Shown one piece after another: positions 1-64,000 of a stretch of 64,000 nt of DNA. A program made the position numbers and the translations under genes. A model generated the notes under the pieces. The model worked only from the letters and a program-made list of their open reading frames with translations, was not told where the DNA came from and made no database searches. The first letter of the stretch is position 1. The number at the start of each line of letters is the position of its first letter. Source of the stretch: Variovorax paradoxus (GTDB lineage: Bacteria; Pseudomonadota; Gammaproteobacteria; Burkholderiales; Burkholderiaceae_C); assembly GCF_030815975.1 (NCBI RefSeq), contig NZ_JAUSXL010000002.1:3026501-3090500 (forward strand), read 5' to 3'.

Positions 1-1667
1 CGCTGGTGCTCGCGCTCATGGCGTGCATCGCGGGCATCGGTGTGTTTCGCCTGCAGGGCGTGGGCGACGCGGTGCAGGAGATGGTGCAGCGCTCGCTCGT
101 GAAGGAGCGCCTGGCCGCCAACTGGCTGCTCAACACCAGCAGCAACAGCGTGCGCACCTTTGCACTGGTCAAGAGCAACGACGCGGAAGTCCAGGAGTAC
201 CTGCAGAAGCAGATGAGCAAGACCAGCGCGGCAATTTCCGAGACCCAGGCGAAGCTCGAAGCGATGCTGGATTCGCCCGAGGAGCAGGCGATCAGCGCCG
301 ACATCAAGGACAAGCGCACCCAGTACGTGGGCTTGCGCAATTCCATCCTCAAGCTCAAGGCCGAAGGCAAGCAGGACGAGGCGGCCCGGCTCACCAACGA
401 CAAGCTGGTGCCGATGCTCGAGGTCTACGACGCGAGCATCCGCGGCATGCTGACGCACCAGGCCGAGCGGATCGACAAGGCCGCCGACGCCGTGGACAGC
501 CTGAACCGTGCGGGCCGCATGAACGTGATCGTGCTGGCCGTGGCCGCGCTGCTGCTCGGCGCCGTGCTGGCATGGCTCCTGACCCGCAGCATCACGCGCC
601 CGCTGAACGAGGCCGTGCGTGTGGCTCGGACCGTGGCGGACGGCGATCTCACCAGCCGCATCGAATCGTCGTCCCGCGACGAGACAGGCCAGCTGATGCT
701 GGCATTGAAGAACATGAATGCGAGCCTGGCCACCGTGGTGAGCGGCGTGCGCCAGGGCACCGACGCGATCGCCACCGCCTCGGGCCAGATTGCCGCGGGC
801 AACCAGGACCTGTCTTCGCGCACCGAGGAGCAGGCCAGCTCGCTCGAGCAGACGGCAGCCTCGATGGAAGAACTCACGAGCACGGTCAAGCAGAACGCCG
901 ACAACGCGCGGCAAGCCAACCAGCTCGCGCTCTCGGCTTCCGAGGTGGCTGTGAAGGGCGGCAATGTCGTGGGCCAGGTGGTGGACACCATGGCCTCGAT
1001 CAATGCGTCGTCCAAGAAGATCGTCGACATCATCGGCGTGATCGACGGCATCGCGTTCCAGACCAACATCCTGGCGCTGAATGCAGCGGTGGAAGCCGCG
1101 CGTGCCGGCGAACAAGGCCGCGGCTTCGCGGTCGTCGCTTCCGAAGTGCGCAGCCTCGCGCAACGCTCGGCCGCGGCGGCCAAGGAAATCAAGGGCCTGA
1201 TCGACGACTCCGTGGGCAAGGTCAACACCGGCAGCCAACTGGTGGGCGAAGCCGGCAAGACCATGGCCGAGATCGTGGGCAGCGTGAAGCGCGTGACCGA
1301 CATCATCGGGGAGATCACCGCGGCGAGCCAGGAGCAAAGCACGGGCATCGAGCAGGTGAACCAGGCGATCGCGCAGATGGACCAGGTGACGCAGCAGAAC
1401 GCGGCGCTGGTGGAAGAGGCGGCAGCCGCGGCGCAGTCGATGCAGGAGCAGGCCGCGAGCCTGGTCGGGGCCGTCAGCGTGTTCAGGCTGGAGCCCGGAA
1501 CGCAGGCCCTTCGTTCTGAACTTGCATTCACCACTCCGGCGGCACTGCGGCCTTCCCAGGCTATTTCGAAGGCCTTGCGGCCGGCGCCAGCCAGAAAGAG
1601 CGAGGCCGCCGCGGCCCCGCAACTGGCCGCGGCCGCCACGGCGAGTGGCGATTGGACGGAATTTTGA
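1..1667 (+). CDS. Methyl-accepting chemotaxis protein (MCP1), 5' end outside window
   Basis: Transmembrane chemoreceptor that senses ligands and controls CheA through CheW. The frame is open to the window edge, so the true start and TM1 beginning lie upstream; a GTG at 6 is only the first start-like codon visible. Of the 553 visible residues, about 20-165 form a helical periplasmic four-helix-bundle (4HB_MCP) sensor, 172-192 are TM2, 193-245 a HAMP domain and about 300-500 the MA signalling hairpin, with the tip around [18 protein letters not shown] methylation-type segment ([10 protein letters not shown]) is present. It ends in DWTEF, resembling the NWETF pentapeptide that tethers CheR and CheB in enteric receptors. 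It is first of six tandem MCP genes, and its adaptation region ([13 protein letters not shown]) matches MCP4 and MCP5. Ligand unknown. Confidence 0.93.
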
Positions 1668-1677
1668 GCTGAGGGCC

Positions 1678-1704
1678 TCAAGTCTTGCGCGCGGATGCCG
1701 ATAA
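1678..1704 (+). promoter_or_regulatory. Sigma-28 (FliA) promoter upstream of MCP2
   Basis: TCAAGTCT (1678-1685), an 11-base spacer, then GCCGATAA (1697-1704). The -10 box is an exact match to the enterobacterial sigma-28 consensus GCCGATAA and the -35 matches TAAAGTTT at 6 of 8 positions with the canonical spacing. It lies 49 bases before the ATG at 1754 in the short MCP1-MCP2 gap, so MCP2 and probably the genes after it can be read as class III genes independently of MCP1. Confidence 0.75.
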
Positions 1705-1753
1705 ACCTGTCGATAGAGCACCGCACAAAAGACCTCCACCCAAGGAAGAGACC

Positions 1754-3475
1754 ATGTCCAACCGTTTGAATCCCCGCGTCCTGAGCATCGGCCAGAAGCT
1801 CGGGTTGCTCACGGCCAGCGCCATTGTGGGCGTGGCGGCCTTGACGGCTCTTTTCCTGATTTCGGAGCGCAAGCTCATCCTGGACGAGCGGCAGGCCAGC
1901 GTGCGCCAGGTGGTGGAAAGCGCGCATGGCCTGCTGGTTCATTACCACGCGCTCGCGGCCGCGGGCACGCTGACCGAGCCGCAGGCGAAGGAGCAGGCGA
2001 TGCAGGCGATCCGCGGCCTGCGCTACAGCGGCAGCGAGTATTTCTGGATCAACGACATGCAGCCGCGCATGCTGATGCACCCGATCAGCCCGGCACTCGA
2101 GAACAAGGATCTTTCCTCCAACAAGGATGCCACCGGCAAGCGGCTGTTCGTCGCGTTCGTCGACACCGTCAAGGCCCACGGTGCAGGTTTCGTTCCCTAC
2201 CTCTGGGCCAAGCCGGGCAGCGACAAGCCGGTGCCCAAGATCTCCTACGTGAAGGGGTTCGAGCCCTGGGGCTGGATCATCGGCTCGGGCGTCTACGTGG
2301 ACACGGTGCAGGCAACGATCATGGGCCGGGTCATCGGCCTGTCGATCAGCGCGCTGGTGCTGGCCGCGGCACTCTTCGCGATCGGCTGGGCGATCTCGCG
2401 CGGCCTGCTGAAGCAGCTCGGCGGCGAACCCGCGGTCACGGCCGGCATCGCGCGCCGCATCGCCGAGGGCGACCTGGCGGTCCGGATCGACCTGAAGCGC
2501 GGCGACCAGGCGAGCCTGCTGCATGCGGTCCAGGCCATGCGCGCCAGCCTGGCCAAGGTGGTGGGCGAAGTGCGCCAGGGCACCGACACGATCGCGACCG
2601 CTTCGGGGCAGATCGCGGCCGGCAACCGGGACTTGTCGGCGCGCACCGAGGAGCAGGCCAGCTCTCTGGAACAGACGGCAGCCTCGATGGAAGAACTCAC
2701 GAGCACCGTGAAGCAGAACGCCGACAACGCACGCCAGGCCAATCAGCTCGCGCTCTCGGCCTCCGAGGTGGCTGTGAAGGGCGGCGGCGTGGTGGGGCAG
2801 GTGGTCGACACCATGGCGTCGATCAACGCGTCGTCCAAGAAGATCGTCGACATCATCGGCGTGATCGATGGCATCGCGTTCCAGACCAACATCTTGGCCT
2901 TGAATGCAGCGGTCGAAGCCGCGCGTGCGGGTGAGCAGGGCCGCGGCTTCGCGGTCGTCGCTTCCGAGGTCCGCAATCTGGCCCAGCGTTCAGGTGCAGC
3001 GGCCAAGGAGATCAAGGGCCTGATCGACGACTCGGTCGACAAGGTCGAAGCCGGCAGCCGCCAGGTGGCCGAAGCGGGCCGCACGATGGACGAGATCGTC
3101 GACAGCGTGAAACGCGTGACCGACATCATGGGCGAGATCACGGCAGCCAGCCAGGAGCAGAGCACCGGCATCGAGCAGGTGAACCAGGCGATTGCGCAGA
3201 TGGACCAGGTGACGCAGCAGAACGCGGCGCTGGTCGAAGAGGCAGCAGCCGCGGCGCAGTCGATGCAGGAGCAGGCCGCCAGCCTGGTGGAGTCGGTCAG
3301 CGTGTTCAAGATCGAAGGCGGCAGCGCCCCTGCAATGGCACTGGCGAATTCACCGCGCGCTTCCGCCGCCCCGAAATCCCGACGCCTCGCGCCGGGCAAG
3401 AAGACCCAAGAAGCACCCGCATCCCCGCAGCTGGCCATGGCCGGTGCAGCCGGTGGCGGGTGGCCCGAGTTCTAG
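1754..3475 (+). CDS. Methyl-accepting chemotaxis protein with sCache_2 sensor (MCP2)
   Basis: Chemoreceptor of 573 residues from the ATG at 1754, chosen over an in-frame TTG at 1685 because a GGAAGAG ribosome site sits just before it and the -10 box of a sigma-28 promoter overlaps the longer version. TM1 is near residues 13-33. The periplasmic part is a single-Cache (sCache_2) domain, recognisable by [17 protein letters not shown] and the later [11 protein letters not shown]; this family often binds small organic acids, but the ligand cannot be told here. TM2, HAMP and the MA hairpin follow. The C terminus is GWPEF, a variant of the CheR/CheB-binding pentapeptide. The signalling part is the second haplotype ([21 protein letters not shown]), nearly identical to MCP6. 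Confidence 0.93.
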
Positions 3476-3496
3476 CCAACAGCAACAGATTTCCCG

Positions 3497-4012
3497 ATGA
3501 GCACAACCCCATCCCAACAAGCCACCGACACCCGCAACGCCGCCCCTTCACGTCCGGGCCGGCCACTGGAATTCCTTTCCTTCACGCTGGGCCAGGAGGA
3601 GTACGGCATCGACATCCAGAAGGTGCAGGAGCTGCGCGGCTACGACGCGGTGACGCGCATTGCGAACGCGCCGGAATACATCAAGGGCGTGGTGAACCTG
3701 CGCGGAATCATCGTGCCGATCATCGATATGCGCATCAAGTTCAAGCTGGGCACGCCGAGCTACGACCAGTTCACAGTGGTGATCGTGCTGAACATCGCAG
3801 GGCGCGTGGTGGGCATGGTGGTGGACAGCGTGTCGGACGTGATCACCTTGAGCGCGGAGCAGATCAAGCCGGCGCCGGAGATGGGCTCGGTGCTGGACAC
3901 CGACTACCTGATCGGGCTGGGCACGCTGGACGAGCGGATGCTGATCCTGGTGGACATCGACCGGCTGATGTCCAGCGACGAGATGGGCCTGGTCGAAAAG
4001 ATCGCTGCCTGA
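3497..4012 (+). CDS. cheW: Chemotaxis adaptor protein CheW
   Basis: Cytoplasmic adaptor of 171 residues that couples receptor tips to CheA. It has the single SH3-like CheW fold: [19 protein letters not shown] near residue 27, the VNLRG segment ([15 protein letters not shown]), and a [17 protein letters not shown]-terminal strand pair. It sits 21 bases after MCP2 and 98 before MCP3, so it belongs to the receptor cluster rather than the cheA operon, where no cheW is found. No strong ribosome site is visible before the ATG; translational coupling with MCP2 is possible. Length is normal for the family. Confidence 0.97.
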
Positions 4013-4110
4013 TGCCACCGCGGCCCCGGAGAAATCGACCGGCCCGCGCAACCCTTTCCTGCGGCAAGTGCGCGTGTTGCGTGCTTGCCCTTTCCTGATC
4101 TTCCGGAGTC

Positions 4111-5847
4111 ATGAGCATGTTTCTGAGCAATATTTCCATAGGCAAGCGGCTGGCCGTCGTGATCGGCGTCATCCTCGCCCTGTCTCTCACGAGCAGCGTG
4201 CTTGCCGTGCTGAAGCTGCGGCAGCTCGGCGAGGAAATCAACACGATGGTCGAGAAGAACATCAAGACCGAACGCGCCGGCTCCGACTGGCTGCGCCACA
4301 CCACCGCGGGCGTGCAGCGTGCCGCGGCCATCGCCAAGAGCAGCGATTCGAGCCTGATCGCCTACTTCGCGCCGGCCACGGCCACCTCCATCAAGGACAC
4401 CAACGATCTGCAGAAGTTCATCGAGGACCAGATGGACACGCCGGAAAAGAAGCAGGTGTTCGAGAAGGTCGGCGAGCTGCGCAAAGCCTACCTCGCGGCC
4501 CGCGAGGAAGTCAGCAAGGCCAAGCTGGCGGGCGACATGGAAGGCGCCAACCGAACCTTCAACGAACGCTTCGAGCCCACGTCGCGCAGCTATCTCGCGG
4601 GCGTGCAGCAGATGGTGGATACGGAACGCGCGCTGCTCGACGCTGCGGCCGAGCGCAGCAAGCAGATGCGCGCCAGCACCAGCCTGATGCTGGTCATCTT
4701 CGGCGCGCTGTCGCTGGGCCTGGGCCTGGTGCTCGCCTGGCTGCTGGTGCGCAGCATCACGCATCCGCTGCGCCGTGCCGTCGAGGTGGCCGAAGCGGTT
4801 GCCGCCGGTGACCTGACCAGCCGCATCGAAGTGACGACGAAGGACGAAACCGGCCAGTTGATGCATGCGCTCAAGGGCATGAACGGCAGCCTGGCCAAGG
4901 TGGTGGGTGAAGTGCGTCAGGGCACCGATGCGATCGCGACGGCTTCGGGCCAGATCGCGGCCGGCAACCAGGATCTGTCCTCGCGCACCGAGGAGCAGGC
5001 CAGCTCGCTGGAGCAGACCGCGGCCTCGATGGAAGAACTCACGAGCACGGTCAAGCAGAACGCCGACAACGCGCGGCAAGCCAATCAGCTCGCGCTCTCG
5101 GCGTCCGAAGTCGCCGTGCGCGGCGGTGGCGTGGTCAGCCAGGTGGTGGACACCATGGGCTCCATCAACAGCTCCTCGAAAAAGATCGTCGACATCATCG
5201 GCGTGATCGACGGCATCGCCTTCCAGACCAACATCCTGGCCTTGAATGCGGCGGTCGAAGCGGCGCGTGCGGGCGAGCAGGGCCGCGGCTTCGCGGTCGT
5301 CGCTTCCGAGGTCCGCAATCTGGCCCAGCGTTCAGGTGCAGCGGCCAAGGAGATCAAGGGCCTGATCGACGACTCGGTCGACAAGGTCGAGGCCGGCAGC
5401 CGCCAGGTGGCCGAGGCGGGCCGCACGATGGACGAGATCGTCGACAGCGTGAAGCGCGTGACCGACATCATGGGCGAGATTACGGCCGCCAGCCAGGAGC
5501 AGAGCACGGGCATCGAGCAGGTGAACCAGGCGATTGCGCAGATGGACCAGGTGACGCAGCAGAACGCGGCGCTGGTGGAAGAAGCGGCAGCGGCGGCGCA
5601 GTCGATGCAGGAGCAGGCCGCCAGCCTGGTGGCGTCGGTCAGCGTGTTCAAGCTCGACAGCGACAACGCGCCCCGCGCGCTCGTTCAGATGCAGGCCCGG
5701 GTCCAGCCGGCGCTGCCGCCGCGCAGGGCGGTGCCTGCGCTGAAGGCTCCCGCCCGGCCGGCAGGGACGCGCGCAGCCGGCACCCGTTCCGTTCCGAAGC
5801 TCGCCGCGGCCCATGCCGCCGCGCCGGGCGACTGGACCGAGTTCTAA
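4111..5847 (+). CDS. Methyl-accepting chemotaxis protein (MCP3)
   Basis: Chemoreceptor of 578 residues. The N terminus ([16 protein letters not shown]...) is TM1; a helical 4HB_MCP-type periplasmic region runs to about residue 190; TM2 ([13 protein letters not shown]) and HAMP follow; then the MA signalling hairpin and a long Ala/Pro/Arg-rich linker ending in DWTEF, a CheR/CheB tether. A second ATG lies six bases downstream. Its cytoplasmic half is recombinant: the front matches MCP1 (AGNQDLSS) while the adaptation region ([13 protein letters not shown]) matches MCP2 and MCP6. It differs from the others in VRGGGVVSQ and GSINSSSKK around the hairpin. Ligand unknown. Confidence 0.93.
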
Positions 5848-5868
5848 CGCACCGCAGGAAAAAGAAAA

Positions 5869-7590
5869 ATGAAATGGTTCCTCGAGCTTCGTGTCGCCGC
5901 CAAGCTGGTTCTCAGCTTTCTCGTGGTCGCGGCGGTGGGCGCCGCGGTGGGCGGGCTCGGCATCTTTCACATGGGGCGCATCAACGCCTCGACTGAAAAC
6001 CTCTACAGCCACGACCTGCGCGCGATCAAGGCCGTGCAGGCGGCCAACATCCACCTGCTCGACGCCAGCCGCGCCCAGATGGGCCTGCTGTCGGCTGGAA
6101 CCAAGGGCGAGCGCAACACCGGCTTCACGGAGCTGAAGAACGCGGTGAAGTCGCTCGAATCGAACGTGGCCGAGGTCAAGCCCCTGCTCGAAGAGACGCC
6201 CGAGGGCCGCGAACTCAGCGAGCAGTACCAGCGCCTGATGCCGCCGCTGAAGAAGCATCTGTTCGATTTTGTCGACCTGATCGCCAGGCAGTCGCTGGAC
6301 AGCTCGCAGTTCGAAGGCAGCGTGCCCCAGGAAAGCGAGCAGTTGCTGAAGGAATCGCGCGCGCTGGAGAAAGTGCTCCAGCGCATGGTGGCCTACAGCG
6401 ACCAGCAGGCACGGGACGGCATGGAGGACGCCGCGCGCACCTTCAAGACCTCGCGGCTCCTGATGGTGCTGATGGCGCTGGCCGGCATTGCCATCAGCGT
6501 GGGGCTCGGCGTGGTGGTGGCACGGCTGCTGGCGCGGCAACTGGGCGGCGAGCCCGGCTACGCCGCCGATGTGGTCGGCCGCATCGCGAGCGGCGACCTG
6601 ACCGAAGGCGTGCAGGCCCGCTCGGCCCGTGCCGGCAGCCTGCTGTTCTCGATCAAGCGCATGCAGGACCAGCTGACCGAGGTCGTGGTGCGGATCAAGA
6701 CGTCGAGCGACGCGATCGCCACCGCCTCGGGCGAGATCGCCGCGGGCAACCAGGACCTGTCTTCGCGCACCGAGGAGCAGGCCAGCTCGCTGGAACAGAC
6801 GGCCGCCTCGATGGAAGAACTCACGAGCACGGTCAAGCAGAACGCCGACAACGCGCGGCAAGCCAACCAGCTCGCGCTTTCGGCTTCCGAGGTGGCCGTG
6901 AAGGGCGGCAATGTCGTGGGCCAGGTGGTGGACACCATGGCCTCGATCAATGCGTCGTCCAAGAAGATCGTCGACATCATCGGCGTGATCGACGGCATCG
7001 CGTTCCAGACCAACATCCTGGCGCTCAACGCCGCTGTCGAGGCCGCAAGAGCCGGCGAGCAGGGCCGCGGCTTCGCGGTGGTGGCCTCCGAGGTGAGAAG
7101 CCTCGCGCAGCGCTCGGGCGCGGCCGCCAAGGAAATCAAGGGCCTGATCGATGACTCCGTGGGCAAGGTCAACACCGGCAGCCAACTGGTGGGCGAAGCC
7201 GGCAAGACCATGGCCGAGATCGTGGGCAGCGTGAAACGCGTGACCGACATCATCGGAGAGATCACGGCAGCGAGCCAGGAGCAGAGCACGGGCATCGAGC
7301 AGGTGAACCAGGCGATCGCGCAGATGGACCAGGTGACGCAGCAGAACGCGGCGCTGGTCGAAGAAGCCGCCGCCGCGGCGCAGTCGATGCAGGAGCAGGC
7401 CGCGAGCCTGGTCGGGGCCGTGAGCGTGTTCAGGCTCGAAGGCGGGGCGCCAGCCACCGACATGCATGCACCGCGCACGCCCGAAACGCCGGCCCGGCCG
7501 CTCGCGAAGCCACGCAAGAAGGAAGCCATGGCCTCCGCCTCGCCGCTGACGCTGGCCGGCGGCGCCGCCGGCGACTGGACCGAGTTCTGA
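5869..7590 (+). CDS. Methyl-accepting chemotaxis protein (MCP4)
   Basis: Chemoreceptor of 573 residues, 21 bases after MCP3, preceded by an AGGAAAAAG purine tract. TM1 is near residues 10-32 and a long helical periplasmic or 4HB-type sensor runs from about 35 to 185. TM2 ([22 protein letters not shown]) and a HAMP with an [11 protein letters not shown] start follow, then the MA hairpin. It ends in DWTEF, the probable CheR/CheB tether. The stretch 6721-6929 is, as read by eye, base-for-base the same as 8851-9059 in MCP5, evidence of recent duplication or gene conversion. Ligand unknown. Confidence 0.93.
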
Positions 7591-7608
7591 ACCAGAAGGA
7601 GAACCCTG

Positions 7609-9651
7609 ATGAAAGCCCCCAGCCCGGACTCGTCCCAGCCACGGCACCCCTTCGTCCCGCTGGCGCGCACACTCACCCTCAGGGCCACCTTTGCGATTCT
7701 TCTGGTGACGGTGCTCCTGCTTGCGGCGTTCTATGCGATCGGCTCTGCGCAGCAGCAGCGCAGTGCCGTGCAATACGCCAATGCCAAGGCCGAAGCGATT
7801 GCCCAGTCGCTCGACATCTTCGACCGCACCATGCAGTTGACCGCGGAGAACGCGTACGGCGTCTTCCGGCGCCAGTTCGCGGCCAATTTTGTTGTCGAAG
7901 ATGCGGTCCAAGGCATCGTGAGCAGCAACGGCACGCAGATCAATGGCGCGAGCACGAGCGAGGTGGATGCCTTTGCGCGGGATTTTCCCGGTGCCAACGC
8001 CACGGTGTTCGTGGTGCAGGGCGAAGACTTCCGCCGCATCACGACCTCGGTCAAGAAGGAGAACGGCGAGCGCGCCATCGGAACGCTGCTCGACCGCAAG
8101 AGCGCCGCGTATCCGGTGCTGCGCTCGGGCAGGAAATTCGTCGGCCGCGTCGCCCTGTTCGGACGCCCCTTCATGACGGTCTACGAGCCGGTGCGCGATG
8201 CCGCGGGACAGATCGTCGCCGTGCTCTACATCGGCCTGGACATCTCGCAGCAGCAGGCCTCCCTTGGCGAAGCGGTGGGCCAGAGCCGGATCTTCGACAC
8301 GGGCGGGCTCTACATCGTCAACCCGGGTGCAGACCCGGCTGCCGCCACGCTGGTGTTCCATCCGTCGGCGGCCGGAAAGAAGCTCTCCGAGGTCCTGCAG
8401 GGCGCAGGTCCGGCAGAGTGGCTCGCCCGCCTGAAGGGCGAAGAGGCCTCGTGGATCGACGATGCGCCCGCGGTGCTCCTGCCGGCGCAGACGGGACGGC
8501 GCTATGCCTCCGTGAGCAGGAGCGATGCGACCGGCTGGCTGGTGGTGGCGGAAGTTCCCGCCTCGGAAGTGATGGCCGATCTCTACCGCGAGATGCGCCT
8601 GCTCGGCGGCGTCATTGCGCTGGCCGCGCTGCTGCTGGGCGCGGCGCTGATCGTCTTCATCCGGCGCATGGTGCGGCCGCTCCGCATGCTGAGCGAGCAT
8701 GTGCAGGCGATCGGCCACGGCGACCTGACCCGGCCGCTGTCTTCCGATCGCCGCGACGAGATCGGTGTCATCACGCGGGCCGTCGAATCGATGCGCGGCG
8801 GCCTTGCCAAGGTGGTGAGCGGCGTGCGCCAGGGCACCGATGCGATCGCCACCGCCTCGGGCGAGATCGCCGCGGGCAACCAGGACCTGTCTTCGCGCAC
8901 CGAGGAGCAGGCCAGCTCGCTGGAACAGACGGCCGCCTCGATGGAAGAACTCACGAGCACGGTCAAGCAGAACGCCGACAACGCGCGGCAAGCCAACCAG
9001 CTCGCGCTTTCGGCTTCCGAGGTGGCCGTGAAGGGCGGCAATGTCGTGGGCCAGGTGGTCGACACCATGGCCTCGATCAATGCGTCATCCAAGAAGATCG
9101 TCGACATCATCGGCGTGATCGACGGCATTGCGTTCCAGACCAACATCCTCGCGTTGAATGCGGCGGTGGAAGCTGCTCGTGCAGGTGAACAAGGCCGCGG
9201 CTTTGCGGTGGTGGCCTCCGAGGTGAGAAGCCTCGCGCAGCGCTCGGGCGCAGCCGCCAAGGAAATCAAGGGCCTGATCGATGACTCCGTGGGCAAGGTC
9301 AACACCGGCAGCCAACTGGTGGGCGAAGCCGGCAAGACCATGGCCGAGATCGTGGGCAGCGTGAAACGCGTGACCGACATCATCGGAGAGATCACGGCAG
9401 CGAGCCAGGAGCAGAGCACGGGCATCGAGCAGGTGAACCAGGCGATCGCGCAGATGGACCAGGTGACGCAGCAGAACGCGGCGCTGGTCGAAGAAGCCGC
9501 CGCCGCGGCGCAGTCGATGCAGGAGCAGGCCGCGAGCCTGGTCGAGGCCGTGAGCGTGTTCAAGCTCAACGGCCCGCCGCGCCAAGCCGCAACCGCCTTG
9601 CGGCAAACCAGTCCTGTCCATTACCACGCGCCCGAGGTGGCGCCGGCCTGA
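7609..9651 (+). CDS. Methyl-accepting chemotaxis protein with Cache_3-Cache_2 sensor (MCP5)
   Basis: Largest receptor of the array, 680 residues, with an AAGGAG ribosome site before the ATG. TM1 is near residues 28-48. The periplasmic region (about 50-325) looks like a Cache_3-Cache_2 fusion: note [30 protein letters not shown] and [15 protein letters not shown]2, HAMP and the MA hairpin follow. Unlike MCP1 to MCP4 it ends ...HAPEVAPA without an aromatic pentapeptide, so methylation and demethylation would have to rely on neighbouring receptors in mixed arrays. The signalling half is the MCP1/MCP4 haplotype. Confidence 0.92.
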
Positions 9652-9705
9652 GGCCGCGCCCTTTCCGCTTCGCGCGCCTCCTTCACTTCCATTCGGTATT
9701 CAACG

Positions 9706-11256
9706 ATGAACTTCCTTTCCAATATGCGCATCGGAACTCGCCTGGCCCTCGGCTTCGGCGTGGTTCTCGCCCTGACCCTGATCTCGGCCGCGTTCGCCCT
9801 GAACACAGCCCGAAGCAACGCCGAGGCCACCCGCCAGATGATGCAGAGCCCGCTCGCGAAGGAACGGCTCATCGCCGACTGGTACGTGCTGACCTACTCG
9901 GCCATCGCGCGCACCGCGATGATTGCCCGGACCACCGACGAGGCGCTTCCTGTCACCTTTGCCGATGTCATCTCCGACAGCGTCAAGAAGGGCGGCGAAA
10001 CCATGGCCAAGGTCGAGGCCCTGCTGGTGACCGATCTCGAGAAGTCGACCTTCAAGTCCATCGTCGAGCTGCGGGCCAAATACCAGTCCGCCAAGGACGC
10101 CGTGCAGAAGGCGAAGGCCAGCGGCACCCCGGGCGAAGCGGAGGCCGTTTTCAAGAACACCTTCCAGCCGGCTGCCAAGGCCTATGAAGGCCGCGTGCTC
10201 GAACTGCTGGCCCTCGAGCGCAAGGCGATCGACGACATGAGCCATGCGATCGACGAGGCCAACGAGCGAGGCTTCAACCTGCGCGTCGTGCTGACGGCGC
10301 TCACGCTGCTGATCGGCACGGCCTGCGCCTTCCTGATCGCCCGCAGCGTCACGCGGCCCCTGGGCCGCGCGGTCAAGGTGGCCGAGACGGTGGCAGGCGG
10401 CGACCTCAGCGCCATCATCGAGGCCGGCTCGCGCGACGAGACCGGCCAGCTCATGCAGGCGCTCAAGCACATGAACGAGAGCCTGGCCAAGGTGGTGGGC
10501 GAAGTGCGCCAGGGCACCGACACGATCGCGACCGCTTCGGGGCAGATCGCGGCCGGCAACCGGGACTTGTCGGCGCGCACCGAGGAGCAGGCCAGCTCGC
10601 TCGAACAGACGGCGGCGTCGATGGAAGAACTCACATCCACGGTCAAGCAGAACGCCGACAACGCACGCCAGGCCAATCAGCTCGCGCTCTCGGCCTCCGA
10701 GGTGGCTGTGAAGGGCGGCGGCGTGGTGGGGCAGGTGGTCGACACCATGGCGTCGATCAATGCCTCTTCGAAAAAGATCGTCGACATCATCGGCGTGATC
10801 GACGGCATCGCCTTCCAGACCAACATCCTGGCGTTGAATGCGGCGGTCGAAGCGGCGCGTGCGGGCGAGCAGGGCCGCGGCTTCGCGGTGGTGGCCTCCG
10901 AGGTGAGAAACCTCGCGCAGCGCTCGGGCGCAGCCGCCAAGGAAATCAAGGGCCTGATCGATGACTCGGTCGACAAGGTCGAGGCCGGCAGCCGCCAGGT
11001 GGCCGAGGCGGGCCGCACGATGGACGAGATCGTCGACAGCGTGAAGCGCGTGACCGACATCATGGGCGAGATCACGGCCGCCAGCCAGGAGCAGAGCACG
11101 GGCATCGAGCAGGTGAACCAGGCGATTGCGCAGATGGACCAGGTGACGCAGCAGAACGCGGCGCTGGTGGAAGAGGCCGCGGCCGCGGCGCAGTCGATGC
11201 AGGAGCAGGCCGCCAGCCTGGTGGAGTCGGTCAGCGTCTTCCGGTGCGCCGCCTGA
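9706..11256 (+). CDS. Methyl-accepting chemotaxis protein (MCP6), no tether
   Basis: Shortest receptor, 516 residues: TM1 ([20 protein letters not shown]), a 4HB-type helical sensor to about residue 190, TM2 ([17 protein letters not shown]), HAMP and MA hairpin. It stops right after the hairpin (SVSVFRCAA) and lacks both the flexible linker and the CheR/CheB pentapeptide found on MCP1 to MCP4. Its DNA is a patchwork: about 10,490-10,610 follows MCP2, about 10,889-10,965 follows MCP5, and 10,981 onward follows MCP3. It closes the receptor array ahead of flgK. Ligand unknown. Confidence 0.93.
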
Positions 11257-11288
11257 AAGTGCAACAAGCCGAAATGTCGCGCCGGCAC

Positions 11289-11315
11289 TTCATTTTCCGC
11301 GCCGCCTGCCGATAG
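11289..11315 (+). promoter_or_regulatory. Possible sigma-28 promoter upstream of flgK
   Basis: GCCGATAG at 11,308-11,315 matches the sigma-28 -10 consensus at 7 of 8 positions. At the canonical 11-base spacing lies TTCATTTT (11,289-11,296), a 5 of 8 match to TAAAGTTT. It sits 64 bases before the flgK ATG. flgKL is commonly class III or dual class II/III, so the placement makes sense, but the -35 box is weak. Confidence 0.5.
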
Positions 11316-11379
11316 ACAGGAAGCAGGCATCGCAAGCGATGCCTGGCGCCAACAAGAAACGTTTTACAGGTAAAGCCTC

Positions 11380-13338
11380 ATGTCGATGTTCCAAACGGGC
11401 CTGTCCGGCCTGAGCGTCGCGCGAACCGCGCTCATGACCACGGCCCACAACACGGCCAATGTGTACACCGCCGGCTACAGCCGGCAGACCGCGCTGGTCT
11501 CCTCGAACGGCGGCACGATGACCGGCGCAGGGTTCATCGGGAGCGGCGCGCGCGTCACCACGGTGCAGCGCAGCTACGACAGCTATCTCACGGCCCAGCT
11601 CAACGGCGCCGAAGCCGCGGGCGCGGCGCTCGCCAGCTACGGTTCGCAGATCAACCGCATCGACTCGCTGCTGGCCGACAAGACCGCGGGCCTCACGCCG
11701 TTGATGCAGAGCTTCTTCGCCAGCGTGCAGGGCGTGGCCAACACGCCGGCCGATCCGGCCGCGCGCCAGCAGCTCATCAGCGCGGCGCAGACGATGGCCA
11801 ACAAATTCCGCTCCACCGACCAGTACCTCACGGACCTGAACAGCTCGGTCAACGACCAGATCGAAGGCAGCGCCGCGCAGATCAACACCTATGCCACTCA
11901 GATCGCGAGCCTGAACCAGCAGATCAGCCAGCTTGGCGCCATGGCCGGCGGCCAGCCGCCCAACGACCTGATGGACCAGCGCGACCAGCTGGTGAGCGAA
12001 CTCGGCAAGATCGTCGAAGTGAAGGTGCTGGCGCAGGACAGCGGCCAGTACAACGTCTTCATCGGCAACGGGCAGACGCTGGTGCTGGGTGACCGGGCCG
12101 CGAAGCTGCAGGCCGTTGCGTCCGCCGCGGACCCCACGCGCAAGGCGGTGGCGCTGGTCGGCCTCACCGGCACGGTGTCCGAGCTCAAGGACAACGTGCT
12201 CACCGGCGGATCGCTGGGCGGGCTGCTGGCCTTCCGCGCCGAAACGCTCACCAGCGCGCAGAACGCCATCGGCCGCCTGGCCATGGCGCTGGGCAGCGAG
12301 TTCAACGACCAGCACAAGCTCGGCGTCGACCTGAACGGCGTGCTGGGCACCGACTTCTTCTCGCAAGCCGTTCCGGGCGTGTTTTCCAACGCCCGCAACG
12401 CGGGCGACATGGTGCTGGGCGCCAGCGTGGACGACACCTCGCAGCTCACGACCAGCGACTATTCGGTGCAGGTGAAGGACGTGGCGGGCACGCTCACGTA
12501 CAGCGTCACGCGGCTGTCCGACAAACAGTCGATGGGCGACTTCACCACCTTTCCCGCCAGCTTCGACGGCGTGAGCCTGTCGGTGGCCAGCGGCACCGCG
12601 CAGGCCGGCGATTCCTTCCTGGTGCAGCCGACGCGCACCGGCGCGCGCGACATGGACGTGCTGGTGCACGACACGGCCAAGGTGGCCGCCGCGTCGCCGC
12701 TGGTCACGGGCAAGACAGTGGGCAACAAGGGCACCGGCGCCCTGAGCCCGGCCGTCGTCGATGCGGCCTACCTGGCCGCCCCGCTGGCCGCGACGGTCAC
12801 GCTCGCCTACGACGCCGCGGCCAACACCCTGTCGGGCTTTCCGGCCGCGTCCGCAGTCACGGTGACGCTGGCCGACGGTACCTCCACCAACTATCCGGCC
12901 GGCACGGCCGTGCCCTACACCGCCGGCGCTGCCATTCGCTTCGACGGCATCGAGGTCAAGCTCGGCGGAGCGCCAGCCGATGGCGACACCTTCACCATCG
13001 GCAAGAACGCGGGCGGCGTGTCCGACGGCAGCAACGCGCTGCTGCTCGGCGCGCTGCAGCGCAGGACCGCGATGGACGGCGGCACCTCCACCTTCAACGG
13101 CGCCTTCGCCAAGCTGGTGAGCGAGGTGGGCAACCGCGCCATGGAAATCCGCGTGGCTTCGGCCACCCAGGAAAGCGTGACGGGCCAGATCCGCGCAAGC
13201 CGCGATTCGATCTCGGGCGTGAACCAGGACGAGGAAACCGCCAACCTGCTGATGTACCAGCAGATGTACCAGGCCAATGCCAAGGTGATCCAGACCGCAT
13301 CGACCATGTTCGACGCGATCCTCGGCATCCACGGCTGA
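11380..13338 (+). CDS. flgK: Flagellar hook-associated protein 1 FlgK
   Basis: First hook-filament junction protein, exported by the flagellar type III apparatus and assembled on the hook tip. The 652-residue product has the N-terminal rod/hook motif (FQTGLSGLSVARTALMTTAHN, ANVYTAGYSRQ) and the matching C-terminal helix (DEETANLLMYQQMYQANAKV) that form the D0 coiled coil. The middle, about 340-560, is a variable insertion rich in Ala/Thr/Asp. It is slightly longer than enteric FlgK (about 550). It is followed 36 bases later by flgL, forming a two-gene junction operon. Confidence 0.97.
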   Translation: MSMFQTGLSGLSVARTALMTTAHNTANVYTAGYSRQTALVSSNGGTMTGAGFIGSGARVTTVQRSYDSYLTAQLNGAEAAGAALASYGSQINRIDSLLADKTAGLTPLMQSFFASVQGVANTPADPAARQQLISAAQTMANKFRSTDQYLTDLNSSVNDQIEGSAAQINTYATQIASLNQQISQLGAMAGGQPPNDLMDQRDQLVSELGKIVEVKVLAQDSGQYNVFIGNGQTLVLGDRAAKLQAVASAADPTRKAVALVGLTGTVSELKDNVLTGGSLGGLLAFRAETLTSAQNAIGRLAMALGSEFNDQHKLGVDLNGVLGTDFFSQAVPGVFSNARNAGDMVLGASVDDTSQLTTSDYSVQVKDVAGTLTYSVTRLSDKQSMGDFTTFPASFDGVSLSVASGTAQAGDSFLVQPTRTGARDMDVLVHDTAKVAAASPLVTGKTVGNKGTGALSPAVVDAAYLAAPLAATVTLAYDAAANTLSGFPAASAVTVTLADGTSTNYPAGTAVPYTAGAAIRFDGIEVKLGGAPADGDTFTIGKNAGGVSDGSNALLLGALQRRTAMDGGTSTFNGAFAKLVSEVGNRAMEIRVASATQESVTGQIRASRDSISGVNQDEETANLLMYQQMYQANAKVIQTASTMFDAILGIHG

Positions 13339-13374
13339 GCCGGCCGTCCTTAAAGAAGAACCTACGGAGTCGCG

Positions 13375-14586
13375 ATGCGCATCAGCACCCAATCCTTCTA
13401 CGCCCAGAGCATGAGTGCGCTGGGTTCGCAGCAGCAGCAGCTGTTCCGCGTTCAGCAGCAGCTCGCCGCGGGCACCAAGTTTCTGACGGCCGCCGACGAT
13501 CCGGTGGCCGCCGCGCGCGCGCTGGGCGTGAGCCAGTCGATGGCGGAGTCGGCGCAGTACGCCACCAGCCGCAGCCGCGCGATGCTCTCGCTCTCGCAGG
13601 AGGAGACCGCGCTGAAGTCGGCCACCTCGATCATGCAGAACATGAAGACGCTCGCGGTGCAGGCGGGCAACGGCACGCTGTCGGATGCCGACCGCGCCTC
13701 GCTGGCCACCACGCTGCAGGGCAACCTGGACCAGCTCGTGAACGTGGCCAATGCCGACGACGGCAACGGCCAGTTCCTGTTCGCGGGATTCAAGAGCGCC
13801 AGCCAGCCCTTCGTGGCCGCGGCCGGCGGCGGCATCCAGTACATGGGCGACCAGGGCCAGCGGCTGATGCAGATCGACGTGTCGCGCCAGATGTCGACCA
13901 CGGACGACGGGCGCAGCGTGTTCCAGTCGGTGCAGGGCGGTGCGGGCTACGTGAGCTCGGCGGGCGCCGGCAACACCGGCTCCGGCGTTTTCGGTGCCGT
14001 GGGCGTGACCGACGCGAGTGCGGCCAACTACGGCAAGGACTTCACGATCAGCTTCAGCGGCGGCAACTACACGGTGGCCACGCAGGACACGCCGCCCGTG
14101 GTGGCCGCATCCGGCGCCTACGCGCCCGGCGCCGCCATCTCGTTCGGCGGCCTGCAGATCACGATGAGCGGGGCGCCCGCCGATGGCGACACCTTCCAGG
14201 TGGCCACGGCGCGCAATGCGGGCACCGACGTATTCGCCGCCATCGGCGAGCTGGTCGCGGCGCTCAAGCAGCCGCTGGCCGGCAGCGGCGACGCGGCGCA
14301 GGCCGATCTGCTCAACGCGCTGAGCACCTTCAACGTCAAGATCACCCATGCGCACGACAACGTGCTCACGGTCATGTCGTCGATCGGTTCGCGCATGAAC
14401 GAGATCGACGCGCTCGACACCAGCGGCGCCTCGCGCGGACTGACCGACAAGGCTTACCTCTCGGAGCTGGTGGACCTGGACCCGGCCAGCGCCATCTCGG
14501 AATACCTGCAGCGCGAAACCTCGCTCAAGGCCACCCAGCAGACCTTTGCGCGGCTGCACAGCATTGCGCTGTTCAACTACCTGTGA
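13375..14586 (+). CDS. flgL: Flagellar hook-associated protein 3 FlgL
   Basis: Second hook-filament junction protein, 403 residues. It is flagellin-like: N-terminal MRISTQSFYAQSMSALGSQQ and QQLAAGTKFLTAADDPVAAARAL, and a C-terminal helix ending TQQTFARLHSIALFNYL that packs against the N-terminal helix. The central domain carries a FlgL-specific DVFAAIGELVAAL segment. It follows flgK directly. Its stop lies only 9 bases from the stop of the convergent fliR, so the two transcripts must overlap or share a termination region. Confidence 0.96.
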   Translation: MRISTQSFYAQSMSALGSQQQQLFRVQQQLAAGTKFLTAADDPVAAARALGVSQSMAESAQYATSRSRAMLSLSQEETALKSATSIMQNMKTLAVQAGNGTLSDADRASLATTLQGNLDQLVNVANADDGNGQFLFAGFKSASQPFVAAAGGGIQYMGDQGQRLMQIDVSRQMSTTDDGRSVFQSVQGGAGYVSSAGAGNTGSGVFGAVGVTDASAANYGKDFTISFSGGNYTVATQDTPPVVAASGAYAPGAAISFGGLQITMSGAPADGDTFQVATARNAGTDVFAAIGELVAALKQPLAGSGDAAQADLLNALSTFNVKITHAHDNVLTVMSSIGSRMNEIDALDTSGASRGLTDKAYLSELVDLDPASAISEYLQRETSLKATQQTFARLHSIALFNYL

Positions 14587-14595
14587 TGCAAGGGC

Positions 14596-15390
14596 TCAGG
14601 GCCGCAGGGCCTGGGCCAGCTGGAGCAGCGAAGACAGCCCCGCGGCAAAGCGCGGCTCGAGAAAGGCGCCGAGCTGCGGCATCAGCAGCTGCAGCATGCC
14701 GATGCCCGCCAGCAGCGTCAGCGGAAAGCCCACCGCAAAGATGCTGAACTGCGGCGAGGCCCGGTTCAGGATGCCCATGGCCAGGTTGAGCGTGAGCAGC
14801 GCGGTCACCAGCGGCAGCGCCAGCATCAGTCCGTTGGCGAAGATCCGGCCGCCCCCGGACACCAGCAGCATCCAGCCCTGCGCGGCCAGCGGCGCATCGG
14901 CGATGGGCAGCGTGTGAAAGCTCTCGGCCAGTGCGGCAATCATCAGCAGGTGGCCATCCACCGCCAGAAAAAGAAGAATGGCCAGCATGTGCATGAGCCG
15001 CGCGACGACCATGGTGGCGCCGCCGGCCATGGGGTCGAAGAAGGACGCGAACGACAGGCCCATCTGCAGCCCGATGTATTCGCCGGCGGCCAGCACGGCC
15101 GCGAACACCATGCGCATGGTGAAGCCGATGGCGCCGCCGATGAGCACCTGCTGCACGAGAATCCACACGCCGCCCGCGGAGACCACGGGCACCGCGGGCA
15201 TCGACCCGAGCGTCGGCGCAATGGCCACGGCCAGCAGCGCGGCAATGCCCACTTTGGTCTGGCGCGCGACGCCGGGTTCGCCGAACACCGGCGCGGTGCT
15301 GACCAGCGCCAGCATGCGCACGAACGGCCACAGGAAGGCCGTGAGCCAGGCGGTCAGCTCCGCCGACGTGACGGAGAAGATGGAAGGCAT
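14596..15390 (-). CDS. fliR: Flagellar export gate protein FliR
   Basis: Integral membrane subunit of the FliPQR export gate, 264 residues from the ATG at 15,390. Several hydrophobic helices are visible (ELTAWLTAFLWPFVRMLALV, VLIGGAIGFTMRMVF, GWMLLVSGG...). The frame stays open upstream to 15,702, but that part encodes low-complexity pentapeptide repeats (ALNNG, ALNDG, ALNKS) and repeat-element sequence, and about 260 residues is the family length, so the MPSIFSVTS start is preferred even though no good ribosome site precedes it. It would be last in fliLMNOPQR, but a 398-bp insert separates it from fliQ, which is unusual. Confidence 0.95.
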   Translation of the reverse strand: MPSIFSVTSAELTAWLTAFLWPFVRMLALVSTAPVFGEPGVARQTKVGIAALLAVAIAPTLGSMPAVPVVSAGGVWILVQQVLIGGAIGFTMRMVFAAVLAAGEYIGLQMGLSFASFFDPMAGGATMVVARLMHMLAILLFLAVDGHLLMIAALAESFHTLPIADAPLAAQGWMLLVSGGGRIFANGLMLALPLVTALLTLNLAMGILNRASPQFSIFAVGFPLTLLAGIGMLQLLMPQLGAFLEPRFAAGLSSLLQLAQALRP

Positions 15391-15412
15391 GTCAGGCTCT
15401 GCGGAGCTGCCG

Positions 15413-15502
15413 TTCTTGGCGCTGTGGTTCTTGGCGCTCTTGTTCAGGGCGCTGTTGTCCGGGGTGCCGTCGTTCAGGGCGCCGTTGTTCAGGGCGCGTG
15501 CA
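15413..15502. repeat. 15-bp tandem repeat, six units
   Basis: Six imperfect 15-base units occur head to tail at 15,413, 15,428, 15,443, 15,458, 15,473 and 15,488, with consensus TTCAGGGCGCTGTTG; the first two read TTCTTGGCGCTGTGG and TTCTTGGCGCTCTTG. The last unit merges into the left arm of the neighbouring inverted repeat. It lies just upstream of the fliR start codon. Read on the minus strand the unit gives a five-residue repeat in the fliR frame, which explains the long upstream extension of that frame. Confidence 0.85.
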
Positions 15503-15742
15503 CAGGCCACCGGGTACTCCCCTCCGCGAATGTCCCCCGGCCTGCGGCCTCCTCCTTGATTTCGCTGCGGGGAGCACCCGATGCCCTGTGCACCTGGGCA
15601 CGCTCTGGGTGCACAGCTGATCAACGACCGCTCTGTCCAACGCTCCCGTCGATGGGGTGCCTTGCGCAGCGAAATAAAGGAGGAGCCGAAGGCGGGGGAC
15701 ATTCGCGGAGCAAGGTACCCCGTCGGCGGGAGCGCGCCCTGA
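15488..15742. repeat. Large inverted-repeat element between fliQ and fliR
   Basis: Two arms of about 92 bases, 15,488-15,580 and 15,651-15,742, are imperfect reverse complements; shared blocks include CTCCGCGAATGTCCCCC and GATTTCGCTGCG-like sequence. The loop contains a perfect 9-bp stem, CTGTGCACC (15,586-15,594) with GGTGCACAG (15,608-15,616). No transposase is present. It looks like a REP/MITE-type palindromic intergenic element. The 398-base gap 15,391-15,788 consists of this element, the 15-bp tandem repeat and about 45 bases of flank; I see no gene in it. Confidence 0.8.
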
Positions 15743-15788
15743 ATGGCAGCGCTCCGAACCGCGACGAACAGAAAAGCACGGTTTCATC

Positions 15789-16058
15789 CTAAGCGACCAG
15801 CTGCGGAATGCTCGAGAACAGCGTGCGGATGTAGTCGAGCATCTGCGCCAGCATCCAGGGGCCGGCGAGCACCAGCACCGCGAACACCGCCAGCAGCTTG
15901 GGAATGAAGGACAGCGTGGCCTCGTTGATCTGCGTGGCGGCCTGGAAGATGCTGATGACCAGGCCCACCACCAGCGCCACCAGCAGCATCGGCGCGCCCA
16001 GCAGCAGCGAGACGTGGATGGCCTGGCTGCCCAGGGACATGACGGATTCGGGTGTCAT
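15789..16058 (-). CDS. fliQ: Flagellar export gate protein FliQ
   Basis: Small (89 residues) two-helix membrane protein of the FliPQR export gate. MTPESVMSLGSQAIHVSLLL opens the protein and the conserved LVVGLVISIFQAATQINEAT is seen at residues 29-48; the second helix is LLAVFAVLVLAGPWMLAQML. It starts 9 bases after fliP, as expected for one operon. Downstream, fliR begins only after a 398-bp repeat-filled gap instead of the few bases normal for this gene pair. Confidence 0.98.
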   Translation of the reverse strand: MTPESVMSLGSQAIHVSLLLGAPMLLVALVVGLVISIFQAATQINEATLSFIPKLLAVFAVLVLAGPWMLAQMLDYIRTLFSSIPQLVA

Positions 16059-16067
16059 TGCGCGCCT

Positions 16068-16829
16068 CTAAAGATAAAAGCTCTGGGCCAGTGCGCCGAT
16101 CAGCAGCTGCCAGCCGTCGGCCATGACGAACAGCATCAGCTTGAAGGGCAGCGCGATGGAGGCGGGTGGCACCATCATCATGCCCATCGACATGAGCACG
16201 CTGGCCACCACCAGGTCGATGATCAGGAACGGGATGAAGATGGTGAAGCCGATCTGGAACGCGGTCTTCAGCTCGCTGATCACGAAGGAGGGCAGCAGGA
16301 TGCGCAGCGGCACTTCTTCCGGCCCCTGCATGTCGGGGATCTTCGCGAGCCTGGCGAACAGGGCCAGGTCGTTCTCGCGCGTCTGCTTCAGCATGAAGGA
16401 CTTGAACGGCGCAATGCCTTTCTCGAGCGCCTTCTCGGCCGTGATCTTGTTTTCGGAGAAGGGCTTGTAGGCCTCGTCGTGGACCTTGTCGAACACCGGC
16501 GACATCACGAAGAAGGTCAGGAACAGCGACAGGCCCACCAGGATCTGGTTGGGCGGCGACGACTGCGTGCCGATGGCCGTGCGCAGCAGGCCCAGCACGA
16601 TGAGGATGCGCGTGAAGCTCGTCATGCTCAGCAGCAGCGCCGGCAGGAAGCTGAGCGAGGTCAGCATCACCAGCGTCTGCACGCTGAGCGACCAGGTCTG
16701 GCTGCCGCCCGGGCCGGGCGTGCTGGTGAGGCCGGGCAGGCCCTGCGTCCACGCCACCGCCGGCAGCGCCAGGGCGAGCAGCATCAGCACGACGCCGCGA
16801 AGGCTTCGTTGGCGGGCGGTGCGCATCAT
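16068..16829 (-). CDS. fliP: Flagellar export gate protein FliP
   Basis: Core subunit of the export gate, 253 residues. An N-terminal signal-like segment ([19 protein letters not shown]) is normal for FliP. Conserved blocks follow: [40 protein letters not shown] and [13 protein letters not shown]. The ATG at 16,829 overlaps the fliO stop by 4 bases (ATGA), which decides the start. Four transmembrane helices are expected. Confidence 0.98.
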
Positions 16830-17314
16830 GGGTTCGGCCGCTGCCCCAGGCCGAGCGAGTCGCGCAGCTTCTGCGCGAACAGGCCGGCCGCGCCGGCCAG
16901 GCGGGCGTCGGGCGTTCCGCTTTCCATCGGCGTCACTGGCATCGCCTGCGCCGGCAGCGAATGCAGCGCATTGACCTGGCTGGCCGTGACGCCGAGCACC
17001 AGCCAGGTGCTGCCAACTTCGACCACGACCACGCGCTCGCGCTGGCCGACCAGGGTGCTGGAGACCACCTTCACGAACTGGCCGCCGCCCAGGCGCTGCA
17101 GGCCGAAGCGGCGGGCCGCCCAGGCGCACAGGAAGATCAGGCCCAGCACCGCGAACATGCCGAAGCCGGCCTGCAGCAGGCTGGAGGCGCCGACTGCCGG
17201 CGCTGCCTCGGCGGGCGTGGGCACCGTCGGGAGCGCCGCCTGGGCCGCAAGGCCGCAGGCCGCGGCCGCGATCGAAGCCGCGGCCTGCCGCAGCCGCCTG
17301 GCAAAGGGGCTCAT
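16826..17314 (-). CDS. fliO: Flagellar biosynthetic protein FliO
   Basis: Single-pass membrane protein that helps assemble the FliP ring; 162 residues. It has a cleavable-looking N-terminal hydrophobic stretch ([16 protein letters not shown]), one TM helix ([20 protein letters not shown]) at about 52-71, and the FliO domain with [22 protein letters not shown]. It overlaps fliN by 4 bases and fliP by 4 bases, indicating translational coupling. FliO diverges strongly, so the call rests on the TM plus domain layout and on position. Confidence 0.93.
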
Positions 17315-17766
17315 GACCGGCCGAGCTTCTGCATGCGCTCGGAGGGCGTGACGATGTCGGTCAGGCGGATGCCGTACTTCTCGTTGACCACCACCACTTC
17401 GCCCTGCGCGATCAGGTAGCCGTTGATCAGCACGTCGAGCGGCTGGCCGGCCAGGCCGTCGAGTTCCACCACCGAGCCCTGCGAGAGTTGCAGCAGGCTC
17501 TTGATGGTGATGCGGGTGCGGCCGAGCTCGGCCGTCAGCTGCACCGGCACGTCGAGGATGCGCTCCACGTCCACGGGCGAGCCGGCGGCGGGCGCCATGG
17601 CCTGCAGCGGCTGGAACACGCGGCTGCCCGCAGGGGCGGCCGCAGGCGCGGGTGCGGGAGCGAACGCCGGGGCGGGCGCGGGTGCGGGCGCGGACGCGGC
17701 GGTCTGCTCGGCCAGCGCGCTGGCCCAGTCGTCCGCATCGCTGGTGGATGGGGTGTTGTCAGTCAT
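17311..17766 (-). CDS. fliN: Flagellar motor switch protein FliN
   Basis: C-ring protein, 151 residues, which with FliM and FliG sets rotation direction and docks the FliH/FliI export complex. The first 70 residues are an Ala/Pro-rich linker with AP repeats; the C-terminal SpoA domain ([55 protein letters not shown]) is typical. It overlaps the end of fliM by 8 bases and fliO by 4. Confidence 0.97.
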
Positions 17767-18766
17767 GGTCGTTCTTCGGATCGCTGTTGTCTTGGTGGGA
17801 GATCATCTGCAGCACGCGCAGGGCATAGCGCTCGTTCGAAACGCCGTAGCCGCACTCCATCACCGGAATGCCGTCCACGCGCGCGGTGATCGATGTGGGA
17901 AGCTCGATGGGCAGCACGTCGCCCGCCTGCAGCTTGAGCACCTCGCCAATGGTCGAGGGCAGCGTGACGAACTCGGCGCTGAGCTCCACGTCGGCGCTTT
18001 GCATCTGCTGCGACATCTGGCGCACCCAGCGCTTGTCGACCTCGATCTCGTCCTGCACCGGGTTGGACAGCAGGTCGCGGATCGGCTCGATCATCGAATA
18101 GGGAATGCACACGTGCAGGAAGCCGCCCACCGGGCCGAACTCGATCTGCAGCGTGGTGTTGATCACCACCTCGTTGGGCGCGACGATGTTGGCGAGCTTG
18201 CCGTGCATCTCGGCGCGCACGTAGTCGAAGCTCAGCGGGAATACCGGCTGCCAGGCGTCGGCATAGCACTGCAGCGTGAGGTTCAGCAGCCGCTTGATGA
18301 TGCGCTGCTCGGTGCGCGTGAAGTCGCGCCCCTCGACGCGCACGTGGTAGCGCCCGTCGCTGCCGAACAGGTTGTCGACCACCAGGAACACCAGCTTCGG
18401 ATCGAACACGAACAGCGCCGTGCCGCGCAGCGGCTTCATGTGCAGCATGTTGATGTTGGCCGGCACCGGCAGGTGGCGCACGAATTCGCCGTACTGCTGG
18501 ATGTGCACCGGCCCGACCGAGATGTCGGGGCTGCGGCGCATGAAGTTCAGCAGCGAGCTGCGCAGGTGCCGGGCAAAGCGCTCGTTGATGACCTCCAGTG
18601 TGTGCATGCGGCTGCGCACCACGCGGTCGGGCGCGCCCAGGTCGTACACCGGCAGGCCGTCCGTGCGCGCGGCGGCGCCGCCATCGCTCTGCTCGGGCGC
18701 GCCGCCGGTGACGCCCTGCAGCAGCGCGTCGACCTCGTCCTGGGAGAGCACTTGTTCATAGGCCAT
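17759..18766 (-). CDS. fliM: Flagellar motor switch protein FliM
   Basis: C-ring protein of 335 residues and the receptor for CheY-P. The N terminus carries the CheY-binding helix (VLSQDEVDALLQGVTGG, residues 6-22). The CheC-like middle domain follows (ERFARHLRSSLLNFMRRSPD) and the SpoA domain closes it (AGDVLPIELPTSITARVDGI). It sits 21 bases after fliL and overlaps fliN by 8 bases. Length and motifs are canonical. Confidence 0.98.
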   Translation of the reverse strand: MAYEQVLSQDEVDALLQGVTGGAPEQSDGGAAARTDGLPVYDLGAPDRVVRSRMHTLEVINERFARHLRSSLLNFMRRSPDISVGPVHIQQYGEFVRHLPVPANINMLHMKPLRGTALFVFDPKLVFLVVDNLFGSDGRYHVRVEGRDFTRTEQRIIKRLLNLTLQCYADAWQPVFPLSFDYVRAEMHGKLANIVAPNEVVINTTLQIEFGPVGGFLHVCIPYSMIEPIRDLLSNPVQDEIEVDKRWVRQMSQQMQSADVELSAEFVTLPSTIGEVLKLQAGDVLPIELPTSITARVDGIPVMECGYGVSNERYALRVLQMISHQDNSDPKNDHD

Positions 18767-18787
18767 GGATCGGCGGTCCGGAAATGG

Positions 18788-19285
18788 TTACTGCACCACG
18801 AAGGTACTGAACGAGACGCTGGCGATCTCCTGCGGCGGCAGGCCGGCGCCCAGGGGGCGGCTCAGCTCGGCGCGGATCTCCTCGGCCAGCCGGGCCTTGT
18901 CTTCGGTCGTCACCAGCGACTCGGGCGGGCGGTTCGACAGCAGCAGCAGCACCCGGCTGCGGATCTCGGGCATGAATTCGACGATGCGGGCCTTGGCCTG
19001 TTCGTCGCGCACCTTGAGGGCCATGCCCACGTGCAGAAAGCGTCCGCGGCCTTCGGACTGCACGTTCACGGTCAGCGGTTCGAGGGTCACGAAGATCGGC
19101 TTTTCCGGCACCGGCGCGGCCGGCGCGGCGGGCCCGGACGGCGTGCGCTGGCGCATCAGGAAATAGCCGCCGGCGGCCAGCGCCCCGGCCAGCGCGACGA
19201 TCAGGAGCACGATCCACAGCTTCGATGAACGCGCGGGGGAAGAAGAAGGAATGGGGGCGGGTGCGACAGGAGGACTGGTAGCCAT
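18788..19285 (-). CDS. fliL: Flagellar basal body-associated protein FliL
   Basis: Single-pass inner-membrane protein, 165 residues, that associates with stators and supports torque or swarming. A Pro/Ser-rich cytoplasmic N terminus leads into a TM helix (LWIVLLIVALAGALAAGGYF, about 23-42). The periplasmic FliL domain includes PIFVTLEPLTVNVQ and ends FSTFVVQ. It is the first gene of the leftward fliLMNOPQR group, starting 107 bases after fliK, so it may have its own promoter; I could not assign one. Confidence 0.96.
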   Translation of the reverse strand: MATSPPVAPAPIPSSSPARSSKLWIVLLIVALAGALAAGGYFLMRQRTPSGPAAPAAPVPEKPIFVTLEPLTVNVQSEGRGRFLHVGMALKVRDEQAKARIVEFMPEIRSRVLLLLSNRPPESLVTTEDKARLAEEIRAELSRPLGAGLPPQEIASVSFSTFVVQ

Positions 19286-19392
19286 ATGAGAGCTGCGAAG
19301 CGATTCGGTTTCGGACTATTCTTTGCCAGGTGCCGGGCAAGCGAAGGGCTGATCAAGCGCGGGAAAAGGCCTCAGATCCCGCGTTCGTCGTC

Positions 19393-20763
19393 TCATGCGA
19401 AGGTGTCGACGCCGGCACTGGGCCTGCGAAGCGCCACGGTTGGCAGCGTGTCGTGCGGCGGCTGGGCGGTGGCAATGGCCTGCGCGCGGACCGCCGCCGG
19501 GTAGTCGGCCTGCCGCGGCGATGCCTGCTGCTGGGGCTGCTGGCCGAAGCCGCCGCCCTGTCCGGGCGAAGGATGCGCCTCAGCGCCGACCGAAGCCTGG
19601 CCCAGGCTGATGCCCTGGTCGGCAAGGCTGGCGCGCAATTGCGGCAGCGCCACCTCGAGCGCCTTGCGCACGCTTTCGTGGGCCGAGGCGAACATCGCCT
19701 GCGCCTGGTTGTCGCCCATGGTGAGCGTGACCTTGAGCGGGCCGAGGCCGGCCGGGTTCAGGTTCAGTTCGGCCACCTGGTAGCCCGCCGCGGTCATGCG
19801 CAGCACCTGGTGGCCGATGGCCTTGCCCCACGCGGCCGAGCCGACGGACGGCTCCACGCTGAGGATGGGCGTGTGCGGCGAGGCCGCAGGCACGTTCGTG
19901 CGCGCGGCGGCGGCTGCGGCCGGCGTGAACGGCATCGATGCCGGCACGCTGGTGGAGGCGGGCGCTGCGTCGGATGCGGCGGCCGCCAGGTCGGTCTTGT
20001 CGGCGGAGATCATGGCGGTGGCCGGTGCGGCTGCAGAGTCGTCATCGGCGGAGAGGGAGGCGGCGGATGCGCCGCGTGCTTCGGTGATGGCCGCTGCGGG
20101 AGCCGCGGCCGTGCCGGTTGCGGCTTCGGGCGCTGCTGCGTCCGCGGCCGGGGTTGCGGTCGTGCCCGTGCCCGCGGTGGCCGGTGGCGGCGCCGCGGCG
20201 GCGGCCTGCGCAGCGGCGCCGCTGGCGCGGGTTGCATGCTGCGGCTGTGCGGCGTCGGTGGCCGTGGCCTGGGGGGCGCCGTGTGCCGGCTTCGCCTGCG
20301 CGGAGCTTTCGCTTTCGGTATCTGCAGCGACGGCCGTCTCGCCTGCCGCGGCGTCCGCGGAATCCCTGGCCAGGGCGTCCACCGGCGCGTCGCCCGGCAC
20401 CAGCGCCTGGATGCCGTCCGGCGCCGAGGCCGCCGCGGGCGCGCCGGCGGCAAGCGCAGCGGTGGCCGCAGCGGATGGCGCCACCATGGGCGCGAAAAAG
20501 GACAGGGGCAACAGCTCGGCGGGAAGCTCGTCCTTGCGATCGCCGGCGCGCGAGGCTTTTCGGCGGTGCGTGGTTGCCAGCACGGACGATTCGGCGTCTT
20601 CCGGCGCCTGCGCTGCGCCCGCGTTGCGCGAGCGGCTCAGCGCCGCATCGAAGCTGCGGCCGCCGGGCTCCTCGGCGTTGCGGCCGCGTGCACCGGAGGC
20701 CGCGGAAGAGGCCGCGGAGCCAGCCGCGTTCGGGCTGAAGGAAGGGGCAATGGAGGAAGGCAT
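19393..20763 (-). CDS. fliK: Flagellar hook-length control protein FliK
   Basis: Exported molecular ruler that ends hook growth and flips FlhB specificity. 456 residues from the ATG at 20,763, chosen because it starts with MPSSIAPSFSP 16 bases after fliJ; the longer open frame upstream overlaps fliJ. The first 290 residues are low-complexity Ala/Pro/Thr-rich sequence. The C-terminal Flg_hook domain is clear: GYQVAELNLNPAGLGPLKVT and FASAHESVRKALEVALPQL (about 300-385), followed by a Gln-rich tail. A second FliK-like gene occurs at 30,875. Confidence 0.94.
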   Translation of the reverse strand: MPSSIAPSFSPNAAGSAASSAASGARGRNAEEPGGRSFDAALSRSRNAGAAQAPEDAESSVLATTHRRKASRAGDRKDELPAELLPLSFFAPMVAPSAAATAALAAGAPAAASAPDGIQALVPGDAPVDALARDSADAAAGETAVAADTESESSAQAKPAHGAPQATATDAAQPQHATRASGAAAQAAAAAPPPATAGTGTTATPAADAAAPEAATGTAAAPAAAITEARGASAASLSADDDSAAAPATAMISADKTDLAAAASDAAPASTSVPASMPFTPAAAAAARTNVPAASPHTPILSVEPSVGSAAWGKAIGHQVLRMTAAGYQVAELNLNPAGLGPLKVTLTMGDNQAQAMFASAHESVRKALEVALPQLRASLADQGISLGQASVGAEAHPSPGQGGGFGQQPQQQASPRQADYPAAVRAQAIATAQPPHDTLPTVALRRPSAGVDTFA

Positions 20764-20779
20764 GGCGGTTGCGGATGCG

Positions 20780-21235
20780 TCAGGGTGTCGGTTGGGAGGC
20801 GCGGTCGAAGAACTTGCGTGCCGTGCGTTCGTCGCTGTCGCGCTGCTCGCGCCGCGCGCCGAGCACCAGCTCCTGACGCCGCGCGCGTTCGGCCAGTGCG
20901 TCGAAGGAATTGAGGCGCCGCTTGTGCTGCTGCCATTCGCTGCGGCCATGGTCGAGCCGGCTGGCCGCCTGCGCGGCGATGGCCTGCTGCTGCTTGATGG
21001 CGCCGTCGAGCGTGCCGAGGAAGTTGCGGTAGTTGTGCCACTGGGCCGAGGGCAGGCCGTTCTGCATCAGCACCTGCAGCTGGTCGCTGTAGTCCTGCCG
21101 GTATTGCAGCAGCAGCTCCAGCTTCTGGTGGGCGCCGACTTGCGCGTTCTGCAGCAGGCCGAGCTGCCGCGCCGCATCGTCGGCCTTGGTGCGGGCCAGG
21201 TCGGTGAGCGTGTCGAGCGGAAGTTTGTGCGGCAT
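20780..21235 (-). CDS. fliJ: Flagellar export protein FliJ
   Basis: Soluble coiled-coil component of the export ATPase complex, 151 residues, which links FliI to FlhA and recycles chaperones. Nearly all helical: LDTLTDLARTKADDAARQLG at the start and LAERARRQELVLGARREQRD near the end are typical of the FliJ family. The start at 21,235 (MPHKLPLDTL) lies 26 bases after fliI; the much longer open frame upstream is the shadow of fliI. Sequence conservation in this family is low, so position adds weight. Confidence 0.93.
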   Translation of the reverse strand: MPHKLPLDTLTDLARTKADDAARQLGLLQNAQVGAHQKLELLLQYRQDYSDQLQVLMQNGLPSAQWHNYRNFLGTLDGAIKQQQAIAAQAASRLDHGRSEWQQHKRRLNSFDALAERARRQELVLGARREQRDSDERTARKFFDRASQPTP

Positions 21236-21261
21236 GGCAACTCCTGTTGAAGGGGAATGGA

Positions 21262-22698
21262 TCAGGCGGATTCGAAGAGGCTGCCCATGCGCTCGATCGA
21301 CGCGGCGTAGTCGCAGCGCTCGTGCATCGATTGCTGCAGGAAGGCTTCGATGCGCGGATAGAGCGCAATGGCCTGGTCGAGCTGCGGATCGTGGCCGGCC
21401 GCATAGGCGCCGACACTGATCAGGTCGCGGTTGCGCTGGTAGCGCGAGAGCGCCTGCTTGAAGCGGCGCACGGTGTCGAACTGCGAAGGCTCGATCAGCG
21501 CCGTCATCGCGCGGCTGATGGAGGCCTCGATGTCGATTGCCGGATAGTGGCCGGCCTCGGCCAGCGTGCGCGACAGCACCACGTGGCCGTCGAGAATGGC
21601 GCGCGCCGAATCGGCGATCGGGTCCTGCTGGTCGTCGCCTTCGGACAGCACGGTGTAGAAGGCCGTGATCGAGCCGCCGCGGCCATTGGCATCGCGCGCG
21701 CCGTTGCCGGCCCGCTCCACCAGCGCGGGCAGCTTGGCGAACACCGAGGGCGGATAGCCCTTGGTGGCCGGCGGCTCGCCCACGGCCAGCGCGATCTCGC
21801 GCTGCGCCATGGCATAGCGCGTGAGCGAATCCATGATCAGCAGCACGTCGCGGCCCTGGTCGCGAAAGTACTCGGCCAGGCAGGTGGCATAGGCCGCGCC
21901 CTGCAGCCGCATCAGTGGCGAGTTGTCGGCCGGCGCGGCCACCACCACCGAGCGGGCCAGGCCTTCCTCGCCCAGCGTGTTCTCGATGAAGTCCTTGACC
22001 TCGCGGCCGCGTTCGCCGATCAGGCCGACCACGATGACCTCGGCGCTGGTGTAGCGCGCCATCATGCCCAGCAGCACGCTCTTGCCCACTCCCGAGCCCG
22101 CGAACAGGCCCATGCGCTGGCCGCGGCCCACCGTGAGCATGGCGTTGATGGCGCGCACGCCCACGTCGAGCACCGAATCGATCGGCGCACGCGCGAGCGG
22201 ATTGATCGGCGGCGCAGCCAGCGGCACCCTGCGGCTGACCTCGAGCGGACCGAGTCCGTCGAGCGGCCGTCCGGCGGCATCGACCACGCGGCCCAGCATG
22301 CCTTCGCCCACCGGCAGGCGCTTGGTGTGCGCATCGCCGGAAGCGCCGCCCGCGGACAGTGCGGGGCCTGGCCGCGCGAACACGCGCGCACCGGGCAGCA
22401 GGCCGGCCACTTCGCTTTGCGGCATCAGGAACAGGCGGTCGCCGGCAAAGCCGACCACTTCGGCCTCGGCATGGCGCTGCGGATAGCCGGGCGGCAGTTC
22501 GATCAGGCAGTCGCTGCCGACCGGCAGCTGCAGGCCCACGGCCTCCAGCACCAGGCCGACGGCGCGCGTCAGGCGGCCCGAGGTGGCGATGGCCGTGCAC
22601 AGGCCGACGTCGCTGCGCGCCTGCGCGAGCGTGCCGAGCCAGGACTGCAGGTGCGGGTTGATGGCGTTGGGCGCAGCGGTGTTGGCGGCGGCTGGCAT
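21262..22698 (-). CDS. fliI: Flagellum-specific export ATPase FliI
   Basis: Hexameric ATPase of the flagellar export apparatus, related to the F1 beta subunit; 478 residues from the ATG at 22,698. That start has a GGAG nine bases upstream; alternatives at 22,713, 22,725 and 22,740 would overlap fliH without a ribosome site. Walker A is GSGVGKS, followed by [20 protein letters not shown], and the Walker B region is [39 protein letters not shown] is a family hallmark. It lies between fliH and fliJ in the standard order. Confidence 0.97.
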
Positions 22699-22702
22699 GG
22701 CT

Positions 22703-23413
22703 TCAGGCTCCATCGGGTTCGGCATCGGGGCCGAAGGCACTGGCCACGCGCTTCCAGCGGGTCGCGAGCGTGGCGTCCATCTCGCCGCTGGCGGAGCGCA
22801 CGCGGCAGCCGCCGCGGGCCAGGGTGTCGTCGGCGCGCACTTGCCAGCCGGCGGCCTGCAGTTCGCTGCCGAGGCTGTTCTTCACCAGGGCCACGTCTTC
22901 GGGGTGCAGCAGCAGGCGGGGTTCGCCCTGCAGCGCGGGTTCGGTGTGCAGCAGGTCCTGCACCAGCGCAAGCACCCACTCGGGCTCGACGCGCAGGGTG
23001 CGATGGATGACCCGGTGCGCAACATCGAGCGCGAGCGCCAGGATGGCATCGGCCAGTTCGCTTTCCGCGCTGCGCAGTGCGGCCGGCAGCGCTGCGGCCA
23101 GTGCGCGCAGCTGCTCGGCGTGCGCGCTGGCCGCGGCCAGGCCGGCGGCCAGTCCTTCGGCGTGCCCTTCGGCATGGCCTTGCGCCCAGCCCTCGCGGCG
23201 GCCTTCGGCCTCGCCGGTGGCGCGTGCTTCCAGGCGCAGGCGCCCGAGCTCGGCCTGGCGGGCCAGGGCCGCGGGATCCGGGCGCGGCGGCGCGGGCGCT
23301 TCGATGCTGGCCGCGGGCGCCGCGAGCGCATCCGCGTCCAGCGAAGCCATCTCCCAGCGCTGCCAGGCGGACAGCCGGGGGCGCGTGGCAGAGGAGAGCT
23401 CAGACGAAGTCAT
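22703..23413 (-). CDS. fliH: Flagellar assembly protein FliH
   Basis: Regulator and anchor of the FliI ATPase, 236 residues. The start at 23,413 overlaps the end of fliG by 14 bases and is supported by the conserved [12 protein letters not shown] segment near residue 18. The centre holds glycine-repeat helices of the GxxxG type ([20 protein letters not shown]), and the C-terminal domain ([20 protein letters not shown]) is the FliI-binding part. The long frame upstream of 23,413 is a shadow of fliG. Confidence 0.95.
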
Positions 23414-24395
23414 CGGTTCCAGGCGCAGCGATGACGACCTCGCCGGCATCGGCCAGGCGGCGCACGACCTGCAGGATCGCCTTCTGCTCGGTCTCGACCT
23501 GCGACACACGCACCGGGCCGCGCAGTTCGATGTCCTCGCGCAGCGTCTCGGCCGCGCGCTGCGACATGTTCTTGAGGAACTTCTCGCGCAGCTCGGGCGC
23601 CGAGCCCTTGAGCGCGACGATGAGCGACTCGGACTCGATGTCCTTGAGCAGGCGCTGGACGTAGCGGTCCTCCAGGTCGAGCAGGTTCTCGAACACGAAC
23701 ATCTCCTCCACGATGCGCTGGGCCAGCGCCTCGTCGTGGGCGCGCACATGGGCGATCGCTTCTTCTTCCTGCGCGCTGTTCATCAGGTTGACGATCTCCG
23801 CGGCGGTCCGCACGCCGCCCAGGCGGCTGCGCTTCAAGCCTTCGCCCGAGAGCATCTCGGTGAGCACGTCGGTCAGCTCGGCCAGCGCGGCCGGCTGCAC
23901 GCCGCCGAAGGTGGCCACGCGCAGGATCACGTCGTGGCGCAGGCGCTCGGGCAGCCTTTCGAGCACCTCGGAGGCCTTCTTGCGGTCCAGGTGGACCAGC
24001 AGCGTGGCGAGGATCTGCGGATGCTCGTCGCGCACGAGCTCCACCACCTCGCCGGCTTCCAGGTCGTTGAGCCGCTCGATGCCGCCATGCGGCTGGTCGG
24101 GCTGCAGGATGTCCTCGAGCAGGTTGCTCGCGCGGTCGTCGCCGAGCGCCTTGCGCAGCACGGCGCGGATGTAGCTGCCCGAGCCCAGGTGCAGCGCGGA
24201 CAGCTGTTCGGTCTCCATGCGGAACTCGGCCAGCACGGCCGCCAGCTCGTCCTTGGAGACCTGGCTCAGCTTGGCCATGGCGACGCCCAGCGCCTGCACT
24301 TCGGTGGCCGGCAGGTGGTGCAGCGTGGCAGCGGCGCGGTCTTCGCCCAATGACATCAGCAAGATTGCGCTCTTCCGGGTGCCTGCATCGCTCAT
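23400..24395 (-). CDS. fliG: Flagellar motor switch protein FliG
   Basis: C-ring protein that contacts MotA and makes torque; 331 residues, exactly the usual length, when started at the ATG at 24,395. That ATG overlaps the fliF stop (ATGA), which decides it over an in-frame ATG at 24,407. The N-terminal FliF-binding domain begins MSDAGTRKSAILLMSLGED; the EHPQ motif is in VRDEHPQILATLL; the C-terminal torque domain includes MFVFENLLDLEDRYVQRLLK with its charged ridge. Confidence 0.98.
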   Translation of the reverse strand: MSDAGTRKSAILLMSLGEDRAAATLHHLPATEVQALGVAMAKLSQVSKDELAAVLAEFRMETEQLSALHLGSGSYIRAVLRKALGDDRASNLLEDILQPDQPHGGIERLNDLEAGEVVELVRDEHPQILATLLVHLDRKKASEVLERLPERLRHDVILRVATFGGVQPAALAELTDVLTEMLSGEGLKRSRLGGVRTAAEIVNLMNSAQEEEAIAHVRAHDEALAQRIVEEMFVFENLLDLEDRYVQRLLKDIESESLIVALKGSAPELREKFLKNMSQRAAETLREDIELRGPVRVSQVETEQKAILQVVRRLADAGEVVIAAPGTDDFV

Positions 24396-26074
24396 GAGTT
24401 CATCCAATGCTTGATCAACGTGGCCACCAGGCGCGGGTCCTGGTCGGCGGTCTGGTGCGCGTAGTCGAGGTTGGCCTTCTGGCGCTCGAGTTCGCGCAGC
24501 CGTGCGTTGTCCCTCGAGGCGTTCGCTTCATCCTCGGCCGAGCCATCGGCTGCGGCGGAGGCCGCCGCTGCGGTGGCCGCGGGGGCGGCCGGCGGCGCGA
24601 GGTGCCTGCGCAGCAGCGGCCGCAGCACCGCAAACCAGGCGAACAGCGCAAGGCCGGCCATCAGCAGGTACTGCGCGATGGTCATGGCGAGCCCGAGGTT
24701 GGCGGGGTCGCGCCAGAACGGCCGCGCGGGTCCGGCCTGCTCGTCGCGGCTTTCGCGGGCGAAGGCGCTGTTGACCACGTTGAGCGAGTCGCCGCGCTCC
24801 TGGCTGAAGCCCATCGCTTCCTTGGCCAGGTTCCTGATCTGCTCGATCTCGGCCGGCGTGAGCGCGCGCTGGCTCATCTTGCCGGCGCTGTCGGCGGCCT
24901 CGCGGTGGTTCACCACCACCGCCACCGACAGCCGCTTCACGCCGCCCGCGCCTTGCTGCACATGGCGGATCGAACGGTCGAGCTCGTAGTTGGTCGTCGT
25001 GTCCTTGCGCGAACTGCCTGGCGCCGAGCCCGCGGCCGCCGCCTGCGCGGATGCAGCGTTCGGAGCCGCCGGCGGCGCGGTGATGGGCGCGCTCGGCGTC
25101 TGCGGCGGCTGGTTCGACAGCGCGCCCGGCACGCCGCCGGGCGGCGTGGCGCCCTGCTGCATCGATTCGCTCGACTGCTGGCTGCGGATGGCCGCGGCGC
25201 GCGGGTCCTGGTTCGGCTTGTAGCTTTCCTCGGTGCGTTCGACAACGGAGAAATCGATGTCGGCCGCCACCTGCGCGCGCACATTGCTCGCGCCCACGAT
25301 GGGCTGCAGGATCGCCTCGATGCGGCGGATGTAGCCCTGCTCGATTTCCTGCGCGTACTTCAGCTGGCTCACGTCCAGGCCGCGCGCGCCGGCATTGGCA
25401 GCCGACAGCAGGTTGCCGTGCTGGTCGACCACGGTCACGCTCTTGGCATCCAGTTCAGGCACGCTGCTGGAAACCATGTGCACGATGGCGCTGACCTGGC
25501 CTTCGTCGATGCTGCGGCCGCGGTGCAGCGTCAGGATCACCGAGGCCGAAGGCTTCTTCTGGTCGCGCACGAAGAGCGAGGGCTTGGGCAGGGCCAGGTG
25601 GATGCGCGCCTGCTCGACCGAGCCTATCGATTCGACCGAGCGCGCCAGCTCGCCTTCGAGCCCGCGCTGGTAGTTGACCTGTTCGGCGAAATTGCTGGTG
25701 CCGAACTTCTGGTTGTCCATCAGCTCGAAGCCGACCCCGCCGCCCTTGGGCAGCCCCTGCGCCGCGAGCTTCAGGCGCAGTTCGGGCACCTTGTCGCGCG
25801 CCACCAGGATCGCGCCGCCGCCTTCGGCGAACTTGTAGGGCACGTTCATCTGCTGCAGCGACGCGATGATGGCGCCGCCGTCGCGGTCCGTCACGTTGGT
25901 GTAGAGCACGCCGTAGTCGGGTGCGCGGCTCCAGAGCAGGAACGCCGCGGCGGCCGCGACGATGGCGGCTGCGCCGACGATCAGCGGCAGCTTCGGCTGG
26001 GTGCGCATGCGCTCCGCGAAGGCCGAGGCGGGCGAGGGCGCCGGGTTGGCGCCCGCAGGTGCCGCCGAACTCAT
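24392..26074 (-). CDS. fliF: Flagellar MS-ring protein FliF
   Basis: Inner-membrane MS-ring subunit, 560 residues. TM1 is LPLIVGAAAIVAAAAAFLLW (about 28-47) and TM2 MTIAQYLLMAGLALFAWFAV (about 450-470). The YscJ/FliF ring-building motifs include DRDGGAIIASLQQMNVPY and QVNYQRGLEGELARSVES; the FliF_C domain follows. The cytoplasmic tail ends DPRLVATLIKHWMNS, the FliG-binding helix. It heads the leftward fliFGHIJK group and diverges from fliE. Confidence 0.98.
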   Translation of the reverse strand: MSSAAPAGANPAPSPASAFAERMRTQPKLPLIVGAAAIVAAAAAFLLWSRAPDYGVLYTNVTDRDGGAIIASLQQMNVPYKFAEGGGAILVARDKVPELRLKLAAQGLPKGGGVGFELMDNQKFGTSNFAEQVNYQRGLEGELARSVESIGSVEQARIHLALPKPSLFVRDQKKPSASVILTLHRGRSIDEGQVSAIVHMVSSSVPELDAKSVTVVDQHGNLLSAANAGARGLDVSQLKYAQEIEQGYIRRIEAILQPIVGASNVRAQVAADIDFSVVERTEESYKPNQDPRAAAIRSQQSSESMQQGATPPGGVPGALSNQPPQTPSAPITAPPAAPNAASAQAAAAGSAPGSSRKDTTTNYELDRSIRHVQQGAGGVKRLSVAVVVNHREAADSAGKMSQRALTPAEIEQIRNLAKEAMGFSQERGDSLNVVNSAFARESRDEQAGPARPFWRDPANLGLAMTIAQYLLMAGLALFAWFAVLRPLLRRHLAPPAAPAATAAAASAAADGSAEDEANASRDNARLRELERQKANLDYAHQTADQDPRLVATLIKHWMNS

Positions 26075-26367
26075 TGCACAAGCTCCGCCGCGGCCGGATG
26101 CACAGGGCGGCGCGGAGTCTTGGCGAGGGGCTGGAGGCTTCGATGTTCTGGGGTCATGCCGGGGGGCCGTGGTGTCGTCAGCGAGCTATGGGTTCGGCGT
26201 TGATTCTCAGCAGCCGGGCCATATTCGATTGGTCGAACAACTGCGGGTTTTGCCATCAGTTGGGGGCATGTCGCCGCGGCTTGCCCTGCTACGCTGAAAA
26301 CACGCGGGAGGGCCCTCGGTCCTCCTTGTCCGCATCCAGATTCACCAGAGAGAAGAGAAAGCACGCC
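26075..26367. promoter_or_regulatory. Divergent fliF/fliE intergenic control region
   Basis: 293 bases between two oppositely read flagellar operons. In other beta- and gammaproteobacteria such regions carry paired class II promoters under FlhDC or a similar activator. I see locally lower GC around 26,215-26,270 and a palindrome GAGGGCCCTC near 26,310, but no sigma-28 consensus and no FlhDC site that I can defend. Assignment as a promoter region is inference from gene layout. Confidence 0.5.
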
Positions 26368-26685
26368 ATGTCGATTACCGCCATCGAATCCGTCCTGCAG
26401 CAGATGCGGGCCACCGCGCTCCAGAGCGGCATTGCGCAGCCCGCCGCCGAGGCGGCCCAGCCCGGAGGCTTTGCGGCCGAACTCCGGCGCTCGCTCGACA
26501 ACATCAGCACCGCGCAGACCAAGGCCTACGGCCAGGCCGAGGACTTCGAAATGGGCAAGCCCGGCGTGGCGCTGAACGACGTGATGGTCGACCTGCAGAA
26601 GGCCAACGTGGCCTTCCAGACCGGCCTGCAGGTGCGCAACCGGCTGGTGGCCGCCTACCAGGAAGTGATGAACCTGCCCGCCTGA
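26368..26685 (+). CDS. fliE: Flagellar hook-basal body complex protein FliE
   Basis: Adaptor between the MS ring and the rod, 105 residues from the ATG at 26,368, preceded by an AGAAGAGA purine tract. The conserved C-terminal block is VALNDVMVDLQKANVAFQTG followed by VRNRLVAAYQEVMNLPA. The longer open frame upstream has no ribosome site and no family similarity. It is divergent from fliF and separated by 166 bases from fliC. Confidence 0.96.
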   Translation: MSITAIESVLQQMRATALQSGIAQPAAEAAQPGGFAAELRRSLDNISTAQTKAYGQAEDFEMGKPGVALNDVMVDLQKANVAFQTGLQVRNRLVAAYQEVMNLPA

Positions 26686-26728
26686 ACCCGGAGGTCGTGG
26701 GGTGCGCATCTTTTTTTGCGCCGGACTC

Positions 26729-26755
26729 TAAATGTTTGAAAAGCCCTGCCGATAA
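26729..26755 (+). promoter_or_regulatory. Sigma-28 (FliA) promoter of fliC
   Basis: TAAATGTT (26,729-26,736), 11 bases, GCCGATAA (26,748-26,755). The -10 box is identical to the sigma-28 consensus and the -35 box matches 6 of 8 positions at the exact canonical spacing. The fliC ATG is at 26,852, giving a 5' leader of roughly 90 bases with a CAGGAG ribosome site at 26,841-26,846. This is the class III promoter expected for flagellin and probably also serves flaG and fliDST. Confidence 0.92.
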
Positions 26756-26851
26756 CTGAACCAACGATGGCTTGAGTCTCACAGTGGGAGCGGGTCCAGC
26801 GTTGCGGCCGGAGGGCCGGAGTCCACAACCTTTGTCTATCAGGAGTCGAAC

Positions 26852-28090
26852 ATGGCGCAAGTCATCAACACCAACAGCCTTTCCCTGCTCACGCAGAACA
26901 ACCTCAACGCGTCGCAATCGTCGTTGAACACGGCGATCCAGCGCCTGTCTTCCGGCCTGCGCATCAACAGCGCCAAGGACGACGCCGCCGGCCAGGCCAT
27001 CGCCAACCGCTTCACCGCCAACATCCGCGGCCTGACGCAAGCCTCGCGCAATGCCAACGACGGCATCTCGCTGGCACAGACGACGGAAGGCGCGCTCAAG
27101 GAAGTGAACAACAACCTGCAGCGCGTTCGTGAACTGTCGGTGCAAGCCGCCAACGGCAGCAACTCGGGCAGCGACCTGCAATCCATCCAGGACGAAATCA
27201 AGCTGCGCCTCGGCGAAATCGACCGCGTGTCGAAGCAGACCGACTTCAACGGCGTCAAGGTTCTCTCGTCGTCGGCCAAGCCGCTGACCGTCCAGGTCGG
27301 CGCCAACGACGGCGAAACCATCGACATCGACCTGAAGGAAATCAGCGCGAAGACGCTCGGCATGCAAGGCTTCAACGTTGCCGGCCCGTCCGCGACGGCC
27401 ACCTTCGCATTCGACGGCGTGACCGGTTCGGCCGCAGGCGATGCGCCCACGGCTGCCCAGCTGCAGGCCCTCTATGGTTCCACCACGGCCGTCACCACCA
27501 CGACCGTGGCCGAGAAGACCACCGACGACCTGTCGACCAAGCTCGGCCTGGCCGCAGGCGGCGCCACGCTCACCGGCAACACCGTGGCCGACAAGAACGG
27601 CAACCTGTTCGCCGAAGTCTCGATCACGCCCACCGGCGCCGGCGAAACCTCGTCGTTGATCAACCAGGGCTTCACCGGCGCGGTCGACGGCACCGCCATG
27701 TTCCGCTACATCGCGATCGATCCGGCTTCCGCCGACACGACCACGACCGCCGGCACGGCCGCCTTCACCGTCGACACCACGAAGGTGTCCGTTGCCAGCC
27801 TGCAGACCGGCACGACGGCCAGCCCCCTGGAAGCCATCGATGCGGCGCTCAAGCAAGTCGACGACCTGCGCAGCTCGCTGGGTGCGGTGCAGAACCGTTT
27901 CGACTCGGTGATCTCCAACCTGGGCACCGCCATCACCAACCTGTCGTCCTCGCGCTCGCGCATCGAAGACGCCGACTACGCAACCGAAGTGTCGAACATG
28001 ACGCGCGCACAGATCCTGCAGCAAGCCGGTACCTCGGTGCTGGCCCAGGCCAACCAGACCACGCAAGGCGTGCTGTCGCTCCTGCGTTGA
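26852..28090 (+). CDS. fliC: Flagellin FliC
   Basis: Filament subunit, 412 residues. Conserved N-terminal D0/D1 (MAQVINTNSLSLLTQNNLNA, RLSSGLRINSAKDDAAGQAI) and C-terminal D1/D0 (SSSRSRIEDADYATEVSNMT, ILQQAGTSVLAQANQTTQGV) flank a variable D2 region, about residues 180-320, rich in Thr and Ala with runs of TTT. It is the only flagellin gene in the window. It is read from a near-consensus sigma-28 promoter and followed by a strong hairpin. Confidence 0.99.
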   Translation: MAQVINTNSLSLLTQNNLNASQSSLNTAIQRLSSGLRINSAKDDAAGQAIANRFTANIRGLTQASRNANDGISLAQTTEGALKEVNNNLQRVRELSVQAANGSNSGSDLQSIQDEIKLRLGEIDRVSKQTDFNGVKVLSSSAKPLTVQVGANDGETIDIDLKEISAKTLGMQGFNVAGPSATATFAFDGVTGSAAGDAPTAAQLQALYGSTTAVTTTTVAEKTTDDLSTKLGLAAGGATLTGNTVADKNGNLFAEVSITPTGAGETSSLINQGFTGAVDGTAMFRYIAIDPASADTTTTAGTAAFTVDTTKVSVASLQTGTTASPLEAIDAALKQVDDLRSSLGAVQNRFDSVISNLGTAITNLSSSRSRIEDADYATEVSNMTRAQILQQAGTSVLAQANQTTQGVLSLLR

Positions 28091-28104
28091 TCTGAAAAGG
28101 CATT

Positions 28105-28142
28105 GCGCAGGCGTCCGGGCGAAAGCCCGGGTCCGCCTGCGC
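28105..28142 (+). terminator. Hairpin downstream of fliC
   Basis: GCGCAGGCG (28,105-28,113) pairs with CGCCTGCGC (28,134-28,142), and inside it CCGGGC pairs with GCCCGG around a GAAA tetraloop (28,121-28,124). The downstream bases TGTTCCC are only weakly U-rich, so this may be a partial terminator or an mRNA-stabilising end for abundant flagellin message. A second 8-bp stem, CTGCGGCC/GGCCGCAG, follows at 28,149-28,176. Confidence 0.6.
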
Positions 28143-28214
28143 TGTTCCCTGCGGCCCGGCTCCGGCCAGGCCGCAGACGACAGCGAAAGCAATCAAGACC
28201 AGAAGGTGGAAATC

Positions 28215-28562
28215 ATGTCGATTCCCGTAAGCCCTGCGGCAGACGGTCCGTGGTGGATGCAGGCACTCTCCGAACACACGGCCGGCAAGGCCGCCCCGGA
28301 GGCCGTGGCCGCGCCATCGCACGCCGTGGACGAAGCCACGCCCGTGCAGGTCGCGCAGGCGGTGAAGGAGGCCAACGCCTTGCTGCAGAGCCGCTCGGTC
28401 GGGCTCCAGTTCGAGATGGACGAGGACACCGACAAGCTCATCGTCAAGGTGGTCGACCGGGAAAGCGGCGAGGTCATCCGCCAGATCCCTTCCGAGGAAG
28501 TGGTGCGCATCGCCAAGGTGCTGGGCAAGGCGCCCGGCCTGCTGGTGAGCCAGCAAGCCTGA
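28215..28562 (+). CDS. flaG: Flagellar protein FlaG
   Basis: Small FlaG-family protein, 115 residues, linked in other bacteria with filament length control. The N-terminal half is variable; the C-terminal FlaG domain reads LQFEMDEDTDKLIVKVVDRE then SGEVIRQIPSEEVVRIAKVL. The ATG at 28,215 is preferred over the in-frame GTG at 28,206 because an AGAAGG ribosome site is better spaced. It lies between fliC and fliD, the standard location. Confidence 0.95.
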   Translation: MSIPVSPAADGPWWMQALSEHTAGKAAPEAVAAPSHAVDEATPVQVAQAVKEANALLQSRSVGLQFEMDEDTDKLIVKVVDRESGEVIRQIPSEEVVRIAKVLGKAPGLLVSQQA

Positions 28563-28604
28563 CGGACGCCGCCTTCTCATTCACAGACATCAGGAAATCT
28601 CCAC

Positions 28605-30053
28605 ATGGCATCGATCAGCAGCCTGGGCGTTGGCTCCAACCTCGACCTGAGCACCTTGCTCTCCCAGCTCCAGACGGCGGAGAGCCAGCCGCTCGTGGCG
28701 CTGCAGCAGCGCCAGGTGAGCTACACGAGCAAGCTCTCGGCCTACGGCACGCTGCAAAGCTCGCTCGGCACGCTGCAGGCCGCGGCCAGGAAGCTGTCCG
28801 ATCCCGCGCTCTTCCAGGGCGTGAAAGCTGCGAGCAGCGCGGCTGACGTGCTGACCGCGGCGGCCGGCAGCACGGCCGCGGCCGGCACCTATGCCGTGGA
28901 GGTGACGCAGCTTGCGCAGCCGCAGTCGCTGGTTGCGGCGGGCCAGGCAAGCACCACCACGGCCATCGGCAGCGGAACCATCACCATCGATTTCGGCGCC
29001 ATCACCGGCGGCACGCTCGATGCGGCCACCGGAACCTACAACGGTTCGGGCTTCACCAAGGACGCCACGCGCACGGCCGTGCCAATCACCATCGACAGCA
29101 GCAACAACACGCTCGCAGGCATCCGCGACGCCATCAACGCCGCCAAGGCCGGTGTCTCGGCCAGCATCGTGAACGACGGCAGCGGCACGCCCAACCGGCT
29201 CGTGCTGACCTCTTCGCAGACCGGCGAGACCTCGAGCATGCGCGTCTCGGTGGCCGGCGATGCGGCGCTGCAGACTCTGCTGAACAACGATCCTGCGGGC
29301 ACGCAGAACCTGCGGCAGACGGTGGCGGGGCAGAACGCCAACCTCACCGTGAACGGCATCGCCGTGACCAGCGCGAGCAACACCATCAAGGAAGCCATCC
29401 AGGGCACCACGCTGACGCTGCTCAAGACCGGCACCAGCAACCTGTCGACCCAGGCCGACACGGCCGCGGTGGAGTCGGCCGTCAATGACTTCGTCAAGGC
29501 CTACAACAGCCTGCAGGCCACGGCCAACACGCTGACCACCTACGACCAGGACTCCAAGACCGGCGCCGCGCTGGTCGGCGACTCGACGCTGCGCAACCTG
29601 CAGACGCGCATCCGGCAGGCGCTCACCACGCCGCAGGCCGGCGGTGCGAACGACATGAAGGTGCTGTCCGAAATCGGCGTCGCTTTCCAGAAGGACGGCA
29701 CGATGGCGGTCGATTCGAGCAAGCTCAAGGCGGCACTCGCGAGCAACCTGGCCGGCGTTTCCGGGCTGTTTGCGAGCGCCACCGGCAGCACCGCCGGCTA
29801 CGGCAAGCAGCTGAGCGCGCTGGTGGACAACCTCACGTCCACCGGCGGCGCGCTGAAGGTGGCGTCCGACGGCATGACCGCCTCGCTCAAGCAGCTCGAC
29901 GAGCAGTACGCCGACATGAAGACGCGGGTGGACGCCAAGGTGGAGCGCTATCGCACGCAATTCACCCAGCTGGACCTGCTCATGAGCCAGATGAACCGGA
30001 CCAGCAGCTATCTCACGCAGCAGTTCGAGAGCATGCAGAACAGCAGCAAGTAG
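28605..30053 (+). CDS. fliD: Flagellar filament cap protein FliD
   Basis: Hook-associated protein 2, the cap that folds flagellin at the filament tip; 482 residues. Starts MASISSLGVGSNLDLSTLLS, typical of the FliD N terminus (SxGxGSGLD). The central domains are Thr/Ser-rich beta regions and the C terminus (YRTQFTQLDLLMSQMNRTSS, then YLTQQFESM) is the coiled-coil D0 domain. It is followed by its operon partners fliS and fliT. Confidence 0.98.
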   Translation: MASISSLGVGSNLDLSTLLSQLQTAESQPLVALQQRQVSYTSKLSAYGTLQSSLGTLQAAARKLSDPALFQGVKAASSAADVLTAAAGSTAAAGTYAVEVTQLAQPQSLVAAGQASTTTAIGSGTITIDFGAITGGTLDAATGTYNGSGFTKDATRTAVPITIDSSNNTLAGIRDAINAAKAGVSASIVNDGSGTPNRLVLTSSQTGETSSMRVSVAGDAALQTLLNNDPAGTQNLRQTVAGQNANLTVNGIAVTSASNTIKEAIQGTTLTLLKTGTSNLSTQADTAAVESAVNDFVKAYNSLQATANTLTTYDQDSKTGAALVGDSTLRNLQTRIRQALTTPQAGGANDMKVLSEIGVAFQKDGTMAVDSSKLKAALASNLAGVSGLFASATGSTAGYGKQLSALVDNLTSTGGALKVASDGMTASLKQLDEQYADMKTRVDAKVERYRTQFTQLDLLMSQMNRTSSYLTQQFESMQNSSK

Positions 30054-30075
30054 CAGTCATTCCAGCGGAGCAGCC

Positions 30076-30498
30076 ATGTACACCCCCCACACATTCAGAA
30101 CCGGTGCCAGCGCGTATGCGCGCGTCGGCATGGAAACGCGCACCATGAGCGCGTCGCCGCACCAGCTGATCGTCATGCTGTTCGACGGCGTCGTCACCAG
30201 CATCGGCATGGCCCGCCACCACATGGCGACCGGCGAGATGGCTGCCAAGGGCAACGCAATTTCCAAGGCCGTCAGCATCGTCGACAACGGCCTGAAGGCC
30301 GGCCTCGATGCGAAGGCGGCCGGCGCCGCCGGCGCCGAACTGGTGGGCAACCTGTCGGCGCTCTACGACTACGTCATTCGCCGCCTGCTCTACGCCAACC
30401 TGCACAACGAGCCCAAGGCGCTCGACGAGGCCGAGGCGCTGCTCGAAAACATCGCATCCGCATGGCGCGAGATCGGCGGCGCCAGTGCCGGCAATTGA
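30076..30498 (+). CDS. fliS: Flagellin export chaperone FliS
   Basis: Cytoplasmic chaperone that holds the flagellin C terminus before export; 140 residues, all helical. Typical motifs are AYARVGMETRTMSASPHQL, IVMLFDGVVTSI and LYDYVIRRLLYANLHNE. It follows fliD by 22 bases with GGAG before the ATG. The end overlaps an in-frame GTG of fliT, but the likelier fliT start is 28 bases further on. Confidence 0.97.
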   Translation: MYTPHTFRTGASAYARVGMETRTMSASPHQLIVMLFDGVVTSIGMARHHMATGEMAAKGNAISKAVSIVDNGLKAGLDAKAAGAAGAELVGNLSALYDYVIRRLLYANLHNEPKALDEAEALLENIASAWREIGGASAGN

Positions 30499-30526
30499 CA
30501 CCACCTCCACATCGGAAGCGCAGGCC

Positions 30527-30856
30527 GTGCCAGTCCGCCACGAAGTCATCCATTGCTATGGCGAGCTCGCCTCGGCCATGTCGCTCATGGCCTCGCTGGC
30601 GCGTGCCAGGGAGTGGGAGCGGCTGCCCGAACTCGAAGCCCGCTGCGCGGCGCTGGTCGACCGGCTGAAGGCCGTGGGCGCGGTGTCGCTCGATGCGGCG
30701 CAGCTCGGCCAGGTGCGCGGCCTGATCGCCAGCATCCAGGCCGACCAGGACGAGGTGTGCGGACTGGTCAAGCCACAGCTCGAGAGCCTGGTGGCCAAGA
30801 TGGCCCAGCTGCAGAACCGCAGCGACCTCGGCAAGGCCTACGGCTTGCCGTACTGA
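30527..30856 (+). CDS. fliT: Flagellar chaperone FliT-like protein
   Basis: Small helical protein, 109 residues, in the fliT position after fliS. FliT binds the FliD cap protein and in enterics also inhibits FlhDC. The sequence shows a three- or four-helix pattern (EVIHCYGELASAMSLMASLA, VCGLVKPQLESLVAKMAQL). The GTG at 30,527 is chosen because GGAAG lies 8 bases upstream; a GTG at 30,485 would overlap fliS by 14 bases. FliT sequences are poorly conserved, so synteny carries much of the call. Confidence 0.8.
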   Translation: MPVRHEVIHCYGELASAMSLMASLARAREWERLPELEARCAALVDRLKAVGAVSLDAAQLGQVRGLIASIQADQDEVCGLVKPQLESLVAKMAQLQNRSDLGKAYGLPY

Positions 30857-30874
30857 TCGCCAGACGCTGCACCC

Positions 30875-32104
30875 ATGGCCATGAACAGACCGATCGGACC
30901 CGCCGTCGATGCGCTGCTCGCCGCGAAGCTTTCTTCGGCGCGGCCGGACCTGGCCGTGCTGCAGACCGAAGTCGGCACCAGCATGCCGGTCGGGCCGATG
31001 GCCGAAGTCCAGAAGGTCAAGAACGATGTCCGGCTGCCGTCCCACGCCATGCTCGAGGCGCGCCTGCCGGCCGGCGCGGCGCCTGCGCTGCCGCGCGCCG
31101 ATGCGCCGCCCTCGATCGACACGCATTGGTCGGCGGCGGCACGCGTCATCGGTGCCGTGCTGGCGGACCTCGATGCCGAATCGGAGCCGGTGCGCGGTGC
31201 GGTGCCCGTGTGGGCATCGCCGCAGGAAGCGCCGCCAGCCGCCGTGCTCGCGGCCGCGCTGGGGCGATCGGTGAGCGGCAGCGGGCTCTTCTACGAATCG
31301 CATCTGCTTGAATTCGCCATGGGGCTGCGCACGCTGTCACAGCTGGCCGAGGAGCCGCAGGTTCGCCTCACGCAGCCGCTGCAGCAGCCGGCCACCCCCG
31401 GTGCCCCGCAAGCGCAGCCGGTTCCGGCGGTGCCGCCGGTCGCGGTCCCGGCTCTGGCCGTGGCGCCTCTCTTCGCTGCCGGCGAGCCCGCACCTGCGCC
31501 GTCCGATGCATCGGCGCAGGCACTGCCGTCCGCAGCCGCTTCGAGCACCGGCGCGTCGTCCGCCCAGGTTCATCAGGCCGCAATCGCTCCCGCAAGCCCC
31601 ATGGCAGCGACGACCGGCGAGGAGCGCATGGCCGGCCACGGCATCGGCGAAACCGGTGCCGCCGCAAGCTCGGCGCGCGCGGCAGCGCCGGCCGCGGCCG
31701 AGGTGATCCATCCGCAGACCGCCGCGCTGGTGCACCAGCAGCTCGACCTGCTGGCCACCGCCGTGTTCCGCTGGAGCGGCCAGGCGTGGCCGGATGTGCC
31801 GATGGCATGGTCGATCCACGAAGAGACCGAGCAACCCGCCGATGCGCCGGAAGACCGGGGCGACGGGCGCAGCACGCCCCCGCGCCGCTGGGCCACCACG
31901 GTGTCCCTCACGCTGCCGAAGCTGGGCGCGGTCGATCTTCGCTTGAGCCTCGCGGGCGAACTCGTGCAGGCGCACCTGGCCGCAAGCGAGGCCGCAACGC
32001 TGGTCCGGCTGCGCAGCGGCGGCGGCGAACTGGCGCCCCGTCTCGAGGCCGCGGGCCTGCGGCTGCAGGACCTGCAGATCACGGCCATGGAGCGCACCGC
32101 ATGA
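30875..32104 (+). CDS. Second FliK-like hook-length control domain protein
   Basis: 409-residue protein with a long Ala/Pro-rich middle (about 170-280) and a C-terminal region resembling the Flg_hook domain of FliK: WATTVSLTLPKLGAVDLRLS, then LAGELVQAHLAASEAATLVR and LEAAGLRLQDLQITAMERTA. It is distinct from the fliK at 19,393. Immediately downstream, overlapping by 4 bases, is a small FlhB C-terminal paralogue, so the pair mirrors the fliK-flhB partnership. Such pairs are known elsewhere (Bacillus YlqG/YlqH as I recall), but the function here is unknown. It might modulate the export switch or be an alternative ruler. Confidence 0.75.
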   Translation: MAMNRPIGPAVDALLAAKLSSARPDLAVLQTEVGTSMPVGPMAEVQKVKNDVRLPSHAMLEARLPAGAAPALPRADAPPSIDTHWSAAARVIGAVLADLDAESEPVRGAVPVWASPQEAPPAAVLAAALGRSVSGSGLFYESHLLEFAMGLRTLSQLAEEPQVRLTQPLQQPATPGAPQAQPVPAVPPVAVPALAVAPLFAAGEPAPAPSDASAQALPSAAASSTGASSAQVHQAAIAPASPMAATTGEERMAGHGIGETGAAASSARAAAPAAAEVIHPQTAALVHQQLDLLATAVFRWSGQAWPDVPMAWSIHEETEQPADAPEDRGDGRSTPPRRWATTVSLTLPKLGAVDLRLSLAGELVQAHLAASEAATLVRLRSGGGELAPRLEAAGLRLQDLQITAMERTA

Positions 32105-32397
32105 CGACTCCCGCGCAACCACAGCGCCAGAGCGCAGTGGCCCTGTCCCATGCCGACACCGCGAAGGCGCCGGTGGTCGTGGCCAAGGGCTATGGCGTGA
32201 CGGCGGAATCGATCCTGCGGCAGGCGCGCGAGAACGGTGTTTACGTGCACGCCTCGCCAGACCTGATCCGGTTGCTGATGCAGGTGGACCTCGATCGGCA
32301 GATTCCGCCGCAGCTCTATCTGGCGGTGGCCGAGGTCATGGCGTGGATCCACGGAATCGAGAACGACAGGGGCCGCGCAGCAGGCCGGGCCGATTAA
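32101..32397 (+). CDS. FlhB C-terminal-domain paralogue (FlhX/YlqH type)
   Basis: 98-residue soluble protein that aligns with the part of FlhB after its autocleavage site: KAPVVVAKGYGVTAESILRQ here against APRVVAKGSDLMAERIREIA in the FlhB of this window, and IPPQLYLAVAEVMAWIHGIE against IPAGLYTAVAEVLAWVYQLK. It has no membrane part and no NPTH motif. In other bacteria such proteins can substitute for the FlhB C-terminal fragment. The ATG at 32,101 overlaps the stop of the FliK-like gene (ATGA). Role inferred. Confidence 0.82.
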   Translation: MTTPAQPQRQSAVALSHADTAKAPVVVAKGYGVTAESILRQARENGVYVHASPDLIRLLMQVDLDRQIPPQLYLAVAEVMAWIHGIENDRGRAAGRAD

Positions 32398-32579
32398 TGC
32401 CTTTTCATTGAATGGTTATTTTTTTGAGAACCCGTCACATCGACAGAAGCCCCGTCGTGCGATTGCAACAAAAGCTTACATGTACTTGTAGCCCTGTTTA
32501 CAGTTTGGTTCGCGCAGAAGGTTACAAGTGTTAAATATTGTGAATAATCCGATCAAGACATGACTGAACGGAGTGCATT
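32398..32579 (+). promoter_or_regulatory. AT-rich flhDC upstream region
   Basis: 182 bases markedly richer in A and T than the surroundings, containing runs such as GGTTATTTTTTTGAG and TTAAATATTGTGAATAATCC. A palindromic ACATGT lies near 32,480. This is where the flhDC promoter and its regulatory sites should be. I cannot assign a specific -35/-10 pair or operator with confidence. Confidence 0.55.
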
Positions 32580-32936
32580 TTGGAAACGGATAACGTGATG
32601 AGCGTAGCCAACGGCGAAATCTCCCGGGAAATCGGCGATATCAACCTCGCCTATATGCTGCTGGCGCAGAAGCTGGTCAAACAGGACCGTGTGGCGGCGA
32701 TGTTTCGGCTCGGCGTGAGCAGCGAACTGGCCGACATGCTGGCCGGCATGTCGCTGGCGCAGATCCTCAAGCTGGCGGCGTCGAACTTCCTGCTGTGCAG
32801 TTTCCGGCTCGACGAGCATGCCTCGATGTCGGCGGTGGTTGGCGAAGGTAAGGACACGATGCTGCAACAAGCGCATATGTCGATCCTGATGTCGGCACGA
32901 AGCCTGCAAACGCGAAAAGCAGCGGTGCCGGCATGA
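32580..32936 (+). CDS. flhD: Flagellar master regulator subunit FlhD
   Basis: Subunit of the FlhD4C2 transcriptional activator of class II flagellar operons. Family features are DINLAYMLLAQKLVKQDRVA and AAMFRLGVSSELADMLAGMS; the C-terminal helix carries the residues that contact FlhC. I favour the TTG at 32,580 because CGGAG (32,569-32,573) is spaced 6 bases before it, giving 118 residues; an ATG at 32,598 would give 112 and lacks a clear ribosome site. A TTG start on a master regulator would keep expression low. The 3' end overlaps flhC by 4 bases. Confidence 0.94.
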   Translation: METDNVMSVANGEISREIGDINLAYMLLAQKLVKQDRVAAMFRLGVSSELADMLAGMSLAQILKLAASNFLLCSFRLDEHASMSAVVGEGKDTMLQQAHMSILMSARSLQTRKAAVPA

Positions 32937-33538
32937 CGCACAAGAGCGTCCTGGGCGAGGTGCGGGAAGTGCAGCTGGCAATCCAGTTGATCCAGCTGGG
33001 CGCCCGCCTGCAGTTCCTGGAGTCCGAGGTGGGCCTGAGCCGCGAGCGGCTGATCCGGCTCTACAAGGAAATCAAGGGCGTTTCTCCGCCCAAGGGATTG
33101 CTTCCTTTTTCGACCGATTGGTATATGACGTGGCTGGCGAATATCCATTCGTCAATGTTTTACAACATGTATCAATTCATGAAAATTCATTCGGACGAAG
33201 AAAAAGTCTGGATATTGATTAAAAGCTACAAGCTTTATTTGCAGCAAATTGCGGCGCAGGACAGCGAACCAATTCTGGATTTCACGCGCGCCTACACGAT
33301 GGTGCGCTTTTTCGACAGCGACATGCTGCAGCTGAGCACCTGCTGCCGCTGTTCGGGCCAGTTCGTCGCGCATGCGCACGACCACAAGAGCGGCTACGTA
33401 TGCGTGCTCTGCCGGCCGCCGTCGCGCGCGGGCAAGGCGCGCGGCGCCAAGCGCGGCGCAGCCGGCGAAGCGGCGGCCGGCATCGAAGCCATGGGTTTTG
33501 GCGTGGAGGCGGCGCCGGGCGGCGCAGGGCTCCACTGA
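32933..33538 (+). CDS. flhC: Flagellar master regulator subunit FlhC
   Basis: DNA-binding partner of FlhD, 201 residues. Cysteines C137, C140, C157 and C160 match the zinc ligands of E. coli FlhC in number and spacing. Conserved blocks include LIRLYKEIKGVSPPKGLLPF and STDWYMTWLANIHSS. It starts within the flhD stop (ATGA). The coding stretch 33,120-33,300 is unusually AT-rich (ATT, TTT, AAA codons) for this genome. A rho-independent terminator follows. Confidence 0.98.
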   Translation: MTHKSVLGEVREVQLAIQLIQLGARLQFLESEVGLSRERLIRLYKEIKGVSPPKGLLPFSTDWYMTWLANIHSSMFYNMYQFMKIHSDEEKVWILIKSYKLYLQQIAAQDSEPILDFTRAYTMVRFFDSDMLQLSTCCRCSGQFVAHAHDHKSGYVCVLCRPPSRAGKARGAKRGAAGEAAAGIEAMGFGVEAAPGGAGLH

Positions 33539-33544
33539 CACGGA

Positions 33545-33568
33545 CCTTGCCCGACGGGCAGGGCTTTT
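33545..33568 (+). terminator. Rho-independent terminator after flhDC
   Basis: CCTTGCCC (33,545-33,552), loop GAC, GGGCAGGG (33,556-33,563) form an 8-bp stem including one G-T pair, followed by CTTTT. It lies 7 bases after the flhC stop and before motA, so the master regulator operon and motAB-cheA may be separate or partly uncoupled transcription units. Confidence 0.75.
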
Positions 33569-33601
33569 GAATCGACGCCTCAAGGGCAATAGGGGAAGCG
33601 T

Positions 33602-34462
33602 GTGCTCCTTTTGGTTGGGTATCTGGTGGTGATTGGCGCCGTCTTCGGCGGCTATGCGCTGATGGGCGGCCACTTCGGCGTGCTGTTCCAGCCGGTCGAG
33701 CTGTTGATGATCGGCGGCGCCGCGCTGGGCGCCTTCCTGGCCGGCAACAACGGCAAGACGATCAAGGCCACGCTCAAGGAGCTGCCGCTGCTGCTGCGTT
33801 CGTCCAAGCACAACCGGCAGCTCTACCTGGACCTGCTCGCGCTGCTCTACGAGCTGCTGGCCAAGGCGCGCAAGGAAGGCATGATGAAGCTGGAGTCCGA
33901 CGTGGAGGACCCGGCGCAGAGCCAGATCTTCAGCCGCTATCCCGAGATCCTGGCCGATGCCGGCGTGATGGAGTTCCTGTGCGACTACCTGCGGCTGGTC
34001 ATCAGCGGCAATACCGATGCATTCGAGATCGAGGCGCTGATGGACCACGAGATCGAGACCATCAAGCACGAAGCCGAGATGCCCGTGCACAGCCTCTCGC
34101 GCGTGAGCGATGCGCTGCCCGCGCTGGGCATCGTCGCGGCCGTGATGGGCGTGGTGCATGCGCTGGGCTCGGCCGACCTGCCGCCCGCGGAGATGGGCGC
34201 GCTCATCGCGCACGCGATGGTCGGCACCTTCCTGGGCGTGCTGCTGGCCTACGGCTTCGTGTCGCCGCTGGCCTCGCTGATCGACCAGAAGGTGTCCGAG
34301 GGCATGAAGCTGTACCAGTGCACCAAGGTGACGCTGCTCGCGAGCCTCAACGGCTACGCGCCGCAGCTGGCGGTGGAGTTCGGCCGCAAGGTGCTGTTCT
34401 CGACCGAGCGGCCCAGCTTCACCGAGCTGGACAGCCACGTGCGGGAAGTCAAGGCGCGCTGA
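33602..34462 (+). CDS. motA: Flagellar motor stator protein MotA
   Basis: Proton-channel stator subunit, 286 residues with four transmembrane helices. Starts at GTG 33,602 (LLLVGYLVVIGAVFGGYAL) with an AGGGGA ribosome site. PVELLMIGGAALGAFLAGNN is TM2; ALPALGIVAAVMGVVHAL and AYGFVSPLASLIDQKV are the TM3/TM4 region with the conserved prolines. The cytoplasmic loop bears the charged residues facing FliG. motB follows 18 bases later. Confidence 0.98.
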   Translation: MLLLVGYLVVIGAVFGGYALMGGHFGVLFQPVELLMIGGAALGAFLAGNNGKTIKATLKELPLLLRSSKHNRQLYLDLLALLYELLAKARKEGMMKLESDVEDPAQSQIFSRYPEILADAGVMEFLCDYLRLVISGNTDAFEIEALMDHEIETIKHEAEMPVHSLSRVSDALPALGIVAAVMGVVHALGSADLPPAEMGALIAHAMVGTFLGVLLAYGFVSPLASLIDQKVSEGMKLYQCTKVTLLASLNGYAPQLAVEFGRKVLFSTERPSFTELDSHVREVKAR

Positions 34463-34480
34463 CCGGCGCGGCGCATCGTC

Positions 34481-35425
34481 ATGAGCACGGAAAAGCACAG
34501 GGTCGTGGTCAGGCGCGTGGCCGCCCATGCGGGCGGCGGGCACGGCGGCGGCTGGAAGATCGCCTACGCCGACTTCATGACCGCCATGATGGCGTTCTTC
34601 CTCGTGATGTGGCTCTTGTCCAATACCTCGCCGAAGCAGCGTGAAGGCATTGCCGAGCATTTCCGCATGCCGCTGAAGGTGGCGCTCAGCGGCGGCGAGA
34701 AAAGCAGCACCAGCATCAGCGTGGTACCCGGCGGCGGCATGGACCCGAGCTCGCGGGCCGAGGGCGAGGTGCAGCGCGCCGATGCCGAGGACGACGCCGA
34801 CGCCGACCGCCTTGCCAGCATGAAGGAGCGGCTCGACAAGCTCATCGAGAACAGCCCGGTGTTCCGGCAGTTCCGCTCGCAGATCCTGATCGACATCACG
34901 ACCGAGGGCCTGCGCCTGCAGATCGTCGACAACGAAAACCGCCCGATGTTCGACCTGGCCAGCGCGCAGCTGGTGCCGCACATGCGGGCCATCCTGCGAG
35001 AGATCGGGCCCACGCTCAACGAGCTGCCCAACAAGATCACCCTGTCGGGCCACACCGACGCCTTCGTCTACACCAACGGCGACCGCTCCTATGGCAACTG
35101 GGAGTTGTCCGCCGACCGGGCCAATGCCTCGCGGCGCGAACTGGTGATGGGCGGCATGGCGGAAAACAAGGTGCTGCGCGTGGTCGGCCTGGCCGACAGC
35201 ATGCACCTGGACCGGACCAATCCGCGCAACCCGATCAACAGGCGCATCAGCATCATCCTGCTCAACCACCGCACGCAACAGCAGATCGAACACGAGAACA
35301 GCGGAAATGGCAGTGCCAGCGCCGGTGCCATCCGGCCCGCGGTGCCCAGGCCATTGCCGCTGCTGCCGCCCGCCGACCACTTCAAGGTGACCGTCAAAGG
35401 GTCGCCGGCGCCCACGCACCCCTAA
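34481..35425 (+). CDS. motB: Flagellar motor stator protein MotB
   Basis: Stator partner of MotA, 314 residues. A short cytoplasmic N terminus leads into one TM helix beginning WKIAYADFMTAMMAFF; D31 is the proton-carrying aspartate. The plug and linker follow, then an OmpA-like peptidoglycan-binding domain (NKITLSGHTDAFVY, NWELSADRANASRRELV) that anchors the stator. A Pro-rich tail ends the protein. It is read with motA upstream of cheA. Confidence 0.98.
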   Translation: MSTEKHRVVVRRVAAHAGGGHGGGWKIAYADFMTAMMAFFLVMWLLSNTSPKQREGIAEHFRMPLKVALSGGEKSSTSISVVPGGGMDPSSRAEGEVQRADAEDDADADRLASMKERLDKLIENSPVFRQFRSQILIDITTEGLRLQIVDNENRPMFDLASAQLVPHMRAILREIGPTLNELPNKITLSGHTDAFVYTNGDRSYGNWELSADRANASRRELVMGGMAENKVLRVVGLADSMHLDRTNPRNPINRRISIILLNHRTQQQIEHENSGNGSASAGAIRPAVPRPLPLLPPADHFKVTVKGSPAPTHP

Positions 35426-35467
35426 GACATTGATGCCGGCACGCATGCACGCCGGTTCGGAGCAACG

Positions 35468-37495
35468 ATGGATCTCAGTCAATTCACACAGGCATTTTTT
35501 GTCGAAGCCGTCGAGCTTCTGGCGCAGATGGAGCAACTGCTTCTCGAGCTGGACGCCGAGGCGCCCGACAGCGAGCAGCTCAACGCCATCTTCCGTGCCG
35601 CGCATTCGATCAAGGGCGGCGCGGCCACCTTCGGCTTCGTGGCGCTGACCGATACCACCCATCTGCTGGAAACCCTGCTGGACCGCGCGCGCCACGGCCA
35701 GCTCAAGCTGAGCCGCTCGATGATCGATTCATTCCTGGAAACGAAGGACGCCTTGCAAGACCAACTGATTGCCTACCAGGCCGAGAACGAACCCGACCCC
35801 GAGAGGGTGGCGCACATCTGCGAGGTGCTTCGCCAGCTGGCGCTCGAGAGCGATGGCGCCCAGGCCGCACCGGCCGCGCCCGCGCCCGTGTCCGTCGCCG
35901 CGCCCGTTGCTGCTGCCGCGGCGGTTCCCGCGCAGGGCGGGGCGCTGCGCATCAGGTTCTCGCGCCTTTCCGACAGCGAATGCGACCTGCTCGCCGACGA
36001 ACTCGGCAACCTCGGCAAGCTGCTGTCGCGCACGCGCAGCGGCGACCAGCTGACGGTGCTGCTCGAAACCAGCTGCGCACCCGACGACATCGTTGCCGTG
36101 TGCTGCTTCGTCATCGACGAGTCGCAGATCGAGATCACGGCCGAACCCGCGGGCGATGCGGCTGCCGCGGCCGCGCCCGTTGCCGCGGCGCCGCCGGCAC
36201 CGGCGGCTGCCGCGCCACAGCCTGCTGCAGCGCCCAGGGCACCGCCCGCTTCGGCCGCTGCGGCGGCCGCGAAGGATTCGAGCTCGATCCGCGTGGACGT
36301 GGAGAAGGTCGACCAGCTCATCAACCTGGTGGGCGAGCTGGTGATCACGCAATCGATGCTCACGCAGGCCGCCACCCTGCTCGACCCGGTCGAATGCGAG
36401 CGCTTCCTGAGCGGCCTGGGCCACCTGGAGCGCAACGCGCGCGACCTGCAGGAGTCGGTGATGTCGATCCGCATGATGCCGATGGACTACGTCTTCAGCC
36501 GCTTCCCGCGCGTGATCCGCGACGTCAGCGCCAAGCTCGGCAAGGAAGTGCGCCTGGACACCTTCGGCAAGGAGACCGAGCTCGACAAGGGCTTGATCGA
36601 ACGCATCATCGATCCGCTCACGCACCTGGTGCGCAACAGCCTGGACCACGGCATCGAGACGCCGGCGCTGCGCATCGCCAAGGGCAAGGAGGCCGAAGGG
36701 CAGCTGCTGCTGTCGGCGCAGCACCATGGCGGCAACATCGTGATCGAGGTCAGCGACGACGGCGCCGGCCTGAACCGCCAGAAGATCCTGGCCAAGGCCA
36801 TGCAGCAGGGCCTTCCCGTGACCGACACCATGCCCGACGACGAGGTGTGGCAGCTGATCTTCGCGCCCGGCTTCTCCACCGCCGAGCAGGTCACCGACAT
36901 CTCCGGGCGCGGTGTCGGCATGGACGTGGTCAAGCGCAACATCCAGGAAATGGGCGGGCATGTGGAGATCAGCTCGCGCGAGGGCTGGGGCACCACCACC
37001 CGCATCGTGCTGCCGCTGACGCTGGCCATCCTGAACGGCATGTCGGTCAAGGTGGGCAGCGAGGCCTACATCCTGCCGCTGAGCTACGTGATCGAGTCGC
37101 TGCAGCCGCGCACGGAGCACCTGCATTCGATCACCAGCGACGGCCACGTGATCAAGGTGCGCGGCGAGTACCTGCCGCTGATCGAACTGCACGGCGTGTT
37201 CGATGTGGCCGGCGCGCAGACCGATCCGACCCAGGGCATCCTGGTGATCGTGCAGGCCGGCGAGACGCGCTTCGCGCTGCTGGTGGACGAGCTGCTCGGC
37301 CAGCACCAGGTGGTGGTCAAGAACCTGGAGACCAACTACCGCAAGGTGCCGGGCATCTCGGCCGCGACGATCCTGGGCGACGGCAGCGTGGCTTTCATCA
37401 TCGACGTCGACGCCATGCCGCGCATCCAGCGTGCGCATGCGGCGCACGCCACCATCCTGGCGCATGCGGCCCGTGCGGAGCCGGTCACGGCCTGA
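35468..37495 (+). CDS. cheA: Chemotaxis histidine kinase CheA
   Basis: Cytoplasmic kinase of 675 residues that phosphorylates CheY and CheB. The P1 domain has phospho-acceptor H46 in FRAAHSIKGGAATFG. A CheY/CheB-binding P2-type domain lies near 160-225 between Ala/Pro-rich linkers. P3 dimerisation begins at VDVEKVDQLINLVGELVITQ. The P4 ATP site has the N box (LVRNSLDHGIE), G1 (DDGAGL) and G2 (GRGVGMDVV). P5 is the CheW-like regulatory domain at the end. It opens the che operon after motAB. Confidence 0.98.
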   Translation: MDLSQFTQAFFVEAVELLAQMEQLLLELDAEAPDSEQLNAIFRAAHSIKGGAATFGFVALTDTTHLLETLLDRARHGQLKLSRSMIDSFLETKDALQDQLIAYQAENEPDPERVAHICEVLRQLALESDGAQAAPAAPAPVSVAAPVAAAAAVPAQGGALRIRFSRLSDSECDLLADELGNLGKLLSRTRSGDQLTVLLETSCAPDDIVAVCCFVIDESQIEITAEPAGDAAAAAAPVAAAPPAPAAAAPQPAAAPRAPPASAAAAAAKDSSSIRVDVEKVDQLINLVGELVITQSMLTQAATLLDPVECERFLSGLGHLERNARDLQESVMSIRMMPMDYVFSRFPRVIRDVSAKLGKEVRLDTFGKETELDKGLIERIIDPLTHLVRNSLDHGIETPALRIAKGKEAEGQLLLSAQHHGGNIVIEVSDDGAGLNRQKILAKAMQQGLPVTDTMPDDEVWQLIFAPGFSTAEQVTDISGRGVGMDVVKRNIQEMGGHVEISSREGWGTTTRIVLPLTLAILNGMSVKVGSEAYILPLSYVIESLQPRTEHLHSITSDGHVIKVRGEYLPLIELHGVFDVAGAQTDPTQGILVIVQAGETRFALLVDELLGQHQVVVKNLETNYRKVPGISAATILGDGSVAFIIDVDAMPRIQRAHAAHATILAHAARAEPVTA

Positions 37496-37522
37496 CAGAT
37501 ACAACCACACGGAGACGATGCA

Positions 37523-38836
37523 ATGCGTTTTGATTTTTTCCGGCGCTCCGCAGCCGAAGAAGCCCCGGCAGTCGATGCGTCGAAAGGCCCGGGGGTTTCG
37601 CGCAATGCAGACGGCTATGTGGCCTACACCTTGCTGCTGGATCCGCAGAAGCGCGTCGCGGGCTACAAGCTCGCCTGGCGTGCGGCGGCCGGGCCCGGGG
37701 AAGCTCCGGATGCGATCAGCCAGTTCAAGGCGCTCGTGGCCTGCGTGACCGAGCACCTCAACCCGGCGGACACGCCGTGGCGGCTGGGGCGCAGCGAACT
37801 GTTCTTCGAGGTGAATGCAGAGGCGCTGGCGTTGGGCGCGCTGCAATCGTTGCCGCCCGAGTACACCGTGCTCTGCCTGGAACTCGCCGACCTGGCGAAC
37901 GAGGAACTGCGGCCGATACTGCACTTCCTGCACGAGCAGGGGTTCAGCTTCATGCTGTGCCGCGCCCAGGCACTGCCGGAAGACCCCGAGCTGCTTGGAC
38001 TGGTGACCCATTTCGACGTGGGTGCCGGCGATCCCTTGCTGGTTGCGGCCGCCCGCGGCAAGGAGCAGCCGGACCACATGCCGATCCAGCCGATCGCCAC
38101 GCGCATGGCCTCGTGGAAAGACTTCGAGGCCTGCGCCGCACGCCGCGTCGACGTGTTCGCCGAGGCGAGCTGCGGCCTGCCGCCACCCGCGGCGAGTGCC
38201 GGCAGCCGCGCGCTGCAGCCCGAATCGATGCTGATCATGCGGCTCCTGCAGATGATCCAGCGCAACGAAGACCTGCGCGAGATCGAGGCCGCGCTCAAGC
38301 GCGATGCCGCGCTCACCTACCGGCTGCTGCGCCACATGAACTCGCCGGCCGTGGGAGCCGGTGTCGAGATTCATTCGCTGCACCACGCCGTGACGATGCT
38401 CGGCTATTCGCCGCTGTTCCGCTGGCTTTCGCTGCTGCTGGCCACCAGCAATCCCACCGGCAGCCCGCCGTTCATGATGAAGAAGGCCATCATGCGCGGC
38501 CGCTTCGTCGAGCTGATGGGCGAGATCATGCTGCCGCGGGGCGAGTCGGACAACCTGTTCGTGGTCGGCATGTTCTCGCTAATCGACCAGTTGCTGGGCA
38601 TTCCGATGCAGGAGGTGCTGAACAAGGTGCAGCTGTCCGATTCGGTGCAGCAGGCCATCCTCACGCGCGGGGGCGTGTACGGGCCCTTCCTCTCGCTGGC
38701 CGAGGCCTGCGAGCTGGACACCGGCGATGCGGCGCGGCTGGCGGAAGCGCTGCTCCTGAGCGCCGACCAGGTGAATGCCGCGCATCTGTCGGCACTGGCC
38801 TGGTCGCAGGACGTGACCCCGGTCGAAGCCGCCTAG
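37523..38836 (+). CDS. Degenerate EAL / HDOD domain signalling protein
   Basis: 437-residue protein of the EAL-HDOD (YuxH-like) architecture. Residues about 28-190 follow the EAL fold, but the signature is changed (GYKLAWRA in place of GYELLFR) and the EAL metal-binding residues are absent, so c-di-GMP hydrolysis is unlikely. Residues about 215-405 are an HDOD domain (LRHMNSPAVGAGVEIHSLHH, AVTMLGYSPLFRWLSLLL), which lacks the HD metal pair. It lies 27 bases after cheA and 13 before cheR, within the che operon where other bacteria have cheW and receptor genes. A c-di-GMP- or chemotaxis-linked scaffold role is inference. Confidence 0.88.
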   Translation: MRFDFFRRSAAEEAPAVDASKGPGVSRNADGYVAYTLLLDPQKRVAGYKLAWRAAAGPGEAPDAISQFKALVACVTEHLNPADTPWRLGRSELFFEVNAEALALGALQSLPPEYTVLCLELADLANEELRPILHFLHEQGFSFMLCRAQALPEDPELLGLVTHFDVGAGDPLLVAAARGKEQPDHMPIQPIATRMASWKDFEACAARRVDVFAEASCGLPPPAASAGSRALQPESMLIMRLLQMIQRNEDLREIEAALKRDAALTYRLLRHMNSPAVGAGVEIHSLHHAVTMLGYSPLFRWLSLLLATSNPTGSPPFMMKKAIMRGRFVELMGEIMLPRGESDNLFVVGMFSLIDQLLGIPMQEVLNKVQLSDSVQQAILTRGGVYGPFLSLAEACELDTGDAARLAEALLLSADQVNAAHLSALAWSQDVTPVEAA

Positions 38837-38849
38837 CGAGCACGCGCGC

Positions 38850-39671
38850 ATGCACTCCGAATTCCTTTTTACCGACAGCGATTTCTCGCGCATTCGCACG
38901 CTCATCCATCGCCGCGCCGGCATCGCGCTGGGCGAGCACAAGCGCCAGATGGTGTACAGCCGGCTTTCTCGCCGGCTGCGAGAGCTCGTGTTGCCCGAGT
39001 TCTCGGCCTACCTGGCGCTGCTGGAAGACAGCCGCGACGGCCAGGAGTGGCAGCTGTTCATCAACTCGCTGACCACCAACCTGACGTCGTTCTTCCGCGA
39101 GGCGCACCACTTTCCGGTGCTCGCGGAGCTGGCGCGCAAATGCACGCAGCCGCTCACCGTCTGGTGCGCGGCCGCATCGACCGGCGAGGAACCCTATTCG
39201 ATCGCGATCACGCTGATGGAGGCGCTGGGCGAGCGTGCAAGCAGCGCGCGCGTGATCGCCACCGACATCGACACCGCGGTGCTGGCCCGGGCATCGGCCG
39301 GCGTCTTCACGATGGAGCAGGTCAACCGCATGTCGACCGACCGCCTGCGGCGCTTCTTCAACAAGGGCACGGGCGCGAACGCCGGCAAGGTGCGGGTGCG
39401 CCCCGAAGTGGCCGCCATGGTCAAGTTCTCGCGGCTCAACCTGCTCGATGCGTCGTGGCCCGTGAAGGAACCGGTGGACGCGATCTTCTGCCGCAACGTG
39501 ATGATCTATTTCGACAAGCCCACGCAGAAGAAGCTGCTCGACCGCTTCATGCCGCTGCTCAAGCCCCACGGCCTGCTGTTCGCGGGGCATTCGGAGAACG
39601 CCACGCTGGTCAACCAGGCCTTCAAGGCGGTCGGGCAGACGGTGTACGCGCTGGGCAAGGCGCGCGCATGA
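38850..39671 (+). CDS. cheR: Chemotaxis protein methyltransferase CheR
   Basis: SAM-dependent enzyme that methylates receptor glutamates; 273 residues. The helical N domain (FSRIRTLIHRRAGIALGEHK) precedes the SAM-binding motif WCAAASTGEEPYSIAITLME, and NVMIYFDKPTQKKLLDRFM is typical. The beta-subdomain that docks receptor C-terminal pentapeptides should lie in the middle, consistent with DWTEF/GWPEF tails on four of the receptors here. Starts 13 bases after the HDOD gene; cheD follows after 61 bases. Confidence 0.98.
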   Translation: MHSEFLFTDSDFSRIRTLIHRRAGIALGEHKRQMVYSRLSRRLRELVLPEFSAYLALLEDSRDGQEWQLFINSLTTNLTSFFREAHHFPVLAELARKCTQPLTVWCAAASTGEEPYSIAITLMEALGERASSARVIATDIDTAVLARASAGVFTMEQVNRMSTDRLRRFFNKGTGANAGKVRVRPEVAAMVKFSRLNLLDASWPVKEPVDAIFCRNVMIYFDKPTQKKLLDRFMPLLKPHGLLFAGHSENATLVNQAFKAVGQTVYALGKARA

Positions 39672-39732
39672 GCGCAGCGCCGGGCCGCCCCAAGCAAGCT
39701 CGCACCGCAGTGCGAAGCACGAAGGTACGCCA

Positions 39733-40386
39733 ATGAACACCAGCGCGAGCACCAACCTTCTTCAGCAGAAGGGCTTCCTGCCCGCAGCCATGCCGGCTTC
39801 GGTGGCCTCGCACCACTACTTCGACCGCGACTTCGATTGCGCCGCGGTCAAGCTGCTGCCCGCGGAGTATTACGTGACCGATGCCGGCGTGTTGTTGACG
39901 ACGGTGCTGGGCTCCTGCGTGGCCGCCTGCATCACCGACGTGGAGGCCGGCATAGCGGGCATGAACCATTTCATGCTGCCCGACGACGCCGAGGCGGGCT
40001 CGCGCGAGCAGGCCGGCGCGATGCGCTACGGCGCGCACGCCATGGACGTGCTCATTGCAGAGATGCTGCGCGCGGGCGCACGGCGCGAGCGGCTCAAGGC
40101 CAAGGTCTTCGGCGGCGCCGCGGTGCTGGCGAACATGACCATGCTCAACATCGGCGGGCGCAACGCCGATTTCGTGCTGCGCTACCTCGAGAAGCAGCGC
40201 ATCGCCATCGTCGCGCAGGACCTGCGCGGCCTGAATGCGCGCCGCGTGTGCCTGCTGCCGGGCAGCGGCAAGGCGGTGGTGCGCAAGCTGCGCGCGCCGG
40301 TCGACATCCAGGCGGTGCAGCGCGACGAAGGCGAGCTGCTGCGCAAATGGTCTGCCACATATGGCAAGGGAAGCTGGATCGCATGA
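39733..40386 (+). CDS. cheD: Chemoreceptor glutamine deamidase CheD
   Basis: Converts specific receptor glutamines to glutamates; 217 residues. The catalytic pair is visible: C62 in [10 protein letters not shown] and H79 in GMNHFMLPD, with the 17-residue spacing known from Thermotoga CheD. It has an N-terminal extension of about 35 residues compared with minimal CheD. Its stop overlaps the cheB start (ATGA). Confidence 0.97.
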
Positions 40387-41465
40387 AGAAAATCAAGGTA
40401 CTTTGCGTCGACGACTCGGCGCTGATCCGCAGCGTGATGACCGAGATCATCAACAGCCAGCCCGACATGACGGTGGTGGGCACCGCGGCCGATCCGCTGC
40501 AGGCGCGCGACCTCATCAAGGTGACGAACCCCGACGTGCTCACGCTCGACGTCGAGATGCCGCGCATGGACGGCCTCGAATTCCTCGAGAAGCTCATGCG
40601 CCTGCGGCCGATGCCGGTGGTCATGGTGTCGTCGCTGACCGAGCGCGGCTCGGAGATCGCGCTGCGCGCGCTGGAGCTGGGCGCGATCGACTTCGTCACC
40701 AAGCCGCGGCTCGGCGTGCGCGACGGCCTGATGCAATACACCGAGCTGATCGCCGGCAAGATCCGCACGGCCGCCGCGGCGCGGCTGCTGCCGGGCCGGC
40801 ACGGCGCCGCGGCCAAGGGCGCGGCGGACGGCAACCCGCAGGAGCCGCTGCTGCGCAGCCCGCTGCTGAGCACCGAGAAGCTCATCATCATCGGCGCATC
40901 CACCGGCGGAACGGAGGCCATCCGCGAGGTGCTGCTGCCGCTGCCGCCGGACGCCCCGGGCGTGCTCATCGCGCAGCACATGCCGGCCGGCTTCACGCGC
41001 TCGTTCGCGCAGCGCCTGAACGGCCTGTGCCGCATCACCGTGAAGGAAGCCGAGCATGGCGAACGCGTGCTGCCGGGCTACGCCTACATCGCGCCCGGCG
41101 GCTTTCACCTGTCGCTGGCCCGAAGCGGCGCCAACTACGTGGCGCAGCTCGACCAGGAGCCGCCGGTGAACCGCCATCGCCCCTCGATCGACGTGCTGTT
41201 CGACTCGGCCGCCAGGCATGCCGGCAAGAACGCGATCGGAATGATCCTCACGGGCATGGGCAAGGACGGCGCCGAAGGCCTGCTGCGCATGAAGCAGGCC
41301 GGTGCCTACACCTTCGCGCAGGACGAGGCCAGCTGCGTGGTCTTCGGCATGCCGCGCGAGGCCATCGCATTGGGTGCCGTCGACGACGTGGCGCCGCTGG
41401 GCGAGATGGGCCGCCGCGTGCTGGCGCATCTGCGCACCTTCGGCGAACGCGCAAACCGTGTTTGA
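40383..41465 (+). CDS. cheB: Chemotaxis response regulator methylesterase CheB
   Basis: 360 residues. An N-terminal receiver domain (acidic pair D10/D11, phospho-acceptor D56 in DVEMPRMDG) is joined by a linker to the methylesterase domain with catalytic S173 (GASTGG), H199 (AQHMP) and D295 (GMGKDG). It removes methyl groups from receptors and competes with CheR. The ATG at 40,383 overlaps the cheD stop; the longer open frame upstream is a cheD shadow. cheY follows after 27 bases. Confidence 0.98.
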
Positions 41466-41492
41466 AAAACGAACTGTTGGAGTTGAAGAATC

Positions 41493-41891
41493 GTGATTGA
41501 CAAGAGCATCAAAATTTTGGTTGTGGACGACTTCCCGACCATGCGGCGCATCGTGCGCAACCTGTTGAAGGAACTCGAATTCCTGAACGTCGACGAAGCG
41601 GAAGACGGCGCGGCCGGCATCGAGAAGCTGCGCGGCGGCAACTTCGGCTTCGTGGTGTCCGACTGGAACATGCCCAACATGGACGGCCTCACCATGCTGC
41701 AGACCATCCGGGCCGACCCCGAACTGGCCAAGCTGCCGGTGCTCATGGTCACGGCCGAGGCCAAGAAGGAGAACATCATCGCGGCCGCGCAGGCCGGCGC
41801 CAACGGCTACGTGGTCAAGCCCTTCACGGCCGCCACGCTCGAGGAAAAGATCATCAAGATCTTCGAGAAGCTCCAGAAAGAGGCGGCCTGA
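41493..41891 (+). CDS. cheY: Chemotaxis response regulator CheY
   Basis: Single-domain receiver, 132 residues, whose phosphorylated form binds FliM. All key residues keep E. coli numbering: D12, D13, D57, T87 and K109. It begins with GTG at 41,493. It lies between cheB and cheZ (one base from cheZ), so the signal and its phosphatase are made together. Confidence 0.99.
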
Positions 41892-41892
41892 C

Positions 41893-42549
41893 ATGGCACA
41901 CACTGCGCTCGAATCCGCGGAGCACGGGAACACGGCCGAAGAGCTGCTCGGTCGCATCGGGCAACTGACCCGGCAGCTGCGCGACGGCCTGCGCGAACTG
42001 GGGCTCGACAAGCAAGTGGCCAAGGCCGCGCAAGCCATTCCCGACGCGCGCGACCGCCTGGGCTACATCGCCTCCATGACCGAGCGCGCGGCGCACCGTG
42101 CGCTCAACGCCATTGACCTTGCGCAGCCGCTGCAGGAAGACCTTGCCACGCATGCCAAAGGATTGACCCGGCGCTGGGACGAGTGGTTCGCGAACCCGGT
42201 CGAGCTGGACCATGCGCGCCAGCTCGTGATGGACACGCGCGGCTACCTGAACGACGTGCCGCAGAAGGCCGGCGCCATCAACACGCAGCTGATCGAGATC
42301 CTGATGGCGCAGGACTTCCAGGACCTCACGGGCCAGGTCATCAAGAAGATGATGGAAGTGGTCAACGACGTGGAAACGCAGCTGCTGCAGGTGCTGATCG
42401 ACAACTCGCACCTCGACAAGCACCCTGAGAAGCGGCACGAGGCCGAAGCCGCCAGCCTGCAGAACGGCCCGCAGGTGGTGCCCGGCAATCCGGAGGCGGT
42501 GACAGGGCAGGCGCAGGTGGATGATTTGCTGGAGAGCCTTGGGTTCTAG
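41893..42549 (+). CDS. cheZ: CheY-P phosphatase CheZ
   Basis: Helical-hairpin phosphatase that resets CheY; 218 residues. The catalytic segment AQDFQDLTGQVIKKMME holds D144 and Q148, equivalent to E. coli D143 and Q147. The C-terminal residues (VDDLLESLGF) form the conserved CheY-binding tail. It is the last gene of the che operon. No clear intrinsic terminator is seen before the next gene. Confidence 0.98.
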   Translation: MAHTALESAEHGNTAEELLGRIGQLTRQLRDGLRELGLDKQVAKAAQAIPDARDRLGYIASMTERAAHRALNAIDLAQPLQEDLATHAKGLTRRWDEWFANPVELDHARQLVMDTRGYLNDVPQKAGAINTQLIEILMAQDFQDLTGQVIKKMMEVVNDVETQLLQVLIDNSHLDKHPEKRHEAEAASLQNGPQVVPGNPEAVTGQAQVDDLLESLGF

Positions 42550-42586
42550 GGGAATTGCAGGAAACAGTTTCGGCCGCTAGACTGGT

Positions 42587-42604
42587 ATTAACGCAAACCT
42601 TAAT
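42587..42604. promoter_or_regulatory. Possible antitoxin operator
   Basis: A small inverted repeat, ATTAA (42,587-42,591), 8 bases, TTAAT (42,600-42,604), lies 12 bases before the start of the Phd-like antitoxin gene. Antitoxins of this family commonly bind palindromes overlapping their own promoter. The half-sites are short, so this is only suggestive. Confidence 0.3.
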
Positions 42605-42616
42605 GAAAACTGCCAA

Positions 42617-42907
42617 ATGGCCTTGAAGGCATCGGACATTGTTCCCATCAGCGAAGCGCGCGCCAGGCTCACCGAACTGGCCGAAGACGTGGTGGGCAGC
42701 GGCTCGGAGAAAGTGCTGACCAAGAACGGCGCGAGCTATGTGGCACTGGTCGATGCGCGCCGGCTGGACTACTACCATGCGCTGGAGGCGGAGCACGCCA
42801 ACCTCGTGCTGGCCGAAGACGCTATCACCGGCTTGCGGCAGGCTTTGGCGGGGCGGTTCGTGCCTGACGAGGAGTTCGACCAGGCACTCGGCGTCGCGTC
42901 GGCGTGA
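42617..42907 (+). CDS. Type II antitoxin, Phd/YefM family
   Basis: 96-residue protein with the Phd/YefM N-terminal fold: IVPISEARARLTELAEDVVG followed by KVLTKNGASYVALVDARRLD. The C-terminal half is acidic and probably binds the toxin. It overlaps the next gene by 4 bases (GTGA), the usual antitoxin-toxin arrangement. It would neutralise the toxin and repress its own operon. Together they form an accessory module inserted directly after cheZ. Confidence 0.85.
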   Translation: MALKASDIVPISEARARLTELAEDVVGSGSEKVLTKNGASYVALVDARRLDYYHALEAEHANLVLAEDAITGLRQALAGRFVPDEEFDQALGVASA

Positions 42908-43296
42908 GCATTCCCGTCAACGCAAGGGTTCGGGCAGTTCCAAACTTTCTGTTGTGCCTGCAGGCTGCACGCAGCTTCATGGAGGAACAGGATGCCGCTT
43001 CCGTGTCGGTGCGCTTCAAGAAACTGCAGGCTGAATTGGTCAAGGCGCGGGCGCTTCTTGCGTTCGCCCCCACAAGCGGTCGACCTGCGCGATTCCTCGA
43101 CGCCAGGTCGGGCTGGGGCCAGTTCCAGGCCGAGCAGGCAAGGCAGCTTGCCCGGGCACTTGGCCAGCCCGAATTGCGCGAGCTGGTTCTGGCTCGCCAT
43201 GTCGTGCTGTACGCCCATTCCGAACGAGAAGTGGTGCTGCTTTCGATGCGGCACGAGCGCCAGTTGGGTTATGGCTTGCCCAAGCCATCCAGCTGA
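42904..43296 (+). CDS. Type II toxin, ParE/RelE-like
   Basis: 130-residue protein starting with GTG inside the antitoxin stop. The C-terminal part ELVLARHVVLYAHSEREVVL and LSMRHERQLGY resembles the end of ParE/RelE toxins (beta strands ending in an R-x-H-x-R region). The N-terminal half is less typical and longer than the 95-105 residues usual for the family. Whether the target is gyrase (ParE) or ribosome-bound mRNA (RelE) cannot be said from sequence. Confidence 0.7.
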   Translation: MSIPVNARVRAVPNFLLCLQAARSFMEEQDAASVSVRFKKLQAELVKARALLAFAPTSGRPARFLDARSGWGQFQAEQARQLARALGQPELRELVLARHVVLYAHSEREVVLLSMRHERQLGYGLPKPSS

Positions 43297-43387
43297 CGAA
43301 CATTGCAACAAAGAAACATCGAGGAAGAGCAGGCATTGCAGAGCACCCTCGCGTCACACCAGCAGAGTCGAACCCGGAGCTTTCACC

Positions 43388-43861
43388 ATGTCGCTCGTTC
43401 TTGAAGGTGGCTGCCTCTGCGCAGCGGTCAGGTTCCACATCCATCAGGCACCGCTTCGAACACTTGTTTGCCACTGCACTTTCTGCCAGCGGATGACCGG
43501 TTCCTCGTTCTATGCCAACTCCGTGTTCCCCGTCGATGCGGTCCGGTTCAACGCTGGCGAGATACGCAGGTACGAGCACACATCCGACGGGAGCGGCAAG
43601 AAGGTCTACGTCGAGTTTTGCCCGACTTGCGGAACGACCATCGGCCTCGCCTTTGAGCGCTGGCCTGATCTCCGAGCCATCTCGCGCGGCTGCTACGACA
43701 ACCCCAACGCGGTGGACATCACTTCGAACCTGTGGACCCGCTCGGCTCAGTCAGGAGTCGCGCTGCCCGCCGGGATCGATTGCTTTGCCACGGCAAGGTC
43801 GACCGCCGAGGGGCAGCCCGAGCATCCTTCCAGATATCCAAAGCCTGTCATGGCCCGGTAG
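43388..43861 (+). CDS. GFA-family (CENP-V/GFA) zinc protein
   Basis: 157-residue protein of the glutathione-dependent formaldehyde-activating (CENP-V/GFA) fold. Zinc-binding cysteines are visible in GGCLCAAVRF, VCHCTFCQRMTGSSF and FCPTCGTTIG. Many members annotated this way are not formaldehyde-related, so the substrate is unknown. The ATG at 43,388 is chosen because family similarity begins there; the open frame continues upstream through the toxin region. It stands alone, 32 bases before a glutathione S-transferase gene. Confidence 0.88.
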   Translation: MSLVLEGGCLCAAVRFHIHQAPLRTLVCHCTFCQRMTGSSFYANSVFPVDAVRFNAGEIRRYEHTSDGSGKKVYVEFCPTCGTTIGLAFERWPDLRAISRGCYDNPNAVDITSNLWTRSAQSGVALPAGIDCFATARSTAEGQPEHPSRYPKPVMAR

Positions 43862-43893
43862 AGTAGTGCCTCGGCAATGCCTGACCACTCACG

Positions 43894-44553
43894 ATGACCA
43901 TCACCATCACCGCCTTTGAACGGTCGCCCGACGGCGGCAAGGGTCTGGCGCGCGACACGCGCGTGCGCTGGGCGCTGGAGGAAGCCGGCCTGCCCTACGG
44001 GGTGCGCCTGGTGTCCTTCCGCGCAATGAAGGAAGCCGCGCATCTGGCGCTGCATCCCTTCGGCCAGATCCCCACCTACGAGGAAGGCGACCTCGCGCTG
44101 TTCGAAACCGGCTCCATCGTGCTGCACATCGCCGAGCGCCACCCGGGCCTGTTCCCCGCCGATGCCAACGCAAGGGCGCGCGCCATCACGTGGATGTTCG
44201 CGGCGCTCAATACGGTCGAGCTTCCCATTCTCGAGCTCGTCACCGTCAAGTTCGCGGAAGGCGACAAGCCCTGGAAGGACGAGCGCCTGCCCCTCGTCGA
44301 GAACCGGGTGCGTGCCCGGCTGACCCAGCTGGCCACCCGCCTGGGCGATGCCGACTGGCTGGACGGCGGCTTCAGCGCGGGCGACCTGATGATGGTGTCG
44401 GTGCTGCTGCGGCTCCGACCCTCCGGCCTGTTGAACGATTTTCCCAGCCTGGCCGCCTATGTCGCTCGCGGCGAAGCGCGGCCGGCCTACCAGCGGGCGT
44501 TCGCCGCGCAACTGGCCATCAACGCCGCTCCCTCCATCCAGCGCGGGTCCTAG
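43894..44553 (+). CDS. Glutathione S-transferase family protein
   Basis: 219 residues. The N-terminal thioredoxin-like domain (about 1-80) has HPFGQIPTYEEGDLALFETG and SIVLHIAERHPGLFP, the glutathione-binding pattern with cis-Pro and the ES/ET motif. The C-terminal helical domain contains SAGDLMMVSVLLRLR with the conserved N-capping aspartate. The substrate is not predictable. It may share a transcript with the GFA-family gene upstream. Confidence 0.92.
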   Translation: MTITITAFERSPDGGKGLARDTRVRWALEEAGLPYGVRLVSFRAMKEAAHLALHPFGQIPTYEEGDLALFETGSIVLHIAERHPGLFPADANARARAITWMFAALNTVELPILELVTVKFAEGDKPWKDERLPLVENRVRARLTQLATRLGDADWLDGGFSAGDLMMVSVLLRLRPSGLLNDFPSLAAYVARGEARPAYQRAFAAQLAINAAPSIQRGS

Positions 44554-44608
44554 AGCGAGCGCGCCGACTGGCGCAGGCCGCGCTATGCACAACCCCCTTC
44601 GCGCAAGC

Positions 44609-44637
44609 GCCGCCACCTACCGGCAGCGGGTGGCGGC
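44609..44637. terminator. Hairpin after GST gene
   Basis: GCCGCCACC (44,609-44,617) and GGTGGCGGC (44,629-44,637) form a perfect 9-bp stem around an 11-base loop in the 164-base gap between the GST and VOC genes. There is no U-run, so termination would not be classical; it could be an mRNA 3' end structure. Confidence 0.4.
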
Positions 44638-44717
44638 GAAACGGTTCGGCGAGCGGTGGCCGCGGCTTTCGATCGAATGGCCTTCAACTTGGGTTCCAAA
44701 CTGAGGAGAGGAAGGAG

Positions 44718-45170
44718 ATGACGCTCAAACGCATGGACAACGTCCTTATCGTTGTCGACGACCTTGAAGCGACCAAGGCGTTTTTCATCGAGCTGGGCCT
44801 CAGGCTCGAGGGCGAAACGACAGTGGAAGGGCCTTTGATCGGACAACTGATCGGGCTCAAGGATGTCCGCGCCACTTTGGCGATGTTGCGGACTCCCGAT
44901 GGACAGGGAATTGAGCTGGACAAGTTCCACACGCCCGACGCGATCAGGTTGGGTCCCGTGGACTCGCCGGTGAACACGCTGGGCATCCGCCGGATCATGT
45001 TTGCCGTCGATGACATCGACGCCATCGTCGCGCGCATGCGCGCCCACGGGGCCGAGCTCATTGGAGAGATGCAGCACGCGGACACCTACCGTCTGGCCTA
45101 CATCCGCGGACCCGAGGGCATCATTGTTGCGCTTGCCGAGCAGCTCGACCGAGGCGCGCCCGGCGAATAA
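44718..45170 (+). CDS. VOC-family (glyoxalase/bleomycin-resistance fold) protein
   Basis: 150 residues with two beta-alpha-beta-beta-beta modules of the vicinal-oxygen-chelate fold: RMDNVLIVVDDLEATKAFFI at the start, and GIRRIMFAVDDIDAIVARMR then YIRGPEGIIVALAEQL in the second half. The E of the second module is replaced by a hydrophobic pattern (IIVALAE), so metal ligands are uncertain. An AAGGAG precedes the ATG at 44,718. Substrate unknown. Confidence 0.9.
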   Translation: MTLKRMDNVLIVVDDLEATKAFFIELGLRLEGETTVEGPLIGQLIGLKDVRATLAMLRTPDGQGIELDKFHTPDAIRLGPVDSPVNTLGIRRIMFAVDDIDAIVARMRAHGAELIGEMQHADTYRLAYIRGPEGIIVALAEQLDRGAPGE

Positions 45171-45641
45171 CCCCTCCGTAGCGTCCCTCGCATTTCAAAC
45201 CGCCCTGGAACAACCACGACATGGTGTCGTCTGGCGCACTGTTCCATGAGGATGCGACATTCGTGAATCGATTCGGGCACTACATGCGCGGCACTGTCAG
45301 GAGAAATCATGCTGAGACCAAGGCTCTTGATCGAGCTGAGGTTTGGAGCATGGGCTTCGTCAGCGACAGCTTGAGCGCGACCGCGTCGAGGCAGTGTGCA
45401 GAACGAGGCTTGACCATCCTCCCGTGCGACGGCATCGCCGCTCCTGACCTTGAAATTGACACCGCATGACCAACAACCAGTGTCGCATTATTGGCTTCTT
45501 TGGCGGCACGACATCTGTCGCATTTTTCGAACGGAGCGGGGATGTCCTCGGCAAAATGTCGGGGTTGTGCAGCGTAATTCGGCGATTTTGTCGCGATTTT
45601 GATGTCATTGGCGCGGCATTGCGCGCGCTGAGAAGGCATTC
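45171..45641. other. 471-bp gap without an intact gene
   Basis: Between the VOC gene and the convergent fliA there is no intact gene I can support. The left part (about 45,194-45,300) holds a probable decayed SgcJ/EcaC gene. The right part (45,475-45,640) is comparatively AT-rich (for example GGCGATTTTGTCGCGATTTT) with short direct repeats of TGTCGC-type sequence and no recognisable terminator, although the fliA transcript must end here. Confidence 0.6.
45194..45300 (+). pseudogene. Fragment of SgcJ/EcaC (DUF4440, SnoaL-like) gene
   Basis: In one plus-strand frame the DNA encodes WNNHDM (45,206-45,223) followed by GALFHEDATFVNRFGHYMRG, a strong match in pattern to the middle of SgcJ/EcaC-type SnoaL-like proteins (WNxHDM, ALFxEDAxFVNxxGxxxRG). 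There is no proper start upstream and the frame diverges from the family after the RG. About 30 of the usual 130-140 residues remain, so this looks like a remnant of a deleted gene. The family match is from memory. Confidence 0.45.
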
Positions 45642-46376
45642 CTAGAGCGAATCCTTCAGCTTCGCGCGCAGCCGGCTGATCGCCTGGCTGTGCAGCTGGC
45701 ACACGCGCGACTGCGTCACTTCCAGGATCGCACCGATCTCGCGCAGGTTCAGCTCTTCCTCGTAGTAGAGGTTCAGCAGCAGCTGGTCCCGCTCGGGCAG
45801 CGCGGCAATCGCATCGACGATCTCGTGGCGAAAACCCGCTTCGAGCAGTTGCGCCAGCGGGTCGTCGCCGTCGAGCCGGCCGTCGTCGTTGCGCGCCTGC
45901 CGATCGAGCCATGGGTTTTCGGACTCGCCATCCTGCGCAAAGTCTTCCACGTAGAGCAGCTGGCAGCCCCGGATGTCCTGCAGCAGCGACTGGTAGTCGT
46001 CCAGGTCCATCTTCAGTTCCCTGGCGATCTCTCCTTCGGTGGCGGACCGGCCCAGCCGGTGTTCCAGTGCCTGGATCGCCTGTTCGACGTTGCGGGCCGA
46101 CTGGCGCAGCCCGCGCGAGCCCCAGTCGCTCGCGCGCAGTTCGTCGAGCATGGCGCCGCGGATGCGCTGGCTGGCAAAGGTTTCGAACTGCGCGCCGCGG
46201 TTGTCCTGGTAGCGCGTGGATGCATCCAGCAAGCCGATCATGCCGGCCTGGATCAGGTCGTCGAGTTCCACGCTGGCGGGCAGCTTGGCCAGCATCTGGA
46301 GCGCCATGCGGCGCACCATCGGCTGGTGCTGCTTCAGCAGGTGGGACTTCTCAATGGTTCCCTGCGCGGTGTACAC
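45642..46376 (-). CDS. fliA: Flagellar sigma factor FliA (sigma-28)
   Basis: RNA polymerase sigma factor for late flagellar and chemotaxis genes, 244 residues. Region 2 is ELDDLIQAGMIGLLDASTRY and FETFASQRIRGAMLDELRAS; region 3 is LEHRLGRSATEGEIAREL; region 4 is LLNLYYEEELNLREIGAILE with SRVCQLHSQAISRLR. It starts with GTG at 46,376 inside the end of flhG (26-base overlap). Its target boxes are visible upstream of fliC and MCP2. It is the last gene of flhBAFG-fliA. Confidence 0.97.
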   Translation of the reverse strand: MYTAQGTIEKSHLLKQHQPMVRRMALQMLAKLPASVELDDLIQAGMIGLLDASTRYQDNRGAQFETFASQRIRGAMLDELRASDWGSRGLRQSARNVEQAIQALEHRLGRSATEGEIARELKMDLDDYQSLLQDIRGCQLLYVEDFAQDGESENPWLDRQARNDDGRLDGDDPLAQLLEAGFRHEIVDAIAALPERDQLLLNLYYEEELNLREIGAILEVTQSRVCQLHSQAISRLRAKLKDSL

Positions 46377-47250
46377 GGCCGTCCCTTTCTTCCGTTTCTT
46401 CCTCTTGTGCTGCTGCTGCTGGCTCCGGCGCCAGCGCCTCGGGCCAGTGCGCCGTCCTGGCGTCCTGCGGCCGCGCCGCCGGACGCCACGGCCACTGCGC
46501 GACGGCAGCGGCGATGACGCGGAAATCCACCGCCGCGGCGCTGGCCGGGAAGGCCTCCACCACGGTCCGGGCGAGGCGCCTGGCATCGGGCAGGTGCGGG
46601 TCGGCCCGCACCCAGCCGGCCGGCTGCATCGAGACCGCCAGGTAGCGGCTGCCGGTGTCGACCAGGTTGGCCATGGTCTGGCGCGCCGCCTCGGGATCGG
46701 CGACGTTGTTGACCAAGAGGCGAAGCTGCCTGAGCGCATGCGCGTAGTGCAGCCGCTTGATGCCCGAATAGGTGGCGGTGATGGAGGCCGGGTGGGGCTG
46801 CAGCACCACCACCAGTTCGTCCGCCAGCCGTGCCAGCGGCGACAGGCTGCCGACGCTGTCGAGCGCCGCGTCGACCAGGATGACGTCGCCATCCCACAGC
46901 AGGCGCGGATCGGTGTGGTCGGGCTGGCCGCCCGGCGGTGCCGGCAGCACATGGACGCCGCACTCGGTGCGCGCGGCGGCGCCTTCGCAGGTCAGCCGCT
47001 GGGAGACGACGTCCGCCAGCGTTCCGAGCGGGTCGGCGGCCCACGCCGCGCAAGCCGAATCCGGCCCCGGCTGGTGTTCGTCGAGCAGCAGCACGTCCTT
47101 GCCCATGTGGGCCAGCGCGGCACCCAGGTTCATTGCCGCCGTGGTGGCGCCCGGCCGGTTGCCCATGCTTGCGATCGCGATGATGCGCGAAGGCGACTGC
47201 GCGAGCAGCCGCCGCAGCCCATCGGCTTGATCCGACACCAGCTTGCTCAC
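46351..47250 (-). CDS. flhG: FlhG/FleN-like MinD-family protein with degenerate P-loop
   Basis: 299 residues from GTG 47,250, overlapping flhF by 4 bases. FlhG proteins are MinD-type ATPases that limit flagellar number and stimulate FlhF. The N-terminal FlhF-activating motif DQAxxLR is intact (D7-Q-A-D-G-L-R13). The deviant Walker A is not: where KGGVGKT is expected there is GNRPGATT (30-37), so both the signature lysine and the P-loop lysine are missing. The rest of the fold remains (DVLLLDEHQPG, WDGDVILVDAALD, LRLLVNNV). ATP binding or hydrolysis is therefore doubtful. The last 40 residues are Ala/Glu-rich and run into fliA. Confidence 0.88.
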   Translation of the reverse strand: MSKLVSDQADGLRRLLAQSPSRIIAIASMGNRPGATTAAMNLGAALAHMGKDVLLLDEHQPGPDSACAAWAADPLGTLADVVSQRLTCEGAAARTECGVHVLPAPPGGQPDHTDPRLLWDGDVILVDAALDSVGSLSPLARLADELVVVLQPHPASITATYSGIKRLHYAHALRQLRLLVNNVADPEAARQTMANLVDTGSRYLAVSMQPAGWVRADPHLPDARRLARTVVEAFPASAAAVDFRVIAAAVAQWPWRPAARPQDARTAHWPEALAPEPAAAAQEEETEERDGRVHRAGNH

Positions 47251-49568
47251 GTGTCCAGCGCCTCCAGCAGGAAGAACAGCTTGCCCACGCCGGCATAAAG
47301 CACGTTGCCCGAAACCGGACGGCCGTTGCGTGCCGGCCTTCCGGTGAGCTGCGCCAGCAGCGCGCGGGTGCGCACAGCCCAGTCGCCGTCGGCCTGCAGC
47401 AGGCGCCACACGGTGGTGGTCACCTGGCCTGCAATGAGCAGGCGCTTCATCATGTGCGGATCGCCCGCCTCGCCGAGCCCGCCCAGCACGCCGAGGCCCT
47501 GGCGCAGCAGGCGCAGGCAGGGCTCGGCCTCGGCGGCCCAGCACTGCCATTGCGCGAGCCGCTGCAGCGGGATGTCGCGGCCGATGTTGGTGAGCGCGTA
47601 ACTCTGCGCCAGGACCTTGTGGCTGCGCGCATCGGTCACGCGCGTCACCACGCAGCGCAGGCCGGGCGGGCCGCCATCGGTGCGCAGTGTCACCTGGGCC
47701 TGGGCCACCGATTGCAGCGCGGCGCGGCCCTTGAAGACCACGGCGCGCGGATCGTCGAAACTGAAGTCCAGGCCGGTCAGCGTGGCGTACTCGCCGGTGC
47801 GCGCGTCGCTCACCGCCGTGGAGCCCGGCGCACGCGCCATCCATTGCTGGCGCTGCACCTGCCACTGCAGCATGAGCTCGGCCGCGGGCAGCCGGGGCAG
47901 CATGTGCACCACGGCCTTGCCGAAGTCCTGCTGGCGCAGCCACTGCACCTGCCGCACGCCCGGCTTGCGCGTGGGGTCGGTGGCGTTGCGGGTCGCGGCG
48001 GTGGAGAGCCACTGGTTGGGCGCCGCGAGCGGCAGTCCGCCGCGGTCGGACAGGAGCAGGCTGCCCTGGCATTGGTAGGCGTCGCTGCCTTCGTCGGACT
48101 TGAGCCCGACCTGGCCGCTGAGCGCCAGCACATGGGTGTCGCAGCTGGCGGCGACTTCGCTCGCGGCATGCGCCATGAGCGCCTGCAGCACCGCCTTGTG
48201 GCCGACGTCCTCGTCGGCGGCCTGCCGCCAGAGCGCGCGCGCCTGCTCGAAGCCGAGCGGTGCGGCCGCGAGTGCCGACGCCGCGGCGGCCACCTCCTGC
48301 GCGTCGTGCGCCATGGCGCGGATCAGCTGCCGGTATTGCAGCCGCTGGCGTTCGGCCTCCGCATGGGCCGCGGAAGCCTCGGCATTCGCCGACCCGTCCT
48401 GCAGGTCGCCTTCGCCGGGAACGAACAGCGCGCTGCGGCTGTTGGCCTGGAACGCGCTGTCCACCAGCTGGGCGCGGTCGGCCCGCATCAGGTTCTCGGG
48501 CACCTTCTGGCCGCTCGAGACATAGTGCACCGGCAGGCGGTGGCGGATCACGGTGTCGATCAGCGCGCCCGGATGCGTGGCCTCGTCGACCTTGGTGAAG
48601 ATGCAGCCCGCGAGATCGCTGCCGCTGCCATGCCGGTAGGCGTGCACCACTTCGTTGAGCGTGTCGCCGTGGCTCGTGGCGTTGAGCAGCAGCAGCCGCT
48701 TCACGGGCCGCTGGCTGCTGCAGAGCATCGCGATCTGGTCGGACACGGCACGGTCGCGCTGGCTCATGCCCACGGTATCGATCAGCACCATGTGCTTGTC
48801 GCGCAGGTCCTGCAGCACCAGGTGCAGGTCGGCCGCGTCCTTCACGGCGTAGACCGGCACATTGAGGATCTGGCCGTAGATGCGCAGCTGCTCGTAGGCG
48901 CCGATGCGGTAGCTGTCGGTGGTGACCAGTGCCAGCTTGTCGGCGCCGAAGCGCATCACGCAGCGCGCCGCGAGCTTGGCCGTGGTGGTGGTCTTGCCGA
49001 CGCCGGTGGGCCCCATCAGCGCGTAGACGCCGCCCTGCGCGAGCAGTGCGTCCTCGTCCTCGTGCACCGGCAGCGTGCGGATCAGTTCCGAGCGCACGAA
49101 GGCCATGCCCTGGGCATAGCTCTGGCCCGTGGGCAGGTGCTCCAGCATGGCCTTCGAGAGGCGGGCGCTGAAGCCGGCGCCGAGCAGGGTGCGCAGCAGG
49201 CGGCCGCGCATCGGGTCGCGCCGCTGCTTCTCGTTCCAGGCCACGCCGGCCAGCTGTTCCTCGATCATGCAGCGCATCGAATGGAGTTCGCCGAGCACGC
49301 TGTCTGCCGCGAGCGGAGCCGCAGCGGAAACGGGCGCAGGAACGGCTGCAGCCGCCGGCAAGGCCTGCGGCGCAGCGGCTGCGCTCGCACGCACTTCTTC
49401 CACGTCTTCCTGCACCATGGCGACGATCTCCACGCCGTCGGCGGTCGCGCGGTTGGTCAGCACGATGGCTTCGTCGCCGAGCGCCTGGCGCGCCAGGCGC
49501 AGCGCTTCCCGGCTGGTGGGCGCGACGAACTTGCGCGCGCTGGTGCGGACGTCTGTCGGGATGTTCAA
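47247..49568 (-). CDS. flhF: SRP-type GTPase FlhF with long C-terminal extension
   Basis: 773 residues. FlhF is an SRP-family GTPase that places flagella. The B domain (MNIPTDVRTSARKFVAPTSR and a linker) is followed by the NG GTPase: P-loop GPTGVGKTTTTAKLA (186-200), DTVGMSQRD (264-272), TKVDEA (325-330). All look functional. The normal protein would end near residue 390, but here about 380 further residues follow, with QYRQLIRAMAHDAQEVAAAA near 412 and a folded-looking region to the end (GNVLYAGVGKLFFLLEALDT). I do not recognise this part. It lies between flhA and flhG. Confidence 0.93.
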   Translation of the reverse strand: MNIPTDVRTSARKFVAPTSREALRLARQALGDEAIVLTNRATADGVEIVAMVQEDVEEVRASAAAAPQALPAAAAVPAPVSAAAPLAADSVLGELHSMRCMIEEQLAGVAWNEKQRRDPMRGRLLRTLLGAGFSARLSKAMLEHLPTGQSYAQGMAFVRSELIRTLPVHEDEDALLAQGGVYALMGPTGVGKTTTTAKLAARCVMRFGADKLALVTTDSYRIGAYEQLRIYGQILNVPVYAVKDAADLHLVLQDLRDKHMVLIDTVGMSQRDRAVSDQIAMLCSSQRPVKRLLLLNATSHGDTLNEVVHAYRHGSGSDLAGCIFTKVDEATHPGALIDTVIRHRLPVHYVSSGQKVPENLMRADRAQLVDSAFQANSRSALFVPGEGDLQDGSANAEASAAHAEAERQRLQYRQLIRAMAHDAQEVAAAASALAAAPLGFEQARALWRQAADEDVGHKAVLQALMAHAASEVAASCDTHVLALSGQVGLKSDEGSDAYQCQGSLLLSDRGGLPLAAPNQWLSTAATRNATDPTRKPGVRQVQWLRQQDFGKAVVHMLPRLPAAELMLQWQVQRQQWMARAPGSTAVSDARTGEYATLTGLDFSFDDPRAVVFKGRAALQSVAQAQVTLRTDGGPPGLRCVVTRVTDARSHKVLAQSYALTNIGRDIPLQRLAQWQCWAAEAEPCLRLLRQGLGVLGGLGEAGDPHMMKRLLIAGQVTTTVWRLLQADGDWAVRTRALLAQLTGRPARNGRPVSGNVLYAGVGKLFFLLEALDT

Positions 49569-51658
49569 ACTCTTCCTCCGATGGTGGCGGTGATCTTGAT
49601 GTGGCGGGTGTCAGGAATCTCCGCATGCGAGAGAACCTTGAGCTGGCGGAAGCTGCGGCGCAGGAAGCGCGAGAGCAGCACGCGCAGCGAATGCTGGACC
49701 ACCAGCACCGGCGCCAGGCCCAGCTGCTCCTGGCGCGCGATGGCCGCGCGGGTCTGCTGCATGAGGCTGTTGGCCAGGCCCGGCTCGATGCCGTTGTTGT
49801 TGGCGAGCGCCTGCTGCAGCACGCCGTCGAGCGCGCCGTCCAGGCCGATCACCTGCAGTTCGGAATCGCCCGGGAACAGCTGCTGCGTGATCGCGCGGCC
49901 GAGCGCCAGGCGCGTGAGCGAGGTGAGCTCGGCCGCGTCCTTGACGGTGGGCGCGTGCTCGGCCATCACGTCGAGGATGGTGCGCATGTCGCGGATCGGC
50001 ACCTCTTCGTCGAGCAGGTTCTGCAGCACCTTGTGCAGCGTGCTCAGCGAGATGATCTTGGGCACCAGGTCCTCCGTGAGCTTGGGCGCGGTCTTGCCGA
50101 TCTGGTCGAGCAGCTGCTGCACTTCCTGGCGGCCCAGCAACTCGGCGGCGTGGGTCTGGATCAGGTGGTTCAGGTGCGTGGCCATGACCGTGCATGCATC
50201 GACCACCGTGTAGCCGAGCACCTGCGCTTCCTGGCGCAGGCTGGCGTCGATCCACACGGCGGGCAGGTGGAACGCCGGGTCCTGCGTCGGCGTGCCGGGC
50301 AGGGTGCCGCTCACCTGGCCGGGGTTGATGGCCATCCACTGGTTGGGGAAGGCCTCGCCGCGGCCGATCTCGACACCCTTGAGGCTGATCACGTAGGTGT
50401 TGGGCGGGATCTCCAGGTTGTCGCGGATATGGACCACCGGCGCCAGGAAGCCGATCTCCTGGGCCACCTTCTTGCGGATGCTCTTGATGCGGCCCAGCAG
50501 TTCGCCGTTCTGGGTCTGGTCCACCAGCGGGATCAGCCGGTAGCCGACCTCCATGCCGAGCGGGTCGACCAGCGCCACGTCGTCCCATGTCGCCTCGGCC
50601 GCTTCGGCCGATGGCATCGTTGCGGCCTGGGCCGCGGCGGCCTGCTCGGCCGTGGCCTGCGGCGTGCGCTTGAGCATGCGCCGGCCCAGCCACGCCAGGC
50701 TGCCCGCGATCAGCAGGAAGGCCAGGTTCGGCATGCCGGGAATCATCCCCATCAGGCCGATGAGGCCGGCCGTGAGAAACAGCACCTGCGGATTGGAGAA
50801 CAGCTGGCCGGTCAACTGCCGGCCCACGTCTTCGTCGGTGGTGACGCGCGAGACGATCACGCCCGCGGCGGTCGAGATCACCAGCGCCGGAATCTGCGCC
50901 ACCAGGCCGTCGCCGATGGCCAGCAGCGTGTAGGTCGTGCCGGCGGTGCCGAAGTCCAGCCCGTGCTGGAGCATGCCGACCACCAGGCCGCCGATGATGT
51001 TGATCACCATGATCAGCAGGCCGGCAATCGCGTCGCCGCGCACGAATTTGCTGGCGCCGTCCATCGAACCGTAGAAGTCGGCTTCCTGCGCGACTTCCTG
51101 GCGGCGCTTGCGCGCCACGTCCTCGCCGATCAGGCCGGCGTTCAGGTCGGCGTCGATCGCCATCTGCTTGCCGGGCATCGCATCGAGCATGAAGCGCGCG
51201 CCGACCTCGGCGATGCGCCCCGCGCCCTTGGTGATCACCATGAAGTTGATCAGCACCAGGATGATGAACACCATCACGCCCACCGCGAAGTTGCCGCCCA
51301 CCAGGAAGTGGCCGAAGGCCTCGATCACCTTGCCCGCCGCATCCGGCCCGGTGTGGCCGTGCATCAGCACCACGCGCGTGGAAGCCACGTTGAGCGACAG
51401 GCGCAGCAGCGTGGAGAACAGCAGCACGGCTGGGAAGGCCGCGAAGTCCAGCGCCTTCATGGTGTACATGCTCACCAGCAGCACCATCACCGACATCGCG
51501 ATGTTGAAGGTGAACAGCAGGTCGAGCAGGAAGGGCGGCAGCGGCAGCACCATCATGCTCAGGATCAGCACGATCAGGATGGGGCCCGCGAGCCCCTTCC
51601 ACTGGGTGCCGGAGAACAGCTGCGCCTGCAGGCGCGTCAGGGTGGCCATGGCGTTCAT
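49565..51658 (-). CDS. flhA: Flagellar export gate platform protein FlhA
   Basis: 697 residues, the usual length. An N-terminal membrane domain with about eight TM helices (ILIVLILSMMVLPLPPFLLD and LLFTFNIAMSVMVLLVSMYT) precedes the FHIPEP signature region (AEVGARFMLDAMPGKQMAID). The large cytoplasmic domain forms the nonameric ring that receives chaperone-substrate complexes. The ATG at 51,658 overlaps the flhB stop; the longer frame upstream shadows flhB. The 3' end overlaps flhF by 4 bases. Confidence 0.98.
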   Translation of the reverse strand: MNAMATLTRLQAQLFSGTQWKGLAGPILIVLILSMMVLPLPPFLLDLLFTFNIAMSVMVLLVSMYTMKALDFAAFPAVLLFSTLLRLSLNVASTRVVLMHGHTGPDAAGKVIEAFGHFLVGGNFAVGVMVFIILVLINFMVITKGAGRIAEVGARFMLDAMPGKQMAIDADLNAGLIGEDVARKRRQEVAQEADFYGSMDGASKFVRGDAIAGLLIMVINIIGGLVVGMLQHGLDFGTAGTTYTLLAIGDGLVAQIPALVISTAAGVIVSRVTTDEDVGRQLTGQLFSNPQVLFLTAGLIGLMGMIPGMPNLAFLLIAGSLAWLGRRMLKRTPQATAEQAAAAQAATMPSAEAAEATWDDVALVDPLGMEVGYRLIPLVDQTQNGELLGRIKSIRKKVAQEIGFLAPVVHIRDNLEIPPNTYVISLKGVEIGRGEAFPNQWMAINPGQVSGTLPGTPTQDPAFHLPAVWIDASLRQEAQVLGYTVVDACTVMATHLNHLIQTHAAELLGRQEVQQLLDQIGKTAPKLTEDLVPKIISLSTLHKVLQNLLDEEVPIRDMRTILDVMAEHAPTVKDAAELTSLTRLALGRAITQQLFPGDSELQVIGLDGALDGVLQQALANNNGIEPGLANSLMQQTRAAIARQEQLGLAPVLVVQHSLRVLLSRFLRRSFRQLKVLSHAEIPDTRHIKITATIGGRV

Positions 51659-52800
51659 GCGGCGGCCTTCGGCGAGTATTCGAGCGATTCGGGGATCGGC
51701 AGGTCGGCCGGCGTGCGCGGCGCATCGCCGCCTTCGCTGTGCCAGCGCTTGAGCTGGTAGACCCAGGCCAATACCTCGGCCACCGCGGTGTAGAGGCCGG
51801 CCGGGATCTCGTCGCCGAGCCGGGTGTGCTTGAACAGCGCGCGCGTGAGCGGCGGCGCCTCCAGGATCGGAACCTTGTTCTCGCGCGCGATCTCGCGGAT
51901 GCGCTCGGCCATCAGGTCGCTTCCCTTGGCCACCACGCGCGGCGCGCGCATGTCCTGGTCCACATACTTGAGCGCCACCGCGAAGTGCGTGGGGTTGGTC
52001 ACCACGATGTCGGCCTTCGGCACCTCGGACATCATCCGCCGGCGCGCCATCTGCTGCTGCTGGCGGCGGATCTGCGCCTTGACGTGCGGATCGCCTTCGC
52101 TCTCCTTGTGCTCCTGGCGCAGGTCTTCGCGCGACATGCGCAGCTTGCGGTGGTAGCTCCACAGCTGGTAGGGAACGTCCACCAGCGCCACCAGGAACAG
52201 CGCGGAGGCAATCAGTGCGCAGTTGTGCGCCACCAGCACGATCATCTGCGGCAGCGCGGTGCGCTCCGACTGCGCCATCAGCGCCGAGACCTCGTCCACG
52301 TTGCCCATGATCACCAGCCAGGCCACGCCGCCGATCAGCAGCGACTTGGCCAGCGCCTTGAACAGCTCCGACAGGGCCTGCGCGGAAAACATGCGGCCGA
52401 CGCCGGCGACCGGATCGAGCTTGCTGAACTTGGGCGCGAGGGCCTTGGCCGAGAGCAGCCAGCCGCCGAGCATCAGCGGCGCCGCCACGGCGGCGACCAG
52501 CATCATGCCGAACAGCGGCGCGAGCGCGAGCAGCGCCTGCTGGCCGATGAGACCGGCGCGCGCCAGCATGTGGGAAGGATCGAACGCCGTGGCGCGGTCG
52601 AAGTGCAGGCCCTGGGCCAGCGCGCCGCGCAGCGTGGCGCCGAGCGAGTCCGCGGTGAGCCACAGGCCGGCAACGGCGGTGCCCAGCAGCACGAAGGTCG
52701 CCAGTTCGCGCGACCGGGCCACGTCCCCTTCCTCGCGCGCCTTTTCGAGGCGCTGCGGTGAGGCGGGTTCGGTTTTTTCGAGGTCGCTTTCTTCAGCCAT
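51655..52800 (-). CDS. flhB: Flagellar export switch protein FlhB
   Basis: 381 residues. The N-terminal membrane domain has four hydrophobic helices, the first at about 33-52 (LATFVLLGTAVAGLWLTADS). The cytoplasmic domain carries the autocleavage motif N269-P270-T271-H272, the same numbering as in Salmonella FlhB, so specificity switching should work. The C-terminal part is the template for the small paralogue at 32,101. It heads the flhBAFG-fliA operon; no sigma-28 box is seen in the 125 bases upstream. Confidence 0.98.
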   Translation of the reverse strand: MAEESDLEKTEPASPQRLEKAREEGDVARSRELATFVLLGTAVAGLWLTADSLGATLRGALAQGLHFDRATAFDPSHMLARAGLIGQQALLALAPLFGMMLVAAVAAPLMLGGWLLSAKALAPKFSKLDPVAGVGRMFSAQALSELFKALAKSLLIGGVAWLVIMGNVDEVSALMAQSERTALPQMIVLVAHNCALIASALFLVALVDVPYQLWSYHRKLRMSREDLRQEHKESEGDPHVKAQIRRQQQQMARRRMMSEVPKADIVVTNPTHFAVALKYVDQDMRAPRVVAKGSDLMAERIREIARENKVPILEAPPLTRALFKHTRLGDEIPAGLYTAVAEVLAWVYQLKRWHSEGGDAPRTPADLPIPESLEYSPKAAA

Positions 52801-52925
52801 TGATGCTCCGGGCGAGCGTTGGCGACAGCACGCCTGCTCATGGCTGATTGTTCGTTTGGGAGCCTCCGGACAATTGATCGATCAGCGCGGGCATTTCCCC
52901 GCTGCTTGGACGATCGGTGCGACGC

Positions 52926-55373
52926 CTAGACTGGGGTGGCGGCCGCCGGGCCGGCGCCGTCCACGGCATCCGGCGCGGGCGCGGGCGCAGGCATTGGTGC
53001 AGGTGCAGGTGCAGGTGCAGCCGCATACGGCATCAGCGGCAGCTGCTCCGCGTCCAGGCGCTCGAGGATGGTGAACAGCAGGTCGCTGCGCACGCTGCCC
53101 GCCAGGCGCGGACTCGGCACATAGGCAATGGCCTGGAACATGAGCAGGCCGCCCTCGATGCCTTCGAGCGTGAGCGAAGGCGCCGGCGTTTCCAGCACGC
53201 TCTCGTGCGCGCGGCATGCCTCCAGGATGAGCTCGCGCACGCGCTGCGCGTTGGTGGTCAGCGGCATCGGCAGCCGGATCAGCACCCGGCCTTCCGCGTT
53301 GGCCAGCGTCATGTTGCGCACGGTCTTCGTGATGAATTCGGAGTTCGGCACGATCACCGTCGAGCGGTCTGCAACCTGGATTTCCGTGGCGCGCACGTTG
53401 ATGCGCCGCACGTCGCCCTCGGTGGTGCCCAGCACCACCCAGTCGCCCACCTTCACCGGCTGCTCGGCCAGGAGGATCAGGCCCGAGATGAAGTTCTGCA
53501 CGATGGCCTGCAGACCGAAGCCGATGCCCACCGACAGCGCGCTGGCCACCCACGCGATGCGCTCGACGCCGATGCCCAGCGCCGACAGCGAGAACGCGAT
53601 CACCAGGATGCCGCCCACGTAGCCGAGCAGCGTGATGATCGAACTCTGCATGCCCGGCTCGAACTGCGTGCTGGGCAGGTAGCTGCGCGCGAGCCAGCGC
53701 TTGAAGACCCTGAGCACGATGAAGCCGACCACCGCCACGGCCACGGCGCTCAGGATGGCGCCCGGTACCAGCTGGAACTCGCCCACCTTCACGCCGGTGC
53801 CGAACTTGCCGCTGCGCTGGAACACTTCGCTCGGCCCGGTGCCCAGCGGCGCCGCGAGCGCGATCAGCATGTAGAAGAACAGCGCCACCCGGCTCAGCCC
53901 GGAGAGCACGGTGGCGGCCTGGTCGAGCGTCTGCGGCGCCAGGCCGAAGCTCTTCTGCAGGCGCTGGCCGAAGCTGCTGCGCGACGACACGCCGGCCATG
54001 AAGACGTCGTCGGCAAACTTGAACAGCACGTAGAAGGCGGCCGCGACGATGCCGCTCCAGGTGAGCTGCGAGGCCAGGAAGCTCGCGAGCGCCACGTAGC
54101 CCACGGCCACCAGCACCCAGATGGCCACCATCAACAGGCCGATGCAGGCCACCAGCAGGCCGACCCACATCGGCCGCTCGGGCAGGCCGGACTCCGGCGC
54201 GTCGGCGCGCAGCGGCCTCAGCCGATGGAGCACCGCGCCGACCAGGGCGGTGAGCACCAGCGCCGTGAGCACGTGCGTGGCAACAACGGCCGCAAAGCTC
54301 GCTTCCACCAGCGCATTGATCTCCACCGGCGCCCAGGCCAGCGCCGCCACCAGCGCAACCAGCCACGGCAGCGCGGCCAGCCGGCTGGCCATGGCATCGG
54401 GAATCGGCGGCAGCCGCCACGACGGCCGGCCGGTGGCCAGCAGCCCGCGGCCCAGTCCGATCACGAAGGCCATGAACACCAGCGCCTGCGCCATCGAACG
54501 CATCGCCTTGCGCGCCTGCGGCTCCCAGGTGGCGTATTCCTCGAGCACCCACACGAAGCCGTGCGCCGCCGCGGCCACCAGCACCACATGGCTCGCCACG
54601 ATGGCAATCACCAGCAGCGAACGCCGCAGCCGGCCTGCGGGCAGCAGCCGCGCGGCGATCCGCGTCAGCAGATGCTCGGCCACCCAGGTGCCGAGCACCG
54701 CGAGCAGCACCGCCAGCAGCAGCGCCCCCAGCACCGCCATCCGGGGCCCCTGCTGCATGGCCTGCGCCAGGCCGTCGCGCAGGTCGGAGGCCATGGCCCG
54801 CAGGCGCGCCAAGTCGCTCGGCCAGGCCTCCTGCAGATCGCGCCAGAACTCGCCGGTGAGCGGGGAGGGTGCGCGTTCGGTGATCTGCGCCTCGAAAAGC
54901 GCGCGGCGCTGGGTCACCAGTTCGGCGCCGCGCTGCCGCACGTCGATGGACAGCAGCCGTGCCAGCCGGATGTCGGCGTCCAGCGCGTTGCGCTCCTTCG
55001 TGAGGCGGGCGCGCTGGCGCGTGATGTCGGGGTCTTCGGTGGCGCCCGCGGCCGGCGGATTGCCGAGCTCGCCGAGGCGGGCGTTCAAGTCGGCCAGCTC
55101 GCCGGTGCGCGCGGCCACGAACTTGTCGGCCTGCGTGCCGATGTCGTTGATCTGCGCCAGCAGCTGGCGCGTGTTCTCGGTGGAATCGGCTTCGGCGGTG
55201 ATCTTCGTGAGCTGCTCGCGCAGCTCGGCCACCGTGGGTTCGGGCGCCGGCGCCGCGGCAGCGGCGATCGCGGTGGTGCTGTTGCCCGGCTGCGCCGCCG
55301 CGGCGCCGCACAGCAGCAGGGCAGCCAGGACAAAGGCCATCAGACGGGGGAGCGAACGCATGGACGCCATCAT
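52926..55373 (-). CDS. DUF3772 / MscS-family mechanosensitive channel protein
   Basis: About 815 residues. A signal peptide (MRSLPRLMAFVLAALLLCGA) is followed by a periplasmic coiled-coil/DUF3772 region (about 35-200), many TM helices (about 205-590), then an MscS core: GIGFGLQAIVQNFISGLILL with pore helix and beta domain EQPVKVGDWVVLGTTEGDVR. The tail is an Ala-Pro repeat. The start is uncertain among ATGs at 55,385, 55,373, 55,370 and 55,361; none has a strong ribosome site. It probably gates solute release on osmotic downshock. It is not obviously linked to flagella; it separates flhB from the ugp operon. Confidence 0.88.
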   Translation of the reverse strand: MMASMRSLPRLMAFVLAALLLCGAAAAQPGNSTTAIAAAAAPAPEPTVAELREQLTKITAEADSTENTRQLLAQINDIGTQADKFVAARTGELADLNARLGELGNPPAAGATEDPDITRQRARLTKERNALDADIRLARLLSIDVRQRGAELVTQRRALFEAQITERAPSPLTGEFWRDLQEAWPSDLARLRAMASDLRDGLAQAMQQGPRMAVLGALLLAVLLAVLGTWVAEHLLTRIAARLLPAGRLRRSLLVIAIVASHVVLVAAAAHGFVWVLEEYATWEPQARKAMRSMAQALVFMAFVIGLGRGLLATGRPSWRLPPIPDAMASRLAALPWLVALVAALAWAPVEINALVEASFAAVVATHVLTALVLTALVGAVLHRLRPLRADAPESGLPERPMWVGLLVACIGLLMVAIWVLVAVGYVALASFLASQLTWSGIVAAAFYVLFKFADDVFMAGVSSRSSFGQRLQKSFGLAPQTLDQAATVLSGLSRVALFFYMLIALAAPLGTGPSEVFQRSGKFGTGVKVGEFQLVPGAILSAVAVAVVGFIVLRVFKRWLARSYLPSTQFEPGMQSSIITLLGYVGGILVIAFSLSALGIGVERIAWVASALSVGIGFGLQAIVQNFISGLILLAEQPVKVGDWVVLGTTEGDVRRINVRATEIQVADRSTVIVPNSEFITKTVRNMTLANAEGRVLIRLPMPLTTNAQRVRELILEACRAHESVLETPAPSLTLEGIEGGLLMFQAIAYVPSPRLAGSVRSDLLFTILERLDAEQLPLMPYAAAPAPAPAPMPAPAPAPDAVDGAGPAAATPV
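52996..53019. repeat. Hexanucleotide tandem repeat in MscS-like gene
   Basis: Four perfect copies of GGTGCA at 52,996, 53,002, 53,008 and 53,014 encode part of the C-terminal Ala-Pro tail on the minus strand. Copy-number change would only lengthen or shorten the tail by two residues per unit. Confidence 0.7.
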
Positions 55374-55443
55374 AGAAGGCGCCATTTGCGGCCCGCGGCG
55401 CGGCGCGTGACAGCGTGTGTCGGGCCGCCTCGGCAAGGAGCGG

Positions 55444-56190
55444 TCAGCCGGCCGGGCTGAACAGGTCGACCCGGTCGGTGATGATGCCGTCGGTGCCCAG
55501 GTCGATGAGCCGCTGCGCGGCCCATTCGTCGTTCACGGTGTAGCTCAGCGCGCGCATGCCCGCGCCTTGCACCTGCGCCACCGTGGCGGTGTCCCAGAGC
55601 GCGTGGTTGCAGACCACCGCGGCGCACTTCAGGCCGGTGGCCGCGGCAAGCCAGCCGTCCCGCAGCGTATCGAGCAGGAGCCCGCGCGGCAGCTCGGGCT
55701 GCACCGCCCTGGCTCCGGCCAGCGATTCCACCTGGAACGAGGTGAGCAGCGGCGCAATGGCCGCGCCCCGCCACAGCCGGGCCGCCAGCCGGGCCACCGC
55801 TTCGCCGGTTTCGCGCTCGGTGCCCGGCGTGGGCTTGATCTCGATGTTGAGCAGGTGGCCGTTGGCCAGGCAGAAGCGCGCGAGGTTCTCGAGCGTGGCG
55901 AGCGGCTCGCCCGCGAAGGCGCGCGAATGCCAGCCGCCGGCGTCGAGCTGCGCGAGCGCGCTCCAGGGCTGCGCGCCGCCGATGCCGCGGCCGTTGGTGG
56001 TGCGCTCCAGTGTGGCGTCGTGCATCAGAAAGGCCACGCCATCGGCGCTGAGCTTGGCGTCGCACTCGAACATGCGGTAGCCGTGCGCTGCGCCGAGGCG
56101 AAAGGCCGCGAGCGTGTTCTCGGGCGCCAGCCTGCCGGCGCCGCGGTGCGCGATCCAGCGCGGATAGGGCCAGGGTTGCAACGCCGGCAT
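55444..56190 (-). CDS. ugpQ: Glycerophosphodiester phosphodiesterase UgpQ
   Basis: 248-residue TIM-barrel enzyme that splits glycerophosphodiesters into glycerol-3-phosphate and an alcohol. Catalytic and metal motifs are clear: AHRGAGRLAPENTLAAF, ECDAKLSADGVAFLMHDATL (E-x-D and H-D), and LNIEIKPTPG. There is no signal peptide, so it acts in the cytoplasm on diesters imported by Ugp. It begins 3 bases after ugpC and is the last gene of the operon. Confidence 0.96.
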   Translation of the reverse strand: MPALQPWPYPRWIAHRGAGRLAPENTLAAFRLGAAHGYRMFECDAKLSADGVAFLMHDATLERTTNGRGIGGAQPWSALAQLDAGGWHSRAFAGEPLATLENLARFCLANGHLLNIEIKPTPGTERETGEAVARLAARLWRGAAIAPLLTSFQVESLAGARAVQPELPRGLLLDTLRDGWLAAATGLKCAAVVCNHALWDTATVAQVQGAGMRALSYTVNDEWAAQRLIDLGTDGIITDRVDLFSPAG

Positions 56191-56193
56191 CGC

Positions 56194-57201
<1,008 letters not shown>

Positions 57202-57204
57202 TCT

Positions 57205-58056
57205 TTATTTCTCTGTATCCACAAGGCCCTTGACGAACCACTTTTGCATCAGCACCACCACCAGCGCGGGCGGCAGCATGGCGAGGATGGCGGTGGCCAT
57301 CACCACGTTCCATTCGTTCTGGCTGTCGCCGCCGGCAATCATTCGCTTGATGCCGACCACCACCGGATACATGTCCTCGCCGGTGGTGGCGAGCAGCGGC
57401 CAGAGGTACTGGTTCCAGCCGTAGATGAACTGGATCACGAACAGCGCCGCAATCGATGTCTTCGACAGCGGCAGCAGCACGTCGAAGAAGAAGCGCATGG
57501 GGCTTGCGCCGTCCATGCGCGAGGCCTCGGTGAGCTCGTCGGGCACCGTCAGGAAGAACTGGCGGAACAGGAAGGTGGCCGTGGCCGACGCGATCAGCGG
57601 CACCGTGAGGCCCGCGTAGGTGTTCAGCATGTTCAGGTCGGACAGCACCTTGTAGGTGGGCAGGATGCGCACCTCCACCGGCAGCATCAGCGTCACGAAG
57701 ATGGCCCAGAAGCAGATCTTCTTGAACGGGAACCGGAAGTAGACGATGGCAAAGGCCGACAGCAGCGAGATGGAGATCTTGCCGATGGAGATCACCAGCG
57801 CCGACACCAGGCTCACCCACATCATGTGGGCCACGGGCGCATTGGAACCGGCGCTGGTTTCGCGCCCGAAGAGCGCGCCCTTGTAGCTGTCCCACATGTT
57901 GGTGCCGGGCAGGAGCGGCATCGGCGCCTGCACGATCTCCTGTGCCGTGTGCGTGGACGCCACGAACGCCAGGTAGAGCGGAAAGGCGACGATGAACACG
58001 CCCAGGATCATCACCACATGGGCCAGGACGCCGTGGGTGCCGCGTTTCTCAACCAT
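57205..58056 (-). CDS. ugpE: sn-glycerol-3-phosphate ABC transporter permease UgpE
   Basis: 283-residue inner-membrane permease with six predicted helices (VVMILGVFIVAFPLYLAFVA first). The EAA loop is DELTEASRMDGASPMRFFFD, which docks UgpC. It begins 33 bases after ugpA. Close family members include maltose/sugar permeases, but the conserved ugpBAECQ order supports the glycerol-3-phosphate assignment. Confidence 0.96.
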   Translation of the reverse strand: MVEKRGTHGVLAHVVMILGVFIVAFPLYLAFVASTHTAQEIVQAPMPLLPGTNMWDSYKGALFGRETSAGSNAPVAHMMWVSLVSALVISIGKISISLLSAFAIVYFRFPFKKICFWAIFVTLMLPVEVRILPTYKVLSDLNMLNTYAGLTVPLIASATATFLFRQFFLTVPDELTEASRMDGASPMRFFFDVLLPLSKTSIAALFVIQFIYGWNQYLWPLLATTGEDMYPVVVGIKRMIAGGDSQNEWNVVMATAILAMLPPALVVVLMQKWFVKGLVDTEK

Positions 58057-58089
58057 GGGACGCCCCCGCGAAATTCTTGTCTTGCTTCA

Positions 58090-58971
58090 TCAGTATTGAA
58101 CCTTCTTTTCCACGTAGCGGAACTGGATCACGGTGAGCGCCACCACGATCACCATCAGCACCACCGACTGCGCCGCCGAGCCGCCCAGGTCCATGGCCTT
58201 GAAGCCGTCGTAATACACCTTGTAGACCAGGATGGCCGTGTCCTTGCCCGGCCCGCCCTGCGTGGCCGCATCGACGATCGCGAAGGTGTCGAAGAAGGCA
58301 TAGACCACGTTGATCACCAGCAGGAAGAAGGTGGTGGGCGAGAGCAGCGGAAACTGCACGGTCCAGAAGCGGCGCCACGGGCGCGCGCCGTCGATGGCCG
58401 CGGCCTCGATGAGCGACTTGGGAATCGACTGCAGGCCGGCCAGGAAGAACAGGAAGTTGTAGGAGATCTGCTTCCACACCGAGGCCATCACGATCAGCGT
58501 CATGGCGTGGCCGGAGTCCAGCAGGTGGTTCCAGTCGATGCCGATCTTGCCGAGCGCATAGGCCACCACGCCCAGCGAGGGCGAGAACATGAAGACCCAG
58601 AGCACGGCCGCCACGGCGGGCGCCACCGCGTAGGGCAGGATCAGCATGGTCTTGTAGAAGGTGCCGCCGCGCGTGATGCGGTCGGCAAACACCGCGAGCG
58701 CCAGCGACAGCGTGATGCCGATGCCCGCCACCAGCACCGAGAACAGGGCGGTGGTCTTGAACGACTCCACATAGCTCGGGTCGCTGAATATCTGGCGGAA
58801 GTTGTCGAGCCCGACAAACTCCACCGACGTGCCGAAGGCGTCCTGCTGCTGCAGCGACTGCAGCAGAGCCTGCCCCGCCGGCCAGAAGAAAAACACGAGG
58901 ATCACCGCCATTTGCGGCGTCAGCAGCAGCCAGGGCAGCCAGCCCGAGCGAAAGAAAACGCGTTTTTCCAT
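58090..58971 (-). CDS. ugpA: sn-glycerol-3-phosphate ABC transporter permease UgpA
   Basis: 293 residues from the ATG at 58,971 ([20 protein letters not shown]), six membrane helices. The EAA loop is [20 protein letters not shown]. The longer open frame upstream runs through the hairpin region between ugpB and ugpA and is rejected. The gene is preceded by a terminator-like hairpin and T-run, so it is probably expressed below ugpB. Confidence 0.96.
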
Positions 58972-58984
58972 GAACCCTCTGCAT

Positions 58985-59061
58985 AAAAAATCCCGCCCGG
59001 CCCGCTCTTCTGCACGAGCGAACGGGGGGCGGGCGATATTAGCCGGACCGGCGGGTCCGGC
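58985..59061 (-). terminator. Attenuator-like hairpins between ugpB and ugpA
   Basis: Reading the minus strand after the ugpB stop, two hairpins occur. The first is a perfect 8-bp stem (plus-strand GCCGGACC 59,042-59,049 with GGTCCGGC 59,054-59,061). The second has an outer 7-bp stem (CCCGCCC 58,992-58,998 with GGGCGGG 59,027-59,033) and an inner CGCTC/GAGCG stem, and is followed on the transcript by a run of six U (plus-strand A at 58,985-58,990). This is a plausible intrinsic terminator that lets only part of the transcripts continue into ugpAECQ. Confidence 0.75.
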
Positions 59062-59070
59062 CGTCAATCG

Positions 59071-60381
59071 TTAGCTTTTGTTAGCCTTTTGGAAGCGTTC
59101 CAGCTGTTCGTTGCCGCGCTGCACGATCGAATCGAGCGCTTCCTTGGCGGTCTTCTTGCCGCTCCAGACCTGTTCGAGTTCTTCGTCCTCGATGGCGCGG
59201 ATCTGCACGTAGTTGCCCAGGCGGATGCCGCGGCTCTTGTCGGTGACCTTGCGCACCATCTGCGTCACGGCCACGTCGGTGCCGGGGTTCTGCTTGTAGA
59301 AGCCCGAATCCTCGGTGAGCTTGTAGGACGCCATGGTCACGGGCAGATAGCCCGTGCGCTTGTGGCTGGCCGACTGCACTTCAGGCGTCGAGATGAAGCT
59401 GAAGAACTTGGCCACGCCCTTGTACTCGGCCGGCTTCTTGCCCGACATGACCCAGAGGCTGGCGCCGCCGATCACGGTGTTCTGCGGTGCGCCGGGCACG
59501 TCCGGGTAGTAGGGCAGGGGAGAGACCGCGTAGGCGAACTTGGCGTTCTTGGCGACGTTGCCGTAGAAGCCGGACGAGGTGTTGATCATCGCGCACTCGC
59601 CCGAAACGAACGAGGCTTCCGGCACATTGCCGCGGCCCTTGTAGATGAACAGGCCCTGCTTGGCCATGTTGGCCAGGTTCTCGATGTGGCGCACGTGCAG
59701 CGGCGAATTGATCTTCATGCGCGCATCGAGCCCGGCCAGGCCGTTGCTCTTGGTCGCGAATTCGACGTTGTGCCAGGCCGAGAAGCTCTCGAGCTGCGTC
59801 CAGCCCTGCCAGGCGGTGGTGAACGGACACTTGTGGCCGCTCGCCTTGAGCTTTGCCGCGGCGGCTGCCACCTCGGGCCAGGTCGAGGGCAGCTTGTCGG
59901 TGTCGATGCCCGCGGCCTTGAAGGCGTCCTTGTTGACATAGAACACCGTCGTCGAGCTGTTCAGCGGGAAGCTCAGCATCTGGCCGTTGGGCGCGGTGTA
60001 GTAGCCGGCCACGGCGGGAATGTAGGCGGCAGGGTCGAACTTCTCGCCCGCGTCCTTCATGACCTGGCCCACCGGCACGATGGCGCCCTTGCTGGCCATC
60101 ATGGTGGCGGTGCCCACTTCGAACACCTGCAGGATGTGCGGTGCGTTGCCGGAGCGGTAAGCCGCGATGGAGGCCGTCATCGATTCGTCGTACGTGCCCT
60201 TGTAGGTCGGCACGACCTTGTATTCCTTCTGGCTCTCGTTGAACTGCTTGGCCAGGTCGTTGACCCACTCGTTATTGACAGCGGTCATGGAATGCCACCA
60301 CTGGATCTCGGTCTGAGCCTGTGCCACATTGAACAGCGTGGCGGCCAGCGCCGATGCCAGCGCGAGCGTCTTGAATCGCAT
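59071..60381 (-). CDS. ugpB: sn-glycerol-3-phosphate-binding periplasmic protein UgpB
   Basis: Periplasmic substrate-binding protein, 436 residues, with a signal peptide MRFKTLALASALAATLFNVA cut near AQA. The mature start TEIQWWHSMTAVNNEWVNDL is typical UgpB. Other markers are YKGTYDESMTASIAAYRSGN and GECAMINTSSGFYGNVAKNA. The ATG at 60,381 has AGGAG 6 bases upstream. It heads the operon and is followed by an attenuator-like structure before ugpA. Confidence 0.97.
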   Translation of the reverse strand: MRFKTLALASALAATLFNVAQAQTEIQWWHSMTAVNNEWVNDLAKQFNESQKEYKVVPTYKGTYDESMTASIAAYRSGNAPHILQVFEVGTATMMASKGAIVPVGQVMKDAGEKFDPAAYIPAVAGYYTAPNGQMLSFPLNSSTTVFYVNKDAFKAAGIDTDKLPSTWPEVAAAAAKLKASGHKCPFTTAWQGWTQLESFSAWHNVEFATKSNGLAGLDARMKINSPLHVRHIENLANMAKQGLFIYKGRGNVPEASFVSGECAMINTSSGFYGNVAKNAKFAYAVSPLPYYPDVPGAPQNTVIGGASLWVMSGKKPAEYKGVAKFFSFISTPEVQSASHKRTGYLPVTMASYKLTEDSGFYKQNPGTDVAVTQMVRKVTDKSRGIRLGNYVQIRAIEDEELEQVWSGKKTAKEALDSIVQRGNEQLERFQKANKS

Positions 60382-60523
60382 GAAGACTCCTGATGGGAAA
60401 ATGAAAGCGCGGATGCTAGGCCATGTGGATGACACGGCCGCGTCACATTGGCGCACGGACTGTTGCCAAGTTCCAATCGGGAAAACCCCTTTGGCGCAGG
60501 GCTTCCCACAGGGTGTGCGCCTT

Positions 60524-60542
60524 CATGCTGCGGCGCAGCATG
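60524..60542. promoter_or_regulatory. Hairpin in serA leader
   Basis: CATGCTGC (60,524-60,531), GGC, GCAGCATG (60,535-60,542) is a perfect 8-bp stem. An overlapping alternative pairs TGCGCC (60,516-60,521) with GGCGCA (60,532-60,537), so the two cannot form together. It lies 66 bases before the serA ATG in the 227-base gap shared with ugpB. It may be a protein-binding palindrome or an RNA switch; there is no clear sign which. Confidence 0.4.
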
Positions 60543-60608
60543 CTAGCATCGACCTCCCCCTTTTTCGGCCTAGCCCGTCGCCGTGGCCGGGGCCTCAGCG
60601 AGTACGCC

Positions 60609-61841
60609 ATGAGCAGCAAAACCTCCCTCGAAAAAAGCAGGATCAAGTTCCTTTTGCTCGAAGGCATCCATCCTTCGGCCGTGGAGGTGCTGCGCGGTGC
60701 GGGCTACACCAACATCGAGTCGCTGCCGGGGGCGCTCCCCGACGCCGAACTCAAGGCCAGGATCGCCGACGTCCACTTCCTGGGCATCCGCTCGCGCACG
60801 CAATTGACGGCCGAGGTCTTCGCGGCCGCCCAGAAGCTGGTGGCCGCGGGGTGCTTCTGCATCGGCACCAACCAGGTCGACCTGGAGTCCGCGCGCGAAC
60901 ACGGCGTGGCGGTGTTCAACGCGCCGTATTCCAACACCCGTTCGGTGGCCGAGCTGGTGCTGGCCGAGGCCATCCTGCTGTTGCGCGGCGTGCCTGAAAA
61001 AAGCGCCGTCGCGCACCGCGGCGGCTGGCTCAAGTCGGCCGAGAACGCATTCGAGATCCGCGGCAAGACGCTGGGCATCGTGGGCTACGGCTCCATCGGC
61101 GCGCAGCTGTCGGTGCTGGCCGAGGCGCTGGGCATGAAGGTGGCTTTCTACGACGTGGTGACCAAGCTGCCGCTGGGCAATGCGCACCAGGTGCGCGAGT
61201 TGCACCAGCTGCTGGCCCAGAGCGACATCGTGACCCTGCACGTGCCCGAGACACAGGCCACGCAGTGGATGATCGGCGCGGCCGAAATCGCCGCCATGAA
61301 GCCGGGCGCGATCCTGATCAACGCCTCGCGCGGCACGGTGGTCGCCATCGAGCCGCTGGCCGAGGCGCTGAAGCAGAAGAAGCTGCTGGGCGCCGCCATC
61401 GACGTGTTCCCGGTCGAGCCGCGCACCAACAAGGACGAATTCCAGTCGCCGCTGCGCGGGCTCGACAACGTCATCCTCACGCCCCACATCGGCGGCTCGA
61501 CGATGGAGGCGCAGGCCAACATCGGGCTCGAAGTGGCGGAAAAGCTGGTCAAGTACAGCGACAACGGAACCTCGACCTCGTCGGTCAATTTTCCCGAGGT
61601 GGCGCTACCAGCCCACCCCGGCAAGCACCGGCTGCTGCACATCCACCGCAACGTGCCCGGCGTGCTGTCGGAGATCAACAAGATCTTCTCGGACAACAAC
61701 ATCAACATCTCCTCGCAGTTCCTGCAGACCAACGAGAAGATCGGCTACGTGGTGACGGACATCGATGCGGCGTACTCCGACCTGGCGCTGGAGAAACTGG
61801 CCAAGGTCAACGGGACGATCCGCAGCCGCGTGCTGTTCTGA
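60609..61841 (+). CDS. serA: D-3-phosphoglycerate dehydrogenase SerA
   Basis: First enzyme of serine synthesis, oxidising 3-phosphoglycerate with NAD+. 410 residues from the ATG at 60,609, the same length as E. coli SerA. The Rossmann motif is GIVGYGSIGAQL (157-168). Catalytic R241, E270 and H293 (SRG, FPVEP, PHIGGS) correspond to R240, E269 and H292 of E. coli. The C-terminal ACT domain (about 335-410, HIHRNVPGVLSEINKIFSD) is the serine-binding feedback site. Monocistronic between the divergent ugp operon and a repeat region. Confidence 0.96.
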   Translation: MSSKTSLEKSRIKFLLLEGIHPSAVEVLRGAGYTNIESLPGALPDAELKARIADVHFLGIRSRTQLTAEVFAAAQKLVAAGCFCIGTNQVDLESAREHGVAVFNAPYSNTRSVAELVLAEAILLLRGVPEKSAVAHRGGWLKSAENAFEIRGKTLGIVGYGSIGAQLSVLAEALGMKVAFYDVVTKLPLGNAHQVRELHQLLAQSDIVTLHVPETQATQWMIGAAEIAAMKPGAILINASRGTVVAIEPLAEALKQKKLLGAAIDVFPVEPRTNKDEFQSPLRGLDNVILTPHIGGSTMEAQANIGLEVAEKLVKYSDNGTSTSSVNFPEVALPAHPGKHRLLHIHRNVPGVLSEINKIFSDNNINISSQFLQTNEKIGYVVTDIDAAYSDLALEKLAKVNGTIRSRVLF

Positions 61842-61862
61842 ACCGACCGTCTCGGTTTTGCT

Positions 61863-61883
61863 CCCTCTCCCTCCGGGAGAGGG
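61863..61883 (+). terminator. Short palindrome after serA
   Basis: CCCTCTCCC, loop TCC, GGGAGAGGG: a perfect 9-bp stem 21 bases past the serA stop, with GCTGGGGTGAGGGC after it. It has no U-run. Sequences of this CCCTCTCC/GGAGAGGG type recur widely between genes in Proteobacteria as REP-like elements and often mark transcript ends. Confidence 0.55.
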
Positions 61884-61917
61884 CTGGGGTGAGGGCCGAC
61901 GGCATCCACGCCACGAC

Positions 61918-62110
61918 AGGCGCCCGGCAGGCGGTGCGGCGCAGTCGGCCCCTCTGTGCCGCCGAGGAGCGCAGACTCGGGCGGATCAGGGCCCGCGATT
62001 GTCTGAGCGAAGCGAGTTCGAGCGGGACCCCGTCCGAGTCGAGCACCGCAGGGGAGCCCGAAGGGCCGGCACAGTGGGGCCGACTGCGCCGCACCGCCTG
62101 CCGGGCGCCT
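61918..62110. repeat. 193-bp palindromic element between serA and next gene
   Basis: The 44-base arms 61,918-61,961 and 62,067-62,110 are reverse complements with a single mismatch (CCTC against CCAC). Inside, GACTCGG (61,974-61,980) pairs with CCGAGTC (62,034-62,040). No coding function is seen. With the CCCTCTCC hairpin it fills most of the 376-base gap 61,842-62,217, in which I see no gene. It has the look of a MITE- or REP-type intergenic element. Confidence 0.85.
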
Positions 62111-62217
62111 CTCAATAGGGGAACGCCACCCGCCCAAGGCAAGACCCCGAGCCCTGCCCTAAAATCCCCACCCCCGGCTATATGGGCGCGCAGCGCCTGG
62201 CCGAGGTGCCACCCCCG

Positions 62218-64000
62218 ATGAATGCTCCGACCGCGTTGACTACGCTGTTGTCGCAGGCCGCAGAGCCTGTACGACTGCGCGAGATCCCCTATAACTACAC
62301 CAGCTTTTCCGATCGCGAGATCGTGATCCGCCTGTTGGGCGAGCGCGGCTGGGAACTGCTCCAGACCCTGCGGGCCGAACGCCGCACCGGCCGATCAGCC
62401 CGCATGCTCTACGAAGTGCTCGGCGACATCTGGGTGGTCCAGCGCAACCCCTACCTAGTCGACGACCTGCTCGACAACCCGCGCCGCCGCGGCCAGCTGG
62501 TCGACGCCCTCCGGCACCGCCTGGCCGAAGTCCAGAAACGCCGCACCCCCGACAGCGACCTGCCGCGCGACCAGCTCGTGGGCGAACTCACGGGGCTCGT
62601 CGGCGATGCGGTGGCAGCCTTCGACACCGCCTTTCGCGACGTGGCCGCCCTGCGCCGCAAGGCCACGCGCGTGCTGGGCCGCCTCACGGCCAAGGACAAC
62701 ATCAAGTTCGATGGCCTCTCGCGCGTCTCGCACGTCACCGACGCCACCGACTGGCGCGTCGAATATCCCTTCGTGGTGCTGTGCCCCGACACCGAGGCCG
62801 AGATGGCGCTGCTGGTCAAGGGCTGCATCGAGCTGGGGCTCACCATCATCCCGCGCGGCGGCGGCACCGGCTACACCGGCGGCGCCATTCCGCTCACGTG
62901 GAAGAGCGTGGTCATCAACACCGAGAAGCTCGAGGCCATGACCGAGGTCGAGCACATGGCGCTGCCCGGCCTCGACCAGCCCGTGCCCACCATCTGGACC
63001 GAAGCGGGTGTCGTCACCCAGCGCGTGGCCGACGCCGCCGAGCGCGCGGGCTTCGTGTTCGCGGTCGACCCCACCTCGGCCGAGGCCTCGTGCGTGGGCG
63101 GCAACGTCGCCATGAACGCGGGCGGCAAGAAGGCCGTTCTCTGGGGCACGGCGCTCGACAACCTGGCTTCGTGGCGCATGGTCACGCCGCAGGCCGAATG
63201 GCTCGAAGTCACGCGCATCGGCCACAACCTTGGCAAGATCCACGACGCCGAAAGCGCCGTGTTCGAGCTGCAGTACTACGCCGCCGACGGCAAGACCAAA
63301 CTGCGCACCGAGCGCCTGGAGATCCCCGGCCGCACTTTCCGCAAGGAAGGCCTCGGCAAGGACGTGACCGACAAGTTCCTCTCGGGCCTGCCCGGCATCC
63401 AGAAAGAGGGCTGCGACGGCCTCATCACCAGCTGCCGCTGGGTGGTGCACCGCATGCCGGCGCACACGCGCACCGTGTGCCTCGAGTTCTTCGGCAACGC
63501 CAAGGACGCGGTGCCCAGCATCGTCGAGATCAAGGACTTCATGTTCGCCGAGCAGAAGCGCTCGGGTGTGCTGCTCGCGGGCCTCGAGCACCTGGACGAC
63601 CGCTACCTGAAGGCCGTGGGCTACGCCACCAAATCGAAGAAGCACGGCGGCCTGCCGAAGATGGTGCTGTTCGGCGACATCGCGGGCGACGATGCCGATG
63701 CGGTGGCGCGCGTCACCTCGGAAGTGGTGCGCATCGCCAACTCGCGCAGCGGCGAAGGCTTCATCGCCATCAGCCCCGAGGCGCGCAAGAAATTCTGGCT
63801 CGACCGCAAGCGCACCGCCGCCATCAGCAAACACACCAACGCCTTCAAGATCAACGAAGACGTGGTGATTCCGCTGCCGCGCATGGCCGAGTACACCGAC
63901 GGCATCGAGCGCATCAACATCGAACTGTCTCTGCAGAACAAGCTGGCGTTCGCCGATGCGCTGGAAGCGTTCTTCGCGCGCGGCAACCTGCCGCTCGGCA
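62218..64000 (+). CDS. FAD/FMN-binding oxidoreductase with DUF3683 N terminus (partial)
   Basis: The reading frame from ATG 62,218 is open to the window end (594 codons seen; the 3' end is missing). N-terminal DUF3683-like region: [20 protein letters not shown] (about 22-41). Then an FAD_binding_4 (VAO-type) domain with [19 protein letters not shown] and [20 protein letters not shown]. Homologues known to me are large proteins with a D-lactate-dehydrogenase-like core and C-terminal Fe-S motifs, which would lie beyond the window. The substrate is unknown; a 2-hydroxyacid such as D-lactate or glycolate is a guess from the fold. An in-frame ATG at 62,182 is an alternative start. Confidence 0.88.

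Follow-up and report, generated by a model that had tools for sequence, protein, structure and literature searches.

Widespread sequence-level loss of the FlhG ATP site with retention of the FlhF-activating helix in Burkholderiales

Canonical FlhG has been described as a switch that joins an ATP-driven membrane cycle to the activation of the GTPase FlhF, two halves that are hard to separate. According to PMC12826062, it forms an ATP-dependent dimer that is bound to the membrane via a C-terminal helix, and the glutamine of its N-terminal DQAxxLR motif is co-catalytic for FlhF, where it stands in place of a cytidine of the SRP RNA. The SRP RNA, the activator of Ffh-FtsY, works alike in that one catalytic group is given to a dimer of SRP-type GTPases (PMC12826062); however, FlhG is a protein and the SRP RNA an RNA, with no family relation between them. 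PMC12327844 reports that Geobacillus FlhG loses ATP binding in variant K36A and ATP hydrolysis in variant D60A. It also reports that replacement of Q8 by alanine in B. subtilis FlhG resembles an flhG deletion, and its authors infer that stimulation of FlhF is the central function of FlhG. In Vibrio alginolyticus, Walker A mutants reportedly lose polar localisation and become hyperflagellated, and a Vibrio K31A mutant is reported to be non-functional and to fail to localise (PMC7226244). FlhG of C. jejuni, which has a deviant Walker A motif, displayed no in vitro ATPase activity in unpublished trials mentioned in PMC3228812, so that a negative ATPase assay alone is not decisive.

The flhG locus and the ATP site of the Variovorax protein

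The window analysed here is the whole 64,000-nucleotide stretch of a Variovorax paradoxus genome; among the matches listed, V. paradoxus and V. beijingensis are the closest named relatives. Its flhG gene lies downstream of flhB, flhA and flhF and upstream of fliA. The flhF stop and the flhG start overlap by 4 bases, and flhG overlaps fliA by about 26 bases. The features are as follows.

46351..47250, minus strand: flhG, starting with GTG and encoding 299 aa; product with a predicted MinD fold and with the ATP-site residues lost
47212..47232, minus strand: DQADGLR, residues 7-13, FlhF-activating helix motif with Gln8
47140..47169, minus strand: SMGNRPGATT, residues 28-37, the remnant of the P-loop; G30 and A35 stand in place of the two lysines, G34 and T36 are kept
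47074..47082, minus strand: D57-E58-H59; H59 takes the place of the catalytic D60 in Geobacillus FlhG
46354..46485, minus strand: C-terminal tail of FlhG, residues 256-299, without the membrane-helix pattern
47247..49568, minus strand: flhF, 773 aa; residues 181-372 form an SRP54-type GTPase domain
47250..48386, minus strand: C-terminal domain of FlhF, residues 395-773; predicted Tn5/IS4-transposase-like fold
45642..46376, minus strand: fliA (sigma-28), start inferred by eye
49565..51712, minus strand: flhA, putative start
51655..52800, minus strand: flhB
32933..33538, plus strand: flhC; FlhDC-type master regulator present in the window genome

An earlier note on this DNA had read residues 30-37 as GNRPGATT with both P-loop lysines gone, and residues 7-13 as a perfect DQAxxLR motif. 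Both readings hold, with G30 and A35 at the lysine positions and DQADGLR as the motif. In an alignment numbered by hand count against the chains of 4RZ2 and 4RZ3 (in the latter, Ala replaces the second Asp of LDxD), the second lysine column corresponds to K36 and the LDxD column to D60 of Geobacillus FlhG, whose first lysine is residue 31 by the same count. This alignment reveals that the deviant Walker A motif KGGxGK[TS] is missing from the Variovorax protein and that the catalytic Asp of the LDxD column is H59. A frame or start error hiding a true P-loop, which the note had named as a possible flaw, is ruled out by the flhF-flhG overlap and by a search of the sequence upstream, which contains no in-frame KGGxGK. 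The Pfam families CbiA and AAA_31 scored below their cut-offs on this FlhG.

Close homologues have the same features. L060-L063, four genomes named as Variovorax, share this P-loop segment, one position of which is N or Q. Lysine is absent from both P-loop positions in the top 120 of 486 homologues, most of which are named Variovorax; the second position is A in 77 of the 120, V in 24, G in 13, T in 5 and S in 1. DQAxxLR is intact in all 116 rows that include the N-terminus. A profile search (best 120 of 2528) added 52 proteins, including named Caballeronia, Paraburkholderia, Paraherbaspirillum and Herminiimonas; DQAxxLR is present in 52/52 of them and GK[TS] in the P-loop window in 0/52. A GxGCTS- or GxGATS-like loop is retained in many of these 52, for instance in named Caballeronia and Paraherbaspirillum.

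Structure modelling, which the note had proposed, predicts a MinD/SIMIBI fold with a mean pLDDT of 85.1 and with FleN and FlhG structures as best matches. A helix spans residues 6-16, at lower confidence than the core. The tail is mostly of low confidence with one short helix at 261-266, and a C-terminal membrane-targeting helix is absent by both sequence patterns that we applied. The Variovorax protein thus has the MinD fold and the DQAxxLR helix in common with FlhG/YlxH of Bacillus and Geobacillus (4RZ2, 4RZ3), but those proteins have KGGVGKS and D60, dimerise in an ATP-dependent manner and possess a membrane helix, whereas the Variovorax protein has other residues at these sites and no recognisable membrane helix. 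With MinD it shares the SIMIBI fold, but neither the P-loop lysines nor a recognisable membrane helix. FleN of Pseudomonas (5J1J, 7EJW, 8P53) binds ATP and antagonises FleQ, whereas the window genome has FlhC; PF06490 (FleQ) finds a single, weak match of 27.6 bits there.

We regard it as probable, with odds of about three in four, that the Variovorax FlhG is a pseudo-ATPase that acts as a co-catalyst of the FlhF GTPase. The protein would retain the MinD/FlhG fold as a scaffold stripped of the residues that bind and hydrolyse ATP, and ATP-driven dimerisation was presumably lost along with them. The N-terminal DQAxxLR helix would be what selection kept: docked on the GTP-bound FlhF dimer, its Gln8 would complete the FlhF active site, end the FlhF cycle and so turn FlhF off. 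Such an FlhG would act in the cytosol and independently of ATP, and would no longer be a MinD-like, membrane-cycling counter. The lysine removed in Geobacillus K36A is Ala in the Variovorax protein, which supports lost ATP binding; we infer from the sequence that the protein does not bind ATP, does not cycle on the membrane and is active on FlhF. The non-functional K31A mutant of Vibrio counts against this reading. If the reading is true, much of a large order positions its flagella with no FlhG ATPase at work, and whether stimulation of FlhF is the central task of FlhG becomes directly testable in laboratory strains. The open-access literature, among the matches listed, contained no account of Burkholderiales FlhGs losing the ATP site.

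Spread of P-loop loss across the order

The note had suggested aligning FlhG across the Burkholderiales, and this comparison extended the loss far beyond one protein. FlhF (E 1e-20) served as an anchor independent of FlhG similarity and was found in 196/300 genomes of the order and 143/200 of the family. From among the FlhF and FlhG matches listed, 187 loci, one per genome, were picked by hand and hence non-randomly; 12 of them stayed unclassified (L068, L082, L089, L112, L142-L145, L169, L170, L174, L212), and in one of these (L174) flhG is split across two reading frames. The remaining 175 FlhGs represent 34 families and 105 genera, with 59 rows from the window's family (f1). Classes assigned by alignment show that the P-loop is lost in 139, that only the second lysine is left in 25, and that both lysines are present in 11.

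Seven of the 11 full P-loops belong to three genera of the window's family (L032-L038), in whose genomes FlhC found no match; canonical FlhG adjoins FlhF in these loci. The FlhG of L033 shares 64% identity with its counterpart in L222 and L223, two genomes that belong to a different gammaproteobacterial family; this suggests transfer of the gene. A control search at class level with the canonical FlhG of L033 matched 96/185 genomes at E 1e-30. Its best 30 matches had the P-loop and the membrane-helix pattern in 30/30 and DQAxxLR, by the strict pattern, in 26/30, although the query itself had a P-loop and biased the control toward P-loop retention. The state of the second lysine changes 8 times, at least 5 of them on starred branches, on a FastTree phylogeny from whose alignment the motif and P-loop columns had been removed, and on which long branches meet in places and changes are undirected, so that gain and loss are not told apart. 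Judged from these sequences, the P-loop state has changed repeatedly, and the order holds a series of stepwise erosion.

Loss of the P-loop tends to be accompanied by loss of a membrane-helix pattern. By a loose pattern of our own, drafted once the tails had been seen, a membrane-helix-like C-terminus occurs in 36/36 FlhGs with a P-loop vs 27/139 without (Fisher 2e-20); a stricter, earlier pattern finds it in 8/11 with both lysines, 1/25 with only the second and 3/139 with none. The 5 independent pairs on the tree, too few to test, average 2.0 in the same direction and 0 in the opposite one. FlhC, counted as present only for strong matches (E < 1e-50), occurs in 85/134 tested P-loop-less genomes vs 7/36 genomes with a P-loop (Fisher p 3e-6, across rows), but independent pairs on the tree give no support to FlhDC as the cause of P-loop loss. 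FleQ as a lost partner was likewise discarded, as PF06490 matches are weak and scattered (best 38.5 bits) and the presence of FleQ is not callable from them.

Within the 139 P-loop-less FlhGs, column entropy is 3.4-3.5 bits at both lysines and the catalytic Asp. In the helix it amounts to 0.4 bits at D7, A9 and G11 and to 0 bits at L12 and at Q8, the last value being partly built in by a motif search pattern that demanded Gln. The same holds for the Gln count of 175/175, since every tabled match except L174 with its split frame bore a Gln-containing motif. DQAxxLR is intact in 11/11 FlhGs with both lysines, 25/25 with only the second and 116/139 with neither (152/175 in total). Outside the window's family it is intact in all 116 classified FlhGs; all 23 eroded motifs lie in that family, where they make up 23 of the 52 P-loop-less FlhGs and retain the Gln. 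By sequence, then, the ATP-site residues are lost and the FlhF-activating helix is kept far beyond one protein, a real and widespread pattern by which the two FlhG functions seem to be naturally separated in the Burkholderiales.

Still further reductions occur. In one genus (L169, L170) a mini-FlhG of 106 residues from motif to stop, at about 231-552 of the locus, has DQAEGLRRLLG running directly into the C-terminal half, and the nucleotide-binding half is absent. No FlhG was found between flhF and fliA in L089, L112 and L212, or in the approximately 3.4 kb following the flhF match in L142-L145; as flhF has no adjoining FlhG in these seven loci, the activator seems dispensable there. Such reduced or missing genes in some relatives, together with the 23 loci of eroded DQAxxLR, would fit a Variovorax gene that is itself functionless, drifting and decaying. 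This is highly improbable for the protein at hand, because Ka/Ks of flhG between the window and four Variovorax genomes is 0.15-0.19, the helix and many other columns are invariant in 73 homologues, and both the reading frame and the position in the operon are preserved. The substitution pattern means that purifying selection acts on Variovorax FlhG.

In 121 Variovorax-type sequences G34 is conserved in 119, T36 in 115, D57 and E58 in 120 each and H59 in 111, each more than 91%, and the pocket may therefore bind something or serve structure. The predicted MinD fold and the GxGCTS-/GxGATS-like loop of many further homologues would also fit a non-canonical switch, in which the remodelled pocket, though devoid of lysine, holds ATP, ADP or a different ligand and gates the access of the helix to FlhF. 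Against this speaks that these positions are not kept order-wide: P-loop-less rows have Gly at the G34 position in 67/135 and Thr at the T36 position in 44/139. The lysine that Geobacillus FlhG requires for ATP binding is gone, and L169 and L170 dispense with the nucleotide half altogether. We consider this kind of ligand gating possible but rather unlikely.

FlhF motifs and mirror-image loci

The GTPase motifs of FlhF in the window are intact, as read in L064 for the same protein. Motif II and the G1 consensus GxTG[VA]GKTT are present in FlhF at 46/46 helix-bearing loci with that part in view, 5 of which have no strict DTxG match; four further helix-bearing loci fall outside this count as their flank ends too early. 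FlhF motifs are also intact in 14/14 checked loci of the window's family with eroded DQAxxLR, which speaks against strict coupling of the helix to the FlhF site.

The opposite arrangement exists as well. Five loci from three genera (L039, L040, L041, L052, L057) encode an FlhG with KGG[VA]GKT and LDAD and without DQAxxLR, and in 5/5 the adjoining FlhF lacks Asp in motif II and deviates from the consensus of G1, with GKT itself kept. These loci came from FlhG searches, since the FlhF cut-off of E 1e-20 misses degenerate FlhF. In the sequences sampled, loss of the whole helix accompanies a degenerate FlhF, and the ATP site varies independently. The earlier claim of a dead ATPase with an intact activator accordingly stands at the level of sequence as to residue loss and helix retention, but it was too narrow: the loss is stepwise across the order, tends to accompany loss of the membrane-helix pattern and has a mirror image. 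Taken together, the Burkholderiales present a series of canonical FlhG, FlhG with one lysine lost, FlhG with the ATP site lost, FlhG with the nucleotide half absent, loci where the gene was not found, and the mirror case.

In other genera of the window's family (L045-L051, L053-L056, L058, L059) there is also a helix-less MinD/FlhG-like ATPase with KGGVGKT. It lies away from flhF in the five loci inspected; by eye, a GGDEF protein (L047, L058) and a CheR-like protein (L047, L050, L053) are found near it.

The window genome encodes no second FlhG detectable by homology searches, which found MinD and an Mrp-type ATPase instead. The presence of these two proteins, MinD with a MinE-like neighbour, and of the helix-less KGG ATPase in related genera leaves room for an ATPase in trans, in which FlhG would contribute the helix only and pair with a canonical MinD-type protein such as MinD. 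We saw no sign of such a partnership in the sequence, however. The first P-loop lysine, which reaches across the dimer in MinD-type ATPases, is lost too. When the window genome was searched with the helix-less ATPase of L058, ten matches were obtained, the best being MinD at 36% identity, and among the 8 of these 10 that were examined only the window FlhG shows DQAxxLR in the stretch inspected. A shared ATPase of this type is very unlikely in our estimation.

A transposase-like domain in FlhF

Residues 395-773 of the Variovorax FlhF are predicted to adopt a fold that matches the Tn5/IS4 transposase overall. Their sequence has no Pfam or PDB sequence match. We take the first catalytic Asp of the Tn5 DDE triad to lie about the first strand of this domain. 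In 7 FlhF-domain sequences Asp is absent from that strand (model residues 85-96), as judged at the level of the strand. Among the matches listed, no report of a transposase-like domain in FlhF was found in the open-access literature. The domain was seen in the flhF loci of eight sampled genomes, in one of them weakly, and in four named Variovorax genomes. Of the eight, half encode an FlhG that lacks the P-loop; in the other half no FlhG was found beside flhF. The four Variovorax genomes agree with this picture. A more extensive version of the co-catalyst reading would be that the entire FlhF-FlhG switch was rebuilt, with FlhG as an ATP-free co-catalyst and with FlhF having captured a Tn5-like domain that assumed the spatial or counting input formerly supplied by the FlhG ATPase. 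Since the base rate of P-loop loss is high, the distribution of the domain gives a hint but does not test this extension, which we hold to be a long shot.

Elsewhere in the window, two small overlapping genes at 42617-43296 on the plus strand resemble, by eye, an antitoxin-toxin pair of the Phd/YefM-ParE type; this putative pair belongs to a group of non-flagellar genes that lies between cheZ and fliA.
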